Shown here piece by piece: positions 1 to 64,000 of a stretch of 64,000 nt of DNA. The notes below the pieces were generated by a model. That model did not search any database, was not told the origin of the DNA, and saw only the letters and a list, made by a program, of their open reading frames with translations. The number at the start of each line of letters is the position of its first letter. Position 1 is the stretch's first letter. Both the position numbers and the translations under genes were made by a program. Source of the DNA: Prosthecodimorpha staleyi (GTDB taxonomy: Bacteria; Pseudomonadota; Alphaproteobacteria; Rhizobiales; Ancalomicrobiaceae); contig NZ_JAHHZF010000001.1 in the NCBI RefSeq assembly GCF_018729455.1, forward strand, positions 248,001 to 312,000, written 5' to 3'.

Positions 1-52
1 TGGCGGATCCGAGCGTTTCGAGATCCCGGATCGTCCGGTCATATTTGTTCAT
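1..52 (-). CDS. 5' end of a truncated gene, product unknown
   Basis: Reading leftward from an ATG at 50-52, an open frame of 17 codons (MNKYDRTIRDLETLGSA) runs off the window edge. The composition is plausible for a cytoplasmic protein. The AGGAACAGG stretch upstream lies rather far from the ATG to be a good ribosome binding site. Too little is visible to assign a family. It could be chance, since only 52 bases are present. Confidence 0.3.
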   Translation of the reverse strand, partial: MNKYDRTIRDLETLGSA

Positions 53-747
53 AGGAAAACCTGTTCCTGTCGTATCGGCATGCTGAAATTCAATCGATCG
101 CGGCCGGAGACGTCGCGCCGGCATTGAAGTCTGGGAGGAGCCCTGGCTTTCGGACCGGGGTCGCAAGGCGCCCGGCCAAACGCGGGGCGCTTCATATCGG
201 CCAGTCGTGCCGGCAGCACGGGGACCGCAATGGCGCCCCCAAAGAACATCCGGCGGCGCGGGTAGCGTTGTCCGGAGCCGTTGCCAAAATCGGCAACGGC
301 CTCCGAAGCGCTGAGAATGCTTGTGAAATCGTCGCTCAGACTGACGACGGATCGAGGTCGGCGCGCTCGTCGCGTCGAGGGCGCCGCCGCCGAATGGAGC
401 ATGGCCGCAGGCAGGACGAACGGAGACGGCACGGGCGCGTGCCCGCGAAGGAAGGTCTGCCGTGAGCCGTTCGCGTGTGAGCCGCAGCCCCTCCCCAACC
501 TGAAAACGTTCGAGTGGCGGCCGGACGTTGTTCCGGTCCAGCCCAGGATCCCCAAAGGCGCGCGACGACCGGCGGGATGCCGTCGCCGATCAGCCCTCCG
601 CCCTTAAGCCGATCGCCCACTGGGCCGCCGGCGTCAAGTCCGTGGCCGGCAGCCGCCGCATGCCTTGCGGGCCGCGGGCGATCATGAAGGACCGCGCCGC
701 GACCTTTCCGCGGGCCGAGCCAGCTGCCCGCCCGCCCGGCTGCCCCG
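53..747. other. Intergenic stretch without a supportable gene
   Basis: About 700 bases. Open frames exist on both strands, but their translations are Arg/Ala/Gly/Pro-rich, have no recognisable motif and lack good ribosome binding sites, as expected of random GC-rich sequence. No tRNA or clear terminator was seen. Confidence 0.5.
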
Positions 748-960
748 TCAGAGAAGACGCGGCAGATAGAGAACCAGGTCGATCACCGCCAGCAGGACGG
801 TCAGGCCGACCGCAAGACGGACGCGCCGCGCATCGACCGGATGCACGGCCGGCTTCACAACCATAGCGGGCATGGCTTCCGACGCGCCGGGCGCAACCGT
901 GACCATCAACTCAGTACCTTCCGCCCGATACGCCATAGGGTTCCCCAACTCCAACGTCAT
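748..960 (-). CDS. Small single-pass membrane protein, hypothetical
   Basis: About 70 residues. The last 24 residues, after an Arg-containing DARRVR stretch, are strongly hydrophobic (VRLAVGLTVLLAVIDLVLYL), so this looks like a C-terminally anchored small membrane protein with a polar N-terminus. I chose the ATG at 960 because AAGGTGGGA lies just before it; an ATG at 936 is also possible. The family is not recognised. It lies downstream of and co-oriented with recJ's 3' end side, but its own promoter is not evident. Confidence 0.5.
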   Translation of the reverse strand: MTLELGNPMAYRAEGTELMVTVAPGASEAMPAMVVKPAVHPVDARRVRLAVGLTVLLAVIDLVLYLPRLL

Positions 961-1034
961 TCCCACCTTCAATTTTCGCCGAAGCGATTACGGTTCGATT
1001 AACATTGAGGCCGATTAACCAGCCTCGATCCGAG

Positions 1035-2864
1035 TCACAAGCCGGGCCCTGTGGGCAACGCCACATCGAGCACCCGCAGTTGCACTCTTGCATCACCCTG
1101 CCAATGGTCCAGCGACAGCGAACCGGCGACATGGATCATCCGGCCGCGCGCCTCCAGAAGGGCGCGGCCGAGCGGCTCCGAGGCGGCCCGGAAGGCCATC
1201 GCCTTGAGGGTCGTGCCGTCGCCGGCCGCGAGGCTGGCGCGGACATGGCCCTGGCCGACGGTTTCCACATAGGTCACCCGATGCGCCGCCAGCGCGAAGA
1301 CCGGTTCGGGATGGCCGGCCCCGTAGGGTCCCGCCTTCTCGACCATCTCGACGAAGCCGACCGTCGCGCCGGAGGCCGACAGGACACCGTCGAGCACCAG
1401 GTCGGACACCGCCAGGCTGTCGGCGACCGCATCGGCGACGCGAGCCTCGACATGGGCGCGGAACGCCTCCAGCCGATCGCGCTCGATGGTCAGGCCGGCC
1501 GCCATGGCGTGGCCGCCGCCCTTGACCAGCAGCCCTGCGGCGACCGCCGAGCGCACCGCCGCGCCGAGGTCGACGCCGCCGATCGAGCGCCCCGAGCCGG
1601 TCCCGACCGGACCGCGATCGAAGGCGATCGCGAAAGCCGGCCGGCGCCATCGCTCCTTCAGCCGCGACGCGATCAGGCCGACCACGCCGGGATGCCAAGT
1701 TTCTGAGGCGGTCACGATCACGGGCCCCGGGTCGCCCATGGCGTCGACCTCGGCGACGGCCTCTTCGAGCATCGCCGTCTCGATGACCTGCCGTTCGCGG
1801 TTCAGCCGGTCGAGTTCCGCCGCCAGCCGTTCGGCGGCGACCGGGTCCTCGGTCGCCAGCAGTTCGGCGCCGAGCGCGGCATTGCCGATCCGGCCGCCGG
1901 CATTGATGCGCGGCCCGATCAGGTAGCCGAGATGACTGCTGGCGATCGGACCGTTCAGGCGCGCCACGGTGGCGAGCGCGGCCAGCCCAACATTGCGCCG
2001 GCTGCGCGCGACGGCGAGCCCGCGCACCACGAAGGCCCGGTTGAGCCCGATCAGCGGCACCACGTCGGCGACCGTGCCGAGCGCGACCAGATCGAGCAGG
2101 GCCATCAGGTCCGGCTCGGCGCGCTTCGCGAAGGCGCCGCGCCGGCGCAGTTCGCGATTGACCGCCACCATGGTCATGAAGGTGACGCCGACGGCCGCCA
2201 GATGGCCGAGGCCGGACAGGTCGTCCTGACGGTTCGGGTTGACCACCGCCACGGCCGGGGGCAGCGCGACATCGCATTGATGATGATCGATCACGACCGT
2301 GTCGAGCCCGAGCCGCCGGGCCTCCTCCAGCGGCTCGAAGCTGGTCGACCCGCAATCGAGCGTGATCAGGAGGCGCGCGCCGCCCTTCGCAAGCCCGCGG
2401 ATCGCCTCGACATTGGGACCGTAGCCCTCGATCAGGCGATCGGGAATGTAGACGGTCGACCGCACGCCGAGGGCGGCGAGATAGCGCGTCGCGAGCGCGC
2501 AACTGGTCGCCCCGTCCACGTCATAGTCGCCGAACAGCGCGATCGCCTCGCCGGCCAGGACCGCATCGGCGATGCGCGCGGCGGCGGCATCCATGGCGGT
2601 CATCACCGAGGGATCCGGCATCAGGGCGCGCACGGTCGGCTCAAGAAAGCCGACCGCCGCCTCCAGGCCGACATCACGCCCCGCCATGATGCGCGCGACC
2701 ATCTGGTCGATACCGGTGCGCTGCGTGATCGCCAGCGCCCTCGCCTCCCCGACCGCATCCAGCCGGTCGCGCCACCGCCGTCCGGTCACGGACCGCGCCA
2801 CGCCGAGCACCGCCCGATCCGGCGCCCGATCGTCGATGGCGGGAAATCGAATCGTCATGACCAC
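1035..2864 (-). CDS. recJ: Single-stranded-DNA-specific exonuclease RecJ
   Basis: RecJ degrades single-stranded DNA 5'-3' in RecF-pathway recombination and mismatch repair. The 609-residue protein has the usual length. It shows the DHH-family phosphoesterase motifs: DYDVDG at about 113-118, LITLDCG at about 166-172, DHH at about 193-195 followed by NPN near 209, and further on the DHHA1-type GGGHAMAAG segment. A second ATG two codons in is an equally good start. The gene stands alone here. Assignment is secure from the motifs and length. Confidence 0.97.
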   Translation of the reverse strand: MVMTIRFPAIDDRAPDRAVLGVARSVTGRRWRDRLDAVGEARALAITQRTGIDQMVARIMAGRDVGLEAAVGFLEPTVRALMPDPSVMTAMDAAAARIADAVLAGEAIALFGDYDVDGATSCALATRYLAALGVRSTVYIPDRLIEGYGPNVEAIRGLAKGGARLLITLDCGSTSFEPLEEARRLGLDTVVIDHHQCDVALPPAVAVVNPNRQDDLSGLGHLAAVGVTFMTMVAVNRELRRRGAFAKRAEPDLMALLDLVALGTVADVVPLIGLNRAFVVRGLAVARSRRNVGLAALATVARLNGPIASSHLGYLIGPRINAGGRIGNAALGAELLATEDPVAAERLAAELDRLNRERQVIETAMLEEAVAEVDAMGDPGPVIVTASETWHPGVVGLIASRLKERWRRPAFAIAFDRGPVGTGSGRSIGGVDLGAAVRSAVAAGLLVKGGGHAMAAGLTIERDRLEAFRAHVEARVADAVADSLAVSDLVLDGVLSASGATVGFVEMVEKAGPYGAGHPEPVFALAAHRVTYVETVGQGHVRASLAAGDGTTLKAMAFRAASEPLGRALLEARGRMIHVAGSLSLDHWQGDARVQLRVLDVALPTGPGL

Positions 2865-3161
2865 GAGGGTAGCCGAACCGCCCTATCCGGCCCACCGGCC
2901 ACAGCAGGAACGTTCCCGTGATTCACGGTTCGGCCCGGGACGATGCAGGGATGTGACGGTGACCTTTGGGCAGCAGCGGCGCGTTCCGACCCGGCGTCCG
3001 GGCACGCCACCGCACCGAAAGCCGCCGAAAACCGCTCCGGTGACCCCAGGGGTCGAAATGTGAGTGGTTCGGATTGACGAGACCGATGGGGACCGTCCGT
3101 CTCGATCGAACCGCTCGAGCCGGACGCGGGGTCCGGACGGCCGGCGGTTGGACCGCGCCCT

Positions 3162-4730
3162 TCACGAGCGCGGCTTCGGACGCGGCAGCGGGGCCGTGTA
3201 GGCGGGCGGCGGCTCGCCGGCGGCGACTGCCGGAAGCCCTGCGGAAGGCGGCACCGTCGCGGTCGTTGCCGGCGCGGGATCGGCAAGTGCCGCCGGCTCG
3301 GTGGTGGTTGGATTGGGATTCGGGAACGAGAATCCCTGGATCACGCGGACCGGGCCGGCCGGCGCCACCACCTCCGGCGGGTGGGAAACCTCCGTCGTGG
3401 CGGCATTCGGGATGGCGTTGACGATCAGCGTTCCGGCCGGCGCGGCGCCGTCGCGGCGCGGCCTGGCAATCAGATCGCCCTTGGGCAGCGGCGGCGACGA
3501 AATGCGCGGCCCCGTCAATGCGAGCGGCGGCGGCGGTGTCCGAACGGGCGCGATCGCGGCCACTTGTGCGGAGGGGCCCGGCAGCGGCGCACCATCGCCG
3601 CGACCGGTCTCGACCGGATCGGCTGCCGTCGCCGGCGTCCCCGGCCCGGACGGAACCGCAGGCGGCAGGACCGCAGCGGACGGGTAGGCAATCGCCGGCG
3701 CGGCGACCGACGCGGACGTATGCGAGCCCCCCGGTGCCGGGCCGGCCGGCGCCGGGCGCTGCGTCGGCAGCGGGGGAGCGCGCTCGATCGACGGCGGCAG
3801 GGCCGACGTCATGTCGCCGGGCGGCGCATAGGCGGCCAGCGGAATCCTGCGTTCGGGCACCCGTTCATGACGGACCGTCGGCGCTCCGGCATCCGCGGTC
3901 GGGTTGCCGGCGAACGGCGGCTTGCCGCGGCCGTCGACGGTAGGGGCCCCGGCGCTCGGATCGGCATGGCCCGCAAGGCCGGTCCCGTGCGGACCGGTTG
4001 GCGGCGGGGCGGCCTTCGCGTCCGCCAATGCCGGTGGCGGCGCTTTTCCGCCGGGCGCGGGCGGCGCCAAGGTCAGGGGTCCGACGGCCTCTCCGGTCAC
4101 GCCGGATCCGATGCGGCCGCTCCCGGCGAGCGCAGGCGGCGCGAAACGGGGGACAGCATCGATGGCCGGAGCGCCATAGAGGCTGAACTGTCGGCCGCAG
4201 TGATCGACCCATTCCATCGCCGCCCCGATGCCGTCGATCGGCAGGCTGGAATCGTCGATGTTGCCCGAGCGCGACCTCACCGTCAGGACCCGGCCGCGCT
4301 TCAGCGCCAATTCGAAGCCGGGGACGTCGCCCGGATGGATCGCGAACCGGTTCGGATCGAGGGCATAGGCGTCGGCCGGCACCGTGCGCTGCCCGTCGAT
4401 CAGCAGCGTCACGTCCTGGTCCTTGTCGGGATCGAGCTGAAAGGACGAACGGATGACCTGGATGCCCCAGCCGGCACCGCCGCCGATCACGATGGACATC
4501 CGGTCGCCTTTGCGCCCGCCGCCGAGCGTCCGTTCCGCGACGCACTGGAACACCTGCCCCCTTTGCGTCACCTGCGGCTGACCGGTCCACGCACCGAGCT
4601 TCACTTCGCGGCCGGGCACGACCATCACGCCGGATTGGGCGGAGGCAGGGCGGAAGGAAAGCGGAAACAGGATACAGGAGACCAGCGAAACCCCGGCGCA
4701 CAGGAGCACGGACCGGGTTCCAAGCTGCAT
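3162..4730 (-). CDS. Secreted protein with two-cysteine N-terminal domain and long Pro/Ala-rich tail (tandem paralog A)
   Basis: 522 residues from the ATG at 4730, which has GGGAG just upstream; an ATG 16 codons earlier lacks this. A signal peptide covers about residues 1-32 (ending ASAQ). The next ~140 residues have the pattern AWTG, then FQC, a central W, a LLIDG strand, an LKRGRVL segment and AMEWVDHC. The same pattern occurs in the next two genes at 5001-6038 and 6125-7429. The two cysteines could form a disulfide (inference). The remaining ~330 residues are low-complexity Pro/Ala/Gly, suggesting a cell-wall or periplasm-spanning tail. No known enzyme motif was seen. It is probably an envelope protein; function unknown. 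Confidence 0.75.
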   Translation of the reverse strand: MQLGTRSVLLCAGVSLVSCILFPLSFRPASAQSGVMVVPGREVKLGAWTGQPQVTQRGQVFQCVAERTLGGGRKGDRMSIVIGGGAGWGIQVIRSSFQLDPDKDQDVTLLIDGQRTVPADAYALDPNRFAIHPGDVPGFELALKRGRVLTVRSRSGNIDDSSLPIDGIGAAMEWVDHCGRQFSLYGAPAIDAVPRFAPPALAGSGRIGSGVTGEAVGPLTLAPPAPGGKAPPPALADAKAAPPPTGPHGTGLAGHADPSAGAPTVDGRGKPPFAGNPTADAGAPTVRHERVPERRIPLAAYAPPGDMTSALPPSIERAPPLPTQRPAPAGPAPGGSHTSASVAAPAIAYPSAAVLPPAVPSGPGTPATAADPVETGRGDGAPLPGPSAQVAAIAPVRTPPPPLALTGPRISSPPLPKGDLIARPRRDGAAPAGTLIVNAIPNAATTEVSHPPEVVAPAGPVRVIQGFSFPNPNPTTTEPAALADPAPATTATVPPSAGLPAVAAGEPPPAYTAPLPRPKPRS

Positions 4731-5000
4731 GGAGTCTCCCCTCCGTTCGGACGATGGCGGCGCAGAGTGGTCGTTCAAAGCGGCGGAAGCAAGCGACCGG
4801 AAATCCGGCAGGAGGATGGCCGAGAAGAGTTAACAGAGTTTCCGACAGGCGCTCGGCCGCACTTTTCCTGGGGAATTTCCCGGCAATTTCGTGACGGTCC
4901 GCGTCCGACCCGGCGGCCTGGAGCCCCGCACGGGGCATTTCGGCCGAAGATGGGCGAATCAGCCGGTGCCGCGCAGAGGTCCGGCCGGAATCGGGTGCCG

Positions 5001-6038
5001 CTACCGCAAGACGGTCCGGCGCATCTCTTCCGCCAGCCGCTCGCCGAGCCGGTCGACCTTGTCGGGAGCCCCCGGTTCGCGGGTCTGGACGGAGATCAGA
5101 TAGATGCCGCCTTGCGAACGCGGCAGCAGCACCAGGGCAATGCGTCTTGTTCCCCCCGGATCGTCGCAGTCGACCACCTCGAACACGATCGGATCCGGCT
5201 TGCCGGCCTTCTTCGGTCCCGCCTTCGGGCGGGCGGGCGCCTTCTTGACCTCCCCGGCGCGCTTGCGGCATCCGGGGCTGGTGCCGATGATGCGGTCGGC
5301 GAGGCTCTGGGCGTTCTTGCCGGCCCAGACCTGAATCTCGCCCTGCATGCCGTCCGCCTTCCAGGACAGCGACTTGTCCTCCGACGGATAGGCCGGAATG
5401 CCCGGCGGCGGCCCGACCCGGACCTCCTTGGCCTCGACCGCCTGCAGCAGGCGACCCATCAGGCCGGCAATGTCCTGACGGAGCTTGGCGGCATCCGCCG
5501 TTGCCTTCTCGCGTCCGGGCGGGACGAAATTCGCGTAGCGCTTGGCGCAGGCCTCGACCCAGTCGAGCGCCCGCGCCACCCCGGCCAACGCCAGATCGTA
5601 ATGTTCGTCCGCCGCCGCCACGCCGAGCGTCGAACCGCGGCGCAGGGCGCCGAGAAACCGCTCGATGTCGGGCACGCCGATGACCGCGACCTGGTCGGCC
5701 TGTGCCTCCGGATGCCCCTCGATCACCGCCTCGCCGTCGATGGTGATGCGGAAGCTGACCGGCGCCGCGCCGGTATCGCCGCCGGCGAAACCGAGCGTCC
5801 AGCCGTTGATGCGATCGAGCGCAATGGCCGCGGCGACTTCACGTCCGCTGGTCACCGAGGCGCGCTTGAAGCGCCCGGTCACCGCGCAGCGCGAGAAGGA
5901 GCCGCTGTCGTCGGTATTCGCCGTTCCAGTCCAGCGGCCGTACTGGAAGGTCTCCAGTTCAGCCGCCCGCGCGACGCCGACACCCGCCAGCGCGGCGACG
6001 CCGAGCAGACCGGCCATCAGGAACTCGCCTATACGCAT
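5001..6038 (-). CDS. Secreted two-domain protein (tandem paralog B), function unknown
   Basis: 345 residues with a signal peptide of about 25 residues ending ARA. The N-terminal domain repeats the neighbour pattern: RWTG, then FSRC, W in the NGWTLGF strand, a FRITIDGE strand, LRRGSTL and ALDWVEAC. A second domain near the C-terminus (about 225-345) has a cysteine pair (SPGC and VVDC) and a GGIYLISV strand; the same domain appears in the next gene upstream. A Lys/Pro/Ala-rich linker (KKAPARPKAG) interrupts this second domain. The start at 6038 is chosen because a much longer open frame continuing upstream only reads antisense-like sequence of the neighbouring gene. Function unknown. Confidence 0.75.
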   Translation of the reverse strand: MRIGEFLMAGLLGVAALAGVGVARAAELETFQYGRWTGTANTDDSGSFSRCAVTGRFKRASVTSGREVAAAIALDRINGWTLGFAGGDTGAAPVSFRITIDGEAVIEGHPEAQADQVAVIGVPDIERFLGALRRGSTLGVAAADEHYDLALAGVARALDWVEACAKRYANFVPPGREKATADAAKLRQDIAGLMGRLLQAVEAKEVRVGPPPGIPAYPSEDKSLSWKADGMQGEIQVWAGKNAQSLADRIIGTSPGCRKRAGEVKKAPARPKAGPKKAGKPDPIVFEVVDCDDPGGTRRIALVLLPRSQGGIYLISVQTREPGAPDKVDRLGERLAEEMRRTVLR

Positions 6039-6124
6039 CGGGACACCCACTGGCTTCCGGGCATTCCCGGAAGTCTGTCTAGGCGGTGGCGGAAGCCGGC
6101 AGCCCCCGCGCGCCGCGGTTGCAG

Positions 6125-7429
6125 TCAGAACCGGCCGGCCAGCGCATTGGACGCCTGCCGGACGGAATTGTCGACCTGGCGCAGGCGCTCCAGCACGGCC
6201 TCGGCGCCTTGCGCATAGAGCCCGATCACATAGTGGCCGCCCTTGCGTCGCGTCAGCACCGTATAGCGCGCCGCAGCCGGCGCCCCGGTCTGTTCGCAGC
6301 CCGTGAAGATATGGGCCACTTCCGCCCGTCCGGTCGGTGCCGGCAGGTTGCCGGACGCATATTGCCCCGCGCAGGTGCGCGCATCGTTGGCCACGATTCG
6401 CTCGGTGATGCCGCGCGGATCGGCTTCCGGCACGATTCGAACCGTTCCCATGACGCCGTCGTCGGTGGCGAAGATCGCATCGGCCCCGCGGTGCTTTTCC
6501 GGCGCATCCGATGGCGGCATGACACGATAGTCCGACACCCCGGCGCCGGCCATCAGGCTGGCCAGGAACACGGTCGATTCCGAGCGCATTTCGATCGAGG
6601 CGGCCTCGCTGCCGGCCGGCTGGGACCCCGGCGGCGCCGCACCGGCGGCCGCAACCCCCGGCCCGCCGCCTGCGGAGACCGTTCCGGTCGATGCCACGGT
6701 TCCGGCCGTCGCGCCGCTCACCGACGCGACCCCACCCGGCGCCGCCGGCGCACCGCCCGCGCCCTGCCCGTTGGCAGGCTGTCCCGGCGACGGCGGCGTC
6801 AGCGGCCTGAACTCGGCGGTCGGACCCTCCGGCGGTCGGGGCGGAGCCGGCCGCGGCGTCGGTGCCCCCGGCAGGGCCGTGCCCGGGGCACCGGCCAGAC
6901 CTTGCGCGGTGCGGGCGGGCTCGTAGCGCGTCACGCAGCGCAGCAGCCAGGCGAGGCCTTCGGCCGTGCCGTCGAGACGGAAATTGTAGGTGTCGCGCCC
7001 GATGCCGATCCGCAGCAGCAGCCCGCGCCGAAACAGATCGAACAGCCCGCTGTCGTCCTTGAGCTGGATCGCCATCATGCTCGGCGACACCGCCTTGGCG
7101 GTCGCCACGACCGGCTCGAACTCGTCGATCACCAGGTTGACGCGCGCCATCTGGCCCGGCGGCAGCTGCCAGGCCGGGTTGAGCAGCGCCATGGCCCAGT
7201 CGTAACGGCGGTCGATCGCGAAGCGCAGGGTGGTGCCGCTCTGATAGGCGACCGACATGCTGCAATGCGAGAATTCGCCGGTCTGATCGCTCGCATGCGC
7301 GACCGCCGTCCAATTGGCGATCCGCGCCGTTTCGAGCGTGGCCGCCGCGGCGGGACCGCCCGCGGACACCAGGGAGACGGCAGCGGCCGCGAGCATGCCC
7401 GGGCGCATCCACCGGAATTTCCGACGCAT
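6125..7429 (-). CDS. Secreted two-domain protein (tandem paralog C), function unknown
   Basis: 434 residues with a signal peptide of about 30 residues. The N-terminal domain has NWTA, FSHC, a central DWAMALL strand, a VNLVIDE strand, FRRGLLL and LAWLLRCVTRYE, matching paralogs A and B. A Pro/Gly/Ala linker of roughly 120 residues follows. The C-terminal domain (about 290-434) contains ITERIVAN, a cysteine pair and GGHYVIGLYA, alignable by eye with the end of paralog B. The three genes are co-oriented and separated by 86 and 270 bases, so they may be co-transcribed from upstream of this gene. No catalytic motif was recognised. Confidence 0.75.
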   Translation of the reverse strand: MRRKFRWMRPGMLAAAAVSLVSAGGPAAAATLETARIANWTAVAHASDQTGEFSHCSMSVAYQSGTTLRFAIDRRYDWAMALLNPAWQLPPGQMARVNLVIDEFEPVVATAKAVSPSMMAIQLKDDSGLFDLFRRGLLLRIGIGRDTYNFRLDGTAEGLAWLLRCVTRYEPARTAQGLAGAPGTALPGAPTPRPAPPRPPEGPTAEFRPLTPPSPGQPANGQGAGGAPAAPGGVASVSGATAGTVASTGTVSAGGGPGVAAAGAAPPGSQPAGSEAASIEMRSESTVFLASLMAGAGVSDYRVMPPSDAPEKHRGADAIFATDDGVMGTVRIVPEADPRGITERIVANDARTCAGQYASGNLPAPTGRAEVAHIFTGCEQTGAPAAARYTVLTRRKGGHYVIGLYAQGAEAVLERLRQVDNSVRQASNALAGRF

Positions 7430-7543
7430 CAGATCGGTCTCCTTGACCTACAAGCGTCCAAAATGGGCGAGCCGTCCGCGCAAATCAAGCATGCCGCACC
7501 GCGGCGGCCGGTTCGCCATTGGGGGCAGCCGGTTAGGCCGCCG

Positions 7544-8143
7544 TCAGGTGGCGGGTCCGTCCAGGGCGGCCCGAATCGCCGCGACCACGCGGGGATCCTC
7601 GGGTTCGACATGGGACGGGAAGGCCCGGTCGAGGCGGCCATCGCGGCTAACGAGATATTTGTGGAAATTCCAGCGCGGCTCCGATGCCGGTCCGAGCACG
7701 GTGGACGCCCAGCGGTAGAACGGATGGGCACCGGCGCCGCGCACGACCGACTTCGCGGCGAGCGGGAAGGTCACCCCGAAGGTGCCGCCGCAGAAGCCGC
7801 GAATGTCCGCATCCGTGCCCGGCTCCTGGCCGCCGAAATCGTTCGACGGCACGCCGATCACCACGAGACCGGCCGAACCATGCGCCTCGTAGAGCGCCTG
7901 CAGACCCCGATATTGCGAGGTGTAGCCGCAGCGCGAGGCGGTGTTGACGATCAGCAGCACCTTACCGCGGAACGCATCGAGCGGCAGGGGCGATCCGTCC
8001 GACGCCGTGAAGGCGAAGCGCCAGGCGTTGCCGGTCTCGACCGGTCCGGCCGCGCGGGCGGCGGTCACGGCCGCCACCGGGACCAGCGCCGCGGTCGCAG
8101 CCGCGACGGTCGAGACGGCGAAGGTGCGGCGGCTGATGGACAT
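7544..8143 (-). CDS. Tat-exported glutathione peroxidase family protein
   Basis: 199 residues from ATG at 8143. A twin-arginine signal (SRRTFAV followed by an Ala-rich hydrophobic stretch to about residue 32) predicts export to the periplasm. The mature part is a thioredoxin-fold glutathione peroxidase/BsaA protein. The peroxidatic Cys is at about 72 in NTASRCGYT, Gln at about 106 in FGGQEPGT, and Trp-Asn at about 158-159 in RWNFHKYLV. Together these form the family's catalytic tetrad. The second conserved Cys of thiol-dependent members (PCNQF) is Ser here (PSNDF). It probably reduces peroxides with thioredoxin-like or unknown donors rather than glutathione (inference). Confidence 0.9.
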   Translation of the reverse strand: MSISRRTFAVSTVAAATAALVPVAAVTAARAAGPVETGNAWRFAFTASDGSPLPLDAFRGKVLLIVNTASRCGYTSQYRGLQALYEAHGSAGLVVIGVPSNDFGGQEPGTDADIRGFCGGTFGVTFPLAAKSVVRGAGAHPFYRWASTVLGPASEPRWNFHKYLVSRDGRLDRAFPSHVEPEDPRVVAAIRAALDGPAT

Positions 8144-8303
8144 GACTGGCGTCTCCGGCTGCGGGCCGCCGGGTCTACGGCGGCCGATCGCCGCCGGATC
8201 ATAGCCGCCGCGGCCTTCCCCCGCCATCCGCGTGCGTCCGGCGCGCGGCGTGCGGCCGCCGGCCGATCCGGTGCGATCCTGGCCGAGCGCCCGCCCGCGA
8301 CGG

Positions 8304-9902
8304 TCAGGCGACCTTTGCGGCGCTCAGCTCTGCGAAGGTCTCGCCGTCGGCCGACAGGGCCCCGGCCAGTTCGAGGAACAGCTTGGCCGGCAGCGGCGGC
8401 GCGAAGACATAGCCCTGCGCGGCGGTGACGCCCTTCTCGCGCAGCTTCTCGATCTGCTCCTCGCGCTCGACGCCCTCCGCGACGATGCCCATGCCGAGCG
8501 AATTGGCCAGTTCGACCAGAACGTCGATGATCGTCGAGGCGCCGAGATCGGCCCCCATGGCGTCGATGAACATCTTGTCGATCTTGATGATGTCGATGCC
8601 GAGCTGCTGCAGGTAGGCGAGCCCGCCATGGCCGGTACCGGTATCGTCGAGCGCGACCCGGCAGCCGAGCACGTGCATTTCCGCGATGATCCGGCGCGCG
8701 CGCTCGATATCGCGCAACGGGTAGCGCTCGGTCACCTCGAAGACCAGCTGGTCGTAGCCGATCGGCCCGTCGGCATAGATCGCGATGATGTCGTCGATGA
8801 TCCGGCGGTCGTCGAAATGACCGGCGAACAGGTTGATCGACAGTTTCAGGTCCGTCCGGCGCCGGAACAGCGGGCCGAGATCGATGACCGACTGGCGCAT
8901 CAGCTGGCGCGTCATCTCGAAGACATGGCCGGAGGTCTCGGCATAGGGCATGAAGCGGCCGGGCGAGACCACCGTACCGTCGGCATGCTGCCAGCGCGCG
9001 AGCAGTTCGCAGCCCTCGATCTGGCCGCTCTCGATATTCATGACCGGCTGGTAATAGGGAATGAATTCGCCGTTCTTGATCGCCAGGAAGATCTCGTCGT
9101 CGACCTGCTTCTCGGGCCGGCGCGTGACCCAGGCGGTCAGGCCGAACAGGACCAGGCAGACCGCGACCGCCCCGACCGTCAGCGTCAGGTCGAGCGCCCG
9201 CACGATCGGATAGAAGACGGAGATCGGGGCCTGCACGACGACTTCCAGCGGGAAGATGTCCGAGCGGGAGCGTACCGAGACCAGACCGCCCGGAGCGCCG
9301 CCATCCGCCTGGCCGAGGCGCATCCAGGTCTTGGAGCCGTCGACGATCACCTCGACCGAGCGCTGCTCGCGCATGAAGCTCGGCCCGGGATCGATGTCGA
9401 GTGCCGCCGGGGCGACTTCGGCGATCAGCCGCGCGCCGCTCGCGCTGCGCCATCCGACCACCATCGAGCCCTGGATGTTCTGGCCCTTCGGCACCGAGGT
9501 GACCATGATGGTCACCTGCCGTTCGTCATCCTCTGCGGGTCCGAGCAGGGCGGCGGGTCGGGCCGGCGGCGGCGGCTCGAGGCACATCGCATAGCCGTTG
9601 CGGTCGACGAGGCCCATCCGACGAACGAAATCCGCCTGGGCGACCTTTTCGGCGAAATCGATGCGGTCGGCCTCCAGGCAGGCATGACGGGAGGCGCGGT
9701 CGAGATCGCGCAGGAGCGTGATGGCTTCCGACAGGGCCCGCTCGGCGCGCGAAAGATAGCGCCCCGCCACCGATTCCACCTCCGCCCCGCCGATCGAGGC
9801 GTAGTGAGCCTTCAGGATCAGCTTGCCGAGCACGAGCGGCGCCACCGCCACGATGACGGCCAGAACATACGGAAGGAGACCGACGAAGGCGGACTTACGC
9901 AA
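8304..9902 (-). CDS. Membrane-anchored EAL-domain cyclic-di-GMP phosphodiesterase
   Basis: About 532 residues from a TTG at 9902. The order is a TM segment (about 4-27), a periplasmic sensor of ~210 residues, a second TM (near LTVGAVAVCLVLFGLTAWV), then a C-terminal EAL domain of ~250 residues. EAL motifs are present: YYQPV, CELLARW in the EAL position, NLFAGHF, FEVTER, DDTGTGHG and IKIDKMF with VAEGVE. The layout and cysteines in the periplasmic part (RHACLEA, AMCLEP) resemble the CSS-EAL family, whose Cys pair senses redox state. A GTG at 10061 would add 53 Arg/Ser/Pro-rich residues that look non-coding, so I prefer the TTG, although its ribosome binding site is weak. Confidence 0.85.
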   Translation of the reverse strand: MRKSAFVGLLPYVLAVIVAVAPLVLGKLILKAHYASIGGAEVESVAGRYLSRAERALSEAITLLRDLDRASRHACLEADRIDFAEKVAQADFVRRMGLVDRNGYAMCLEPPPPARPAALLGPAEDDERQVTIMVTSVPKGQNIQGSMVVGWRSASGARLIAEVAPAALDIDPGPSFMREQRSVEVIVDGSKTWMRLGQADGGAPGGLVSVRSRSDIFPLEVVVQAPISVFYPIVRALDLTLTVGAVAVCLVLFGLTAWVTRRPEKQVDDEIFLAIKNGEFIPYYQPVMNIESGQIEGCELLARWQHADGTVVSPGRFMPYAETSGHVFEMTRQLMRQSVIDLGPLFRRRTDLKLSINLFAGHFDDRRIIDDIIAIYADGPIGYDQLVFEVTERYPLRDIERARRIIAEMHVLGCRVALDDTGTGHGGLAYLQQLGIDIIKIDKMFIDAMGADLGASTIIDVLVELANSLGMGIVAEGVEREEQIEKLREKGVTAAQGYVFAPPLPAKLFLELAGALSADGETFAELSAAKVA

Positions 9903-10137
9903 GACCTGGTACCCGGGGTTCGGCGTCGCGCGCCGTCGTTCCCGTGTCGGCCGACACTTGACCAGGATTTTGCCCGAAGACCGTAAACGCGCCCTGAACG
10001 AGCCCGGCGATGGCGACGATCGCGGGCCGGACGACCGGCCGCCGCGCGCCGCCGTTCGCACCCGGCATGCTCGCCATGCCGTGGCGTCCCGGCGCGTTTG
10101 GTCCTAGTCTTGGCGAAAACGCGATGCGAGGCAGGCC

Positions 10138-10980
10138 ATGTCCATTTCCGTTTCAACCGCGGCGGCATCCGCCGCACCGGCTCCGGCCGCAGCCGCGATC
10201 CTGCGCGAACGGCTGGACGACGGCGTGCTGCGCCTGACGCTCGACCATGCCGAGCGCCGCAACGCCCTGTCGGAGGCCATGATGGCGGCCCTGCAGGAAG
10301 CACTCGATCGCGCCGCCGCCGATCCCGCCGTCCGGGTCGTCGTCATCGGCCATACCGGCCCGGCCTTCTCGGCCGGCCACGACCTGAAGGAACTGACCGC
10401 GCGGCGTGCCGACGCCGATCGCGGCCGCGCCTATTTCGAGACGGTGATGAAGACCTGCGCGCGGCTGATGACCAGCGTGGTGCGCCTGCCGAAGCCGGTG
10501 ATCGCGGAGATCTCCGGCCTCGCCACGGCGGCCGGCTGCCAGCTGGTCGCCTCCTGCGATCTGGCGGTGGCCGGCGAAGGCGCCCGCTTCGCCACGCCCG
10601 GCGTGCATATCGGCCTGTTCTGCTCGACCCCGATGGTCGCCCTGTCGCGCAACCTCGCGCCCAAGCATGCCATGGAAATGCTGTTGACCGGCGAAACCGT
10701 CGACGCGGCCACCGCGCTGCGCTTCGGCCTCGTCAACCGGGTCGTCCCGCCGGCCGAACTGACCGCGGAGACCGGCCGGCTCGCCGCGACCATCGCGGCG
10801 AAGTCGCCCGCCACGCTGAAGATCGGCAAGGAGGCCTTCTATCGGCAGGTCGAGATGGACCTCGACGCCGCCTATGCCTATGCGGCCGGCGTGATGGTCG
10901 ACAACATGCTGATCCGGGATGCCGAGGAGGGCATCGGCGCCTTCATCGAGAAGCGCCCGCCGCAATGGCGGGGGGCCTAG
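10138..10980 (+). CDS. Enoyl-CoA hydratase/isomerase family protein, ECHDC3-like
   Basis: 280 residues of the crotonase fold. Oxyanion-hole elements are visible: FSAGHDLKEL around 80-90, and GLATAAGCQLVASCDLAVA. The latter, with FATPGVHIGLFCSTP, resembles the ECHDC3 branch closely. The two glutamates that catalyse hydration in true enoyl-CoA hydratases are replaced (Q in AAGCQL, G in ATPGV), so hydratase activity is doubtful and the natural reaction is unknown. It heads a plus-strand trio with the small membrane protein at 10984 and the CoA-binding protein at 11252, with gaps of only 3-4 bases, so the three are probably co-transcribed. Confidence 0.92.
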   Translation: MSISVSTAAASAAPAPAAAAILRERLDDGVLRLTLDHAERRNALSEAMMAALQEALDRAAADPAVRVVVIGHTGPAFSAGHDLKELTARRADADRGRAYFETVMKTCARLMTSVVRLPKPVIAEISGLATAAGCQLVASCDLAVAGEGARFATPGVHIGLFCSTPMVALSRNLAPKHAMEMLLTGETVDAATALRFGLVNRVVPPAELTAETGRLAATIAAKSPATLKIGKEAFYRQVEMDLDAAYAYAAGVMVDNMLIRDAEEGIGAFIEKRPPQWRGA

Positions 10981-10983
10981 GCC

Positions 10984-11247
10984 ATGGCGGCGTCGACCTT
11001 CGCCGGCCTGTGGCGGCTGCTGTTCGGCGCCGCCGCCGTCTTCGCGGTTCTGGCCATCGCCGGCGGGATCGTCTCGACCGGCAGCTGGCCGGCCTGGACC
11101 TTCGCGCTGGCGCTGCTCTTCGCCGTCGCCGGCGCCGCCAGCCTGACGGTGCGTGCCACGCTCGCCGCCCGCCGTGCCATCGACGACCTGATCGACGACG
11201 ACACCCCTCCGACCGGGCCACCCGGCCCCAAAACCGGACCGCGCTGA
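10984..11247 (+). CDS. Small two-TM membrane protein, hypothetical
   Basis: 87 residues with two hydrophobic segments (about 8-31 and 36-58) and a polar Asp/Pro-rich C-terminus (DDLIDDDTPP). It begins 3 bases after the ECHDC3-like gene and ends 4 bases before the CoA-binding protein gene, so translation is likely coupled. No family was recognised; it may be an inner-membrane accessory of unknown role. Confidence 0.7.
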   Translation: MAASTFAGLWRLLFGAAAVFAVLAIAGGIVSTGSWPAWTFALALLFAVAGAASLTVRATLAARRAIDDLIDDDTPPTGPPGPKTGPR

Positions 11248-11251
11248 TCCC

Positions 11252-11779
11252 ATGAATCACGACGCCTATGACGATGCCTATATCCGCGACATCCTGGAAT
11301 CGGTCCGCTCGATCGCGGTCGTCGGCGCCTCGAACAACAATGTCCGGCCGTCCTATTTCGTGCAGAAATACCTGATCTCGAAGGGCTACGAGGTCTGGCC
11401 GATCAATCCGGGCCTGGCCGGCAAGGACATCCTCGGCCGCCCGGTCCATGCCAGCCTTGCCGAGCTGAATCAGCCGGTCGACATGGTCGACATCTTCCGC
11501 GCCGGCGAGCATGCCGTGCCGATCGTCGAGGAGGCGATCCGCATCGGCGCCAAGGTGATCTGGATGCAGCTCTCCGTCCGCAACGACGAGGCGGCGGCGC
11601 TGGCCGAGGCCGCCGGCCTCAGGGTGGTGATGAACCGCTGCCCGAAGATCGAGTATGGCCGGCTGTGCGGCGAGATCTCCTGGATCGGCGTCAATTCGCG
11701 CACCATCTCGTCGAAGAAGCCGGCCCGCTCCGGCGGCTTCCAGCATCTCGGCCTGCGCCGCCCGCCCGGCGTCGTCTGA
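11252..11779 (+). CDS. CoA-binding domain protein (CoA_binding_2 family)
   Basis: 175 residues. A single Rossmann-like CoA-binding domain similar to the N-terminus of succinyl-CoA ligases: AVVGASNNNVRPSYFV near 22-37, then a GYEVWPINPGLAGKDILG strand-loop, a VDMVDIFR strand and VIWMQLSVRN. There is no ligase or acetyltransferase domain. Stand-alone members are common in Proteobacteria, and their physiological role is not established. It sits in an operon with a crotonase-fold protein, which fits a CoA-related role (inference). Confidence 0.88.
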   Translation: MNHDAYDDAYIRDILESVRSIAVVGASNNNVRPSYFVQKYLISKGYEVWPINPGLAGKDILGRPVHASLAELNQPVDMVDIFRAGEHAVPIVEEAIRIGAKVIWMQLSVRNDEAAALAEAAGLRVVMNRCPKIEYGRLCGEISWIGVNSRTISSKKPARSGGFQHLGLRRPPGVV

Positions 11780-12030
11780 ACCGTCCCGGCGTCGGGTCCG
11801 GCCGTCCCCTCCGGCCGCCCACGGCGTCACCGCAGGTCGCCACCGCGCCTCGGACCGGCCCGGTTGGCGCCGTCGCGCGGCAGCCGCCATCCGGGGAATG
11901 GTTTTCCTGCCCGGTGCCCTCGGACGCAATGGCCGTGATTTGACGCTTCCGCCGCCTTCGGCCACAAAGACGGTCCCTCCGGCCGGATCCAAGCCCGGCC
12001 CCAGAAGACGATCGTCAAGAGGAGCGTCCC

Positions 12031-13311
12031 ATGTCCGATCGCCAGCCCGGCTTCGCGACCCTCGCCGTCCATGCCGGCGCGCAGCCCGACCCGACCACCG
12101 GCGCCCGCGCGACGCCGATCTACCAGACGACGTCCTTCGTCTTCGACGATGTCGACCATGCCGCCTCGCTGTTCGGGCTGCAGGCCTTCGGCAACATCTA
12201 TACCCGCATCGGCAACCCGACCTGCGCGGTCGTCGAGGAGCGCGTCGCCGCGCTCGAGGGCGGCACGGCGGCGCTGGCGGTCGCCTCCGGCCATGCCGCG
12301 CAGGTGCTCGCGCTGCACGCGCTGATGACGCCCGGCGACGAACTGATCGCCTCCAACAAGCTCTATGGCGGCTCGATCAACCAGTTCAACCACTCGTTCA
12401 AGAGCTTCGGCTGGAACGTGAAATGGGCCGACGCGACCGATCCGTCGTCCTTCGAGCGCGCCGTCACCGAAAAGACCAAGGCGATCTTCATTGAGAGCCT
12501 GGCCAATCCGGGCGGCATCGTCACCGACATCGCGGCGATCGCGGCGGTCGCGCGCAAGGCGGGCGTGCCGCTGATCGTCGACAACACGCTGGCCACCCCC
12601 TATCTGTGCCAGCCGATCCAGCACGGCGCCGACATCGTCGTGCATTCGCTGACCAAGTTCATGGGCGGCCACGGCAATTCGATCGGCGGCATCATCGTCG
12701 ACGGCGGCTCGTTCGACTGGCGCGCCTCCGACAAGTATCCGATGCTGTCGGCCCCGCGTCCGGAATACCAGGGCATGATCCTCGCCGAGACCTTCGGCAA
12801 CTTCGCCTTCGCGATCGCGGTCCGCGTGCTCGGCCTGCGCGACCTCGGCCCGGCCCTGTCGCCGTTCAACGCCTTCATGATCCTGACCGGCATGGAGACG
12901 CTGCCGCTGCGCATGGAGAAGCACTGCGCCAACGCCAAGCGCGTCGCCGAATGGCTGAAGGCTCGGCCGGACGTGTCCTGGGTCTCCTATGCCGGCCTGC
13001 CGGACGATCCGAGCCATGCGCTGGCCCAGAAATACCTGCCGCGCGGCGCCGGCGCCGTCTTCACCTTCGGCCTCAAGGGCGGCTACGAGGCGGGCGTCAA
13101 GCTGGTCTCCAACGTCAAGCTGTTCTCGCACCTGGCCAATGTCGGCGACACCCGCTCGCTGATCATCCACCCGGCCTCGACGACCCACCGCCAGCTCTCC
13201 GACGCCCAGAAGACCACCGCCGGCGCCGGCCCCGACACGGTCCGCCTGTCGATCGGCATCGAGGACATCGAAGACCTGCTCGCCGACCTCGACCAGGCCC
13301 TGTCGGCCTGA
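12031..13311 (+). CDS. metY: O-acetylhomoserine sulfhydrylase (PLP-dependent)
   Basis: 426 residues, a typical length for MetY. It condenses O-acetylhomoserine with sulfide to give homocysteine in methionine synthesis. The PLP lysine is Lys209 in HSLTKFMGGHGN; the cofactor-binding pattern SGHAAQVLALHAL, and YGGSINQF with VDNTLATPY, are characteristic of the Cys/Met metabolism PLP family. The ribosome binding site GAGGAGC precedes the ATG. A strong terminator follows at 13341-13369, so the gene is monocistronic. A possible riboswitch-like leader is discussed under findings. Confidence 0.95.
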   Translation: MSDRQPGFATLAVHAGAQPDPTTGARATPIYQTTSFVFDDVDHAASLFGLQAFGNIYTRIGNPTCAVVEERVAALEGGTAALAVASGHAAQVLALHALMTPGDELIASNKLYGGSINQFNHSFKSFGWNVKWADATDPSSFERAVTEKTKAIFIESLANPGGIVTDIAAIAAVARKAGVPLIVDNTLATPYLCQPIQHGADIVVHSLTKFMGGHGNSIGGIIVDGGSFDWRASDKYPMLSAPRPEYQGMILAETFGNFAFAIAVRVLGLRDLGPALSPFNAFMILTGMETLPLRMEKHCANAKRVAEWLKARPDVSWVSYAGLPDDPSHALAQKYLPRGAGAVFTFGLKGGYEAGVKLVSNVKLFSHLANVGDTRSLIIHPASTTHRQLSDAQKTTAGAGPDTVRLSIGIEDIEDLLADLDQALSA

Positions 13312-13340
13312 CGGCAGGTTTCAGCCGCACACCATGATGT

Positions 13341-13369
13341 GGGCCGGAGCGATCCGGCCCATTTCTTTT
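13341..13369 (+). terminator. Rho-independent terminator of metY
   Basis: A perfect 8-bp stem (GGGCCGGA / TCCGGCCC) with a GCGA loop is followed directly by ATTTCTTTT. It lies 29 bases after the metY stop codon. It also argues against the nucleotidyltransferase gene starting further upstream than 13454. Confidence 0.85.
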
Positions 13370-13453
13370 GAACGGACACGGATCAGCGGGAAGGTCCGGA
13401 AAGAGCGGGTGCGGTGGCCGATCCTGTGGCCCGATCGCACGCGGGAGATACGG

Positions 13454-13837
13454 ATGCAGGCTTTGGCTGAAATGCTCGGCGGCCGAGTGGCTTCGGAGAA
13501 AGGCCATCCAGAGCTGACCGCACCTCTTGGGCACATCCGCGCCACATACCGCCCGGTCGCGATCCTGCTCTACGGCAGCCGTGCGCGTGGCGACGCGACG
13601 ACAGTCAGCGACTGGGATCTCAAGGTCATCGTGCCGGACGATGCACCAGATCACGTGTTCTCAACGTTGCTCGCATGGAAGACGCAAGAGGGATCGGGCG
13701 TCTATGCCGACATCTCCTGTGCGCGCCTGTCGGACTTCGTCGCCGGCCTCAATGTCCCCAACACAGCCGCCAACCTGATGGCGGACGAGGCCGTTCTGCT
13801 TGAAATCAGCCGTGCCGATCCATCCGCGCCGAGATGA
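13454..13837 (+). CDS. Minimal nucleotidyltransferase (MNT-type, DNA polymerase beta fold)
   Basis: 127 residues from the ATG at 13454, with GGGAGA ahead of it and the metY terminator upstream. The nucleotidyltransferase signature is intact: GSRARGD at about 41-47 followed by DWDLKV with the two metal-binding aspartates at about 53 and 55. MNT proteins often pair with HEPN toxins as AMPylating antitoxins (established for HEPN/MNT modules), but no HEPN gene is adjacent; the next feature is a tRNA-Arg on the opposite strand. The function of a solitary copy is uncertain: orphan antitoxin, or transferase to a distant partner. Confidence 0.8.
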   Translation: MQALAEMLGGRVASEKGHPELTAPLGHIRATYRPVAILLYGSRARGDATTVSDWDLKVIVPDDAPDHVFSTLLAWKTQEGSGVYADISCARLSDFVAGLNVPNTAANLMADEAVLLEISRADPSAPR

Positions 13838-13863
13838 TCGATCCGTTCGGCGGCATGAAAGAG

Positions 13864-13940
13864 TGGCGACCCCGGCGTGACTCGAACACGCAACCACTCG
13901 CTTAGAAGGCGAGTGCTCTATCCGGTTGAGCTACGGGGCC
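13864..13940 (-). tRNA. tRNA-Arg (anticodon TCT)
   Basis: A 77-base cloverleaf on the minus strand with an encoded CCA. The acceptor stem GGCCCCG pairs with CGGGGTC, allowing one G-U. The anticodon stem-loop is CTCGC-CTTCTAA-GCGAG with TCT at the centre, and the T-arm has GTTCGAGTC. It reads AGA codons, which are rare in this GC-rich genome. Confidence 0.96.
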
Positions 13941-14033
13941 GTGCCCGGCCGGTGGGCCGGGGAATCCTGCAATGCGGAACGGTGGATGGAACGGTGGATC
14001 CGGGCAGGCCCGTCCCCGCCCCGATCATTCGGG

Positions 14034-14339
14034 TCAGTGCGTCCAGTGGCCGATGCGGCCGAACTTGAAATTGTCGGAATAGGACATGGTCTTCGGCTTG
14101 CGCTCGTGCGGCTCCTGCACGGTGTAGGGGATGCCGTTCTTCTCGCAATAGGCGACGGCATCTTCCTTTTCGGCGAAAAACAGCTTCAGCTGGCTGCGCA
14201 TGTCGGAGGACGAGGTCCAGCCCATCAGCGGCTCGGTCGAGCGCGCGGCCTCGGGCTCGTAGTCCAGGCACCAGCGCTTGGTCTTGGCCTGGCCCGACTG
14301 CATGGCGTTCTTCGCCGGCTTGTAGATGCGCGCAACCAT
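14034..14339 (-). CDS. NADH dehydrogenase (complex I) accessory subunit, NDUFS4-like (ETC_C1)
   Basis: 101 residues starting at the ATG at 14339. It matches the ETC complex I subunit family conserved between alphaproteobacteria and mitochondria (18 kDa NDUFS4): ARIYKPAKNAMQSG, WCLDYEPEA, PLMGWTSSSD, FAEKEDAVAYCEKNG and a C-terminal YSDNFKFGRIGHWTH. It binds peripherally to the matrix/cytoplasmic arm of complex I. It is encoded away from the nuo operon, as is usual, and lies immediately downstream of tRNA-Arg on the same strand. Confidence 0.95.
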   Translation of the reverse strand: MVARIYKPAKNAMQSGQAKTKRWCLDYEPEAARSTEPLMGWTSSSDMRSQLKLFFAEKEDAVAYCEKNGIPYTVQEPHERKPKTMSYSDNFKFGRIGHWTH

Positions 14340-14636
14340 CGTTCGTGCTCCGTCAGACCGCCGGACCCGCCGCGGCGTCCGGCCGAAGGCCGTCGTCGAC
14401 CGGCTTCCCGTGTCCGCCCGGTTAGCGGGTTCCGCCGCCGCGCGCAATGCCATCCGGCATCGCGGGACATCGAAGGCGCCGCCTGCGCCGGACCGGCCGG
14501 AGGGCTCCAGCCTGCGTGCCGGACACTAGTCGCCCGATTGCCGCAGTGCAAGACGCATCGGCCGCGCCGGTCGCGGCACCGGGTTGACTTATGGTGGTGC
14601 GTTCCGCTCATTTTCGGTTCCGCATCTGGACCCGCC

Positions 14637-15524
14637 ATGTCGTTTCGCAAGCAGCTGAAGACCCTCCGGAAATCGACCCTTCGCGCCCTCGCCGCGGCGC
14701 GCCGGGAGACCCTTCGGCGCGGCGCGCTCGCCAAGGGGGATGCCTACGAATTGGTGACCGATCCGGGCGCCGCCTGGCCCGGATACGCGGCCCTGCCCGC
14801 CGTTGCGGACGATGCCGCCGGGCACTCGATATCCTGCGTAATGGTCTCGCGCGGCTTCCCTGACATCATCGGCGGCGCGCTCGCCAGTTTCGCGGCCCAA
14901 GACCATGCCCGGCGCGAACTCGTGGTGGTCGTCCCCGAACCTCAGATCGATGCGGTGCGCCGGTCGGCCGCCGCGCAGGCGGTCGAGGCGCGAATCATCG
15001 CCGCACCGGACGGCGCGACGCTCGGCGAATTGCGCAATTTCGCCATTGCCCGCTCGGACGGCGAGATCGTCTGCCAATGGGATGACGACGACATCTACGC
15101 CCATGACCGCCTGCGCCTGACAGCGGCCGCCCTTGTGCGATCGCAAAAGGCCGCCGCGATGCTCAACCGGGTGACCTTCTGGTGGCCGGCGCGCCGGACG
15201 ATCGCGATCAGCCGGCCGCGCCATTGGGAGGGCACCATCACGGCTTGGCGCAAAGCCATCCCGATCTATCCGGCCTTGGCGCGCGGCGAGGACACCTTCG
15301 TGACCCACGGCATCCTGCGCTATGGCGGCATCGCCAAGCTCGACGCGCCTGAGCTCTATGTCTACCGGGTGACGGGCCGGAACACCTGGGACGCGCCGCA
15401 TTTCGAGAAGATCCTGAAGGCCTGCACCGGGCTTTCGACCGGCGTCGAGCATGACCGTCGCGTGGAGCGCCTCGCCGGCCGCGTCGGCCATCACCTCCGC
15501 ACGCACGGAAGCCCCGCCGCCTGA
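14637..15524 (+). CDS. Family 2 glycosyltransferase
   Basis: 295 residues. The start is the ATG at 14637, preceded by a promoter-like TTGACTTATGG region. A basic N-terminus is followed by a GT-A fold: SCVMVSRGFPDII near 66-79, ELRNFAIARSDGEIVCQWDDDD with the nucleotide-sugar/metal aspartates at about 149-152, then a C-terminal segment YGGIAKLDAPELYVYRVTGRN. The acceptor and sugar are unknown. A decayed copy of the last ~65 codons lies 1.5 kb downstream (17050-17249). Confidence 0.88.
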   Translation: MSFRKQLKTLRKSTLRALAAARRETLRRGALAKGDAYELVTDPGAAWPGYAALPAVADDAAGHSISCVMVSRGFPDIIGGALASFAAQDHARRELVVVVPEPQIDAVRRSAAAQAVEARIIAAPDGATLGELRNFAIARSDGEIVCQWDDDDIYAHDRLRLTAAALVRSQKAAAMLNRVTFWWPARRTIAISRPRHWEGTITAWRKAIPIYPALARGEDTFVTHGILRYGGIAKLDAPELYVYRVTGRNTWDAPHFEKILKACTGLSTGVEHDRRVERLAGRVGHHLRTHGSPAA

Positions 15525-15581
15525 CGGCGACGGGGTCCCATTTCACATTGCGGACACTGGCATCCGCCTGATGCCGATGTC

Positions 15582-16745
15582 TCAGTCGATGACTTCGATG
15601 ACGCGGCGGGTGCGCGGCTCGATCAGCAGGACTTCATTCTGGTAGACGACGTAGCGATAGCTGCGCAGTTCCGGCATTTCGGTCACGACGCTGCCGGGGA
15701 TGTCCCAGAGATCGACGGACTCGGGCAGGATCTCGCCTTGACGGGCATTGATCTTGACCTTGATCTCGCTCTGCGAGCGCAACTCGCGCTTGATCATCGA
15801 GAACTTCGAACGGTCGATCACGAGGCGGGCGGCGCCGGTGGCGGGACCGCCGCCGCTGCGATCGACGACTTCGACGATCTGGAAGGTCGACGGTTCAACG
15901 ATGATGATCTCGTCGTCAACCACGAAATACTGGTAGCCACGATACTCGGGCACCAGCGAAATCACGGTCGTCGGCACTTCATACAGTTGGATGGAGCCGC
16001 GCGGCACCACGGTGCCGACATTGATCTTGAACTTGATCTTGGTCTTGTCGACCGGACGCGCACGCTCCACCAGGGTCGAGGTGATCTTGACCTTCTCTTC
16101 ACCCCTCAGCTTGAAGGTGAGCTTGGCACCGGAGCGATCGTTGTCCGAACCGGCCTGACGGTTGGCCTTGTTGTTGTCGTTGCGGTCATCGCTGGCGTTG
16201 TTGGTCCGGTCGCGGCCGTTGCGATCCTTTCCATCCTTCTTCAGGTTGTCGTTATCGACGCCGTCACTGGCCGAATTGCGCTGCCGATTGCCGCCGTTGT
16301 CGTCGTCATTCTTCGCGCCCGCCGTGTTTCGACGGTCCTTTTCGCCGGTCTTGCCGCGACCTTCATCGTTCTCCGCCGCGCCGCGTCGCTTGTTCCCCTT
16401 GTTCTCGTCGTCCTTCATCTCCGAGCGATTGTCCTTCACATCGCCGCCGGTACCGGTCGCGCCGGGACGAATCTGTCCGGGAGCGGTTCCCGACCTGCCG
16501 GGCGCCGTCGAGTTGGCTTCGCCGCGGTTCTGGCCGGGGGCGGATTCCGAACGACCCGGCTTGTTGGTGTTCGCCGGCGGCTTGTTCTGGCCCGGGGCAG
16601 CGTCGGAGCGGCCGGCGCCGTTGGGGGACGACTGAGTTTCGGTCTGGCCGCTCATCGGCTTGCGCTGGTCGGTCTGGGCCGAAGCCGTGGCGATTCCGGT
16701 CACCAGCACGGCAATGGCGGTTCCAGTCAACAAAAGGTTGCGCAT
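15582..16745 (-). CDS. Secreted DUF1236 protein with low-complexity central region
   Basis: 387 residues. The start at 16745 has AGGAGAA seven bases upstream. A signal peptide of ~23 residues ends ASAQ. Residues ~25-110 contain repeated GRS-x-x-APGQ units (AAPGQN, SAPGQN, TAPGQI). A long Asp/Asn/Arg/Lys-rich disordered stretch follows (about 115-225). Two DUF1236 repeats fill the C-terminus, the second ending YVVYQNEVLLIEPRTRRVI. DUF1236 proteins are periplasmic and common in Rhizobiales; their function is unknown. The gene lies between the glycosyltransferase and its decayed copy. Confidence 0.88.
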   Translation of the reverse strand: MRNLLLTGTAIAVLVTGIATASAQTDQRKPMSGQTETQSSPNGAGRSDAAPGQNKPPANTNKPGRSESAPGQNRGEANSTAPGRSGTAPGQIRPGATGTGGDVKDNRSEMKDDENKGNKRRGAAENDEGRGKTGEKDRRNTAGAKNDDDNGGNRQRNSASDGVDNDNLKKDGKDRNGRDRTNNASDDRNDNNKANRQAGSDNDRSGAKLTFKLRGEEKVKITSTLVERARPVDKTKIKFKINVGTVVPRGSIQLYEVPTTVISLVPEYRGYQYFVVDDEIIIVEPSTFQIVEVVDRSGGGPATGAARLVIDRSKFSMIKRELRSQSEIKVKINARQGEILPESVDLWDIPGSVVTEMPELRSYRYVVYQNEVLLIEPRTRRVIEVID

Positions 16746-17049
16746 CGTATTCTCCTTGTGATCATGAGACACGACGCTGGGGGATGTGCACGGATAGTGC
16801 GGCATACAACTACAATTATATCATGCAGCTACATCAGCCTTCGCCCGGCGCCGTCTGCCCCATCAACGTTATCGATGCGGTAAGGTTCCGGATTGTTTTT
16901 ATCCGGCTGACTATCGATGACTGAATTACATGATTTTCAAGGAAATATACTAAGGCTTGGCTATAGGGCTGACAGTTTATATGCCTTTGCTCCATGCAAC
17001 CGTGTGGAGCACCCGTCGCAGTCCCGGCTGCACGCGCAGTTGCCTGGAC
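16746..17049. other. Leader of the DUF1236 gene and AT-rich intergenic sequence
   Basis: About 300 bases, clearly richer in A/T between 16800 and 16985 than the surroundings. Apart from the candidate -10 box nothing else is supported. The AT-rich part directly abuts the glycosyltransferase remnant, consistent with a recombination scar (inference). Confidence 0.4.
16815..16820 (-). promoter_or_regulatory. Putative -10 box of the DUF1236 gene
   Basis: On the minus strand the sequence TATAAT lies 70 bases before the start codon, in an AT-richer patch. No convincing -35 box is found 16-18 bases further up, so this is only a candidate. Confidence 0.35.
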
Positions 17050-17249
17050 GGCATCGAGCGCTATGGCGGCATCGCCATGCTCGACGCGCCCGAGCGCTAC
17101 GTCTACCGGGTCACCGGCCGCAACACTGGGGATCAGCCGCATTTCGAACGGATTCTGAAGGGCTGTACCGATATCCGCACCGGTCCCGATCACGATCGCC
17201 GGATCGAAGCCCTCAGCCGTCGCGTCGGCCCGCAGCTGGCGCAAGGGGC
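17050..17249 (+). pseudogene. 3' remnant of a family 2 glycosyltransferase gene
   Basis: The translation here (ERYGGIAMLDAPERYVYRVT, then GRNTGDQPHFERILKGC and DHDRRIEALSRRVG) aligns closely with the last ~65 residues of the intact glycosyltransferase at 14637-15524. No start codon context, no N-terminal two thirds and no DDDD motif precede it. The frame stays open after the homology ends, to 17541, without resembling anything. It is therefore a truncated duplicate, not a working gene. Confidence 0.75.
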
Positions 17250-17580
17250 ACCGACCGGGGAGCCGAGCGTTCCGCCGCCCCCCCCTGATCCCGGGCCGCG
17301 CGGAATGCGCCGGGGACCCTGGCCTCAGACCACCTCGATGCGGCAGATCGGCGGCCGGTCGATGTTTCGGCACCACATCCCGGGTGCCGACCCGGGCCGC
17401 CTCGAGCAGTCTTGCCCCGACTCGGTCGCGCCGTTATGTCTCGACGCAAGGCTCGACCCGCGCCTCCCCCCTCCTGCCGGGGAAGTATCCGACATACGGG
17501 GTACAGGAATCGTCGGACCGTCCGTTCGGGCCATCGCATGAGGAGGGGTTGCGTATCCGGCTCGCACTGGAGCTGTTCCG
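17250..17580. other. Intergenic sequence before the DnaB-like gene
   Basis: About 330 bases following the glycosyltransferase remnant. Open frames in it have no recognisable features. No terminator or tRNA was seen. Confidence 0.4.
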
Positions 17581-18294
17581 ATGAAGCCGAAGACACCCAT
17601 TCCCCATTTGAAGCACCGCGCCAAGCGCATGGCGCGACGCGAGACGATCCCCCTGCACGAAGCCCTGGACCGCGTCGCACGCGCCGAGGGTTTCCCGCGC
17701 TGGAGCCTGCTTTCGGCGCGGCATGCGGCCGAGACGCCGCCGACGGCCCTGCTGCCGCACCTCGCCGATGGCGATCTCCTGCTTCTGGGCGCACGTCCGG
17801 GCCAAGGCAAAACGCTTCTGGGGCTCCAGCTCCTGCTCGACGCCGCCCGCGCGGGCCGAAGCGCGGTCTTCTTCACGCTCGAATATTCCATCCGCGAAGC
17901 GCGGCAGCGGATTCAATCGCTCGATCGGAGCGAATCGGGCTGGGCTGACAAGCTGGAGATTGTGGCTTCCGACGCGATCTGTGCGGATTTCATCATCCGC
18001 CATCTGTCGGGGGCGCCCCGCGGAACCGTCGCCATCATAGACTATCTGCAAATCCTCGATCAGCAGCGCAGCAAGCCTGCGCTTGCCGACCAGGTTCGCG
18101 CCCTGCGCGACTTTGCGGCCGAAACCGGGATCGTCCTGGGCTTCATCTCGCAGATCGACCGAGGTTTCGACCCGACCCAGAAGCCCCTGCCGGACATCAC
18201 AGACATTCGGCTGCCGAATCCGGTCAGCATGCAGCACTTCACCAAAGCCTGCTTCCTGCACGGCGGCGACATCAGCCTGCAGACGATCGCCTGA
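17581..18294 (+). CDS. Small DnaB-like RecA-fold ATPase
   Basis: 237 residues. A basic N-terminal ~45 residues (KHRAKRMARRETIPLHEALD, WSLLSAR) precedes a RecA/DnaB C-terminal-type core. The core has Walker A GARPGQGKT at about 70-78, a FFTLEYSIREARQRI segment, Walker B-like VAIIDYLQIL and a final IVLGFISQID strand. It lacks the DnaB N-terminal and primase-interaction domains and is half the length of a replicative helicase, so ring helicase activity is not assured. Similar short proteins occur in Rhizobiales; their role is not established. Confidence 0.8.
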   Translation: MKPKTPIPHLKHRAKRMARRETIPLHEALDRVARAEGFPRWSLLSARHAAETPPTALLPHLADGDLLLLGARPGQGKTLLGLQLLLDAARAGRSAVFFTLEYSIREARQRIQSLDRSESGWADKLEIVASDAICADFIIRHLSGAPRGTVAIIDYLQILDQQRSKPALADQVRALRDFAAETGIVLGFISQIDRGFDPTQKPLPDITDIRLPNPVSMQHFTKACFLHGGDISLQTIA

Positions 18295-18419
18295 ACCGAC
18301 ACACGGCCATGGCCCGCTTGGCGGCCGATCCCGGCCACCAGGCGCGACGGCAGCCGGCCCGGGGTGAGCGACCGGCGGACCGAACCGCCGGACGCATCGA
18401 TCCGCTCCGAGGTCGGCGC

Positions 18420-19556
18420 TCAGATCATGTCGCCGGAATCCGTCATCGCATCGGAACGCGGCTCGGCCTCGACCGGGGCCGCCGGTTCCGGGCGTGCGGT
18501 GGCGGCCGACGCGGCGGCGTCGGTGCGCGGCGCGGTCCGGTCGGCCCAGTCGAATTCGGGGCCGCACAGCGCCACGAACTTCAGGGTCGTCTGGCCGACC
18601 CGGATCTCGTCGCCGTGATGGATCGCACGCGTTTCGGACAGAAGCTGGCCGTTGACGCGGACCAGTTCTTTCTGCTTGCCGTCCTCGATGTAGAAGGCAC
18701 GCTCCTCATTGTCGTAGACGATGAAGGCATGCCCGCGCCGGGCGAAGGCCGGATCGCCGAAATTGATCGGGATCATCTGCTCCGGGTCCGACCCGAGCGC
18801 GTTGCGGCCCGAGAAGACCTCGCGGGAGGCGCCGCGGCCGGGTCCCTTGATGACCACGACCCAGCCGACGACCGGCTCGGCCGGCGCCTGACTGAGGGTG
18901 ACGGCGGGCTTCTCCGGCACCGCAAGCGGCGTGCGCTCGGCCGCGGCGGCCGCCGCGTAGCGCGGTTCGGCCGCCGGCGGTGGCGGCGGCTGATAGGCGG
19001 GCGGCGGAGGCGTATAGACCGGCGGCGGCGGCGCGGCGACGGACGGCCGCACCGGCACGACCGGGGCCGGCGGCGGCTGCCAGGACGGCATGTCGACCGG
19101 TGGCGCCGTCTCGCGCGAGGCCGAGCCCGGGAAGGTGTCGGCCGGGGCGGGCGGCGCCGACGCGGCCATGAAGGGCGACGGCGGCACCGGCGGCAGCGGG
19201 GCCGGGCTGGGCGTCGGCGTGAAGGTCGGCGGCGGGACCGGCGACGCGAAGGGCTCCGGCTCGGACGGATGCGGGCTGATCGTCTGCGGCACGACCGGAT
19301 GCACCGGAGGCGCGCCGGCGGGGGGCAGTACCCGTCCGACCGGCGTTCCGGGCGGCGTCAGTCGCGGCCTCACAGCGACGCGCGTCGCCTCCGGATCGTC
19401 GGACGCGCGCGCCGGCTCGGCGGGCGAGCGGGGGCTGACCGAGACCGGCGCCGGTCCGGCCAGCAGCGGTGCGGACCCCACCGTGAGCGGCAGGGACTTG
19501 GGTCCGGGACGCTGCACGATCCGGGTCGGTTCGTTGTCCTGGTCCTGATCGGACAT
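18420..19556 (-). CDS. Proline-rich protein with C-terminal FHA domain
   Basis: 378 residues. No signal peptide, so probably cytoplasmic. Residues ~1-225 are low-complexity Pro/Ala with clusters such as PPPPVYTPPPPAYQPPPPP. Residues ~228-315 form an FHA domain (SGRNALGSDP, INFGDPAFARRGHAFIVYD, a VNGQLL turn, HHGDEIRVG), which binds phosphothreonine peptides in characterised members. The usual SxxH is ARRGH here, so phosphopeptide binding is not certain. A short acidic/Ala tail follows. It is the last gene of the minus-strand FHA cluster (18420-25626). Confidence 0.85.
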   Translation of the reverse strand: MSDQDQDNEPTRIVQRPGPKSLPLTVGSAPLLAGPAPVSVSPRSPAEPARASDDPEATRVAVRPRLTPPGTPVGRVLPPAGAPPVHPVVPQTISPHPSEPEPFASPVPPPTFTPTPSPAPLPPVPPSPFMAASAPPAPADTFPGSASRETAPPVDMPSWQPPPAPVVPVRPSVAAPPPPVYTPPPPAYQPPPPPAAEPRYAAAAAAERTPLAVPEKPAVTLSQAPAEPVVGWVVVIKGPGRGASREVFSGRNALGSDPEQMIPINFGDPAFARRGHAFIVYDNEERAFYIEDGKQKELVRVNGQLLSETRAIHHGDEIRVGQTTLKFVALCGPEFDWADRTAPRTDAAASAATARPEPAAPVEAEPRSDAMTDSGDMI

Positions 19557-19710
19557 GCTGTTGCCTCCTGATTGGGTCCGGCCGTCTGCCCGTCACCACC
19601 CACGACGAGATCGGCCGATGAATGCACGTGCCTATTCCAAGGATCGCGGTTGGCGCCCCACCCCGGCCGACCGCCCCGCAGGCCCTGCCCGCTCGGCGCT
19701 GGCTGCGCCG

Positions 19711-21237
19711 TCACGGATAGAGGAAGCGGAACTTGACCTCCCCGAGTTCCACCGTGTCGCCGTCGGCGAGCACGGATTTCAGCGACATCTCGCCATTCAC
19801 CAGAACCCCGTTGGAATGTTCCAGGTCCTTGGAAACATCCGAGATCACGAACCGGCCCGACGCCAGATCGCGCGTCAATATGGCGTGATAACGGTGGACG
19901 CTCCGGTTCTCGAAACGGATGTCGTTTTCCGAATGGCGGCCGATGCGAACCGCCGTGGCTTTGACGGGTACGCGCGTCCGATTCTGATCGGCCAGTTCCA
20001 GCCAGGCCAGGATCGGCTTGCGCCGCTTGCGCCGCACCGCCAGCCAGGCGACCCCGGCGGCGATCAGCAAGGCACCGGCCGGCAGGCCGATCACCAGGGT
20101 CGGACGCTGGCGCCATTCCGCCGAGAACCAGTCGGCGAGATTGTCGAGACCCGAACGGTCCATCAGCCCCGGCAATTCGGTCGAGCCGGGCTGCGGGCGC
20201 GTACCGGCCCCCGGCGACGGGCTCCCGGCCGGCGTATTGGTGCCGGTGGCCGGACCCGGCGCGGCACGCGGCGCCGGTGCGGGCGGCGGCGGATTGGCCG
20301 GCGTTCCGGAGCCGGCCGGAACGTCGGCGAAGAAGGCGCCGGTGACCGCCCGCCCATTCTCGAATTCGAGCGTCAGCAGGTAGCGTCCGCGCGGATCGAC
20401 CCGGTTGAGCGGGAAGGTCGCGGTGCCGCCGGAGCCGACGAACTGGGCAAATCGGGTGACCGCGGCATCCTCGAGCCGGCCGCTCTGGCTGCCGACATCG
20501 AAGAACAGCCCGCCGGTATCCTCGGCCAGACGCCGCAAGGCCGCGATTTCCGGCCCGGGCGCATCCGGGCGCTCGCGGAAGGCCACCGTCACCGCCACCA
20601 CCTTCGCGTCGCGCAGCGCCTTGACCACGTCGTCGCGGCCATAGGCGCGATCCTCGGGCTTGCCGTCGGACGCGAGCAGCAGCACCAGGCGTTCGGACTG
20701 TGCGAGCGTCAGCTGGCGCAACGCATCGATCAGCAGCCGTCCGGAATCGCCGATCGTGCCGTCGGCGCGCATGCCCGTGGTCGCCCGCGCCACTTCCTCG
20801 CGGCTGGCCCCGATCGGCACCAGGGTCTCGTAGCGGTCGGCCAGTTGGCCGACGCCGAAGCGGTTGTTCGGGCCGGCGACGCGCGCCGCCTCGATCAGGC
20901 GGGCCGCATCGCCAGACGCCAGGCTGACCACCCGCTGCCGGCGGCGGTCGCCTCGATCGATCACCGCCAACACCGAGGACGCCTTGCCGACCGAGGTGAA
21001 GGACAGGAAATTCGCTTCGGCAACCCCGGTGGCGCCTTCCTTCTGATAGCGGACATGCATCACCCGGCCGCCCGCGATCGCGCCGGTCTCGCAGATGGCA
21101 TGCGGCGCGTTGTCGAGCGTGGCGACGATGCAGCGCGGCTGGAAGCTGGTCGCATCCTGCGCCCCGGCCGCGCCGGCAAGCGCCAGGAAGCCCAAGGCCA
21201 GGGCGGCGAGCGCCCGCAAAGGTCCTGCGGCGGTCAA
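19711..21237 (-). CDS. Membrane-anchored VWA-like protein with cytoplasmic FHA domain
   Basis: 508 residues: signal peptide (about 1-26, ending AGAQ), a periplasmic von Willebrand A-like domain (about 30-270), a Pro/Ala/Gly linker, a TM helix (about 375-396) with an RRKRRK stop-transfer, and a C-terminal FHA domain (IGRHSENDIRFENRSVHRYH, NGVLVNGE). The MIDAS motif DxSxS is missing (VIDRGDRRR at that place), while the downstream ASDGKPED is kept, so metal-dependent ligand binding may be lost. The topology would couple a periplasmic input to a phosphothreonine reader inside (inference). It lies 154 bases upstream of the proline-rich FHA gene. Confidence 0.88.
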   Translation of the reverse strand: MTAAGPLRALAALALGFLALAGAAGAQDATSFQPRCIVATLDNAPHAICETGAIAGGRVMHVRYQKEGATGVAEANFLSFTSVGKASSVLAVIDRGDRRRQRVVSLASGDAARLIEAARVAGPNNRFGVGQLADRYETLVPIGASREEVARATTGMRADGTIGDSGRLLIDALRQLTLAQSERLVLLLASDGKPEDRAYGRDDVVKALRDAKVVAVTVAFRERPDAPGPEIAALRRLAEDTGGLFFDVGSQSGRLEDAAVTRFAQFVGSGGTATFPLNRVDPRGRYLLTLEFENGRAVTGAFFADVPAGSGTPANPPPPAPAPRAAPGPATGTNTPAGSPSPGAGTRPQPGSTELPGLMDRSGLDNLADWFSAEWRQRPTLVIGLPAGALLIAAGVAWLAVRRKRRKPILAWLELADQNRTRVPVKATAVRIGRHSENDIRFENRSVHRYHAILTRDLASGRFVISDVSKDLEHSNGVLVNGEMSLKSVLADGDTVELGEVKFRFLYP

Positions 21238-21394
21238 GGCGTGCCTCTCCTCTTGGTTCCCGGACGGTCCGGCGCCGTCAGGGCGCGATGCGGACTGTGC
21301 CGCGACGCGAGACTAGAACAGTTGCCGATTCCCGCGAAATCGGCCGCTCCGCGCGGCAGTATCCGACGCTCTCCGGCCCCCTGCGCGCGCGCCC

Positions 21395-22333
21395 TCATGC
21401 CAGCGCCCTGATGATCATGGCCAGGCTCGAAACGACGATCCATGCCGCCGCAACCGTCTTGACCCAGAGCGGCCCCATCGCGGTCGCTGCCCAATGCGCC
21501 AGGACGCCGCCGGCGATGCCGCCCGGGATGGCCGCCAGCGCGAGATCCCAGACGATCCGGCCGAACCCCAGATTGACCACCGTGCCGGCGCCGACCGTTG
21601 CGGCCGAGACGATCACGGAGGCCGCCACCGCGGCATAGACCGGGAATTTCCGGAAGATCAGGTAGACGACCAGGAACTCGCCGATGCCGAAGCCGAAGAA
21701 GGCGGAGACGTAGCCGCCGGCGACGCCGATCAGGAGGAACATGTAGAGGTCGAAGCGCTCCGGCCGCTGCCGCGTCGCCTCGACCCGCCGGAAGGCCCAG
21801 GCGAAGATCAGGAGCGTGACGCCGAGCGCCAGTGCGAAGATCACGAAGGCGGTCTGCAGTGTGCGGTCGGTCAGCTGGACGTTGGACTGCGTGATCAGAA
21901 TGGTCGGCAGCGCGGTGGCGAGGGTCGCGAAGACGATCGAGATCAGGTCGTTGCCGGGGATGCGCATGGCCGCGGCCGGCCCATTCGGCCCGTAGAGCCG
22001 GGCGACCCAGCCGAAGGCCGCGCAGGCCATGGCGAAGGCCTGTATGAAGACGGCGGTCGCCACGCCCTGCTGAAACGTGATGCGGATCTGCCCCATGTCG
22101 CGCAGGAAGTCGAAAACCGGCACCAGCACCAGACCCGAACCGGCGCCGGTCGCTCCCGAGACCAGTCCGGCGAAGAAGCCTGCCGGCAGGACGCCCGGCG
22201 CCAGCCGGGCAAGGCCGCCGAGGCCGAGTCCCACGGCGCTCAGCTGCCACAGCAGCGCCGCCGCGAATGCCAGCACCACGAGCCCCTGCCCGCTCCACAT
22301 CCATCGGCTCGTGCTCCGGCCCGGCGCGCTCAT
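21395..22333 (-). CDS. TauE/SafE family transmembrane transporter
   Basis: 312 residues, about eight hydrophobic segments arranged as two halves. It has the family hallmark glycine-rich loops: FFAGLVSGATGAGSGLVLVP in the first half and GGYVSAFFGFGIGEFLVVYL in the second. Characterised members export sulfite, sulfoacetate or related small organosulfur anions; the substrate here is not predictable. It follows the 4-TM gene at 22341 by 7 bases and so belongs to the FHA operon. Confidence 0.9.
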   Translation of the reverse strand: MSAPGRSTSRWMWSGQGLVVLAFAAALLWQLSAVGLGLGGLARLAPGVLPAGFFAGLVSGATGAGSGLVLVPVFDFLRDMGQIRITFQQGVATAVFIQAFAMACAAFGWVARLYGPNGPAAAMRIPGNDLISIVFATLATALPTILITQSNVQLTDRTLQTAFVIFALALGVTLLIFAWAFRRVEATRQRPERFDLYMFLLIGVAGGYVSAFFGFGIGEFLVVYLIFRKFPVYAAVAASVIVSAATVGAGTVVNLGFGRIVWDLALAAIPGGIAGGVLAHWAATAMGPLWVKTVAAAWIVVSSLAMIIRALA

Positions 22334-22340
22334 GGGGCAA

Positions 22341-22844
22341 TCAGTCGATCACCGGGAAACGACCGAACTGGCCGCCCCGGTAGCGCCAACGGACCATGAA
22401 GATTTGCAGCCCCGCGAGGAGCGCGATCAGCATGGGGACGAAGACCAGCCCAAAATGCGCGGCGGCTTCTGCGAGCGTGAGGCTCGGCACCTGGCAGACC
22501 GGCACCTGGCGCGCCGGATCGAGGCGCGACTGCAGGCAGGCCGGCAGGTAGGGGAGCCAGTCGAGCCGCATGGCCGCATAGACGGCCAGGAACTCCATCA
22601 CGGAGAAGAAGGCGAAGAAGGCGAAAGGCCAGTCCTGATCCCAGCGGAACCGCTGCATCTGGAAATAGACCGGCTCCAGCACCAGGCCGAGCGCGAACAG
22701 CGTGGCGATGAACCAGCACGGCTCGGCGGCCGGCGGCCAGGACCAGCCGGAGGCGCGGAATGCGATCGCCAGCGTGACCGGCAGGCCGATCAGCAGATAG
22801 AGGGCGAGGCGCGTCTGCAGGCGCCCGAAGAGGGTCGGCGTCAT
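22341..22844 (-). CDS. Four-TM inner-membrane protein, hypothetical
   Basis: 167 residues with about four hydrophobic segments (around 13-31, 42-60, 74-92 and 130-150) and a basic C-terminal end (VRWRYRGGQFGRFPVID). It contains two cysteines between TM3 and TM4 (LPACLQ, VPVCQV), which could lie on the periplasmic face. The family is not recognised. It is sandwiched between the FHA-FAD gene (43 bases) and the TauE/SafE gene (7 bases), implying a shared transcript. Confidence 0.75.
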   Translation of the reverse strand: MTPTLFGRLQTRLALYLLIGLPVTLAIAFRASGWSWPPAAEPCWFIATLFALGLVLEPVYFQMQRFRWDQDWPFAFFAFFSVMEFLAVYAAMRLDWLPYLPACLQSRLDPARQVPVCQVPSLTLAEAAAHFGLVFVPMLIALLAGLQIFMVRWRYRGGQFGRFPVID

Positions 22845-22887
22845 GCGATCGGCCTCCTCGCCGGTGCGGCGCCGGCTGTCGTCCCGC

Positions 22888-24849
22888 TCAAGGCTTCGCC
22901 CCCGCCGTCCATTTCAGCCACTGCACGAAGGAGCGCAAGGGGCCCATCCTCCTCAGGCCCGGCGCGCGGGCCGCGGCGAGGTGGTCGGTGCTCCGCAGCG
23001 CGGCATATTGCAGGCCGAGAAAGCTGTCGACCGCCGCATAGGGGCCGTTCTGGGTAACGACGCCGGCGGCGTAGACCCGGCCGGGGCCGTTGCGCAGCGC
23101 CGCGATCTCGAACTGGTTGGTCACGGCGATGCCGGCGAGACGCTGGTCCGGCCCGCTGCCGGTCGCCTTGTTGCGCGGCGGGTTGTAGCGCGCCAGCAGG
23201 TCCTTGAGGAAGGGCGAGGAGGTCACGTCGGCAATCAGGCCGGTGCAGTCGATGACATAGTCGGCGACCAGGTCGAGCGTCTCGGAAAAGGGCCCCTTGG
23301 CGACGATCTCGGTGACCACCTTGTCGTTCTTCAGCCGCATCTTCTTCACTTCGCCGAAATAGATGCGGTACCAGCCCTCGCGCTTGCCGGCCGACAGGAT
23401 GGCCATCCAGTCGGCGCGTTCGGCGGTCGTCGTCCCGCCCCAGGCGGACAGGAGTTCGACCCGCTTCTCCGGCGCCGCCGCCTCCAGGAGCCGGCGATAC
23501 TCGCCGCCCCAGCAGGCCTTCGGCCAGTTGAACGGCTGCATCTCGACATCGTAGCCGACCGCCCGGCGGGCGAGATCGAACGCGGCCCCCGCCTCGACCG
23601 GCCCGCGCATCAGATGCAGCACGCCGATCTGCTTGTTGCGCTGGCGCGTCTCGTGGAGCCGCTGCAGGACGCGCGAGGCGACGATGCCGCGGCCGCGCAC
23701 CACCACCGTGCCGCCGCGCTCGGCCAGCGCCCGGTAGATGCCCTCATGCTCCTCATAGGCGTTGACGACCCGGTTGGAGCCGCGGTTCTGACGCTTGAAG
23801 GACTGCAGGTCGTCGAGATAGCGCGTGGTCGGATAGCCGGTCGCCAATTGCACCACGCGGGCGAGAAAATAGCGGTCGCGGTCGCTGTCGCCGGCCTGGT
23901 CGGCGGGGATCTTGTAGGCCAGCACGTAGCGGCCGTCATCCGTCTTGCGCAGCGCGATGGCACGGCCGAAGGTCAGCATTTGCCGCCAGCCGATGCGCAG
24001 CTCCTCGCGATCGAGCGCGGCATAGACGTCGTCGGCGCGCGGCGTATAGGTCTCCGCCAGAGTCGGCTCGCCGAACACCTTCAGGATGTGCCGGAAGCCG
24101 CGGATGTCGCCGCCCTTGACCTCGCGCCAGGTCTCGCGCAGCGCGTAGCCGGGAAAGCCCCAGAGATTGTCGGGCGTCGAGATCGAGTTGGAGCGGATGC
24201 GCTCGCGGCCCGGAATCTGCGAATTCTCGCAATATTCCTTCCATTTTTCGTAGCAGCTCGCGGTCACCCCGATGACGCGGATGCGGTCCTGCGGCACGCC
24301 CCAGATGCGCAGATGGTCGACCCAGACGAAGGAACCGATGCCGCCGCCGACGGCCAGATAGTCGGTCTCCCCGGCGAGCTTGCCGCTGGCGACGATTTCG
24401 GCGACCGGCACCGTGTCGCGCGCGAACAGCCGGCCGGGAAATTCCGATTCGAGCCACGGCACCGGGTCGGCCGTGCCGGCGCGCGGCACCGGCGCGGTGC
24501 GTTCGTCGTCGGTCTCGACCGCCGGCGCCTCCTCGGCGAAGTCGCCCGGCTCGTAGACCAGCGTGAAGATGCCGACCACCAAGGGCACGCCGGCGAGCCA
24601 TTCGTACCAGTGCTTGCCGAGCGGCGTCTCACCGAGCCTGGTGCCGTTGGTCGAGCCCGAATCGGTCACGAACAGCCGGCCGCCCGACAGCCGGACCGCG
24701 GCGTGGCGGCGCGAGACCGAGCCGTCGACGAGCGGAATCTCGACCTTCGCCTGTTCGCGGCCGATCTGGTACTCGCCCTCGTCGGCGAGGCGAAACCGGG
24801 CGAGCGTCCTTCCGCCGGCGTCGCGGACCTGGATCTCGATCGGCATCAT
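22888..24849 (-). CDS. FHA domain fused to an FAD/NAD(P)-binding oxidoreductase-like protein
   Basis: 653 residues. The N-terminal ~100 residues are a full FHA domain: QIGREQAKVEIPL near 28-40, GSVSRRHAAV with the SxxH phosphothreonine contact, and DSGSTNGTRLG. A linker of ~50 residues leads to a Rossmann dinucleotide-binding start, YLAVGGGIGSFVWVDHLRIWG, near residue 170. Further along are ARVVQLATGYPTTRY and, near the C-terminus, DYVIDCTGLIADV and GRVYAAGVV, typical of flavoprotein monooxygenase/oxidoreductase folds. The substrate is unknown. A hallmark phosphopeptide reader fused to a flavoenzyme is unusual. It lies 3 bases from the upstream FHA-zinc ribbon gene. Confidence 0.85.
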   Translation of the reverse strand: MMPIEIQVRDAGGRTLARFRLADEGEYQIGREQAKVEIPLVDGSVSRRHAAVRLSGGRLFVTDSGSTNGTRLGETPLGKHWYEWLAGVPLVVGIFTLVYEPGDFAEEAPAVETDDERTAPVPRAGTADPVPWLESEFPGRLFARDTVPVAEIVASGKLAGETDYLAVGGGIGSFVWVDHLRIWGVPQDRIRVIGVTASCYEKWKEYCENSQIPGRERIRSNSISTPDNLWGFPGYALRETWREVKGGDIRGFRHILKVFGEPTLAETYTPRADDVYAALDREELRIGWRQMLTFGRAIALRKTDDGRYVLAYKIPADQAGDSDRDRYFLARVVQLATGYPTTRYLDDLQSFKRQNRGSNRVVNAYEEHEGIYRALAERGGTVVVRGRGIVASRVLQRLHETRQRNKQIGVLHLMRGPVEAGAAFDLARRAVGYDVEMQPFNWPKACWGGEYRRLLEAAAPEKRVELLSAWGGTTTAERADWMAILSAGKREGWYRIYFGEVKKMRLKNDKVVTEIVAKGPFSETLDLVADYVIDCTGLIADVTSSPFLKDLLARYNPPRNKATGSGPDQRLAGIAVTNQFEIAALRNGPGRVYAAGVVTQNGPYAAVDSFLGLQYAALRSTDHLAAARAPGLRRMGPLRSFVQWLKWTAGAKP

Positions 24850-24852
24850 GGC

Positions 24853-25626
24853 TCAGGTCTTCCCGCGCACGATGCGGGTGGCGCCGAACAGACGGGTGCC
24901 GCAGAGGCGGCAATTGTCGCCGCGGTCGTACTCGTTCAGCACCTGGCAGGTCGGATTCTCGCAGACGATGGCCGGCTGGCCGACCGGATGCACCTCGAAA
25001 CGGTGGTCGCCGAGCTCGATCGTATCGAGCGGCTGCAGGTAGAGTGCGTCCTGCTGCACGAAGCCGCGATCGAGATAGACCTGCAGGCGCTCGGGGTTGG
25101 ACAGGACCGCAAAGGTCGGCTCGCTCTCGTCGTAGTAGAAGATCAGCGCCAGCTTGTCGGCCAGCCGGGTCGCGTCGATGCGCGCCAGATTGGCGACCTG
25201 CTCGATCGCCAGCCGATGGCCGTCGCCATAGGCGAGCAGCGCGCCGCCCGGGACCAGCGGGAATTCACCGCGCGGGCGCAGGTCGGCGCGGTCGACGGCC
25301 AATACCATCAGTTGCGCCGGCTCCAGAACCTTCAGCTCGAAATCGAAGATGCGGAAGCTGTCGCCGGTCTCCAGCGGCACCCGCTCGCTCGCCTTCAGCG
25401 AACGGCCGCGATAGTGCGTGGCATTCTGGTTCAGCGCGCGATTGATCAGGACCGGCTTGCCGTCCTCCTCGCCGATCTCGACATGCAGCCGCGAGATGGC
25501 CCGATTCTCGGGGTCGAGTTGGATGTCGCAGGTCGCACCGCGCCCGATCCGCACCGGCAGCATGTAGCCGCGGCGCATGGTTTCGGCAGTGCGGTGATTG
25601 ACGACTTCGATGGCGACCGTGGGCAT
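24853..25626 (-). CDS. FHA domain protein with C-terminal zinc ribbon
   Basis: 257 residues from the ATG at 25626; a further 33 upstream codons would overlap the probable promoter and look non-coding. The N-terminal FHA domain has VRIGRGATCDIQLDPENRAI and SRLHVEI. It is followed by ~100 residues of unclear fold, then a C-terminal rubredoxin-like/zinc ribbon: CENPTC near 225 and CRLCG near 245. It is the first gene of the minus-strand operon that continues with FHA-FAD, the 4-TM protein and TauE/SafE. Confidence 0.85.
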   Translation of the reverse strand: MPTVAIEVVNHRTAETMRRGYMLPVRIGRGATCDIQLDPENRAISRLHVEIGEEDGKPVLINRALNQNATHYRGRSLKASERVPLETGDSFRIFDFELKVLEPAQLMVLAVDRADLRPRGEFPLVPGGALLAYGDGHRLAIEQVANLARIDATRLADKLALIFYYDESEPTFAVLSNPERLQVYLDRGFVQQDALYLQPLDTIELGDHRFEVHPVGQPAIVCENPTCQVLNEYDRGDNCRLCGTRLFGATRIVRGKT

Positions 25627-25660
25627 CGGATCACTATGGCGCGATTGGGGATTTTCCGTC

Positions 25661-25688
25661 AGTGTGCACGCCGCCGAGGGGCTGTCAA
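25661..25688 (-). promoter_or_regulatory. Putative sigma-70 promoter of the FHA operon
   Basis: On the minus strand, TTGACA (25688-25683) and CACACT (25666-25661) are separated by 16 bases, about 35 bases before the ATG at 25626. The -35 is a perfect consensus; the -10 is weak, as is common in alphaproteobacteria. Confidence 0.5.
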
Positions 25689-26479
25689 GGCGCACAATAT
25701 TGGTGTCTGCCCCAATTGCGGCCATATTATATTCACCCCCTCATGGTGACAGCCTGAATAGGCCGTTCATCCTCCAGTCATCTGCTGGGCATTCGCCGGC
25801 CGACCGCAGCCGATAGACTTTACGGGCAGCGGAGAGATGGGCCGGATCGAACGATTTATTCGTTCTTGAGGGGCAGAGGAATCATCGATCGCCGATCTGC
25901 GATACGATCACGACTTCGCGATATTGCCCGCGCGCCGATCCCATCTCCCCGCAACGCCGCTTCCCGGGTGCTGCGACTCGAATTCTCCACCGGCGCGGAG
26001 CCCCTTGCCCGCCGCCGACCCCGCCCGCCGCCCCGGCATGCCCGCCGCCGGCACGCCGTCCGCCCCGGTCGACCCGGCACCCTCCCGGTCGGCCTCATGC
26101 CGCCGCTTCGTTCGCCGCGCGGTCAACGCGCTCCCCGAAGGCGCTGCACCTCAACCGCTGCCGGCCGCTGCGGCACCGATAGGCCGCCCCGCCCCCGCCC
26201 CGGCTCCGGCTGCCGCGGACCGGTTCCGCGCCCGCCCGGTGCAATGCCGGCAAACGGAATAAGCCCCCGATCGCGGCCGGTTTCGCCGCTCCGACCCGGC
26301 CCTCGGGGCCAGCCGGCTGGGGACGACGCCGAGAAACGCGCATCCCCTGCATCGGGACGCTTGAAATGCCCGAGCCCCGGTGTTACCACACCCCCGCTTC
26401 GCCGCACCCGGCCCCGCGCCGGCCCGCAAGCGCCCGGTTCTCCAAGGAGAATCGTCCGCAAGGGAAAGGCCGAGCCCGT
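25689..26479. other. Intergenic sequence between the FHA operon and tRNA-Gln
   Basis: About 790 bases. The first ~200 are AT-richer, around the FHA operon promoter. The rest is very GC-rich, with Arg/Pro/Ala-type open frames on both strands that I do not accept as genes. No terminator or repeat was seen. Confidence 0.45.
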
Positions 26480-26553
26480 TGGGGGATAGTTCAACGGTAG
26501 AACAGCGGACTCTGACTCCGTTAATCTTGGTTCGAATCCAGGTCCCCCAGCCA
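26480..26553 (+). tRNA. tRNA-Gln (anticodon CTG)
   Basis: A 74-base cloverleaf with encoded CCA. The acceptor stem is TGGGGGA / TCCCCCA, the anticodon stem-loop GCGGA-CTCTGAC-TCCGT has CTG at the centre, and the T-arm has GGTTCGAATCC. It borders the low-GC accessory patch with the reverse transcriptase, a common situation for integrated elements. Confidence 0.96.
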
Positions 26554-27146
26554 CTTCATTGAAATTGTTAGATTTCAGAAACTTAACTTGGGTTGCATGC
26601 CTCATTTCGTACCTTAGTTTGTATTTCAAACCGGCTATTTCATCAGGTCTCAGTTTTTGCTCGCTCTGTGATCTTGATAGCGGATCGGCATTGAGCCTCC
26701 GTCTGCGCCTTCGAGGACTGTGGTGCGGCGAAAAGGTAGAGTACCCGGCGCAGAATTGCGCGGCCGATTAAATCCGAGCGTCTTCGCTCATTCCCCCTCC
26801 GAATGCGCGCGCCGCATCAGGCTACGATACCGAGGTTGGCCAACGTCGCTCTGTTCGCCATCGATCGGACGCAGTTCAGGACGAGTGTTTAACGGCTACC
26901 AGGTTCGAACGTAGATAGTAGGTCGTCGGCAATGTCGAGGCGAGTTACGCGGCCGTAGTCGTCAAGAAAATAGGAGCCCACCCCATAAAAATAATCATTC
27001 AGCCAACTCACGCAGTGCGCTGCGGGATGGCGAAATCAAGAAGGTCACCTGGATGACTTTCCGTGATGTGTTGACGTCTTGTCGGATCCCGTTTCCCCTT
27101 ACCCTCATCTCCAAGAGATGCGTCAACAAAGTAAAGATTAAAAATC
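26554..27146. other. Low-GC stretch between tRNA-Gln and the reverse transcriptase gene
   Basis: About 590 bases, distinctly richer in A/T than the chromosome average. A 70-codon open frame directly after the tRNA (from 26559) has no ribosome binding site and no recognisable similarity, so I do not call it. No copy of the tRNA 3' end was found by eye as an attachment repeat within the patch. Confidence 0.45.
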
Positions 27147-28421
27147 TTAATACCCCGATATGACCGGATACCTACCGCGCGCCCCTTTCTGCTTCGCCTT
27201 TCGTGGGGTGGCGGAGTTGCGGCTTGGCTCCATACCAAAAAACTCCCTTTGTCTGACTCTCAGTTTATCCAACGCATCCGGGCCGAACGAGTGTCTAAAA
27301 AGCGCTCTAACAACTGCATACGGAGCATCCGCCAGAAATTTCTCGATTTCGTCGAAATTAGACGCGCAAGCGTATGCAGATTTATAGCCTATCGCCATAT
27401 CCTGCACCCTTTGTATTATCTGGAAGAAGGTGATTTTTTGTTTTAAAAGAAAGTCAACATTGGAGTAATCATTAATTCGATTTCGTATTTTCTCAATCTG
27501 AGTTGAAGTTATAACGAGGCTATAATCATCCGATCGCTTGCGACGTAGCTCTAAACCTAAAAATTCAACCGGGCAGAAAGGATCGGCAATCGAGGTCTTC
27601 GATTCGCTCCGACCAAGTTCTGGCAATGAAAGTCCGATCGCGGAAAGTATCGATGTAGCATGTTCGTGGGCGGCCCTGCACTCCACCTCCGTGCTACATA
27701 GCACAATGAAGTCGTCTGCATAGCGGACCATTTTGAACCCAAGCCTAGTCATCTCTTCGTCGAATTCACGCAATACGAAGTTTGCGAGCACGGGCGAGAG
27801 TGGCATTCCCTGTCGAATCCCGATGCCTTTTTTTATCCCACAGCTAGCGAGTATTCTGGCCGTCCTGCTATCGGCTTCCTTGCACTCACAACCAATAGCG
27901 TCAGCAAGGAGGAGGTCTAAACTTCTTACTCTCAAAGCCTTAGAAAGATTTTCTGTCAACTCCGCCCGTCGCACGTTGTCAAAAAAAGAACTTATGTCTG
28001 ATTTGTACGCCCACGGGAAGGAATTTCGGAGCTTAACAGCCCTGTCTCTGGCAGCCGAAGCGCCCCTGCCTTTAATAAATCCGAAGCTCACCTCGTTGTT
28101 GATCCTAAGGCGCGGAAGCTCTGCGAGATATCTACAGAGAATTCGTTGGACAATTCGATCCTGAACTGTAGGAATACAAATAACTCGCCATTTGCCATTC
28201 GGTTTTGAAACAAATGCTGGCTTAAGAGCCGTGAATCTATAGGTATCTCGGATGTCAGCGCAAAGCCGATTTAAGTAAACAGTCTTATTTTTCTCAAAGT
28301 CCTGGACAGTGATGCCATCTACCCCCGACGACTGCTGGGAGCGCGCTTCACTGTAAAAGCTTTTCCACGCTTCTATGACAGATTGCTTTGAAAATAAACG
28401 CTCAAGAGTCGAGCTTGACAT
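27147..28421 (-). CDS. Stand-alone reverse transcriptase, possibly antiviral (DRT/group II-like)
   Basis: 424 residues. The RT core shows GVDGITVQDF near 33-42, RVICIPTVQDRIVQ near 79-92, motif A SDISSFFD (Asp142), GIRQGMPLSPVLAN near 201-214 and the catalytic YADD at 234-237. The QG-x-x-x-SP motif and RT0-like N-terminus resemble group II intron and related RTs. No maturase X domain with HNH is visible; the last ~110 residues are a helical, basic tail. Codon use is far more A/T-rich than its neighbours, indicating transfer. The start ATG lies inside the 3' end of the upstream small ORF (20-base overlap). Lone RTs of this size often act in phage defence; that role is inference here. Confidence 0.85.
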   Translation of the reverse strand: MSSSTLERLFSKQSVIEAWKSFYSEARSQQSSGVDGITVQDFEKNKTVYLNRLCADIRDTYRFTALKPAFVSKPNGKWRVICIPTVQDRIVQRILCRYLAELPRLRINNEVSFGFIKGRGASAARDRAVKLRNSFPWAYKSDISSFFDNVRRAELTENLSKALRVRSLDLLLADAIGCECKEADSRTARILASCGIKKGIGIRQGMPLSPVLANFVLREFDEEMTRLGFKMVRYADDFIVLCSTEVECRAAHEHATSILSAIGLSLPELGRSESKTSIADPFCPVEFLGLELRRKRSDDYSLVITSTQIEKIRNRINDYSNVDFLLKQKITFFQIIQRVQDMAIGYKSAYACASNFDEIEKFLADAPYAVVRALFRHSFGPDALDKLRVRQREFFGMEPSRNSATPRKAKQKGARGRYPVISGY

Positions 28422-28803
28422 TTAAGTGCAGTCCGCCGCCCGTGCTGAATTGCCCCCACCGGGCGGCCATTGCAAGATCGGCGTCGTGGCCTAAGCCTCG
28501 CCGCCCCAACACCCTCTGCGAACGTGTCGCACAAGATGTCATCTCCAGCTCGATGCCATGTTTCGGAGAACGCTCAGTAGAGCATTCGCCAACACCGACT
28601 GAAGTATCGCCAACACGCAGCCAGACCAAGACGCCCGTGCCCTGCGAGTTGCCCACGGCAAGTCGAAATTCCGCAGTCTCACTGTACAGCAAAATAGCCG
28701 ACACTGCAAGCATTACTGCAGATCCCGCCCACCGGGAGAGGTCGCCCCGATCCGGCGCGCTTTTGGTTCCCCGAGGACCACGCCTCGCCCCTGAAAATTG
28801 CAT
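28402..28803 (-). CDS. Small putative membrane protein translationally coupled to the reverse transcriptase
   Basis: 133 residues from the ATG at 28803, with an excellent ribosome binding site GGAGG six bases upstream. A hydrophobic stretch near residues 23-41 (RWAGSAVMLAVSAILLYSE) could span the membrane; the rest is polar with four cysteines or fewer. Its stop lies 20 bases inside the reverse transcriptase gene. Codons 72-109 are contained in the 116-bp direct repeat at 28476-28591. No family was recognised. Alternatively the region may work as a non-coding RNA for the RT and the frame be incidental. Confidence 0.5.
   Translation of the reverse strand: MQFSGARRGPRGTKSAPDRGDLSRWAGSAVMLAVSAILLYSETAEFRLAVGNSQGTGVLVWLRVGDTSVGVGECSTERSPKHGIELEMTSCATRSQRVLGRRGLGHDADLAMAARWGQFSTGGGLHLNVKLDS
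28476..28591. repeat. 116-bp perfect direct repeat, copy 1
   Basis: Identical base for base to 28858-28973, 382 bases away in the same orientation. It begins GATCGGCGTCGTGGCC and ends AGCATTCGCCA; flanking bases differ on both sides. This copy lies within the small ORF upstream of the reverse transcriptase. Confidence 0.95.
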
Positions 28804-28804
28804 A

Positions 28805-28993
28805 CTAGCCTCCATTAAGCCGTTGGGGGGCATGGGGCCTGCGCTTTGTTGGCTGACGATCGGCGTCGTGGCCTAAGCCTCGCCGCCCCAACACCCTCTG
28901 CGAACGTGTCGCACAAGATGTCATCTCCAGCTCGATGCCATGTTTCGGAGAACGCTCAGTAGAGCATTCGCCACTGGCCAAAGGGCGATGCAA
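28805..28993 (-). CDS. Short ORF carrying the second copy of the repeat, doubtful
   Basis: 62 codons starting at an ATG at 28993 and stopping two bases before the start of the 133-residue ORF. Residues 8-45 are identical to codons 72-109 of that ORF because both contain the 116-bp repeat in the same frame. No clear ribosome binding site. It may be a duplicated fragment rather than a gene, or part of an RNA leader. Confidence 0.25.
   Translation of the reverse strand: MHRPLASGECSTERSPKHGIELEMTSCATRSQRVLGRRGLGHDADRQPTKRRPHAPQRLNGG
28858..28973. repeat. 116-bp perfect direct repeat, copy 2
   Basis: Second copy of the repeat described at 28476-28591. On the transcribed minus strand it comes first, in the leader of the small ORF/reverse transcriptase pair. 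Perfect identity means either recent duplication or active maintenance. Confidence 0.95.
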
Positions 28994-29266
28994 TCAGGTC
29001 CGAATCGCAACTCTCGCGGAACGTACCTAGCATCTGCGGTCCATAAGAGTGATCAGATCCAGTCAAGCCTCAGCCGGCGCCGCCGAGATGGTGTCCGGTA
29101 TGATCGATATGCGCAGACGGCCCGAATGCGATTTATTCTGCCTAGTCCACGAAACCGCACCGCGGCGAGTGCGCGAACTTCTTCGCCAGTACCCATTTTT
29201 CAGTATTGTTCATTTTACAATTTAGAAGATATTTGCGCACGGATGGTATTAGGCGATCGCTCTCAC

Positions 29267-29431
29267 TCACATCCTCCCGAATCCGCCCCGCCGCCCCCTA
29301 CGGCAGGCGTCCGAACAATACAGTACCTGGTCCCAGACCTTGCTCCACTTCTTGCGCCAGGTGAACGGGCGCTGGCAGACGGTGCAGGGCTTGGTCGGGA
29401 GGTTGGCCTTTTCGATGCGCTTCTTCTTCAT
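29267..29431 (-). CDS. DUF2256 zinc-ribbon-like protein
   Basis: 54 residues. Two cysteine pairs, CTVC near 16-19 and YCSDAC near 39-43, flank the family signature RPFTWRKKWSKVWDQV. DUF2256 proteins are small putative metal-binding proteins that occur beside, or fused to, FeS-type photolyases. The photolyase gene is 250 bases upstream on the same strand, matching that association. The function is unknown; it may assist the photolyase. Confidence 0.88.
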   Translation of the reverse strand: MKKKRIEKANLPTKPCTVCQRPFTWRKKWSKVWDQVLYCSDACRRGRRGGFGRM

Positions 29432-29678
29432 GGTTTGACCTGTTCGGGAGACGGTCCGGATCGCGTAGCGGCTCCGATCGGGGACCCGGCGCCGGTCGCG
29501 GGGGCGGGTCGGCGATTTTTGGGCGGCGTCGGTCGCCGTGCTTCCCGGGCGCGACTCGCTCCGGGGGCCTCTGCCGAACCCTGCCGGTCCCGCTCGCCTC
29601 CTCGTCGCTCGCCTCGGTCCCGATCGTCCACTTTCCCGATCGCCCCTTCCCCGATCGCCCCCCGCCGGATCGCACCGC

Positions 29679-31217
29679 TCACAACCGCCCCTCGCGCATG
29701 GCGGCGCGGTGAGCCTCGGCCTGGTGGCGCAGGGCCGCCTGCTTGTCGGGGGCCATGCGGTCCCAGGTGGCGTAGACATGGGGCATGCGGGCGTTGCGGC
29801 TGAAGCGGTCGCGGTGGCGGGCGAGGAAATCCCAATAGAGGGCGTTGAACGGGCAGGCGCCCGCGCCGACCGCGCGGGCGGGATCGTAGGCGCAGCCGCT
29901 GCAGAAATTGCTCATGCGGTTGATGTAGTTGCCGCTGGCCGCATAGGGCTTGGAGGCGAGCAGGCCGCCATCGGCGTAGAGCGCCATGCCGAGCGTGTTG
30001 GGAGCCTCGACCCACTCATAGGCATCGGCATAGACGGCCAGATACCATTCGTGCACGGCCTTCGGGTCGATCCCGGCCAGGAGCGCGAAATTGCCGGTGA
30101 CCATCAGGCGCTGGATGTGGTGCGAATAGGCGTGGTCATGCGTCTGCGCGAAGGCCTCGCGCATGCAGGCCATGCGGGTCTCGCCGCTCCAATAGAACCA
30201 GGGCAGCGGCTCAGCCGCGCCGAGGGCGTTGCGCTCGACATAGCCGGGCATGAAGCGCCAGTAGATGCCGCGGACATATTCGCGCCAGCCGAGGATCTGC
30301 CGGATGAAGCCCTCGGCGGCATTGAGCGGCGCCAGGCCTTCGCGATAGGCGGCCTCGGCCTTGCGGCAGACCTCCAGCGGATCGATCAGTCCGGCATTCA
30401 GATAGGCGGCGAGCAGCGAGTGGCTGAGATAGGGCTCGCCCTTGACCATCGCGTCCTGATGGTCGCCGAAGCCCGGCAGGATCTCGGCGATGAAATGATC
30501 GAGCTCGCGCAGCGCCTGGCGGCGCGTGACCGCGAAATGGAACGGCTCGAGCCGGCCGTAGCCGTCGGGAAAGTGCCGGCGGACGAGATCGAGCACGGCC
30601 AGCGTGATGGCGTCCTTGCGGAAGCTGATCCGCGGCGGCGATGTGAGGCCCTGTTTCGGCGGCTTGCGGTTGTCGGCGTCGAAATTCCAGCGCCCGCCCG
30701 CCGGGGTGCCGTCCGGCTCCATCAGGAGGCCGTGCCGGCGCCGCATCTCGCGATAGAAATACTCCATCCGCAATTCGCGCCGCCCCTCCGCCCAGGCGTC
30801 GAAGTCCGCATGCGAACACAGGAACCGCGTGTCCGGCAGGATGTCGAAGGGCACGCCGAGCCCGTCCCGCATCGCCTCGAAGTTTTCGCGCAGGCGCCAT
30901 TCGCCCGGCTCCGTGACGGCGATGCGGGACGGCTGCAGCGCCTCGACGGCGCGCCGGATCTCGCCCTCCAGGCTCTGCGTGTTGGCGGCCTCGTCGAGGG
31001 CGACGTAGCGCACGATATGGCCGGCGGCGCGCAGGGCCTCGGCGAAATGGCGCATGGCCGAGAACAGGAAGGCGATCTTCTTGACGTGATGGCGGACATA
31101 GGTCGCCTCCGCCATCACCTCGGCGATCAGGAACACGTCCCGCCCCGTCTCCGCCCCGGCGACGTTCGCGAGGCGCGGCGAGAGCTGGTCGCCGAGGATG
31201 ACGCGCAGCACCGTCAT
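29679..31217 (-). CDS. FeS-cluster (6-4) photolyase/cryptochrome (PhrB-like)
   Basis: 512 residues of the iron-sulfur bacterial cryptochrome/photolyase group (FeS-BCP). It opens with the characteristic LRVILGDQLS. The C-terminal FAD-binding half has GFIRQILGWREYVRGIYW, followed by the cluster region CSGCAYD with a third Cys in GACPFNALYW; a fourth cysteine (LEVCRKAE) lies before the FAD region. Characterised members repair (6-4) photoproducts using FAD and carry a 4Fe-4S cluster. Light-dependent DNA repair is the likely role. DUF2256 follows downstream. Confidence 0.95.
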   Translation of the reverse strand: MTVLRVILGDQLSPRLANVAGAETGRDVFLIAEVMAEATYVRHHVKKIAFLFSAMRHFAEALRAAGHIVRYVALDEAANTQSLEGEIRRAVEALQPSRIAVTEPGEWRLRENFEAMRDGLGVPFDILPDTRFLCSHADFDAWAEGRRELRMEYFYREMRRRHGLLMEPDGTPAGGRWNFDADNRKPPKQGLTSPPRISFRKDAITLAVLDLVRRHFPDGYGRLEPFHFAVTRRQALRELDHFIAEILPGFGDHQDAMVKGEPYLSHSLLAAYLNAGLIDPLEVCRKAEAAYREGLAPLNAAEGFIRQILGWREYVRGIYWRFMPGYVERNALGAAEPLPWFYWSGETRMACMREAFAQTHDHAYSHHIQRLMVTGNFALLAGIDPKAVHEWYLAVYADAYEWVEAPNTLGMALYADGGLLASKPYAASGNYINRMSNFCSGCAYDPARAVGAGACPFNALYWDFLARHRDRFSRNARMPHVYATWDRMAPDKQAALRHQAEAHRAAMREGRL

Positions 31218-31554
31218 GTCCCGGCCGCTCCCGCCGGCAGGCCTGCCGGGAGAATTTCCAGCCGCCCTCGGCCTCGATCTGTCGACATCACACCGCGCTT
31301 TCCCGTCCCCGGCGGCGCCAGGAGGCCCGCCCGCCCCCTTTCACGCAGCCGGCGGTCGATCGGATGCCGCCGGCGGCCCGGGCTGCGGACGCAAGCCGAT
31401 CCGGCGGCAGCGCCCGCCGGTGTCCATGCGGACGGTGCACTCGGCCCGGCGGGCCCGACCGGCCCCGACATTGGCGGGCGCCCATCCGGCGCCCGGTGCG
31501 TCGCCGCCGGACCGGACGCCCGATCCTGCGGGACGACCCGGCCGGATGCCTCAG
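31218..31554. other. Intergenic stretch upstream of the photolyase gene
   Basis: About 340 GC-rich bases between the photolyase start and the hydrolase stop. No gene, RNA or terminator could be supported. Confidence 0.45.
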
Positions 31555-32415
31555 CTACCCCAAATGCTCCGCCAGAAACCCGCGCATGGCCGCGCCGATC
31601 TCCGCCGCATGGGTTTCCAGCGCGAAATGCCCGCTTTCGACGAACCGCACGTCGGCGGACGGCACGTCGCGCTTGAAGGCCTCAGCCCCGGCCGGAAGGA
31701 AGAACGGATCGTTCCGGCCCCAGATGGCGAGCACCGGCGGCCGGTGCGTGCGCAGATAGTCGTGAATCGTGCCGTAGAAGGCGACGTTGTTTCTGTAATC
31801 CAGAAGCAGATCGAGCTGAATCTCGTCGTTTCCCGGACGCGACAGGTAGAAATCATCCAGGTTGCGGCCATCGGGCGAGACCCGTGTCGGGTCGTCGACG
31901 CCATGGGTATACTGGAACAGCGTGGTTTGCGGGGCGAGGAAGTCGCGCAGGGCATCGCGATTGGCTTGGGTCGGCTCGCGCCAATAGGCCTGAACCGGCG
32001 CGAAGGCCTGCGACACGCCGTCCAGATAGGCATTGCCGTTCTGGGTGACGATGGCGGCAATGCGGTCCGGGTGCTCGACGGCGAGGCGGAAGCCGACCGG
32101 GGCTCCGTAGTCGAAAACGTAGAGGGCGAAACGCGTGAGGCCGATCACCTCGGTGAAGCGCTCGACCACCTTCGCGATGGTGCGGAAGCTGTAGTCGAAG
32201 CTGCCCCGCGGCGGCTGCTCGGACATGCCGAAGCCCGGCAGGTCGGGGGCGACGACATGGTAGTGGCCGGCAAGTTCCGGAATCAGATCGCGAAACATGT
32301 GGCTGGCGCTGGGAAAGCCGTGCAGCAGCAGGATGCCGGGCCGGCGCCTGTCGCCGGCCTCGCGGTAGAAGACGTCAAGACCATCGACATCGATCGTCTT
32401 ATGGCGAACCGTCAT
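31555..32415 (-). CDS. Alpha/beta hydrolase, epoxide hydrolase/haloalkane dehalogenase-like
   Basis: 286 residues. The oxyanion element is HGFPSASHMFRDLI (from about 32). The nucleophile is an aspartate (about D102) in VFDYGAPVGFR rather than a serine, as in epoxide hydrolases and haloalkane dehalogenases. The acid is probably Asp in WGRNDPFF and the base His in VESGHFALETH. The actual substrate is unknown. It is transcribed divergently from the LysR gene at 32837, which is its likely regulator. The ribosome binding site GGAGAA precedes the ATG. Confidence 0.9.
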   Translation of the reverse strand: MTVRHKTIDVDGLDVFYREAGDRRRPGILLLHGFPSASHMFRDLIPELAGHYHVVAPDLPGFGMSEQPPRGSFDYSFRTIAKVVERFTEVIGLTRFALYVFDYGAPVGFRLAVEHPDRIAAIVTQNGNAYLDGVSQAFAPVQAYWREPTQANRDALRDFLAPQTTLFQYTHGVDDPTRVSPDGRNLDDFYLSRPGNDEIQLDLLLDYRNNVAFYGTIHDYLRTHRPPVLAIWGRNDPFFLPAGAEAFKRDVPSADVRFVESGHFALETHAAEIGAAMRGFLAEHLG

Positions 32416-32836
32416 GATTGTTCTCCTGGTTTGAGCGTGAAACGGGATGATCGCGAACGCGCTTCCGCGTCGCTGCCGCCGGGTTGCGGGAGGTCGTGAT
32501 CCGGGCAGGCCGGCACGTGCCGGCTCGAAGGGCTCGTCCTGAGGTCAGGGCGAACGCGGCGCCCGCGGGGGATGTCTCGCGGCCCGGTTCGGAGCGCAGG
32601 AGCGACCGCACCCGGACGGACGGAAGACCGCGGCCGCACCGGGATGTCGGCCGGCGACGGCACGTAGGGACCGGCCCGCGAGGGGGTCCGGCCGGGCGTT
32701 CGGCCCTGCGATTGCTCTTGGGAAGTCCCTCTGCGCCTCGGCCATACCCGACCGGTGCCGACAGAGATGCCGCCTATCGCATTTCGGCGGTAGGCTGTAG
32801 AAATGGAACCCGAACTTCCATATTGCGAGAGGATCG
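32416..32836. other. Divergent intergenic region between hydrolase and LysR regulator
   Basis: About 420 bases that should contain both promoters and the LysR binding site. I could not single out a convincing T-N11-A palindrome or -35/-10 pair. GAGAGG just before 32837 is the LysR ribosome binding site. No gene was seen. Confidence 0.45.
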
Positions 32837-33781
32837 ATGGACCGGTTCGAGGCCATGCGGACCTTGCTGGCCGCCGTGGACGGCGGGAGCCTGTCGGCGG
32901 CGTCCCGTCAATTGAACATTCCCCTGCCGACCGTCAGCCGGCGCGTCTCCGATCTGGAAACGCTGCTCGGTTCCCAACTGGTGGTGCGAACGCAGCGCAG
33001 GCTTCTGCTCACCGAGGCCGGAGCCGCCTATGTGGCGTCCGCACGGCGCGTCCTCGACGAACTGGCGGAAGCGGAACGCGCCGTATCCGGCGAATATCGC
33101 GTGCCCCGGGGCGAATTGCTGATCACCGCGCCGATCCAGTTCGGCAAGACGCATGTCGCACCGATCGTTCACGAATTTCTCGATGCCTATCCGGAGGTGA
33201 CGGTCAGGCTTGCGCTGACCGACGGCATCGTCGATCTGGTCGAAACGCATGTCGATGTCGCGCTGCGCCTCGGCCATCTGCCGGACAGCCGCCTCGTGGC
33301 CAGGCGCGTCGGCACGCTGCGCTGGCTGGCCTGTGCCAGCCCGGACTATCTCGCACGCCGCGGTCGGCCGGCTTCGCCCGGAGACCTGTCCGGGCACGCC
33401 TGCATCGCCTATGAAGGATTTGAACTTTGGCGGGACTGGACTTTCGCCGGCCCGCGCGGCCTGCAGACCATCGTCGTCCGTCCGCGCTATTCCGTGAACA
33501 CGGCCGATGCCGTCGTCGCGGGGGCCGCAGCGGGGTTGGGCATCGCCTATGTCATGTCCTACCAGGCGGCCGAGAGCCTTCGCGACGGCGCGCTCGTCGA
33601 GGTCCTGCCGGAATGGGCGCCGGCACCCTTTCCTGTCCAGATCGTGCATGCCCCGCGGACACAGTTGCCGGTGAAGCTCAGGGCGTTCCTGGATTTCGTC
33701 ACGCCGCGCCTGCAGCTGCGTTTGCGGGACGTTGCGGCGATCGTCGATGGCAGTCGCGGCCCGGACGACAGCCGGACCTGA
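32837..33781 (+). CDS. LysR family transcriptional regulator
   Basis: 314 residues. An N-terminal winged helix-turn-helix (about 1-60: VDGGSLSAASRQLNIPLPTV with SRRVSDLETLLG) is followed by a LysR substrate-binding domain (about 90-295), of the subgroup with GELLITAPIQFGKTHVAPI and DVALRLGHLPDS. Members sense small molecules and usually regulate a divergent gene, here the alpha/beta hydrolase at 31555-32415. Confidence 0.94.
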   Translation: MDRFEAMRTLLAAVDGGSLSAASRQLNIPLPTVSRRVSDLETLLGSQLVVRTQRRLLLTEAGAAYVASARRVLDELAEAERAVSGEYRVPRGELLITAPIQFGKTHVAPIVHEFLDAYPEVTVRLALTDGIVDLVETHVDVALRLGHLPDSRLVARRVGTLRWLACASPDYLARRGRPASPGDLSGHACIAYEGFELWRDWTFAGPRGLQTIVVRPRYSVNTADAVVAGAAAGLGIAYVMSYQAAESLRDGALVEVLPEWAPAPFPVQIVHAPRTQLPVKLRAFLDFVTPRLQLRLRDVAAIVDGSRGPDDSRT

Positions 33782-33889
33782 GGTCTGGAACGGATCCCCT
33801 CGCCGCTCGGGCGGACGTGCGACAGCGCTCCCGAGGCCGGCTCGCGAGGAGCCGGCGCCGGGAGACCGGGCCCTGCCCGATCGAGACCG

Positions 33890-35329
33890 TCAGTTCGCCA
33901 GATGGGTGACGAACTTGGTCACCAGATAGGGCTCGATGGCGTCCGAGCCGCCTTCGGTGCCGTAGCCGGAATCGCGCACGCCGCCGAAGGGCACCTCGGG
34001 CAGCGCCAGGCCGTTGTGGTTGATGGTGGTCATGCCCGCCTGGACGCGCATGCCGATCGCGTGGACGGCGTCGGCGGAGCGGGTGAAGGCGTAGGAGGCG
34101 AGGCCGAAGGGCAGCCGGTTGGCCTCCGCGATCGCCTCGTCGAGCGAGCCGATCCGGTTGACGATCGCGACCGGACCGAACGGCTCCTCGTTCATGATGC
34201 GCGAATCGGTCGGCGCGCCGGCGATCACGGTCGGCTCGAAGAAGTTGCCGGTATTGCCGATGCGGCGGCCGCCGGTGGCGATCTCGGCGCCGCGGCCGGC
34301 GGCGTCGGAGATCAGCGCCTCCAGGGCGGGGATGCGCCGGGTGTTGGCGAGCGGCCCCATCTGGGTCTGCGGGTCGAGCCCGTTGCCGACGCGCAGCGCC
34401 TTGGCGGCGGCGGTGAAGCCGGCCAGGAAGGCATCGTGCACGCCGTCCTGGACCAGGAAGCGCGTCGGCGAGACGCAGACCTGGCCGGCATTGCGGAACT
34501 TCGACATCGCCATGACCTTGACGGCCTGGCCGACATCGGCGTCGTCGAGCACGATCACCGGCGCGTGGCCGCCGAGTTCCATGGTGGCGCGCTTCATATG
34601 CGTGCCGGCGAGCGCGGCGAGCTGCTTGCCGACCGGGGTCGAGCCGGTGAAGGAGATCTTCCGGATCACCGGATGGGCGATCAGGTAGGACGAGATCTCG
34701 GCCGGATCGCCATAGACCAGATTGACCGCGCCGGCCGGAATGCCGGCATCGACGAAGCAGCGGATCAGTTCGGCCGGCGCGGCCGGGGTCTCTTCCGGCG
34801 CCTTGACGATGATCGAGCAGCCGGCGGCGAGCGCGGCGGAGAGCTTGCGCACGACCTGGTTGATCGGGAAGTTCCACGGCGTGAAGGCGGCGACCGGACC
34901 GACCGGCAGCTTGACCGCCATCTGGGTCACGCCGGCGACGCGCGGCGGGATGATCTGGCCGTAGGTGCGGCGCGCCTCCTCGGCGAACCAGTCGATGATG
35001 TCGGCGCCGGCGAGCGTCTCGCCCTTGGCCTCGGCGAGCGGCTTGCCCTGCTCGCGGGTCAGCATGGCGGCGATCGTCTCGGCGCGGGCGCGCAGCAGGT
35101 CGGCAGCCTTGCGCATCAGGCGGTAGCGCTCGAAGGCCGAGGTCGCGCTCCAGGCCCGGAAGCCCTTGTCGGCGGCGGCGAGCGCGGCATCGAGATCGAC
35201 GCGGCCCGCATGCGCGACCGTGCCGATGACTTCGTCGGTCGCCGGATCGAGCACGTCGATCGTGCGGCCGTCGATGGCGTCGCACCAGGCGCCGTCGATG
35301 AACAGGCGGGTATTGGGATAGTCAGCCAT
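33890..35329 (-). CDS. NAD(P)-dependent aldehyde dehydrogenase, succinate-semialdehyde dehydrogenase-like
   Basis: 479 residues from the ATG at 35329. Active-site residues are clear: Cys at about 285 in [10 protein letters not shown], the general base Glu at about 251 in MELGGHAP, Asn in PWNFPINQ near 153, and the cofactor loop FTGSTPVGK. The sequence is most like succinate/glutarate-semialdehyde dehydrogenases of the GabD type, but substrate range cannot be fixed by eye. It lies 41 bases downstream of the IclR gene on the same strand and probably shares its transcript, linking it to the catabolic region to the right. Confidence 0.92.
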
Positions 35330-35370
35330 GTGATCCTCAGTGATCCGTTCCGGGGGCGGCGTCGACGAGG

Positions 35371-36126
35371 TCAGCGACCGCCCGTATAGCCCAGCGCCAG
35401 CCCAATGGTCCGGGCGGCCTCCATCACGTCGACGGAGAATTGCTTCAACTGCTTGCGCTTGATGCGCGAGTCCGGTCCCGACATGCCGATCGCGCCGATC
35501 AGTTCGCCCGAGCGGCCGAGGATCGCGCAGGCGACCGCGGCAATCCCCTCGCGCCACTCCCCGTGCGGCACCGCGGCAAAGCCCTGCTGACGGGCCTGCT
35601 CGATGTCGGCGCGAAGCTCCTCGAGCGTGGTCCGCGTCGTTTCCGTATAGCGCTTCAGATGCGGGCGGAAGCGCTCCAGATAGGTGTCAGGCATGTGCGC
35701 CAGCATCGCCTTGCCGGTCGCCACCGTATAGGCCGGCGCGCGCGCGCCGACGCTGGTATGGGCGCGGATGTGATGGGCGCTCTCGATCTTGTCGACATAG
35801 ACCACGTCGATATCGTCGAGCACGGACAGATGGACGGTCTCCCCGGTCGCCTCGGCCAGCTTGATCATGGCCGGGCGGGCGACCTTGATCAGATCCATGC
35901 GGCGGATGACGTTGCTGCCGAGCTCCCAGATGCGGGTGGTCAGCTCGTAGGTCGAGTGCGGCGGCACCTGGCGGACATAGCCCTGGCTCTGCAGCGTGGC
36001 GAGCAGGCGGTGCACGTTGCTCTTGGTGAATTGCAGTTCGGTGGCGAGATCTGTCACGCCGCGCGGCGCCTCGCTGAGCGCCAGCGTCTCGAGCAGTTTC
36101 AAACCCTTGATGAAGGCCTTGTCCAT
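35371..36126 (-). CDS. IclR family transcriptional regulator
   Basis: 251 residues from the ATG at 36126 ([20 protein letters not shown]); an earlier ATG at 36225 would add an Arg/Gly-rich extension of doubtful value. A winged HTH (about 10-65: [20 protein letters not shown]) is followed by the effector-binding domain with [20 protein letters not shown] and the [11 protein letters not shown] segment. It is the likely regulator of the flanking transporter and catabolic operons. GTTC/GAAC palindromes in the 40.4-40.7 kb divergent promoter region fit IclR-type operators. Confidence 0.93.
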
Positions 36127-36347
36127 CCGTCCGCCCGGCGCGCCCGCAACCCGGATGCCGGCGCGCCTGAGCGCGACCAGACGGTCGCCGATCCTGCGCG
36201 CTGCGGGGCCGGGAGAGAATTTCATTCCGTCCGGACGCTCATGCCCGAACGAAACCTGCTCTAGCACGACCCTGCGGGGCGGACCAAGGGCAGAGCGAAA
36301 CGCCGCCGCGCCCCCGGCCGGAGAGACCGGGGACACGGCGTCGCGGA

Positions 36348-37439
36348 TCACTTGGCGAGGAGCGCGTTCAGCTTTTCCTGGCCGTATTCCTCATTGGTCG
36401 ACTTGCCGTCCGGCGAGATGGCACCCCAGTAGTCCGGGCTCCATTCGATCGCCTGCGCGACGTTCTCCGGATTGTTGGCCCAGAGCCGGCTGACATCCTT
36501 CGGGGCGGCCTGGAAGACCAGCGGCGACGGCACGGCGACCGGATAGCCGATGGTCAGGTCGGCGGCCCGCTTGGCGTCGAGGCGCCAGGACAGGAGCTTC
36601 AGGGCGTTCTCGTAATGCGGCGCGCCCTTCGGGATCGAGAAGAAGTCGTAATAGACGAAGCCCTGGTTCCAGGTCATGTTGACCGGCGCATTGTCGACCA
36701 CGACCAGGTTGTTGATGCGGCCCGCATAGGCCATGCACATGTCGGCCTCGCCGTCGAGCAGAAGCTGCGGCGCCTGCGCGGCGGTATTCCACCACTTGGA
36801 GACATGCGGCTTGATCTCGGCGATCTTCTTGAGCGCCCGATCCATGTCGATCGGATAGAGCTTGTCCTTGGCGACGCCGTCGGCCATCAGCGCGGCCTCG
36901 AAGACGAAGCGCGGCCAGCCCGGCAGACAGCGCTTGCCCGGGAACTTCTTCACGTCCCAGAAGTCGGCCCAGTTATTCGGCTGCGCCTTGGCGTATTTCT
37001 CGGTGTGATAGGCGAGCGTCACGCCGATCACCTGCAGGGCGACGCCCTTCTTGCGCTTCAGATTGTCCGGCATGGTCGCCAGGGTCTTCTGCGCGCTCTC
37101 CGACAGCTTCGAATAGTCGATGTCGGCGAGACAGCAATCGCCGAGCAGCTTGGTCTCCTGGTCGAAGATGAATGTCAGATCCCACTCGGTCTTGCCGGCG
37201 CCGACCTGGGCCTTGATGCGCGGACCGCTGCGCGCCTCCTGCACGGTGACGACCTTGATGCCGGTCGCCTTCTCGAAGGGATCGTACATGATCTTGCGCA
37301 GCGCCTCGCCATAGGCGCCACCCGGATCCTGCATGATGACCACGTTGTCCTGCGCGGTCGCGACGGTCGCCGCGCCGGCCACCAGGGCGGCGGTGGCGGC
37401 CCCGGTCAGAAGGCGACGGAATGCGGCCTGGAATGTCAT
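36348..37439 (-). CDS. ABC transporter periplasmic binding protein, polyamine/iron type (PotD-like)
   Basis: 363 residues. The start at 37439 is preceded by GGAGG. A signal peptide of ~29 residues ends VATAQ. The mature protein has DNVVIMQDPGGAYGEALRKI, EWDLTFIFDQE, NNWADFWDVKKFPGKR and MAYAGRINNLV, as in extracellular solute-binding family 1/PotD proteins that bind polyamines or similar small organic ligands. It is the last gene of the ATPase-permease-binding protein operon, 32 bases after the permease. Confidence 0.92.
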   Translation of the reverse strand: MTFQAAFRRLLTGAATAALVAGAATVATAQDNVVIMQDPGGAYGEALRKIMYDPFEKATGIKVVTVQEARSGPRIKAQVGAGKTEWDLTFIFDQETKLLGDCCLADIDYSKLSESAQKTLATMPDNLKRKKGVALQVIGVTLAYHTEKYAKAQPNNWADFWDVKKFPGKRCLPGWPRFVFEAALMADGVAKDKLYPIDMDRALKKIAEIKPHVSKWWNTAAQAPQLLLDGEADMCMAYAGRINNLVVVDNAPVNMTWNQGFVYYDFFSIPKGAPHYENALKLLSWRLDAKRAADLTIGYPVAVPSPLVFQAAPKDVSRLWANNPENVAQAIEWSPDYWGAISPDGKSTNEEYGQEKLNALLAK

Positions 37440-37471
37440 GAGCGATATCCTCCGTTTGATCTTGATTGTCG

Positions 37472-39259
37472 TCATGCTGCGCCGCCGGACCGCGACAGTA
37501 CGGGCCGGGCCAGCGCGATCCCCCCGATCACCAGCAGCACCTCGAGCGAGGAGACCACCGCCAGAACCGGATTGAGCTGGTAATTCACGTCCGCCCACAG
37601 GCGGAGCGGCAGCGTCTTGAGCTGGGCGCTCGACAGGAACAGCGAGAGCACCAGTTCGTCGAACGAATGCAGGAAGGCGAAGAAGGCCGCGGCCGCGAGC
37701 CCCGGCGCGATCGCCGGCAGCGTCACGGTACGGAACACAGTTACCGGCGAGGCACCGTGCACGGCGGCGGCCTGTTCGAGCCGGCGGTCGACACCCTGCA
37801 GCGCGGCCGCCACAATCACGACCACGATCGGGATGCCGCCGACTGCATGCGCCGCCGCGAGCCCCCAGGGCGTGCCGACCAGATCGGCGCGCAGGAACAG
37901 GCTGTAGAGCGACAGGCCGAGCACCACCGGCGGCACCACGACTGGGCTGACCAGGATCAACATCAGCAGCGTCTTGCCGCGGATCGTGCTGCGCACGATG
38001 CCCATGGCGGCGGCGGCGCCGAGCGACACGGCGATGGCGGCCGACAGCGCGGCGATCATGGCCGAGTTGAAGAAGGCGGCCATCCATTCGGAATCGGAGA
38101 AGAACTTCTCGTACCAGCGCAGCGAGAAGGCCGGCGGCGGGAAGGTCAGGAAGCTCGACTTGCTGAACGAGATAATCATCACCACCACGATCGGCACGAT
38201 CAGCGTGGCGATGACCGCGCCGCCCATGATCCGCACCGTCCAGGCGCCCGCCCCGGCCGGCAGGCGGCCGATCAGACGCAGGATCGGCCAGCCGGCCAGA
38301 TCGGCGAGGAGCGCGCCGACGCCTTGGGAGGTTCGGCGCGCCCCCGCCCCGCCGCGCGCGGGCTGCGACGGCGTCTCGACCAGCTTGCTGCCGCCCCAGA
38401 TGAATTCGAAGCCGAGGAAATGTCCGGCGACGCCGACCACGATCAGCGTGATCACCAGGAGCACGACCGCCAGCGCCTGCAGGAAGCCCTCGCTGGTGGC
38501 GAAATCGGCCTGCTGGGTGATGTGCATGGCGAACATCTGGTCGCCCGGCCCGCCGAGCAGCGTCGGGGTGATGAAGAAGCCGAGCGCGGAGACGAAGACC
38601 AGCAGGAAGCCGGCGCCCATGCCCGGCAGGGTCAGCGGGATCGTCACCCGCCAGAACACCGCGATCGGCCCTGCCCCGCTGGCCAGCGCCGCCCGGACCA
38701 GGCTGCCGTCGAGGCGCGACAGGCTCGAATAGATGCTGAGCACCATCAGCGGCAGCAGCACCGCCGTCATGCCGAGCAGCACGCTGCCGCGGTTGAACAG
38801 CAGTTGCAGCGGCTCGTCGGTAATGCCGATCCCCTGCAGGAGCTTGTTGATCGGTCCGTTGCGGCCGAGCAGCACCATCCAGGCATAGGTGCGGATCAGG
38901 ATGGCGATGAAGTAGGGCAGGATGATCGCGGTGGCGATCACGACCTTCGCGAGGCCGCGGCTGCGATGGATCAGGAGCGCGGTCGGATAGCCGAAGACCA
39001 GGCACAGCGCCGCCACGGTGGCGGAGATCTGCATGGTGCGGACGAGCGAGTCCCAATAGAGCGGAACCGAGAAGACCCGCTCGAAATGCGTCCACCACGG
39101 GATGCCGGCGAGACTGATCCGGACGAGATCGATCAGCGGCAACAGATAGATGAAGCCAAGGAAGGCGATCGCCGGCACCAGCAGCAGCGCCGGGCTGCGC
39201 AGGCGTTCGGCCAGCGGCGTCGCGGGCGCCGCCACCGCGTCGGGCGTGACCGCGCTCAC
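37472..39259 (-). CDS. Fused ABC transporter permease (two PotB/PotC-like permease domains)
   Basis: 595 residues with about twelve TM segments in two halves. Each half has the ABC permease EAA-type loop that contacts the ATPase: VRAALASGAGPIAVFWRVTI (about 190-210) and EQAAAVHGASPVTVFRTVT (about 485-503). A soluble, Arg/Gly-rich linker of ~55 residues lies between them. Polyamine-type importers normally use two separate permeases, so this is a PotB-PotC-like fusion. The gene overlaps the ATPase gene by 4 bases. Confidence 0.93.
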   Translation of the reverse strand: MSAVTPDAVAAPATPLAERLRSPALLLVPAIAFLGFIYLLPLIDLVRISLAGIPWWTHFERVFSVPLYWDSLVRTMQISATVAALCLVFGYPTALLIHRSRGLAKVVIATAIILPYFIAILIRTYAWMVLLGRNGPINKLLQGIGITDEPLQLLFNRGSVLLGMTAVLLPLMVLSIYSSLSRLDGSLVRAALASGAGPIAVFWRVTIPLTLPGMGAGFLLVFVSALGFFITPTLLGGPGDQMFAMHITQQADFATSEGFLQALAVVLLVITLIVVGVAGHFLGFEFIWGGSKLVETPSQPARGGAGARRTSQGVGALLADLAGWPILRLIGRLPAGAGAWTVRIMGGAVIATLIVPIVVVMIISFSKSSFLTFPPPAFSLRWYEKFFSDSEWMAAFFNSAMIAALSAAIAVSLGAAAAMGIVRSTIRGKTLLMLILVSPVVVPPVVLGLSLYSLFLRADLVGTPWGLAAAHAVGGIPIVVVIVAAALQGVDRRLEQAAAVHGASPVTVFRTVTLPAIAPGLAAAAFFAFLHSFDELVLSLFLSSAQLKTLPLRLWADVNYQLNPVLAVVSSLEVLLVIGGIALARPVLSRSGGAA

Positions 39260-40407
39260 GACAGCACCCAGCAGTCTTCGCTGCCCCAGGACACCCAGAT
39301 GGTCGCGCCCGGATCGGGCAGCCGCCGCCCGGCGGTGTCGGCGCAGCGGATCAGCACCCGTTCGCCGCTTTCGAGTTCGGCCTCGATGCGCTGGATCTCG
39401 CCCAGGAACAGGGCCGAGCGCACCGTCGCCGGCATCGCGCCCGGGCCGGGCTCGGCAGACACCGCGATCCGTTCCGGTCGGACCAGCACGGCGACCCGGC
39501 CGAGATCGATCTGATCGCGGCTTTCCGCCTCGAAGACCTGCCCGCTGCGGTTCTTCAGCGTCACCGTGGTGCCGCGCCGCTGCAGGATCTCGGCCTCGAT
39601 CAGGTTCGATTCGCCGACGAAGGCGGCGACGAAGCGGTTGACCGGATGGCGGTAGACATCGGTCGGCGTGCCGATCTGGACGACGCGCCCGGCATCCATC
39701 ACGGCGATGCGGTCGCTCATCGCCAGCGCCTCGCCCTGGTCGTGGGTCACGAACAGGAAGGTGCTGCCGAGCGTGCGGTGCAGGTCGCGGATCTCGATCT
39801 GGATCGATTCCCGCAGGCGCCGGTCGAGCGCGCTCAGCGGCTCGTCCATCAGGATCACCCGCGGCCGCATGACGATGGCGCGGGCGATGGCGACGCGCTG
39901 CTGCTGGCCGCCACTCATCTCGGCCGGCGTCTTGGCGGCATGTTCGGAAAGCCGCATCATCTCAAGCGTTTCGGCAACCCGGCGCTCGCTCGTCGCCCGG
40001 TCGATCCCGGCCATGCGCAGCGGGAAGGCGACGTTCTGCGTCACCGTCATGTTCGGGAACAGGGCGTAGCTCTGGAACACCATGCCGAAGCCGCGCCGGT
40101 GCGTCGGCACCCGGTCGATCGGCTTGCCGTCGACCAGGATCGCGCCGCCGTCGGGCTTCTGGAAGCCGGCGATCAGGTTCAGCAGCGTGGTCTTGCCGCT
40201 GCCGCTCGGGCCGAGCAGCGTGACGAACTCACCGGGCTGGATGTCGAGGCTGACGCCGTCGGCGGCCAGAAAGGAGCCGTAGCGCTTGATGACGCCGGCA
40301 GCGGTGATCCGGCTGCCGATCGCCTGGGAACCGGAAGCCGGCGAGCGGGTCGCCGCGGCCGCCGCACCCGGCTGTCCCGCCGCTCGCATCGCGGACGAAG
40401 TGGTCAT
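39256..40407 (-). CDS. ABC transporter ATP-binding protein, spermidine/putrescine type (PotA-like)
   Basis: 383 residues from the ATG at 40407, with GGGAGG just upstream. Complete ATPase motifs: Walker A GPSGSGKTT, Q-loop FGMVFQSYALF, signature MSGGQQQRVAIARA, Walker B VILMDEPLSALD and switch FVTHDQ. A TOBE-type C-terminal regulatory domain follows (about 290-383). It powers the fused permease. The first ~35 residues (Ala/Ser-rich) are an unusual N-terminal extension. It is the first gene of the transporter operon, driven from the divergent region shared with the CoA-transferase operon. Confidence 0.94.
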   Translation of the reverse strand: MTTSSAMRAAGQPGAAAAATRSPASGSQAIGSRITAAGVIKRYGSFLAADGVSLDIQPGEFVTLLGPSGSGKTTLLNLIAGFQKPDGGAILVDGKPIDRVPTHRRGFGMVFQSYALFPNMTVTQNVAFPLRMAGIDRATSERRVAETLEMMRLSEHAAKTPAEMSGGQQQRVAIARAIVMRPRVILMDEPLSALDRRLRESIQIEIRDLHRTLGSTFLFVTHDQGEALAMSDRIAVMDAGRVVQIGTPTDVYRHPVNRFVAAFVGESNLIEAEILQRRGTTVTLKNRSGQVFEAESRDQIDLGRVAVLVRPERIAVSAEPGPGAMPATVRSALFLGEIQRIEAELESGERVLIRCADTAGRRLPDPGATIWVSWGSEDCWVLS

Positions 40408-40424
40408 GTTTTCCTCCCGAGCAC

Positions 40425-40443
40425 TGTTCCACAATGTAGAACA
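40425..40443. promoter_or_regulatory. Palindrome, likely IclR operator 1
   Basis: TGTTC and GAACA arms separated by 9 bases (TGTTCCACAATGTAGAACA). It lies 17 bases before the ATPase start codon, where a bound repressor would block the leftward operon. Confidence 0.55.
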
Positions 40444-40450
40444 GCATTTT

Positions 40451-40463
40451 GGAATTATGTTCC
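40451..40463. promoter_or_regulatory. Palindrome, likely IclR operator 2
   Basis: GGAATTATGTTCC with GGAA/TTCC arms. It overlaps the candidate -10 element of the leftward transporter promoter. Confidence 0.45.
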
Positions 40464-40485
40464 GACCGACCCCGGCGCTTGTCAA
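40454..40485 (-). promoter_or_regulatory. Candidate promoter of the ABC transporter operon
   Basis: On the minus strand, TTGACA (40485-40480) is followed after 20 bases by CATAAT (40459-40454). Both boxes are good, but the spacing is longer than the usual 17, which would suit an activator- or repressor-controlled promoter. Operator 2 covers the -10. Confidence 0.4.
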
Positions 40486-40589
40486 GGCGGCGACCCGGAC
40501 TTTTCGCATCATTCGATTTATTCCAATTCATTCAGATATTTGCTGAATGCACTGCCGTCCGGCGGTGCGATCCGGACCGGAGCCGAATG

Positions 40590-40619
40590 TTGACACGAAA
40601 CCGAAAACGGCTCTATCCT
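40590..40619 (+). promoter_or_regulatory. Promoter of the CoA-transferase catabolic operon
   Basis: TTGACA (40590-40595), an 18-base spacer and TATCCT (40614-40619), an unusually good sigma-70-type match. Transcription would begin near 40626, directly before operator 3 and about 70 bases before the chosen start codon at 40696. Confidence 0.7.
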
Positions 40620-40634
40620 CTGGTTCGGAATGGC

Positions 40635-40651
40635 GTTCTATAATTCAGAAC
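40635..40651. promoter_or_regulatory. Palindrome, likely IclR operator 3
   Basis: GTTCTATAATTCAGAAC, with perfect GTTCT/AGAAC arms around 7 bases. It lies about 10 bases downstream of the predicted transcription start of the rightward operon, a typical repressor position. It shares the GTTC/GAAC half-sites with operator 1. Confidence 0.55.
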
Positions 40652-40695
40652 AACGCCGCAGAAACGTACCCCCGAGAACGGGTTGGGAGGAAAAG

Positions 40696-41505
40696 TTGGA
40701 TCCGAACCTTCGCCGCATGGCCGAGCGGATCGTGCCGGGCATGCGCCTCGCGCTGCCGGTCGACTATGCCGGCGTCTCCATGGCGATGACCCGCCCGCTG
40801 ATCGAACGTGGTGCCGGCGATCTCGATCTCGTCTGCGTCCCGACCGGCGGCCTGCAGGTCGACATGCTGATCGGCGCCGGACTGGTCCGCTCGGTGGAAA
40901 CCAGCGGGCTCTCGCTCGGCGAGGCCGGCGGCGCGCCGCGCTTCAACCAGGCGGTCAAGGACGGCGCGATCGTCATCCGCGACGCCACCTGCCCGGCCAT
41001 CCATGCCGGCCTGATGGCGGCCCAGAAGGGCAATCCGTTCACGCCGATCCGCGGCCTGATCGGCTCCGACGTGCTCGCCAACCGGCCCGACTGGAAGGTG
41101 ATCGACAATCCGTTCTCGGCCGAGCCTGACCCTATCGTGCTGATCCCGGCGATCCATGTCGACGTGGCGATTTTCCACGCGCCGATGGCCGACCGGGCCG
41201 GCAATGTCTGGATCGGCCGCCGCCGCGAACTCGCCGCCATGGCCTATGCGGCCCGCACCACACTGGTCACCGTCGAGCGGATCGTCGACCACAACCTGCT
41301 CGCCGACGAGATCACCGCCGCCGGCGTCCTGCCGGCGCTCTATGTCAGCGATGTTGCGGTCGCCGAGCGCGGCGCCTGGCCCTATGGGCTGTGGGGCGAA
41401 TACGGCGCCGACACCGCCGAACTGCAGCGCTACGCCAAGGCCGCCCGCTCGGCCGAAGGCTTCGCCGACTACATGCGCGCCGGCGCCCTGGAGGCCGCCC
41501 AATGA
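40696..41505 (+). CDS. CoA-transferase family I, subunit A (glutaconate CoA-transferase-like)
   Basis: 269 residues from a TTG at 40696 with GGGAGG five bases upstream. An in-frame ATG at 40630 lies inside the predicted operator and within 5 bases of the predicted transcript start, so I reject it. The family core is visible: GMRLALPVDYAGVSMAMTRP, TGGLQVDMLIGAG, DVAIFHAPMADRAGNVWIG and TTLVTVERIVDHN. With subunit B it should move CoA between an acid pair, activating or releasing a pathway acid. The stop overlaps the subunit B start (ATGA). Confidence 0.88.
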   Translation: MDPNLRRMAERIVPGMRLALPVDYAGVSMAMTRPLIERGAGDLDLVCVPTGGLQVDMLIGAGLVRSVETSGLSLGEAGGAPRFNQAVKDGAIVIRDATCPAIHAGLMAAQKGNPFTPIRGLIGSDVLANRPDWKVIDNPFSAEPDPIVLIPAIHVDVAIFHAPMADRAGNVWIGRRRELAAMAYAARTTLVTVERIVDHNLLADEITAAGVLPALYVSDVAVAERGAWPYGLWGEYGADTAELQRYAKAARSAEGFADYMRAGALEAAQ

Positions 41506-42269
41506 ATGCTTCCGTGACCCCGCGCGAGATCCTGATCGCCACCATCGCGCGCCTGCTCGATGGCGTCCGCCATGTCGCGGTCGGCGCCTCCTCGCCGATT
41601 CCGGCCGCCGGCGCCATGCTGCTGCGCGCCCTGAAGGCGCGGGCCGGCGCCGAGCCGGTGCGCATCTCGATCCTCGGTTCGGTCGAGCACAACTTCTTCA
41701 CCAACGGCTCGACCGAACTGTTCGACTGCGCCGGCCAGGGCCGCATCGACGCCTTCTTCCTCGGCGGTGGCCAGATCGACGGGCAAGCCAACATCAATCT
41801 GGTCGGCGCCGGCGACTATCCGCGCTCCAGCGTGCGCTGGCCGGGCTCCTTCGGCTCGGCCTATCTCTATTTCGTCGTCCCGCGCGTGATCCTGTTCCGC
41901 GAGGAGCACACGCCACGCGTCTTCGTCGAGAAGGTCGACTTCATCAGCGCGCCCGGCGTCAGCGCGCCCGGCATCCACCGCACCGGCGGCCCCTATGCGC
42001 TGCTGACCGGCAAGGGCCTGTTCGCCTTCGACAGGTCCCGCCCGGGCTTCCGGCTGGAAAGCGTCCATCCCGGCCACAGCCTCGGCGAGATCGTCGAGGC
42101 GACCGGCTTCGCCTTCGCCCATGATGCCGCGCCGCCGACGACCGCCCTGCCCGATCCCGCTACCCTCGCCCTCCTGCGCGGCCCCGTGCTCGACGATCTC
42201 CAGGAGACCTATCCCGATTTCGCCGCCCAGATGCGCCGCGAGATCGCTGCCGCCGCAGACGCGGCCTGA
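41502..42269 (+). CDS. CoA-transferase family I, subunit B (glutaconate CoA-transferase-like)
   Basis: 255 residues, with a 4-base overlap with subunit A, as expected of obligate partners. Recognisable parts are HVAVGASSPIPAAGAMLLRA, DAFFLGGGQIDGQANINLVG and GSFGSAYLYFVVPRVILF. The canonical SENG-type active-site glutamate of acetoacetate CoA-transferases is absent; a Glu in GSVEHNFF is a possible equivalent. The substrate pair cannot be deduced. Confidence 0.88.
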   Translation: MNASVTPREILIATIARLLDGVRHVAVGASSPIPAAGAMLLRALKARAGAEPVRISILGSVEHNFFTNGSTELFDCAGQGRIDAFFLGGGQIDGQANINLVGAGDYPRSSVRWPGSFGSAYLYFVVPRVILFREEHTPRVFVEKVDFISAPGVSAPGIHRTGGPYALLTGKGLFAFDRSRPGFRLESVHPGHSLGEIVEATGFAFAHDAAPPTTALPDPATLALLRGPVLDDLQETYPDFAAQMRREIAAAADAA

Positions 42270-42283
42270 CCGTCGGAGTGTCG

Positions 42284-43489
42284 ATGCTGCCGAATTCCGG
42301 TTCCCTCGCCAAGATCAAGGTCATCGACGCCAGCCGCGTGCTGGGCGGCCCCTATGCCGGCCAGGTCCTGGCCGACCATGGCGCCGACGTGATCAAGATC
42401 GAGCCGCCCGCCGGCGACGAAACGCGCGGCTGGGGCCCGCCCTTCCTGGACGGCGCCGCCAGCTACTTTCTCGGCCTCAACCGCAACAAGCGCGGCATCG
42501 CGCTCGACATGGCGCAGCCGGCCGGCCTCGATCTGCTGATGCAGCTGCTCGAAGACGCCGACGTGTTCATCGAGAATTTCAAGACCGGCACCCTGGAGCG
42601 CTGGGGCCTCGGCCGCGAGGAGATCGAGCGGCGCTTCCCGCGCCTCGTGCATTGCCGCGTCTCCGGCTTCGGCGCCGACGGCCCGCTCGGCGGTCTGCCC
42701 GGCTACGATGCCGCGATCCAGGCCTCCTGCGGCATCATGAGCGTCAACGGCGAGAAGGACGGCACGCCGTTGCGCGTCGGCCTGCCGGTGGTCGACATGG
42801 TCACCGGCCTCAATGCCGTGATCGGCATCCTGCTCGCCCTCAACGAGCGCGCCACCAGCGGCAAGGGCCAGTTCGTCGAGACGACGCTCTACGATTGCGG
42901 CGTGTCGCTGCTGCATCCGCATCTGCCGAACTATTATCTCTCCGGCAAGGTCGCCGGCCCGACCGGCAATGCGCATCCGAACATCTGCCCCTACGATACC
43001 TTCGCGACCGGCACCGACCCGATCTTCCTGGCCGTCGGCAACGACCGCCAGTTCGCCACCCTGTGCCGCCTGATCGGGCGCGACGACCTGCCCGCCGATC
43101 CGCGCTTCGTCACCAACCGGATGCGCAACACCAACCGCGACGCGCTCAAGGTCCAGCTGGAGGCCGCACTCGCCGCCCATGACTGCGCGACGCTGGCCGA
43201 CCGCCTGATCAAGGCCGGCGTGCCCTGCGGCGCGGTGCGCTCGATCGACCAGGTGGTCGCCGACCCGCACACCCGGCATCGCGAGATGATCGTCGACATC
43301 GGCACTTACCGGGGCACCGGCAGCCCGATCAAGCTGTCGCGCACCCCGGCCAGCTACCGCACGGCGCCGCCCGGCTTCGCCGAGCACACCGCCGAGGTCC
43401 TGGCCGACCACGGCATCGATCCGGATCGCTACCGGGACGTTCTGCCCGGCCTCGATGCCGGCCTCACCGACACCGCGAAGACGGCGTGA
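42284..43489 (+). CDS. Family III CoA-transferase (CaiB/BaiF)
   Basis: 401 residues. The start is the ATG at 42284 with GGAG upstream. Family III features: VIDASRVLGGPYAGQVLADHGADVIKIE at the N-terminus, NRNKRGIALDM, the catalytic-Asp region GYDAAIQASCGIMS, and GNAHPNICPYDTF. These enzymes transfer CoA between carboxylates, typically formyl/oxalyl, carnitine or succinyl pairs. Having class I and class III CoA-transferases side by side suggests two different acids are activated in the pathway. Confidence 0.92.
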   Translation: MLPNSGSLAKIKVIDASRVLGGPYAGQVLADHGADVIKIEPPAGDETRGWGPPFLDGAASYFLGLNRNKRGIALDMAQPAGLDLLMQLLEDADVFIENFKTGTLERWGLGREEIERRFPRLVHCRVSGFGADGPLGGLPGYDAAIQASCGIMSVNGEKDGTPLRVGLPVVDMVTGLNAVIGILLALNERATSGKGQFVETTLYDCGVSLLHPHLPNYYLSGKVAGPTGNAHPNICPYDTFATGTDPIFLAVGNDRQFATLCRLIGRDDLPADPRFVTNRMRNTNRDALKVQLEAALAAHDCATLADRLIKAGVPCGAVRSIDQVVADPHTRHREMIVDIGTYRGTGSPIKLSRTPASYRTAPPGFAEHTAEVLADHGIDPDRYRDVLPGLDAGLTDTAKTA

Positions 43490-43500
43490 GGAGGCCGGAC

Positions 43501-44547
43501 ATGAGCGACACGATCCGCATCGGCATCATCGGCGACGGCTTCATGCAGCCGCGTTTCTTCGAGGAAGCCCTCGGCAAGCGCCTCGCCGGACGCAGCGTCG
43601 CCTTCAAGGCGATGCCCCTCGACTGGCCGCTCAAGGTGCAGTCGACCAAGCAGGACCCGACGCTGCCGGTGGCCGAGTTCGTCGGCCGGCCGGAGCACTA
43701 TTTCGAGTTCCTGGCCGATCTCGACATCCTGGTCACCCACCTCGCCCCGATCACGGCGGCGAGCCTCGATCACGCGCCGCGGCTGAAGATCATCGGCGTG
43801 TCGCGCGGCGGCCCTGTCAATATCGAGATGCCGGCGGCGCGCGCCCGCGGCGTCACGGTCGTCAACACGCCCGGCCGCAATGCCTCCGCGGTCGCCGAGT
43901 TCACCGTCGCGTCGATCCTGGCCGAGACCCGCAACCTGATCCGCGGCCATCTCTCGGTGGCGAGCGGCGAATTCCGGCGCGACTTCTACCACTTCGATCA
44001 CGCCGGCCCGGAGCTCTGCGAGCTGACCGTCGGCATCGTCGGCTATGGCGATATCGGCACCCGCGTCGCCCGCCTGCTGCGCCCCTTCGGCTGCGCCATC
44101 CGGGTCTACGACCCGTTCAAGGTGCTGACCGAGGAGGATCATGCCGCCGGCATCGTCAAGCTCGAGCTCGACGAGTTGATCCGCACCGCCGACGTGCTGA
44201 CGCTGCATCCGCGCGTCACGCCGGAAACCAGGAAGATGATCGGCCGCGCCCAGATCGCGTCGATGAAGCCCGGCTCCTACATCATCAACACGACGCGCGG
44301 CCAGGTGCTGGACTACGCGGCGCTCCACGACGCGCTGGTCTCCGGCCACCTCAAGGGCGCCGCGCTCGACACCTTTGATCCCGAGCCGCCGCCAGCGGAC
44401 CTGCCACTCCTGAAACTGCCCAACGTGACGCTGTCGCCGCATATCGCCGGCGCCTCGCGCTACTCCACCGTCAAGGCCGCCGACATGCTCGCCGAGGATA
44501 TCGGCCGCATCCTCGACGGTCAGTCCCCCCTCTATCCGACCAAGTGA
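43501..44547 (+). CDS. NAD-dependent D-2-hydroxyacid dehydrogenase
   Basis: 348 residues from the ATG at 43501, with GAGGAGG upstream; a GTG at 43486 overlapping the previous stop is less likely. The Rossmann motif is VGIVGYGDIGTRVARLLRPFG (GYGDIG). The catalytic triad is Arg in NTTRGQVLD, Glu in FDPEPPP and His in LSPHIAGAS. It interconverts a 2-hydroxy and a 2-keto acid; the closest look-alikes are phosphoglycerate and erythronate-4-phosphate type dehydrogenases. The N-terminus (GFMQPRFFEEAL) is unlike the common ones. Confidence 0.92.
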   Translation: MSDTIRIGIIGDGFMQPRFFEEALGKRLAGRSVAFKAMPLDWPLKVQSTKQDPTLPVAEFVGRPEHYFEFLADLDILVTHLAPITAASLDHAPRLKIIGVSRGGPVNIEMPAARARGVTVVNTPGRNASAVAEFTVASILAETRNLIRGHLSVASGEFRRDFYHFDHAGPELCELTVGIVGYGDIGTRVARLLRPFGCAIRVYDPFKVLTEEDHAAGIVKLELDELIRTADVLTLHPRVTPETRKMIGRAQIASMKPGSYIINTTRGQVLDYAALHDALVSGHLKGAALDTFDPEPPPADLPLLKLPNVTLSPHIAGASRYSTVKAADMLAEDIGRILDGQSPLYPTK

Positions 44548-44555
44548 GCAAGACC

Positions 44556-45233
44556 ATGAGCGACGAACGTCAGCTCCGCACCGAGATCGTCGAATCCTGC
44601 CTGAACATGAGCCGCCTCGGCATCAACAAGGGCACAGCCGGCAATGTCAGCGTGCGCTTCGGCAACGGCTTCCTGATCTCGCCGACCGGCATCCCCTACG
44701 ACAAGATGACCCTCGACCACGTCGTGGCCATGAACTGGGACGCGACCTTCGAGGGCGACGTCCTGCCGTCGAGCGAATGGCGCTTCCACCGGGACATCCT
44801 GAAGGCCCGGCCGGACCTGAATGCGGTGGTCCACACCCATTCGACCCACGCCACCGCGGTCTCGATCCTGGAGCGCGACATCCCGGCGATCCACTATGTG
44901 ATCGCAGCGGCCGGCGGGGCGACCATCCGCTGCGCGCCCTACGAGATCTTCGGCTCGCAGGCGCTGGCCGACCGCGTCATCACCGCGCTCGAAGGCCGTC
45001 GCGCCTGCCTGATGGCCCATCACGGCGTGATCACCGCCCATGTCTCGATCCCGCGCGCGCTGGCGCTCGCGGTCACCGTCGAGGAACTGGCCGAGCTCTA
45101 TCTCCTCTGCCTGAAGACCGGCGCCGAGCCGCCGATCCTCAATGACGAGCAGATCGCCGAGGTGCTGGAGCGGTTCAAGACCTACGGCCAGCAGAGCCCC
45201 AAGGCGCTCGAAGGCCTGCGCCAGGCGTCCTGA
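44556..45233 (+). CDS. Class II aldolase/adducin family protein (fuculose-phosphate aldolase-like)
   Basis: 225 residues. Zinc ligands are visible: HTHSTHAT near 93-100 and AHHGVI near 155; the acidic catalytic residue fits Glu in PSSEWRFH. GTAGNVSVR and ISPTGIPYDKM are the phosphate-binding parts of class II aldolases. It should cleave or decarboxylate a phosphorylated or free sugar acid. A GTG at 44544 overlapping the previous stop is an alternative start. It precedes a FGGY kinase that could make its phosphorylated substrate. Confidence 0.9.
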   Translation: MSDERQLRTEIVESCLNMSRLGINKGTAGNVSVRFGNGFLISPTGIPYDKMTLDHVVAMNWDATFEGDVLPSSEWRFHRDILKARPDLNAVVHTHSTHATAVSILERDIPAIHYVIAAAGGATIRCAPYEIFGSQALADRVITALEGRRACLMAHHGVITAHVSIPRALALAVTVEELAELYLLCLKTGAEPPILNDEQIAEVLERFKTYGQQSPKALEGLRQAS

Positions 45234-45271
45234 TCACCGCTCCCTCTCTCGACCACGAGGCGCCGTCCGCG

Positions 45272-46789
45272 ATGGACCCGGTCCTGATCGCCCTCGATTC
45301 GGGCACCACCGCCGTCAAGGCCGCCGCCTTCGACCGCGACGGCCGCCTCGTCGCGTCCGCCGAGCGTCCCAATGCGGCGCTGCGCCGGGACAGCTCCCAG
45401 GTCGAGCAGGACATGGCAGCGACCCGCGACGACGCCTTCGCGGCGCTCGCCGAATGCGCCGCGGCGGTCCCCGGCCGGGCGGCCGCGCTGATCGTCACCG
45501 GCCAGGGCGACGGGCTCTGGCCGATCGGCGCCGATTTCGAGCCCGTCGGCCGGGCGATGACCTGGCTCGACGGCCGCGCCCGGCCGCTGGTCGCGGAATT
45601 GCGTGCCTCCGGCCGGCTCGACGCCATCGAGCGCACCACCTACGCCCAGCCGACCGCAGCCTCGCAAAGCCTGCAACTGCTCTGGCTGCAGCGTCACGAT
45701 CCCGCGCGGCTCGCCCGCATTGCCCATGCGCTGCGGCTGAAGGAATGGCTGTTCCTGTCGCTGACCGGACGGCTCGCCGGCGAGCCGAGCGCGGTGCTGC
45801 CGACCTGGGGCGATTGGCGAAGCGGCCTGCCGAGCCCGATCGTCGAGGAAACCCTCGGTCTCGATCGCGGCATCGCCCTGCTGCCGCCGCTCGAACCGGT
45901 CGGCGCCTGCCGGGCCGGGCTCGGCGCGGAGGCCGCCGGCCGGATCGGCCTGCCCTCGGGCCTGCCGGTGCTGATCGGCCCGGGCGACGTGCAGTCGACC
46001 CTGATCGGGCTCGGCCTCGGCGTGCGGCCCGGCGTCTCGCGGGCCTCGATCTTCGGCACCAGCGCCATCCATGGCAGCCACCGGCTCGATCCGGCCGCCA
46101 TGGCGGCCAAGCCGCCCGGTGCCATGGTGCAGCCCTTCGTGCTCGGCGACGGCTATGTCTGCACCCATCCGAGCTTCAACGGCGCCACCGCGCTCGGCCA
46201 TGCGGCGACGCTCTTTGCCGGCCTGCCGCCGGGCCCGGTCGCGCCGGTCTATTCCGGCGTGGTTCTGCATCCCTTCTTCGAGCCCGGCGGCGAGCGCGCG
46301 CCGGTGACCTCGCCTCATGCCAGCGCGGCCGCCTTCGGCCTGTCGGGGGCGACCGATCCCGCCGCCATCGCCTGGGCGGCGCGCGAGGCGCTCGCCTTCG
46401 TCACCCGGCACGCCTACGCGATGATGGGCGGCGACGGCGCGGATCTGGTCGTCGGCGGCGGCCTCGCAGGCGACGCCGCCTTCATGCAGTTCCTGGCGAC
46501 CGCGCTCCAGGCGCCCGTCCGCCCGGTCGCCGGCGGCCAGGCGGGCCTGCGCGGCCTCGCCACCATCGCGGCCGGTGCGCTCGGCTGGGCCTCGGGCGCC
46601 GATCTCGCCGACCGCTTCGTCTGCCCGGCCGAGACGCGCGTGGAGCCCGAGACCGGCCCGGTCGCCACCTATGCGGCTGGCAAATACGAGGTCTTCGCCC
46701 GCACCTTGGGGGCGATCTCGGACCTCTGGCCTGATATCGCTGGTCTCAAGGACCTGGCTGCCGCGACCCGGAGGAGCAATCCGAAGTGA
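45272..46789 (+). CDS. FGGY family carbohydrate kinase
   Basis: 505 residues with the two-domain FGGY/actin-like ATPase fold: LIALDSGTTAVKAAAFD at the N-terminus, VTGQGDGLWPI, TWLDGRARPLV, a GTSAIHGSH phosphate region and VGGGLAGDAAFMQFLATAL in the C-terminal lobe. It phosphorylates a sugar or polyol, possibly of the erythritol/xylulose class; the substrate is unknown. It lies 38 bases after the aldolase gene, and its stop overlaps the next start (GTGA). Confidence 0.92.
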   Translation: MDPVLIALDSGTTAVKAAAFDRDGRLVASAERPNAALRRDSSQVEQDMAATRDDAFAALAECAAAVPGRAAALIVTGQGDGLWPIGADFEPVGRAMTWLDGRARPLVAELRASGRLDAIERTTYAQPTAASQSLQLLWLQRHDPARLARIAHALRLKEWLFLSLTGRLAGEPSAVLPTWGDWRSGLPSPIVEETLGLDRGIALLPPLEPVGACRAGLGAEAAGRIGLPSGLPVLIGPGDVQSTLIGLGLGVRPGVSRASIFGTSAIHGSHRLDPAAMAAKPPGAMVQPFVLGDGYVCTHPSFNGATALGHAATLFAGLPPGPVAPVYSGVVLHPFFEPGGERAPVTSPHASAAAFGLSGATDPAAIAWAAREALAFVTRHAYAMMGGDGADLVVGGGLAGDAAFMQFLATALQAPVRPVAGGQAGLRGLATIAAGALGWASGADLADRFVCPAETRVEPETGPVATYAAGKYEVFARTLGAISDLWPDIAGLKDLAAATRRSNPK

Positions 46790-48345
46790 CCACCCAAGCA
46801 CCCAATGGCGCCGATCTCCTGTGCGAGACGCTGCTCGCCAACGACATCGACGTCTGCTTCGCCAATCCGGGCACCTCGGAGATGCATTTCGTCGCCGCGC
46901 TCGACCGGCAGCCGACCATGCGCTGCGTGCTCGGCCTGTTCGAGGGCGTCGTCACCGGGGCGGCCGACGGCTATGCCCGCATGGCCGACAAGCCCGCCGC
47001 CACCCTGCTGCATCTCGGCCCCGGCCTCGCCAACGGCCTCGCCAACCTGCACAACGCCCGCCGCGCCCGCACCCCGATGGTCAATGTGGTCGGCGACCAC
47101 GCCACCTACCATCTCGTCCACGACGCGCCGCTCACCTCCGACATCGAATCGCTCGCCCGCCCGATGTCGCATTGGGTCGGCCGCGCCGAGACGGCCGACG
47201 GCGTCGGCGCCGCCACTGAGGCGGCGATCCGTGCGGCCCGCACAGCGCCCGGCGGCATCTCCACCCTGATCCTGCCGGCCGATGCGGCCTGGAACGCGAC
47301 CGCCACCGCCGCCCGTCCGACCGCGATCGCCCTGCCCCGTGCCGCGGCCCCCGACCCAGCCCTGATCCGGGCAGCCGCCGAGGCGATCCGTGCCGCGCGG
47401 CGGCCGACCCTCCTGGCGACCGGCCTGGCGCTGCGCGACGCGCCGCTGCGGCTTCTCGACGGGATCGGCGCCAGGACCGGCGCACGCATCATGGCGCAGC
47501 AGTCGAACGGACGCATGCAGCGCGGCGCCGGCCGCGTCGCGGTCGACCGCGTCGCCTACGTGGTCGACCAGGCGGTCGCCAGCTTCGCCGAGACCGATCT
47601 GGTCGTGCTGATCGGCGCCAAGGCTCCGGTCGGCTTCTTCGCCTATCCGGGCAAGCCGGGCAGCATGCTGCCCGAGGGCTGCCGGGTGCTCGATCTCGCC
47701 GCGCCGGACGGCGACCTCGTCGCCGCGATCGAGGCGCTCGCAGCCGAACTCGGCACCGCCGCCCCGCGCCTCGCCGCGCGCCAGCGTCCCGATGCGGTCC
47801 GCGGTGCCCTGACCCCCGATGCGATCGCGCTGGCGCTGGCCCGCCACATGCCGGCCGAGGCGATCGTCTGCGACGAGTCCGTCTCCTCGGGCCGCGACTT
47901 CTTCCGCTCCACCGCCGGCGCGGAGCCGCACGACTTCCTGCAATTGACCGGCGGCGCGATCGGCATCGGCATCCCGCTCGCCACCGGCGCGGCGATCGCC
48001 TGCCCGGGCCGCAAGGTCGTCACCCTGCAGGCCGACGGCAGCGGCATGTATACCGTGCAGGGCCTGTGGACGCAGGCGCGCGAACGGCTCGACGTGATCA
48101 CCATCGTATTCGCCAACCGCCGCTACGCCATCCTGCATGGCGAATTGACCAAGGTCGGCGCCGGCAAGCCCGGCCGCAACGCATCGCGCATGCTCGATCT
48201 CGACGATCCCGCCCTCGACTGGGTCAAGCTCGCCGCCGGCATGGGCGTGGAAGCCGCCCGCGCCGACAGCGCCGAAGCCTTCGACGACATCCTGGCCGCC
48301 GCCTGCCGGCGCACCGGTCCGTTCCTGATCGAAGCCGTCATCTGA
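46786..48345 (+). CDS. Thiamine-pyrophosphate enzyme, acetolactate synthase/benzoylformate decarboxylase-like
   Basis: 519 residues. The GTG start overlaps the kinase stop. The TPP-activating Glu is in GLFEGVVTGAADGYARM near residue 53; the TPP/Mg-binding motif is LQADGSGMYTVQGLWTQARE with the Asn in VFANRRYAI. The N-terminal CFANPGTSEMHFV fits the MdlC/acetolactate synthase large-subunit branch, but the protein is shorter than AHAS and has no small subunit. It probably decarboxylates or ligates a 2-keto acid made by the neighbouring dehydrogenase. Confidence 0.92.
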   Translation: MTTQAPNGADLLCETLLANDIDVCFANPGTSEMHFVAALDRQPTMRCVLGLFEGVVTGAADGYARMADKPAATLLHLGPGLANGLANLHNARRARTPMVNVVGDHATYHLVHDAPLTSDIESLARPMSHWVGRAETADGVGAATEAAIRAARTAPGGISTLILPADAAWNATATAARPTAIALPRAAAPDPALIRAAAEAIRAARRPTLLATGLALRDAPLRLLDGIGARTGARIMAQQSNGRMQRGAGRVAVDRVAYVVDQAVASFAETDLVVLIGAKAPVGFFAYPGKPGSMLPEGCRVLDLAAPDGDLVAAIEALAAELGTAAPRLAARQRPDAVRGALTPDAIALALARHMPAEAIVCDESVSSGRDFFRSTAGAEPHDFLQLTGGAIGIGIPLATGAAIACPGRKVVTLQADGSGMYTVQGLWTQARERLDVITIVFANRRYAILHGELTKVGAGKPGRNASRMLDLDDPALDWVKLAAGMGVEAARADSAEAFDDILAAACRRTGPFLIEAVI

Positions 48346-48356
48346 AGGACAGTCCC

Positions 48357-50669
48357 ATGGCCACCATCCGGCGCGTGCCGCATTGCTCCCATTGGGGCGC
48401 CTACACGATCCTGGTCGAGGACGAAGCGATCGTCGGCGTCGAGCCCTTCGAACAGGACCCTGCGCCCTCCTCGATCATCCACTCGGTGAAGGAATGGGCA
48501 GCACCGGAGCGGCGCATCCTGCAGCCGATGGTGCGTGAGGGCTGGCTGCGCAGCCGGGAGGGCAGCGACCGGACCGGGCGCGGCAGCGATCGTTTCGTGG
48601 CGGTCTCCTGGGACGAGGCGGCGGCGCTGGTGGCGGGCGAAATCCGCCGCGTCGGCGCGAGCTTCGGGCCGGCCTCGATCTTCGGCGGGTCCTACGGCTG
48701 GACCAGCTGCGGCCGGTTCCATCACGCACCGTCGCTCCTGAAGCGGATGCTCAATCTGGCCGGCGGCTATACCGGCCATGTCGACACCTACAGCATTGCC
48801 GCCGGCCCGGTGATCCTGCGTCACACGCTCGGCAGCGACGATGCCTGCGGCGGCCGCGCGAACACGCTCGACACCATCGCCGAACATAGCGAGACGCTGG
48901 TCGTGTTCGGGGCCCTCTCGCCGCGCACGGCCCAGAACGAGGCCGGCGGGCTCGGCACCCACACGCTCGAAGGCCATCTGCGCCGTCTCGCCGAACGCGG
49001 CGTCCGCGTGGTGCTGGTCTCGCCGCTGCGCGACGACATGCCCGACTGGGTCGGCGCCGAATGGTGGCCGATCCGCCCGAACACCGACACGGCCCTGATG
49101 ATCGGCCTCGCCGGCGAGATCGTGAAGGCCGGCCGGCACGACCGCGACTTCCTGGAACGCTGCTGCTCGGGCAGCGACCGGTTCCTGGCCTATCTGACCG
49201 GCGCCGAGGACGGCATCGTCAAGGACGCCGCCTGGGCGGCCGACATCACCGGGCTCGACCGGCAGGCCATCTCCGACCTCGCCGGCCAGATGCTGGCGAC
49301 CCGCAGCATGATCACGGTCAGCTGGGCGCTGCAGCGCGCCCATCACGGCGAACAGCCCTTCTGGGCGGCGCTCGGCCTCGCCGCGATCATCGGCCAGATC
49401 GGCCTGCCGGGCGGCGGCGTCGGCTACGGCTACGGTTCGCTCGGCGGTGTCGGCGCGCCCTTTGCGATGGCCAAGTCGCCGGCCGTGCCGCAATTGAAGC
49501 GCCCGATCGACAGCTTCATCCCGGTCGCCCGCATCACCGACATGCTGCTGCAGCCGGGCGCCGCTTTCACCTACCAGGGCGAGACGCGCCACTATCCCGA
49601 TACCCGCATGGTCTACTGGGCCGGCGGCAATCCCTACCATCATCACCAGGACCTCAACCGCCTCGCCGCGGCCTGGACCCGGCCGGAGACGATCGTCGTC
49701 CAGGACCCGAACTGGACCGCGACCGCCCGGCGCGCCGACATCGTCCTGCCGGCGACCAGCTCGATCGAGCGCAACGACATCGCCGGCAACCGCCGCTCGG
49801 ACTACGTCTTCGCGATGAAGCAGGCGATCGCCCCGCTCGGCCGGTCGCGCTCGGATTTCGACATCTTCTCGGCGATCGCGGGCGAACTCGGCGTCGGCGA
49901 GGCCTTCACGGAGGGGCGCGGCGAGATGGACTGGCTGCGCGTGCTCTACGAGGAGAGCCGCCAGGACGCCGCCAACCGGGCCGGCTTCGCGATGCCGGAT
50001 TTCGACGCCTTCTGGGAGGCCGGCCATACCCGCTTCCCGGTCCGGGACAACCACACCTATCTGGCCGCCTTCCGCGACGATCCCGCCGCCCATGCCCTGC
50101 CGACCGAGAGCGGCCGGATCGTGCTCGGCAGCGACCTGCTCGACCGGCTCGGCTACGAGGATTGCCCGGCCCACCCGGCCTGGCTGGAGCCCTACGAATG
50201 GCTCGGCAAGGCCGAGGCGCCGAACCAGTTCCACCTGGTCTCGCACCAGCCGGCGGGCCGCCTGCACAGCCAGTTGGAGACCGGGCCGGCGAGCCGCGCG
50301 CTGAAGCGCGGCGGGCGCGAGCAGGCCCGCCTCAACCCGGCCGATGCCGACCGGCTCGCCATCGCCGACGGCTCGACCATCCGGCTCTGGAACGAGCGCG
50401 GCGCGTGCCTCGCGACCGCCACGCATGCGGATTCGGTCCGGCCCGGCGTCGTGGTGCTGCCGACCGGGGCCTGGCTGACGCCGCATGGCAATAGCGGGCT
50501 CGACATCGCCGGCAATCCGAACATCCTGACGCCCGATATCCCGACCTCCAGCTTCGGCCAGGGCTGCTCGGCCCATACCTGCCTGGTCCAGGTCGAGCCC
50601 TATGCGGCAACCGCGCCCGATGCCTTCGAGGCCTATGCCGAGGGCCTCGCCGCCCAGGCCGCCGAATAA
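48357..50669 (+). CDS. Molybdopterin oxidoreductase, BisC/TorA (DMSO reductase) family
   Basis: 770 residues of the bis-MGD DMSO reductase type II/III group: GGSYGWTSCGRFHHAP carries the Ser expected as Mo ligand, followed by LLKRMLNLAGGYTG, HHGEQPFWAALGL, WAGGNPYHHHQDLNRL and a C-terminal SHQPAGRLHSQL with NPADADRLAI. There is no Tat signal and no N-terminal 4Fe-4S motif, so it is cytoplasmic like biotin sulfoxide reductase BisC. In an operon of CoA and aldolase enzymes it presumably reduces an S- or N-oxide or hydroxylates a pathway intermediate; which one is unknown. Confidence 0.9.
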   Translation: MATIRRVPHCSHWGAYTILVEDEAIVGVEPFEQDPAPSSIIHSVKEWAAPERRILQPMVREGWLRSREGSDRTGRGSDRFVAVSWDEAAALVAGEIRRVGASFGPASIFGGSYGWTSCGRFHHAPSLLKRMLNLAGGYTGHVDTYSIAAGPVILRHTLGSDDACGGRANTLDTIAEHSETLVVFGALSPRTAQNEAGGLGTHTLEGHLRRLAERGVRVVLVSPLRDDMPDWVGAEWWPIRPNTDTALMIGLAGEIVKAGRHDRDFLERCCSGSDRFLAYLTGAEDGIVKDAAWAADITGLDRQAISDLAGQMLATRSMITVSWALQRAHHGEQPFWAALGLAAIIGQIGLPGGGVGYGYGSLGGVGAPFAMAKSPAVPQLKRPIDSFIPVARITDMLLQPGAAFTYQGETRHYPDTRMVYWAGGNPYHHHQDLNRLAAAWTRPETIVVQDPNWTATARRADIVLPATSSIERNDIAGNRRSDYVFAMKQAIAPLGRSRSDFDIFSAIAGELGVGEAFTEGRGEMDWLRVLYEESRQDAANRAGFAMPDFDAFWEAGHTRFPVRDNHTYLAAFRDDPAAHALPTESGRIVLGSDLLDRLGYEDCPAHPAWLEPYEWLGKAEAPNQFHLVSHQPAGRLHSQLETGPASRALKRGGREQARLNPADADRLAIADGSTIRLWNERGACLATATHADSVRPGVVVLPTGAWLTPHGNSGLDIAGNPNILTPDIPTSSFGQGCSAHTCLVQVEPYAATAPDAFEAYAEGLAAQAAE

Positions 50670-50690
50670 GATCAACGAAGAGGAAACCCC

Positions 50691-51254
50691 ATGCCCGCCG
50701 TCAGTCGCTTCCCGGTCCCGGAGATCGCCGATCTGCCCGAGGACATCCGCAGCCGCATTCTCGCCGTGCAGGAGAAGTCCGGCTTCGTGCCCAACGTCTT
50801 CCTGACGCTTGCCCACCGGCCCGACGAGTTCCGCGCCTTCTTCGCCTATCACGACGCCCTGATGGACAAGCCCGGCCCGATCACCAAGGCCGAGCGCGAG
50901 ATGATCGTGGTCGCCACCTCGAATGCCAACCAGTGCCAGTATTGCGTCGTCGCCCATGGCGCGATCCTGCGCATCCGCGCCAAGAATCCGCAGATCGCCG
51001 ACCAGGTCGCGATCAACTACCGCAAGGCCGACATCACCCCGCGTCAGACCGCCATGCTCGACTTCGCCATGAAGGTCTCGCGCAAGGCCGAGGAGGTCGG
51101 CGACGCCGATTTCGCCGCCGTCAAGGCGCACGGCTTCTCGGACGAGGACGTCTGGGATATCGCCGCCATCGCCTCCTTCTTCGCCATGTCGAACCGCCTC
51201 GCCAACGTGACGGCGATGCGTCCGAACGACGAATTCTACGCGATGGGGCGCTGA
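50691..51254 (+). CDS. AhpD-like/peroxidase-related carboxymuconolactone decarboxylase family protein
   Basis: 187 residues, all-helical AhpD fold. The redox/proton-relay motif is intact: Glu in KAEREMIVVATS, then CQYCVVAHG near residues 80-88. It matches the uncharacterised peroxidase-related branch that starts SRFPVPEIADLPEDIRSRI. It could reduce peroxides or disulfides; pairing with the rhodanese directly downstream (2-base gap) suggests thiol or sulfur chemistry. A good ribosome binding site (GAGGAAA) precedes the ATG. Confidence 0.9.
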   Translation: MPAVSRFPVPEIADLPEDIRSRILAVQEKSGFVPNVFLTLAHRPDEFRAFFAYHDALMDKPGPITKAEREMIVVATSNANQCQYCVVAHGAILRIRAKNPQIADQVAINYRKADITPRQTAMLDFAMKVSRKAEEVGDADFAAVKAHGFSDEDVWDIAAIASFFAMSNRLANVTAMRPNDEFYAMGR

Positions 51255-51256
51255 CC

Positions 51257-51658
51257 ATGGCCAAGGGCTACAAGGACATGCTCGCCGAGGCCGACGCCGC
51301 CGTGCGCTCGGTCGAGATCGCCGATGTCGCCGCCTACGGGCCGGACGACGCGGTCACGCTGGTCGACATCCGCGACGTGCGCGAGCTGGAGCGCGACGGC
51401 ACCATCGCGGGCGCCATGCACGCCCCGCGCGGCATGCTGGAATTCTGGATCGACCCGGAAAGCCCCTACCATAAGCCGGCTTTCGCCGAGGACCGCACCT
51501 TCGTGTTCTTCTGCGCCTCCGGCTGGCGCTCGCTGCTCGCCGCCAAGGTGGCGCAGGAAATGGGCCTGAAGGCCGCCAGCATGCGCGGCGGCTTCTCCGC
51601 CTGGAAGGGCGCCGGCCAGCCGGTCGCCACCCGCGAGCATCGCCCGCCGAAGGCGTAA
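51257..51658 (+). CDS. Rhodanese-like domain protein
   Basis: 133 residues: a single rhodanese domain with VTLVDIRDVRELERDG, GAMHAPRGMLEFWID and the active-site loop FCASGWRS, whose Cys (near residue 92) would carry a persulfide. The C-terminal MRGGFSAWKGAGQPV is typical. It is the last gene of the tightly packed operon that starts at 40696. Confidence 0.92.
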   Translation: MAKGYKDMLAEADAAVRSVEIADVAAYGPDDAVTLVDIRDVRELERDGTIAGAMHAPRGMLEFWIDPESPYHKPAFAEDRTFVFFCASGWRSLLAAKVAQEMGLKAASMRGGFSAWKGAGQPVATREHRPPKA

Positions 51659-51860
51659 CCCGCCAGCCCCGGGATTGGGGCGGCGGACGGGCTTACCGCC
51701 CCCCACCCGCCCTCTCGGACCCTGGCGCCGCACCCGACTGCCCCTCGATCGCCGACGCGCCGGCTCGCGCTTGCGCGCGTTGTTACGCGCCGGCCCGTCC
51801 GGTGGTCGCGTGCCAGACACCAATCCACCCCATCCCCCGCCTGCCGGAGTCTCGGACGCC

Positions 51861-53282
51861 ATGCCGGCCCCTGTCGCCGAATCCATTCTCGATGCCTTCG
51901 CGGCGATCGTCGGACCGAACCACGCCCTGCGCGACGCTGGCGCCACGGCCGTCTATGCGACCGACCCGCGCGGCCTCTATTCCGGCCTGACCCCCTTGGT
52001 GCTGAGGCCCGGCAGCACCGCCGAGGTTTCGCGCATCCTGAAGCTCGCCACCGAGACCGGCACGCCGATCGTGCCGCAGGGCGGCAATACGGGGCTCGTC
52101 GGCGGGCAATTGCCGGACGGCTCAGGTAGCGAGATCGTGCTGTCGCTCGGCCGGCTCGACCGCATCCGCGAGATCGACCTGAAATCCGGCACAGTGACCG
52201 CTGAGGCCGGCGTCGTCCTGCAGCGCCTGCGCGAGGCGGCGGAGCGAGAGGGTCGCATCTTCCCGCTCGCGCTCGGCTCGCAGGGCTCCTGCCAGATCGG
52301 CGGCAATCTCGCCGCCAATGCCGGCGGCGCCAACGTGCTCGCCTACGGCAATGTGCGCGACCTGTGCCTCGGCCTCGAAGTCGTCCTGCCGACCGGCGAG
52401 GTGCTCGACGACCTGCGCAAGCTGCGCAAGGACAATACCGGCTACGACCTGAAGAACCTGTTCGTCGGCGCGGAAGGCACGCTCGGCGTGATCACCGCCG
52501 CGGTGCTGCGCCTGTTCCCGGCGCCGAAGGGCCGCGAGACGGCGTGGTTCGGGCTCGCCACGCCGGACGACGCCTTGGCGCTGTTCGAGATCGCCACGGC
52601 GGCCGCCGGCGGCGCGCTGACCGCCTTCGAACTGATCCAGCACCGCGCCGTCGATTTCGCCCTGCGTCACATCCCCGGCAACCGCCTGCCGCTCGAAGGT
52701 CCGCAGCCCTGGTACGTGCTGATGGAGATCTCGTCCGGACGGTCCGCCGAGGACGCGCGCGGGCTCGCCGAGGAGATCGCCGCGGCCGGCTTCGACCGCG
52801 GGCTGGTCGCCGACGGCACGCTCGCCGGCAGCCTCGCCCAGACCGAGGCCTTCTGGCGCCTGCGCGAGAGTCTGGTGGCGGCGCAGAAGCCCGAGGGCGC
52901 CTCGATCAAGCACGACATCGCCGTGCCGGTCGCCGACCTGCCGCGCTTCCTGCGCGAGGCCGACCGGGCGGTCGAGGCGGTCTGCCCGGGCGCGCGGGTG
53001 TTATGCTTCGGCCATATGGGCGACGGCAACCTGCACTACAACGCCGCGCAGCCGCCCGGTTGGGACGAGGCCGCCTTCCTGGCCCTCTACCCGGCCATGA
53101 ACCGGGCCGTCCACGACGTGGTCCGGGCGCTCGCCGGCTCGATCTCGGCCGAGCACGGCATCGGCCGCATGAAGCGCGCCGAGCTTCTGGAGACCGAGCC
53201 GCCGGTCGCCATCGCGATGATGCGCCGACTCAAGGCGACCTTCGATCCGGCCGGCATCATGAATCCCGGCAAGCTCATCTGA
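51861..53282 (+). CDS. FAD-linked D-2-hydroxyacid dehydrogenase (glycolate oxidase GlcD/D-2-hydroxyglutarate dehydrogenase type)
   Basis: 473 residues. The PCMH-type FAD domain shows PQGGNTGLVGGQLPDGSG near 72-90 and GNLAANAGGANVLAYGNVRD. The catalytic/metal-binding part has FGHMGDGNLHYN and SAEHGIGRMKR near the C-terminus, with the DPAGIMNPGKLI ending. It oxidises D-2-hydroxy acids to 2-keto acids, passing electrons to ETF or quinone. It starts 202 bases after the rhodanese gene, so it may be at the end of that operon or have its own promoter. Confidence 0.94.
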   Translation: MPAPVAESILDAFAAIVGPNHALRDAGATAVYATDPRGLYSGLTPLVLRPGSTAEVSRILKLATETGTPIVPQGGNTGLVGGQLPDGSGSEIVLSLGRLDRIREIDLKSGTVTAEAGVVLQRLREAAEREGRIFPLALGSQGSCQIGGNLAANAGGANVLAYGNVRDLCLGLEVVLPTGEVLDDLRKLRKDNTGYDLKNLFVGAEGTLGVITAAVLRLFPAPKGRETAWFGLATPDDALALFEIATAAAGGALTAFELIQHRAVDFALRHIPGNRLPLEGPQPWYVLMEISSGRSAEDARGLAEEIAAAGFDRGLVADGTLAGSLAQTEAFWRLRESLVAAQKPEGASIKHDIAVPVADLPRFLREADRAVEAVCPGARVLCFGHMGDGNLHYNAAQPPGWDEAAFLALYPAMNRAVHDVVRALAGSISAEHGIGRMKRAELLETEPPVAIAMMRRLKATFDPAGIMNPGKLI

Positions 53283-53672
53283 CGCCCGACGGACGGTTCG
53301 CGGGACAGGCCCGCTGCCGTCGCAATCGGCTCCATCCGGGCGCCCTTCAGCGATGCCGGCTTCGGCCGAAACCGGTGCAAAGCCGGGCCTTTGCGGCCGG
53401 TTTTCCGGGTCACCCGCAAGCCTTGTCGGCAGCGCTGCCGAAACCCTTCGTCGGCACCGTCAAAAGGACTTGACGCGCCGCACGTTATGGACCATGTAGC
53501 CCTCACCGTCGTGCTGCGCCTTGCGCGTCCGACGGCCCCACAGGAACTGACGAAACCTATGCCTTCCGACCCCGACAGTCTTAAGGACGCGTCGCGCAGG
53601 TACGGTGCCAGGCGCCGGATCGTTTGATCGGGCTCCCGGACCGGCCGCCCGGCCGTCCGAAGGAGTTCCGAC
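53283..53672. other. Intergenic stretch between the FAD-linked dehydrogenase and the corA pair
   Basis: About 390 bases. No supported gene, RNA or convincing terminator. GAAGGAG just before 53673 is the ribosome binding site of the small membrane ORF. Confidence 0.45.
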
Positions 53673-53888
53673 ATGACCAACACCGAGCTCGCCGGCCTCC
53701 ATGGCCGTGACGTATCCCGCGCCGACATGAAAGATGTCGGACGCGTTCTCTGCCTCTGCATTGCCGTCGTCTTCGGGCCGATCATCGCCCTCGACGTCGC
53801 CGCCTTCGCGGCCGGCTGGCGCGCTGCGCCGTCGACCCATCACGCGGCCACCGTCATGACGGATGCAGGGCAGAGAGACGGCGAATGA
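53673..53888 (+). CDS. Small membrane protein encoded ahead of corA, hypothetical
   Basis: 71 residues, with ribosome binding site GAAGGAG seven bases before the ATG. One hydrophobic segment (about 24-48, RVLCLCIAVVFGPIIALDVA) is followed by a polar tail. Its stop overlaps the corA start (ATGA), so translation is coupled. Family not recognised; it could be a CorA accessory peptide (inference from position only). Confidence 0.65.
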   Translation: MTNTELAGLHGRDVSRADMKDVGRVLCLCIAVVFGPIIALDVAAFAAGWRAAPSTHHAATVMTDAGQRDGE

Positions 53889-54871
53889 TCCAAACCTACC
53901 GGCTGGCCTCCGGCCGGCTCCAGCGCATCGACGACGTCGGTCCCGCCGGGACCGGCGACATCGTCTGGCTCGACCTGTGCAATCCGACCCGCGAGGAAGA
54001 GCACGCCGTCGAGGCCATTCTGGGCCTCGTCCTGCCGACCCGACAGGAAATGGCCGAGATCGAGGAATCGGCCCGCCTCTACGCCGAGCGCGGCGCGCTG
54101 GTGATGACCGCAGTGGTCATCGACGGGGTCGCCGAGGGCCATCCTGGGCGCTCGGAAGTGACCTTCCTCCTGTCGCAGAACCACTTCGTCACGCTGCGCT
54201 ATTCCAACCCGATGCCGTTCCGCACCATCGAGGCGCGCATCGGCAAGCAGGCCGACGAGGCTTTGACCGCGCCGGCGCTGTTCGTGACCCTGCTGGAAAG
54301 CTTCATCGAGCGGATCGCCGACGTGCTGGAATCGGTCGCGACCGATCTCAACGCCATCTCGGACACGATCTTCTACGACGACGACGAGGTGCGCGAGAGC
54401 GGCAAGGCCAGACCGGCGCCGGACATGCAGCGCCTGATCCGCCTGCTCGGCCGCAAGAACCGGATGCTGTCGATCCTGCGCGAGAGCCTGTTGTCCTTCG
54501 GGCGGCTGGTCCCCTTCGTGCGCGAGGGCGGCGCCGAGTGGATGAAGAACGGCGTCTCGGTGCGGCTGAAGGCGGTCGACCGGGACATCAAGTCGCTCGC
54601 CACCTATGAGGGCCAGCTCGAGCAGCAGGTCGCCTACCTGCACGAATCGACGCTCGGCCTGATCAATGTCGAGCAGAACACGATCATCAAGGTGTTCTCG
54701 GTCGCCGCCGTCCTGTTCCTGCCGCCGACCCTGGTCGGCACCGTCTACGGCATGAATTTCGAGGTCATGCCCGAGCTGAAATGGGCCTTCGGCTACCCCT
54801 TCGCGCTGGTCACCATGGTCCTGTCGGCCTTCGTGCCCTACTGGTGGTTCAAGCGCCGCGGCTGGCTTTAA
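53885..54871 (+). CDS. corA: CorA family magnesium/cobalt transporter
   Basis: 328 residues. A cytoplasmic N-terminal funnel domain is followed by a long helix and two C-terminal TM segments. The selectivity signature YGMNFEVMPELKW sits between them, and the protein ends in a basic tail (WWFKRRGWL). CorA forms pentameric Mg2+ (Co2+, Ni2+) channels in the inner membrane. Translation is coupled to the 71-residue ORF upstream. Confidence 0.95.
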   Translation: MIQTYRLASGRLQRIDDVGPAGTGDIVWLDLCNPTREEEHAVEAILGLVLPTRQEMAEIEESARLYAERGALVMTAVVIDGVAEGHPGRSEVTFLLSQNHFVTLRYSNPMPFRTIEARIGKQADEALTAPALFVTLLESFIERIADVLESVATDLNAISDTIFYDDDEVRESGKARPAPDMQRLIRLLGRKNRMLSILRESLLSFGRLVPFVREGGAEWMKNGVSVRLKAVDRDIKSLATYEGQLEQQVAYLHESTLGLINVEQNTIIKVFSVAAVLFLPPTLVGTVYGMNFEVMPELKWAFGYPFALVTMVLSAFVPYWWFKRRGWL

Positions 54872-54922
54872 CAGGTTGCGGAAAAACGCGTCGAAACGCG
54901 ATCATACGCGGGCCGTTTCAAC

Positions 54923-55013
54923 TCTGTCATCCCCGGGCTTGTCCCGGGGATCCAAACTTTCCAAGGGCTTGGCCATCGCACTGGATCCCCGGGACAAGCC
55001 CGGGGATGACAGA
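54923..55013. repeat. Palindromic intergenic element, 32-bp perfect inverted repeat
   Basis: Arms 54923-54954 and 54982-55013 are exact reverse complements (TCTGTCATCCCCGGG... / ...CCCGGGGATGACAGA), separated by 27 bases. This GTCATCCCCGGGCTTGTCCC type of palindrome is widespread between genes of many alphaproteobacteria as a REP/RIME-like element. It lies after corA and could form a strong hairpin in RNA of either strand. Confidence 0.9.
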
Positions 55014-55045
55014 ATGGCGGGTTCGGAGTGATTTTCAGCAGCCTG

Positions 55046-55124
55046 CTGGAGCATTTCCCGATTCAATGGCTTGAGCCGGTCCTTTTCGGTCAGATCGTTT
55101 CGATCTCACCGGGAAATGCTCCAG
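55046..55124. repeat. Second palindromic element, 15-bp inverted repeat
   Basis: CTGGAGCATTTCCCG at 55046-55060 is mirrored exactly by CGGGAAATGCTCCAG at 55110-55124, with 49 bases between. GGAGCATTTCCCG-type palindromes also recur in alphaproteobacterial intergenic DNA. Together with the element at 54923 it fills most of the corA-to-response-regulator gap. Confidence 0.85.
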
Positions 55125-55202
55125 GCCAGCCGACACCCGCTCCCCGCAGCGCCGCCGTTCCCGGCCGGGTCGCCAGGGTGCCCGGCCGCTCCTTTCCCCT
55201 CA

Positions 55203-55940
55203 TCAGGCCGAATTGTCCTTGTCGCCCTCCGGCACGAACATGTAGCCGGCGCCGCGGATGGTGCGGATGACCTTCGGGTTGGACGGATCCGGCTCGATCT
55301 TCTTGCGGATGCGGGTGACGCGCACGTCGATGGCGCGGTCGAAGGCGTCCGGATCGCGCGCATTGGCGAGATCCAGCAGGCGTTCGCGCGACAGGACCCG
55401 GTTCGGATTGTCGGCGAAGGCCTTGAGCAGGTTGAACTCGGAGGCGGTGATCAGCACCTCGCCCTCCTCGCCGCCGCGCAGGTGCCGGGTCTCCATGTTG
55501 AGCCAGCGCGTGCCGAAGCGCACCTCCTGCGCCTTGGCGGGCGGGGCCTCCGCGGCCGCCGCCTGGGTGGCGGCCCGGCGCAGCACGCTGCGGATGCGGG
55601 CGACCAGTTCGCGCAGTTCCGCCGGCTTGGCGATGTAGTCGTCGGCGCCGAGTTCGAGGCCTACGATCCGGTCGATCGGACTGGCGGTGGCGGTCAGCAT
55701 GATGATCGGGACGCTGACCGCCTTCTCCTTCAGCGAACGGATGATCGAGAGACCGTCCTCCTCCGGCATGTTCAGGTCGAGCACGATCAGGTCCGGCCGG
55801 CGCTTGGCGAGACTCTCGCGCAGTGCCGTGCCGCCCGACAGGGCCGACACCTCGAAACCGTGCAGCTTCAAGTAGTCTGCAACGGTCTCCCGGGTCGCCT
55901 TGTCGTCGTCGACGACCGCGATGAGGGTTGCCTGGGTCAT
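55203..55940 (-). CDS. OmpR/PhoB family response regulator
   Basis: 245 residues: receiver domain (about 1-125) with VVDDDKATRE, phospho-acceptor Asp in IVLDLNMPEEDG and Lys in DYIAKPAEL, then an OmpR-type winged helix (about 140-238) with ASEFNLLKAFADNPNRVLSR and IRTIRGAGYMF. It is the last gene of the operon with the two histidine kinases; its start overlaps the stop of the REC-DUF3369 kinase. Confidence 0.95.
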   Translation of the reverse strand: MTQATLIAVVDDDKATRETVADYLKLHGFEVSALSGGTALRESLAKRRPDLIVLDLNMPEEDGLSIIRSLKEKAVSVPIIMLTATASPIDRIVGLELGADDYIAKPAELRELVARIRSVLRRAATQAAAAEAPPAKAQEVRFGTRWLNMETRHLRGGEEGEVLITASEFNLLKAFADNPNRVLSRERLLDLANARDPDAFDRAIDVRVTRIRKKIEPDPSNPKVIRTIRGAGYMFVPEGDKDNSA

Positions 55941-57694
55941 TCCGAATCACTCCCGTCTTCGGCGCGGACAGGCAGCTTTATCGTGAAGGTGGTGCCCTGT
56001 CCCGGTCCTGCGCTGGCGGCTTCGAGCCGCCCGCCATGCAGGGCCACGATATGCTTGGCGATGGAGAGGCCGAGCCCGGTCGAGCTCTCGCCCGCGCTCG
56101 GCTTGGCCGACAGCCGCTGAAAGCGCCCGAACAGGCGTCCGATATCCTCCGGCGACAGGCCCGGCCCGCGGTCGGCCACCGACAGCGCCGCCATCCGGTC
56201 CGCGCGACCGATCCGGGCGACGATCGGGCCGCCGATCGGGCTGTACTTGATCGCGTTGGAGATGATGTTCTCGATCGCCTCGCGCAGACGATCGGGATCG
56301 GCCTCGACCACCATCGGCTCGACGATCTCGATCGCCAGGCTCTGCTGCTTGCGCGCCGCGCCGGGGCGATGATCCTCGATCACGTCGGCGACCAGTCCGC
56401 CGAGGTCGACCGCCTCGGGTCGCAGCCGCACGTCGAGATGGTCGTTCATCGCATCCTTCAGCAACTGCTCGATCATGCGCGTCATCGCCTGGGCCGGCTC
56501 GACGATGCGTCCGATCTGGGCGCGGATCATCTCGACCGGTACCGGATCGCGGTCGATCAGCTCGCCGATGATCTCGGAGCGCCCCAGAATGACGCTGATC
56601 GGGTTCTTCAGGTCGTGCGCGACCATGCCCAGGATGTCGGACTTGAAGGCGTTGGAGCGCTTCAGGATCTCGCGCTGCAGCGCGAGCCGCTCGTTGGCGG
56701 CGGTCAGTTCGCGGGTGCGCTCCTCGACGCGCTGTTCGAGCCGCGCATTGGCCTCGGCCAGCTGCTCGTAGAGGATGACGTTGTCGAAGGCGATCGAGAG
56801 TTTGCCGCAGAACACCTCGACCAGCGCGCGGTCGGTATCGGACAGCGTCTTCTGCGCCTCCAGGAGCACGACCACCTCGCGCCCGCTCGCCGTTCGCAGG
56901 TAGAGCACCGATTGCTGGTCCAGAAACTGGTGCCGGCGCAGCGCGAAGGCCTCGTGGACGAGGCGGGACACGTCGCCGTTGAGCGGCGGCGTCACGGCCC
57001 CCGTGAGCCCGGCATAGACCCCGGAACCGGCCAGCACCGTGAAGGTTTCCGCCGCGCCGCCGGCTTCGCGCAGGACGAGGATGCCGGCGCATTCGACCTT
57101 CAGGAGCGAGCCGATCTGGGTCAGCACGCCCTCGGCCAGCCGCTGCATCGACTTCAGGTCGAACAGCTTGGCGGCCGCGTCGATGATGATTTCCAGGCCG
57201 CGCCGGGTCTCCTCCATGCGCTGCAGCTGCTGATAGGAGCGCAGCGCCGCGGTCAGGGCGGTGAACAGCTTGTCGGCGGTGAGTTCCGTCTTCGCCTTGT
57301 AGTCGTTGATGTCGTAGTCGACGATGACGCGCCGCTCGGGGGCTTGGCCGGGCTGGCCGGTGCGCAGGATGATGCGCACCATGTCGTTGCGGGCGACGTT
57401 GCGGATATATTCGACGAGGTCGAGCCCCGCGCTGTCGGTCTCCATGACCACGTCGAGCAGGATGACGGCGAGATCCGGATGCCGGTCGATCAGCCGCCGC
57501 CCCTCCTCGGCCGAATTGGCGGTGAGGATCTCGATCCCCTGCCCGTTCAGCGAATAGTCGTAGAGCGCGAAGCGGGTGCCGTCATGGACGGCCGGCTCGT
57601 CGTCGATGACCGCAATTTTCCAGATCTTGGTCGGCGCCGTAGCCGGCGCCTCTTCGGCATCGTCGAGGAAGACGAGCAGATCGTCACCGGACAT
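55937..57694 (-). CDS. Cytoplasmic histidine kinase with N-terminal receiver and DUF3369 domains
   Basis: 585 residues: receiver-like domain (about 25-150; AVIDDEPAVHDGTR, VILLDVVMETDSAG), a GAF-like DUF3369 sensor (about 170-320), a coiled coil (LEQRVEERTRELTAANERL), the HisKA H-box MVAHDLKNPISVI with phospho-His, and an HATPase with NIISNAIKYSP, DRGPGLSPE and STGLGLSIAK. No TM segments. It overlaps the upstream membrane kinase gene by 11 bases and may relay between it and the OmpR regulator. Confidence 0.93.
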   Translation of the reverse strand: MSGDDLLVFLDDAEEAPATAPTKIWKIAVIDDEPAVHDGTRFALYDYSLNGQGIEILTANSAEEGRRLIDRHPDLAVILLDVVMETDSAGLDLVEYIRNVARNDMVRIILRTGQPGQAPERRVIVDYDINDYKAKTELTADKLFTALTAALRSYQQLQRMEETRRGLEIIIDAAAKLFDLKSMQRLAEGVLTQIGSLLKVECAGILVLREAGGAAETFTVLAGSGVYAGLTGAVTPPLNGDVSRLVHEAFALRRHQFLDQQSVLYLRTASGREVVVLLEAQKTLSDTDRALVEVFCGKLSIAFDNVILYEQLAEANARLEQRVEERTRELTAANERLALQREILKRSNAFKSDILGMVAHDLKNPISVILGRSEIIGELIDRDPVPVEMIRAQIGRIVEPAQAMTRMIEQLLKDAMNDHLDVRLRPEAVDLGGLVADVIEDHRPGAARKQQSLAIEIVEPMVVEADPDRLREAIENIISNAIKYSPIGGPIVARIGRADRMAALSVADRGPGLSPEDIGRLFGRFQRLSAKPSAGESSTGLGLSIAKHIVALHGGRLEAASAGPGQGTTFTIKLPVRAEDGSDSE

Positions 57695-60155
57695 GGGCGT
57701 CGAGCCTCGGTCGCGGGGCCGCCACTAGGCCGGTATCGATCATCTGCAACTCCTCTTCGTCGCCGACCGGCGTGACGATCGGCAGCGTGATGCGGAACGT
57801 CGTCCCCCGGCCGGGCGCCGAGTCGAGCGCAATGCGACCGCCGAGGCGGTGGTGTACAATATTGTAAACGATGTGCAGGCCCAAGCCCGTCCCGCCCTTG
57901 CCGCGCTTGGTCGTGAAGAAGGGTTCGAAGGCGCGCCGCTGCGCCTCCTCGTCCATACCGACGCCGTCGTCGGAGAAGATCAGCTCGACCTGGTCGCCAC
58001 GCCGGCGGCCGTCGATCCGGATCTGGCCTTCCTGGCCGTCCGCGAAGGCATGCATCAGCGCATTCATGAACAGGTTGGTCACGACCTGGCCGTAGGGACC
58101 CGGATAGCTGTCCATCACGATGCCCGGCTCGATCTCGCAGGTCATGCCGTGGCGGGTCTTCTTCAGCGTCGGTTTCAGGCTGGCCAGGATCTGTTCGGTC
58201 GAATCCTTCAGGTCGAAGCTGCGCCGGTCGGCATGGGTGCGGTCGACGGCGACCTGCTTGAAGGATTGCACCAGTTCGCCGGCGCGGCTGAGATTGGCGA
58301 CCAGTTGCCCCGCCGCCTCCTTGGCGCCGGCCAGGAATTCGGTCAGCCGCGAGCGGCGCAGTTGCCCACTCTCCAGTTCGGCCTCGAAGGCCTCGCAGCG
58401 GCGCTCCAGCGTCGAGGCGACCGTCAGGCTGATACCGACCGGATTGTTGACCTCATGGGCGACGCCGGCGACCAGCCCGCCGATGGCGGCAAGCTTCTCG
58501 GCCTCGACCAGACTTTCCTGGGCATCGCGCAATTCCGCCAGCGCCGCCTCGGCGGCTTCCTTGGCGGCCCGCAGATCATCCTCGGCCCGCCGGCGGTCGG
58601 TCACGTCGTAGTGCCAGAAGATATGCGCCGGCCGGCCGTCGAATTCGATCGGCCGCACCTCCATCAGACACCACCAGGTCTGCCCGCCGGCCCGGCGCAT
58701 GCGCACCTCCCAGCCGGAGACCAGCCCGTAGCGCTGGACCGCATCGGACAGGCGCACCGCGTCCGAGGCGGCGGCGAAGTTCTCGTGGAAATAGCGGCGG
58801 ATGCCGGAACGCTCCTCGCCGAGGCCGAACAGGGTCTCGAACTTGTGGTTGGCATAGAGGCGGTGGCCGCCGTCCGCAGAGACGATCGAGATGCCGATCG
58901 GGCTGGTCTCCAGGATGCCGCGCCAGCGCCGCTCCTGCGCCTCGCGTTCCAGTTCGGCGCGACGCCGGGCGATGACGTTGTCGCGAAACACCTCGACCGA
59001 GCGCGCCATGTCGCCGATCTCGTCGCGGGCCCCGACGCCACGCACGATGCGCTCGTAGTCGCCTTCCACGATCGCCCGCATAGAGCCGCCGAGTTCCTTG
59101 AGCGGCTGGCGGATGGTGCGGGCGATGGCCCAGCTCATCAGCACGCTGATGCCGAGAAACAGGATGCCGACCAGCAGGAAGCGTTGGTTGACCGACAGAA
59201 GCGCCGCATCGAACTGGCCCTGGGCGGCCGCCTCGCGGCCGCGGATGCGGGTCGACAGCCGATCGATCGCCGCCGCCATGGCGCCCTGGTTGCCGTCGAT
59301 CGCCGCGCCCAGGAAGCGGGTCTGCTGGTCGAAGCTGGCGGCGAGCTTCTCGAGCGCCAGCCGCAGGCTCGCCGCGCGCGGCACCAGCCGGGCAAGCGCC
59401 TGCCGCTGCAGCGTCGCCTCGGACAGATCGACCATCACCGGAATGGTGCGCTCGATGGTGGCGAGGTGTTCGCGGGCGGCCTTCAGCGAGTCCGGCGCAT
59501 GCGACAGATAGTACGCGTTCACCTCGACCAGGGTCTGCGAGAAACTCTCGCGCGACTTGCCGAGCGCCGGCCAGATCAGCGACTTGTTGTTGTCGGTGGC
59601 GCTGTCGATGATCGCGTAGAGGCCGGCCATGTCGGTAGCGGCCTTCAGGAATTCGTCCTCATAGGCCGTGCGGATGCGGCCGTTGACCTCGCGCAGCGCA
59701 TCGAAGCCGGCGAGGAACCGCTTGGTGATCTCGGCGACCGAGGCCAGTTCCTGCGCGATATCGGGCTCGGCGACGCGCGTCGTGGTCAGGCGCGACAACA
59801 GTTCGTCCTGGCGGCGGACGATCTCGGCCAGCACCTCCGGCGTCGGCCGGTTGAAGTAGCGGTGGATCAGCGATTGCAGCCGCCCGGACTCGGTATCGAC
59901 CTCGACCAGCAGGCGGTCATAGGCGCGGATGCGCGACAGATCCGTCCAGGACGAGGTGATGTCCGCCGAGCCGCGCCAGATCAGCAGCCCGAAGACCAGG
60001 ATGCCGCAGGCATTCAGGAGCACGATCAGAAAGATGCGCCAGCCGATCGGCATCGCGCGCATGGTCCGCGTCCATGCGGATTCGCTCGGCGGCGGGCGCC
60101 GCGTGCGGATCGGTACCGTGATGGCGTCGTCGCCGAACGCCCCGGGTGGAGCCAT
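57684..60155 (-). CDS. Membrane sensor histidine kinase (TorS-like sensor, HAMP, PAS)
   Basis: 823 residues from the ATG at 60155, 8 bases after the binding-protein stop. Order: TM1 (about 33-56), a large periplasmic helical sensor domain (about 57-350), TM2 (about 352-373), HAMP, PAS (about 430-560, ETSPIGISIVSADGG, RLYANHKFE), coiled coil, H-box LVAGVAHEVNNPVGI with phospho-His, and an HATPase with NLFMNALMHAF, SDDGVGMDEE and GTGLGLHIVYNIV. The long helical periplasmic domain and upstream TRAP-type binding protein resemble TorS-TorT-like detection through a binding protein (inference). Confidence 0.92.
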   Translation of the reverse strand: MAPPGAFGDDAITVPIRTRRPPPSESAWTRTMRAMPIGWRIFLIVLLNACGILVFGLLIWRGSADITSSWTDLSRIRAYDRLLVEVDTESGRLQSLIHRYFNRPTPEVLAEIVRRQDELLSRLTTTRVAEPDIAQELASVAEITKRFLAGFDALREVNGRIRTAYEDEFLKAATDMAGLYAIIDSATDNNKSLIWPALGKSRESFSQTLVEVNAYYLSHAPDSLKAAREHLATIERTIPVMVDLSEATLQRQALARLVPRAASLRLALEKLAASFDQQTRFLGAAIDGNQGAMAAAIDRLSTRIRGREAAAQGQFDAALLSVNQRFLLVGILFLGISVLMSWAIARTIRQPLKELGGSMRAIVEGDYERIVRGVGARDEIGDMARSVEVFRDNVIARRRAELEREAQERRWRGILETSPIGISIVSADGGHRLYANHKFETLFGLGEERSGIRRYFHENFAAASDAVRLSDAVQRYGLVSGWEVRMRRAGGQTWWCLMEVRPIEFDGRPAHIFWHYDVTDRRRAEDDLRAAKEAAEAALAELRDAQESLVEAEKLAAIGGLVAGVAHEVNNPVGISLTVASTLERRCEAFEAELESGQLRRSRLTEFLAGAKEAAGQLVANLSRAGELVQSFKQVAVDRTHADRRSFDLKDSTEQILASLKPTLKKTRHGMTCEIEPGIVMDSYPGPYGQVVTNLFMNALMHAFADGQEGQIRIDGRRRGDQVELIFSDDGVGMDEEAQRRAFEPFFTTKRGKGGTGLGLHIVYNIVHHRLGGRIALDSAPGRGTTFRITLPIVTPVGDEEELQMIDTGLVAAPRPRLDAHVR

Positions 60156-60163
60156 GGCCGCGC

Positions 60164-61159
60164 CTACTCCACCATGCGGATGCGCTCGACCAGGTCGCGC
60201 AGTCGGCCGGGCGGAACGAACCGCTCGTAGAGGGGCGCGACCGCGTCGGCGAAAGCCTTCTTGTCGACCCCCTCCGTCAGCACGGCGCCGGCGCCGCGCG
60301 CGGCGGCCCGCGACCGGCCCTCCCATTCGAACCATTGCTGGCGCATGTAGAGCGCCGATTCGCGCGCGGCCTGCCGGAAGATCTGCCGGTCGGCCGCATC
60401 GAGCGCCGCCCAGGCCCGCGCCGACATGACCAGCACTTCGGGGGTCATGGTGTGCTCGGTCGCGCTGTGGAAGCGCGCCAGCTTGACGTGGTCGGTGGAG
60501 ACGTAGGACGGCCAGTTGTTTTCGGCACCGTCGACAATCCCGGTCGAGAGCCCGGTCGTGACCTGGCCGTAAGGCAGCGCGATCGCCTCGGCGCCGAGCA
60601 GGCGGATCATGTCGATCATCTGGTCGGACTGCTGCACCCGGATGCGCAGGCCGGCCATGTCGGCCGGCACCCGGATCGGGCGGACCGTGTTGTAGAACGA
60701 GCGGGCGCCGGAATCGTAGAAGGCCAGTCCGACGAAGCCGTAGGCCTCGAAGGAGGCCAGGATCTCGTCGCCGATCGGTCCGTCGAGCACCTTGTGCAGA
60801 TGTTCGACCGAGCGGAACAGATAGGGCAGCGCCAGCACGCCCGCCTCCGGCACGAAGGAGGCGAAGGGCGCGGTCGAGGATCGGTTGATGTCGATCGCAC
60901 CGACGCGGGTCTGCTCGATGGTCTCCTTCTCCTCGCCAAGCTGGCGGGAGTGGAACACCTTGATCGAATGCCGCCCGCCGGTCCGTTCGCGCACCAGCCG
61001 GTCCATGGTCAGCAGCGCCTGGACGGTCGGATAGTCGGCGGTCTGGGTATCGGCCGCCCGGAACTCGCGCGCCCGGGCAGCGCCGCCGAGGACTTGCCAA
61101 ACGAGGACGACCGCCGACAAGAGGACGGCCAGGACGGCGCCCCTCGCGCAGGCTCGCAT
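60164..61159 (-). CDS. TRAP-type periplasmic solute-binding protein (DctP family)
   Basis: 331 residues from the ATG at 61159; a signal/anchor segment spans about 1-30. DctP features: QTADYPTVQALLTMDRLVRE, IDINRSSTAPFASFVPEAGV, the ligand-carboxylate-binding Arg in GLRIRVQQSD, and PYGQVTTGLSTGIVDGAENN. No DctQ or DctM membrane subunits are nearby; instead a sensor kinase follows after 8 bases. I infer a ligand-sensing rather than transport role. Confidence 0.92.
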   Translation of the reverse strand: MRACARGAVLAVLLSAVVLVWQVLGGAARAREFRAADTQTADYPTVQALLTMDRLVRERTGGRHSIKVFHSRQLGEEKETIEQTRVGAIDINRSSTAPFASFVPEAGVLALPYLFRSVEHLHKVLDGPIGDEILASFEAYGFVGLAFYDSGARSFYNTVRPIRVPADMAGLRIRVQQSDQMIDMIRLLGAEAIALPYGQVTTGLSTGIVDGAENNWPSYVSTDHVKLARFHSATEHTMTPEVLVMSARAWAALDAADRQIFRQAARESALYMRQQWFEWEGRSRAAARGAGAVLTEGVDKKAFADAVAPLYERFVPPGRLRDLVERIRMVE

Positions 61160-61327
61160 CACGATGTCGTCCCTCCGTCGGATCGGACCCGGTTCCCCCC
61201 GACCCAAGGATAGCACGAGCCGCAATTGAAATGCGACCGGGGCTTTGCCGTGGATCCGACGGCCGCCGCGAGGTGCGGCGAACCATCCGACCTGCAGAGC
61301 CGACCTGCCGACGCACCACCGGCTCGC

Positions 61328-61354
61328 AAAAAGGCGCGGCCTTGCGGCCGCGCC
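61328..61354 (-). terminator. Rho-independent terminator after the IalB gene
   Basis: On the minus strand, GGCGCGGCC-GCAA-GGCCGCGCC forms a perfect 9-bp stem with a tetraloop, followed by TTTTT. It lies about 50 bases after the IalB stop codon, separating that gene from the TRAP/kinase operon. Confidence 0.9.
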
Positions 61355-61402
61355 CTCAGGATATGCGTCATGGGACCTGCCGTCGGGGCCAGCGCCGCGG
61401 CG

Positions 61403-62161
61403 TCAGGGCTTCGGCTGGTTGGTCAGCTTGGCGCGAGCCTCGTCGGCGCGCTTCTCAAGTTCCTGCTGCAGCTGCTGCTGGTTGGCGCTGGCGCCGGTGC
61501 CGGGCGGCGGTGCATTCGGGTCGAGACCGGGGCCCTCGTAGGCGTCCTTGAAACCGGCAAGACCGAACGGATAGGGCTGCTGCTTCTCCTGCATGTTCAG
61601 CGTGCGCACGACCAGGACCGTGCTCTTCTTCATCGTGGCGATGAAGGCGTCGGTCACGGCCATTTCGGCATAGCAGGCATTGGGGAAGCAGATCGTATAC
61701 TTGCCCTCCTCCAGCTTGCCCTTGTCGATGCCGACCCGCAGGCCGGGCTGGATCAGGTTCAGCGGCGGCACCGCGATCAGGAGGATCTTCTTCGGGTCGC
61801 CGGCGATCTCGCGCACGGCGACCGAGCCGACCACCTGGCCCTCGTCGGTGCGCAGTTCCTGCGCGATCAGGCACACGTCGCGGTTCTGACCGTCCTTGGA
61901 GCAGAGCTTGACCCAGGGATTGGGCTGGCCGGGCTGCAACTGGGCCGGACCGGCGGCTTCGCCCTCGGCGGCCGGGGCCGGCTTGGCCTCGCCGGGCTTG
62001 GGCGCTGCCGGCTTCGCGGCGGCGGGGGCCGCCGGCTTCGGCGCCGGTGCGGCCGACTGGGCCAGGGCGACGGTCGGCAGCGCGGCCATCGCCGCGAAGA
62101 GAAGCGCAGCGCCGAACCCGGCCTGGAGGGGTGCCGCCCGCAGCGTGGACCTGTCAACCAT
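61403..62161 (-). CDS. Invasion-associated locus B (IalB) family periplasmic protein
   Basis: 252 residues. Signal peptide of about 34 residues ending ALAQ, an Ala/Pro/Lys-rich linker, then the IalB domain with WVKLCSKDGQNRDVCLI, LIAVPPLNLIQPGLRVGID and the conserved cysteine pair region YTICFPNACYAEM. IalB-type proteins are widespread periplasmic proteins in Rhizobiales, named after a Bartonella invasion gene; their molecular role is unclear. The C-terminus is Gln/Glu-rich coiled coil (QQQLQQELEKRADEA). A strong terminator follows. Confidence 0.92.
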   Translation of the reverse strand: MVDRSTLRAAPLQAGFGAALLFAAMAALPTVALAQSAAPAPKPAAPAAAKPAAPKPGEAKPAPAAEGEAAGPAQLQPGQPNPWVKLCSKDGQNRDVCLIAQELRTDEGQVVGSVAVREIAGDPKKILLIAVPPLNLIQPGLRVGIDKGKLEEGKYTICFPNACYAEMAVTDAFIATMKKSTVLVVRTLNMQEKQQPYPFGLAGFKDAYEGPGLDPNAPPPGTGASANQQQLQQELEKRADEARAKLTNQPKP

Positions 62162-62479
62162 GGAGTTCTCGTCCTCGAATTCGTGTCGCGGCTGCGGCCC
62201 GGAGCGTTCGGCCGGACCGACAGCCTGATGGTCGGCAAATGCGGCGGCAGCGTGATGCCTCCGCCTTGCCCGCCCGCCGTGCCACAACCGCTCCGGCTCC
62301 GCGGACAAGCGACATCGCCTATCGCGCGCCGCCGGTCACGGCATGAACGGGCCAGTCTCCTTACCGAGGATCGGCGCGGATTTCCAGACGCTTCGGGTGG
62401 CGCCCGACCCCGCCGGGGCCGCCGGCAGCGTGCTACATTGCCGGAGATTCGTAGGAACGAGAGCGACGGACGCCAGCTG
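62162..62479. other. Divergent intergenic region between ialB-like and yejA-like genes
   Basis: About 320 bases that should hold both promoters. I see no convincing -35/-10 pair and no gene. Confidence 0.4.
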
Positions 62480-64000
62480 ATGCAGAAATACAACGAGATT
62501 CGGCAACCCGTCGGCCGGCGCGCAGCGGCCGGCCGGGTCCCGACACTCGGCGCGCTCGCGATCGCCGGCATCGTCGCGCTGCTGCCTGCCACCGTCCTGT
62601 CCGGTACCGCCCGGGCCGCCGGCCCGGCCCATGCCATCGCGATGCACGGCGAGCCGCGCCTGCCGGCCGACTTCACGGCCTTCCCGTATGTCGATCCGGA
62701 CGCCCCCAAGGGCGGTCGAATCACCTGGGGCGCCTTCGGCTCCTTCGACAGCCTCAATCCGTTCATCCGCCAGGGGCAGCCCGCGCGCGGGCTGCGCGAC
62801 GGCGGGCAGGAGAACTATGTCTACGAGAGCCTGATGACGCGCGGTCTCGACGAGGCCTTCACGCTCTATTGCCTGGTCTGCGCGACCGTCGAGGTGCCCG
62901 ACGACCGGCGCTGGGTCGAGTTCAAGCTGCGCCCGGAGGCCCGGTTCTCCGACGGCACGCCGATCACCGCGGCCGACATCGCCCATTCCTTCGCGCTGCA
63001 TCGCGACGAGGGCCGCGAGAATGTCGCGCGCGTCTACCGGGAGAAGGTCGCCAGGGTCGAGACGCCCGATCCCGCCACGGTGCGCTTCGTCTTCGCCGAG
63101 GACGACAAGGAAATGCCCCTGATCATGGGGCTGATGCCGATCCTGCCGAAACACGCCATGAGCCGCGAGGCCTTCGCCAAGACCTCGCTGGAACCGCCGA
63201 TCGGCTCCGGCCCCTACCGGGTCGCCGAGGTCGTGCCCGGCAACCGGCTGGTGCTCAAGCGCAATCCGGACTATTGGGCGCGCAACCTGCCGGTCAAGCG
63301 CGGTTTCGACAATTTCGACGAGATCCGGTTCGACTACTACCGCGAGCAGAATGCCCTGTTCGAGGCCTTCAAGGCCGGCCTAGTCGATGTCTATCCGGAG
63401 GGCGATCCGAGCCGCTGGCAGACCGGCTACGACTTCCCGGCGCTGACCGAGGGCCGCGTCGTCAAGGAGACCTTCGAGACGGGGCTGCCGCGCGGCCTCT
63501 ACGGCATGGTCTTCAACACCCGCCGGCCGGTCTTCGAGGATGTCCGGGTCCGGCGGGCGCTGGCCATGCTGTTCGACTTCGAGTGGATCAACAAGAACCT
63601 GTTCTTCGGCCTCTACCGGCGCTCTGCCAGCTATTTCCAGGGCTCGGAATTGTCCGCCCTCGGCCGCCCGGCCGACGCCGCCGAGCGCGCCCTGCTCGCC
63701 CCTTACGCGGATGCGATCCCGGCCGAGATCATGGACGGCACCTGGGCGCCGCCGGAGACCGACGGCTCGGGCCGCGACCGTTCGGCGATCCGCCAGGCGG
63801 TCGACCTCCTCGCCAAGGCCGGCTGGGTGATCGACAAGGGCGTCATGCGCCAGGGCGTCGGCGGGCCGGCGATGAGCTTCGAGATCGTTCTCCTCGACAA
63901 GCAGCAGGAGCGCATCGCGCTCGCCTATCAGCGCTCCCTGAAGCTGATCGGCATCGACCTGGTCGTCCGTCTGGTCGACAGCGCGCAGTTCCAGCGCCGG
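62480..64000 (+). CDS. ABC transporter peptide-binding protein, YejA-like (3' end outside the window)
   Basis: The 507 codons present belong to extracellular solute-binding family 5. A basic N-terminus and hydrophobic stretch (about 22-45, ending ARA) form the signal peptide. The mature start, MHGEPRLPADFTAFPYVDPD followed by PKGGRITWGAFGSFDSLNPF, is typical of YejA, the binding protein of the YejABEF peptide/microcin C importer. IGSGPYRV, PDYWARNLPV and the REQNALFEAFKAG segment are also family features. The gene is cut by the window edge; yejBEF would be expected downstream. Confidence 0.93.
   Translation, partial: MQKYNEIRQPVGRRAAAGRVPTLGALAIAGIVALLPATVLSGTARAAGPAHAIAMHGEPRLPADFTAFPYVDPDAPKGGRITWGAFGSFDSLNPFIRQGQPARGLRDGGQENYVYESLMTRGLDEAFTLYCLVCATVEVPDDRRWVEFKLRPEARFSDGTPITAADIAHSFALHRDEGRENVARVYREKVARVETPDPATVRFVFAEDDKEMPLIMGLMPILPKHAMSREAFAKTSLEPPIGSGPYRVAEVVPGNRLVLKRNPDYWARNLPVKRGFDNFDEIRFDYYREQNALFEAFKAGLVDVYPEGDPSRWQTGYDFPALTEGRVVKETFETGLPRGLYGMVFNTRRPVFEDVRVRRALAMLFDFEWINKNLFFGLYRRSASYFQGSELSALGRPADAAERALLAPYADAIPAEIMDGTWAPPETDGSGRDRSAIRQAVDLLAKAGWVIDKGVMRQGVGGPAMSFEIVLLDKQQERIALAYQRSLKLIGIDLVVRLVDSAQFQRR

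Follow-up and report, generated by a model that had tools for sequence, protein, structure and literature searches.

Among the closest described reverse transcriptase (RT) systems, DRT2 has its neo, which passages of PMC12039810 describe as recognized by a unit length divisible by three and by one frame without stops. In DRT10, composed of a UG17 RT, a noncoding RNA (ncRNA), and a SLATT protein, the cDNA is proposed to regulate the SLATT partner, as set out in part of PMC12632851. Here, we analyze an RT locus in the window, i.e., the whole 64,000-nucleotide stretch of DNA under study, together with its relatives, and compare its repeat-bearing upstream region with these systems.

The window RT resembles group II and G2L4 enzymes

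The RT of the window (27147 to 28421, minus strand) has 424 residues and the motifs QGMPLSP and YADD, and RVT_1 is its only Pfam domain (6.6e-27). Maturase and HNH families were absent from the Pfam scan at an E value of ≤1, bearing out the stand-alone RT that an earlier note had read from this sequence. Its AlphaFold model (mean pLDDT, 87.5; low confidence for the last 23 residues, 402 to 424) can be read as an RT domain followed by C-terminal helices taken for the thumb. In a Foldseek search with this model, the GsI-IIC template-switching complex ranked first among solved structures. The nearest solved folds were those of G2L4 and GsI-IIC (TM-scores by query of 0.73 and 0.68, respectively, at 20 to 23% identity), with DRT9 and DRT2 ranking behind. 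The nearest sequence-profile neighbors were Cas6-RT-Cas1 and group II RTs. By these comparisons, the window RT resembles group II/G2L4 enzymes, not DRT2.

A place among the UG/DRT groups, as suggested by the earlier note, found no support. The best UG model, UG17, yielded 121.7 to 152.3 bits on the window RT and 10 relatives (141.6 bits, a partial match, on the window RT itself) and 125.5 to 160.7 bits on 9 of 10 other RTs taken as controls, Cas1-fused ones included, this control set being without a true UG17 protein. UG17 membership was dropped because the family scores fall within the range of these controls. The Drt2 model matched the window RT partially at 57.8 bits, and the NCBIfam Drt2 score of 45.2 lies far below the cutoff of 390 for a UG2-type RT (DRT2). 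The group II RT/maturase equivalog gave 172.1 against a cutoff of 300.

A repeat-bounded unit precedes the RT gene

The start of the RT gene overlaps by 20 nt a small ORF that runs from an ATG at 28803 to a TGA at 28402 (133 codons, minus strand) and carries a GGAGG ribosome-binding site (28809 to 28813, minus strand) 5 nt ahead of its ATG, in agreement with the earlier description. A second in-frame ATG at 28833 extends it to 143 codons. The two identical 116-bp repeats that had been assigned to the leader are indeed present (100% identity, 382 bp apart), but only the upstream copy, R1 (28858 to 28973, minus strand), lies in the leader and outside the small ORF, the other, R2 (28476 to 28591, minus strand), being the 3′ part of the small ORF itself. 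Between them lies a unique segment of 266 bp, X (28592 to 28857, minus strand), making an R+X unit of 382 bp. The small ORF starts in X, and its C-terminal part is encoded by R2; a hydrophobic segment encoded on the same minus strand (WAGSAVMLAVSAILLY) was picked by eye. Shortly after R1, the R-to-X frame ends at a TAG (28805 to 28807, minus strand) that abuts the ATG of the small ORF. The R-to-X junction of the window is thus a stop-restart (TAGTATG), with R1 out of frame with X.

The 609-nt stretch from 28402 to 29010 folds better than all of 20 shuffles (z, −3.6). The window small ORF, the only one scanned in this way, had no family match in Pfam, PADLOC, or NCBIfam, and no SLATT partner was found in it. 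The earlier note had proposed either a partner protein or a template RNA; the evidence favors both together, with a membrane-protein-like ORF and a structured leader forming one repeat-bounded unit.

Genomic context

The window element lies between a tRNA-Gln gene and a DUF2256 gene, in a stretch of lower GC content (0.44 to 0.62 in 300-base steps, compared with 0.58 to 0.77 in the flanks). The tRNA-Gln site (window 26480 to 29300) looks like an integration hotspot because the same flanks enclose ∼17.5 kb in a genome of the same genus (G001), where 51 bp of the tRNA 3′ end recur at the far side. An exact search of the window for the 25-base tRNA end matched only the tRNA itself, and no attachment repeat was seen. 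Two adjacent FHA-domain proteins are encoded at 22888 to 25725 (minus strand).

Ten neighbors of other family members were compared with Pfam. They included a type I restriction subunit (L041), a phage terminase (L020), and a putative AbiC (L039; 23.9 bits against 22), the remaining ones being integrase, methylase, or housekeeping genes or unmatched. On the L017 plasmid, DarT and restriction genes are annotated nearby. In two Acinetobacter loci (L016:4806-4890 and L036:3003-3089, both on the minus strand), the repeat pair is preceded at ∼0.3 to 0.5 kb by C4 antisense RNA (RF01695), known from phages P1 and P7. Downstream of the Acetobacter RT, an annotated DNA-damage-inducible gene holds a long 10-bp tandem array (L014:8050-8370).

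The repeat pair recurs in a rare RT family

Scanning genomes with the single RT as query found nothing, and an alignment query was needed; with it, further members were obtained from viral contigs and from Alpha-, Beta-, and Gammaproteobacteria. Hosts of the family include Nitrosovibrio (L039), Nevskia (L038), and Methylophaga (L040). A tblastn search of plasmids (30 listed out of at least 5,000 matches) gave, among the matches listed, a few RTs at 32 to 37% identity and then a drop to group II RTs; plasmid hits H2, H5, and H8 were left out of the locus set, and the plasmids held no close DNA match to the window element. A tree of 58 RTs groups the 26 members of the family into a single clade (100/100), which L052, L059, and L069 are next to join (100/99). 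The family is rare. Matches were obtained in 9 of 149 Acinetobacter genomes at an E value of ≤1e-60, broken copies and fragments counted, and in 4 of 385 genomes of the window's own class at ≤1e-40, counting its own genome and one weak match. Other genome samples gave 1/369, 3/346, 3/150, and 1/300, the centre genome counted. The genome holding L037 has a second, split copy of the family RT (L211 and L212). In a literature search of openly accessible papers, we recognized nothing as this repeat-pair/RT layout.

Two repeats of 126 to 129 bp upstream of the RT were found unprompted in four Acinetobacter stretches, and none in an Acetobacter stretch. Across the family, such a pair precedes the RT in 23 of the 28 members retrieved whose upstream sequence could be used, the window counted, and is absent from L014, L040, L045, L046, and L117; the expected conservation of the upstream region in homologous loci is thereby confirmed. 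The 28 leave out L019, L043, L048, and L220 (upstream sequence too short), L211, L212, and L221 (RT fragments), and L119 (weak match, 140 bits), and the 23 include L217 despite its broken RT. In L217, the RT match has two stops and the repeat pair, like that of L215, is intact. The repeats are 99 to 150 bp long and start 302 to 453 bp apart, just upstream of the RT, with exactly two copies in each of the 23 stretches and a third in none. Their identity is 96.6 to 100% within a locus (23 loci) and 60 to 100% between loci in ten comparisons; in L016 and L215, for instance, R1 and R2 are 100% identical within each locus and 80.5% identical between the two. Being near-identical within a locus and divergent between loci, the repeats evolve together.

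As a control, we scanned 111 further RT loci, each preceded by ≥700 nt of sequence, and found a comparable pair in L069 alone (score, 83), which belongs to the sister group. Weaker repeats, possibly tandem arrays, lie upstream of four other RTs (L053, L060, L076, and L110; scores, 39 to 46). With 22 relatives carrying the pair, and with one control at 83 and four at 39 to 46, the window pair is not due to chance, and the layout of a repeat-bounded unit plus RT is, in our judgment, beyond reasonable doubt. The pair of the sister RT, from Mucilaginibacter (L069:3493-3919), measures 92 bp with a period of 335 and has no endless frame; a hydrophobic ORF seemingly begins inside its R. Single copies also occur next to open RTs: in L045 and L046, a lone R sits between the sequences that flank the L047 pair on its outer sides, and L040 has a single R-like stretch with 65.6% identity over 96 nt to L041.

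The repeated unit is mostly open in a single frame

The period (R+X) is divisible by three in 20 of the 23 loci, the exceptions being the window (382), L214 (395), and L218 (302). Reducing the count to 18 lineages, chosen by eye, leaves 16 divisible by three (binomial P = 1.7e-6); this set drops L018, L217, L037, L213, and L214, kin of L015, L215, and L036, and L214 is itself a frame exception. The entire period is stop free in exactly one forward frame at 19 of 23 loci, i.e., in 19 of the 20 with a divisible period, L041 having one stop. Stop-free frames on the reverse strand appeared in L020, L038, and L041 only. The product of the probabilities of finding no stop is 10^-7.3, a figure based on the first ATG of X, which is not always the likeliest start, and on lineages treated as independent. 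A period divisible by three and with one stop-free frame is therefore a property of the family (20/23 and 19/23, respectively) and not of the window copy.

Upstream of R1, an in-frame stop lies within 3 to 85 nt in 19 of the 20 loci with a divisible period (220 nt in L038); only 2 of 20 (L017 and L047) have an ATG in frame between this stop and R1, which argues against an ordinary ORF running through R1. Initiation within R1 may occur: 6 of 20 loci have an ATG inside R1, and 18 of 20 have an in-frame GTG or TTG in or before it. L020 and L039 have no in-frame ATG, GTG, or TTG ahead of X. A GGAGG-ATG with strict spacing is found early in X in 6 of 20 loci (L016, L017, L020, L042, L044, and L047), and L118 has one at 2-nt spacing. 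Given the upstream stops and the starts in X, the frame that crosses from R to the 5′ portion of X would serve no evident purpose without repetition of R and X.

The most hydrophobic 19-mer of this frame falls in X in all 16 lineages measured, a set to which the window and L218 do not belong. Its mean hydropathy is 1.39 to 2.98 (≥1.6 in 13/16), and the peak exceeds those of both other frames in 14 of 16. Over the period, dN/dS was 0.36 to 0.87 in 8 pairs that are not independent.

Repeat boundary, RNA fold, and promoters

In one clade (L015, L036, L037, L213, L038, L039, L041, L120, and L020), a GGC(A) motif is followed directly by a fixed site of 1 to 4 nt at which the two repeats are unlike. 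The letters at this site vary by lineage and are never equal in R1 and R2, and these loci show 0 to 3 further scattered differences. L047 and L216 have a differing triplet elsewhere in the repeat, and the two copies are identical in the window, L016, L017, L042, L044, L215, and L217. Such a fixed mismatch site is as expected from a jump boundary.

R folds with a z-score below −1 in 20 of 23 loci and of −2 or lower in 10. In the clade with the fixed mismatch site, the 5′ edge of R may form a hairpin, for which sequence comparison gives moderate evidence. There, 81% of cells are paired, against 29 to 39% when the structure is slid, and 5 of 500 shuffles reached the covariation score; changes on both sides of the hairpin were not above shuffles (107/500). 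The alignment had 11 rows, 3 of them R2 copies of loci already included, and the structure was chosen from these same sequences. Promoter signals upstream of R1 and inside X were weak, X doing no better than codon-preserving shuffles (Fisher P = 0.18).

Proposed mechanism and alternatives

Since both signs of the DRT2 neo occur in an RT family other than DRT2, we infer that template jumping from R1 to R2 lets the RT produce a tandem cDNA, which would code for a repeated membrane protein with a probable role as defense effector; we give this sequence-based reading a probability of about 0.55. The locus would be a two-part, retroelement-like module of RT and template unit R1-X-R2, in which the leader RNA is the presumed template. 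The RT would start in or near R2 and copy X and R1; the new cDNA end, complementary to R1, could then reanneal to the identical R2 for another round, yielding a tandem (X-R)n cDNA. Once made double stranded and transcribed, this cDNA would allow translation to begin at the start in X and pass, unstopped, across R to the following X, whereas the chromosomal form of the same ORF ends near R2. The product, a repeated single-pass membrane protein, would probably be harmful to the cell or its membrane and in this way protect the population from phage. The 382-bp unit of the window is not divisible by three; there, translation would terminate and reinitiate at TAGTATG in every unit, giving many short proteins instead of one endless chain. 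A role in phage defense is plausible, with hints from the gene neighborhoods.

Several observations run counter to the tandem-gene reading. The window, L214, and L218 break the frame rule, L041 has one stop, and the sister locus L069 has a pair without an endless frame. Possible start codons in or before R1 are common (GTG or TTG in 18/20, and ATG within R1 in 6/20), and the strict GGAGG-ATG of X is limited to 6/20. Both repeat junctions preexist in the chromosome, promoter signals for the unit were weak (P = 0.18), two-sided hairpin changes did not exceed shuffles (107/500), and in L040, L045, and L046 the RT is open although R, or a stretch like it, is present only once. The small ORF could also be expressed as it is. 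On this last point hinges an alternative that we deem rather unlikely, namely that the small ORF is an ordinary chromosomal partner (a toxin or membrane effector) and R a structured RNA template or guide in two copies, the cDNA regulating the partner without any concatemer gene. In its favor are the intact ORF, preceded by a ribosome-binding site in several relatives as in the window and ending near the RT start at many loci, the structure of R, and the DRT10 precedent (part of PMC12632851), but the stop-free frame shared from R1 to X and the period in multiples of three are left unexplained. Were R1 and R2 instead to recombine as a switch, deleting X (off) or amplifying it (on), with the RT only making or repairing R and identity kept by ordinary gene conversion, the single R on the outer flanks in L045 and L046 would be the expected deletion product, and the joint evolution of the repeats would follow. 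We hold this to be improbable, given that none of the 23 loci has three copies of R and that gene conversion alone predicts neither the fixed R1/R2 mismatch site nor the frame rule.

The divisible period and lack of stops would also arise if R1-X-R2 were a conventional single gene for an internally repeated protein, starting upstream of or in R1. The ATG before R1 in L017 and L047, those inside R1 (6/20), and the GTG or TTG codons (18/20) could serve it, but the in-frame stop that precedes R1 by at most 85 nt in 19 of 20 loci, the lack of a start before X in L020 and L039, the GGAGG-ATG starts in X at several loci, and the window R1, out of frame with X, make this very improbable. That the locus is what remains of a group II intron, or is a diversity-generating retroelement (DGR), is scarcely credible, even with a group II-like RT and with R1 and R2 of sizes similar to DGR template and variable repeats. 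Intron RNA around the RT, which the earlier note had named beforehand as speaking against its own reading, was found neither in the window stretch nor, at the gathering threshold, in 12 relatives. The R1/R2 mismatches are few, and the list of them, being free of adenine bias, led us to drop the DGR; the QGMPLSP motif of the RT differs from the DGR form.

Taking the tandem-gene reading further, the family may represent an undescribed, minimal-LTR-like class of retroelement, in which a terminally redundant R-X-R RNA and a group II-type RT would, by strand transfer through the repeats, produce a tandem membrane-protein gene. We put this forward tentatively, as somewhat short of an even chance. 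If it is true, the synthesis of genes by RTs originated independently of DRT2, and the boundary is written as a fixed mismatch within homogenized repeats. If the tandem-gene reading is right, gene making by reverse transcription is a strategy of unrelated RTs and not a DRT2 peculiarity, and proteins may stay hidden in repeat-bounded regions unread by annotation. The long genomic repeats open the jump mechanism to simple genetics, and a repeat pair with a period divisible by three and one stop-free frame is a sign that can be searched for in any genome.

Comparison with known systems

In the DGR layout, one repeat copy lies within a gene, at its 3′ end, and the second outside it, like R2 and R1 of the window. 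Unlike in DGRs, the differences here are not adenine specific, and repeat identity is 96.6 to 100%. GsI-IIC was solved as a template-switching complex and is, with G2L4, among the nearest folds, but identity to these enzymes is 20 to 23%, and the conserved repeat-flanked unit found here comes without intron RNA. With DRT10, as described in part of PMC12632851, the family would share a tandem-repeat cDNA made by realignment on a repeated template and a membrane-protein partner, both proposed here from sequence. DRT10 differs in its 9-nt repeat motif and its SLATT protein, and UG17 scores here are no higher than those of control RTs. The likeness to DRT2, as far as the relevant passages of PMC11100668 and PMC12039810 go, is one of design: the RT adjoins the template unit, head-to-tail repetition yields one stop-free frame, the unit length is divisible by three, and the start lies inside the unit. 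The RT, however, is of another clade, as the partial Drt2 match (57.8 bits) and the NCBIfam score (45.2 versus 390) indicate. A promoter formed across the repeat junction is a further DRT2 trait; the promoter signals of the present family were weak. The unit measures ∼120 nt in DRT2 and 302 to 453 nt here, where the repeats are long and both junctions are already chromosomal, and the frame lies on the RT strand here, whereas the DRT2 neo is opposite to its ncRNA.
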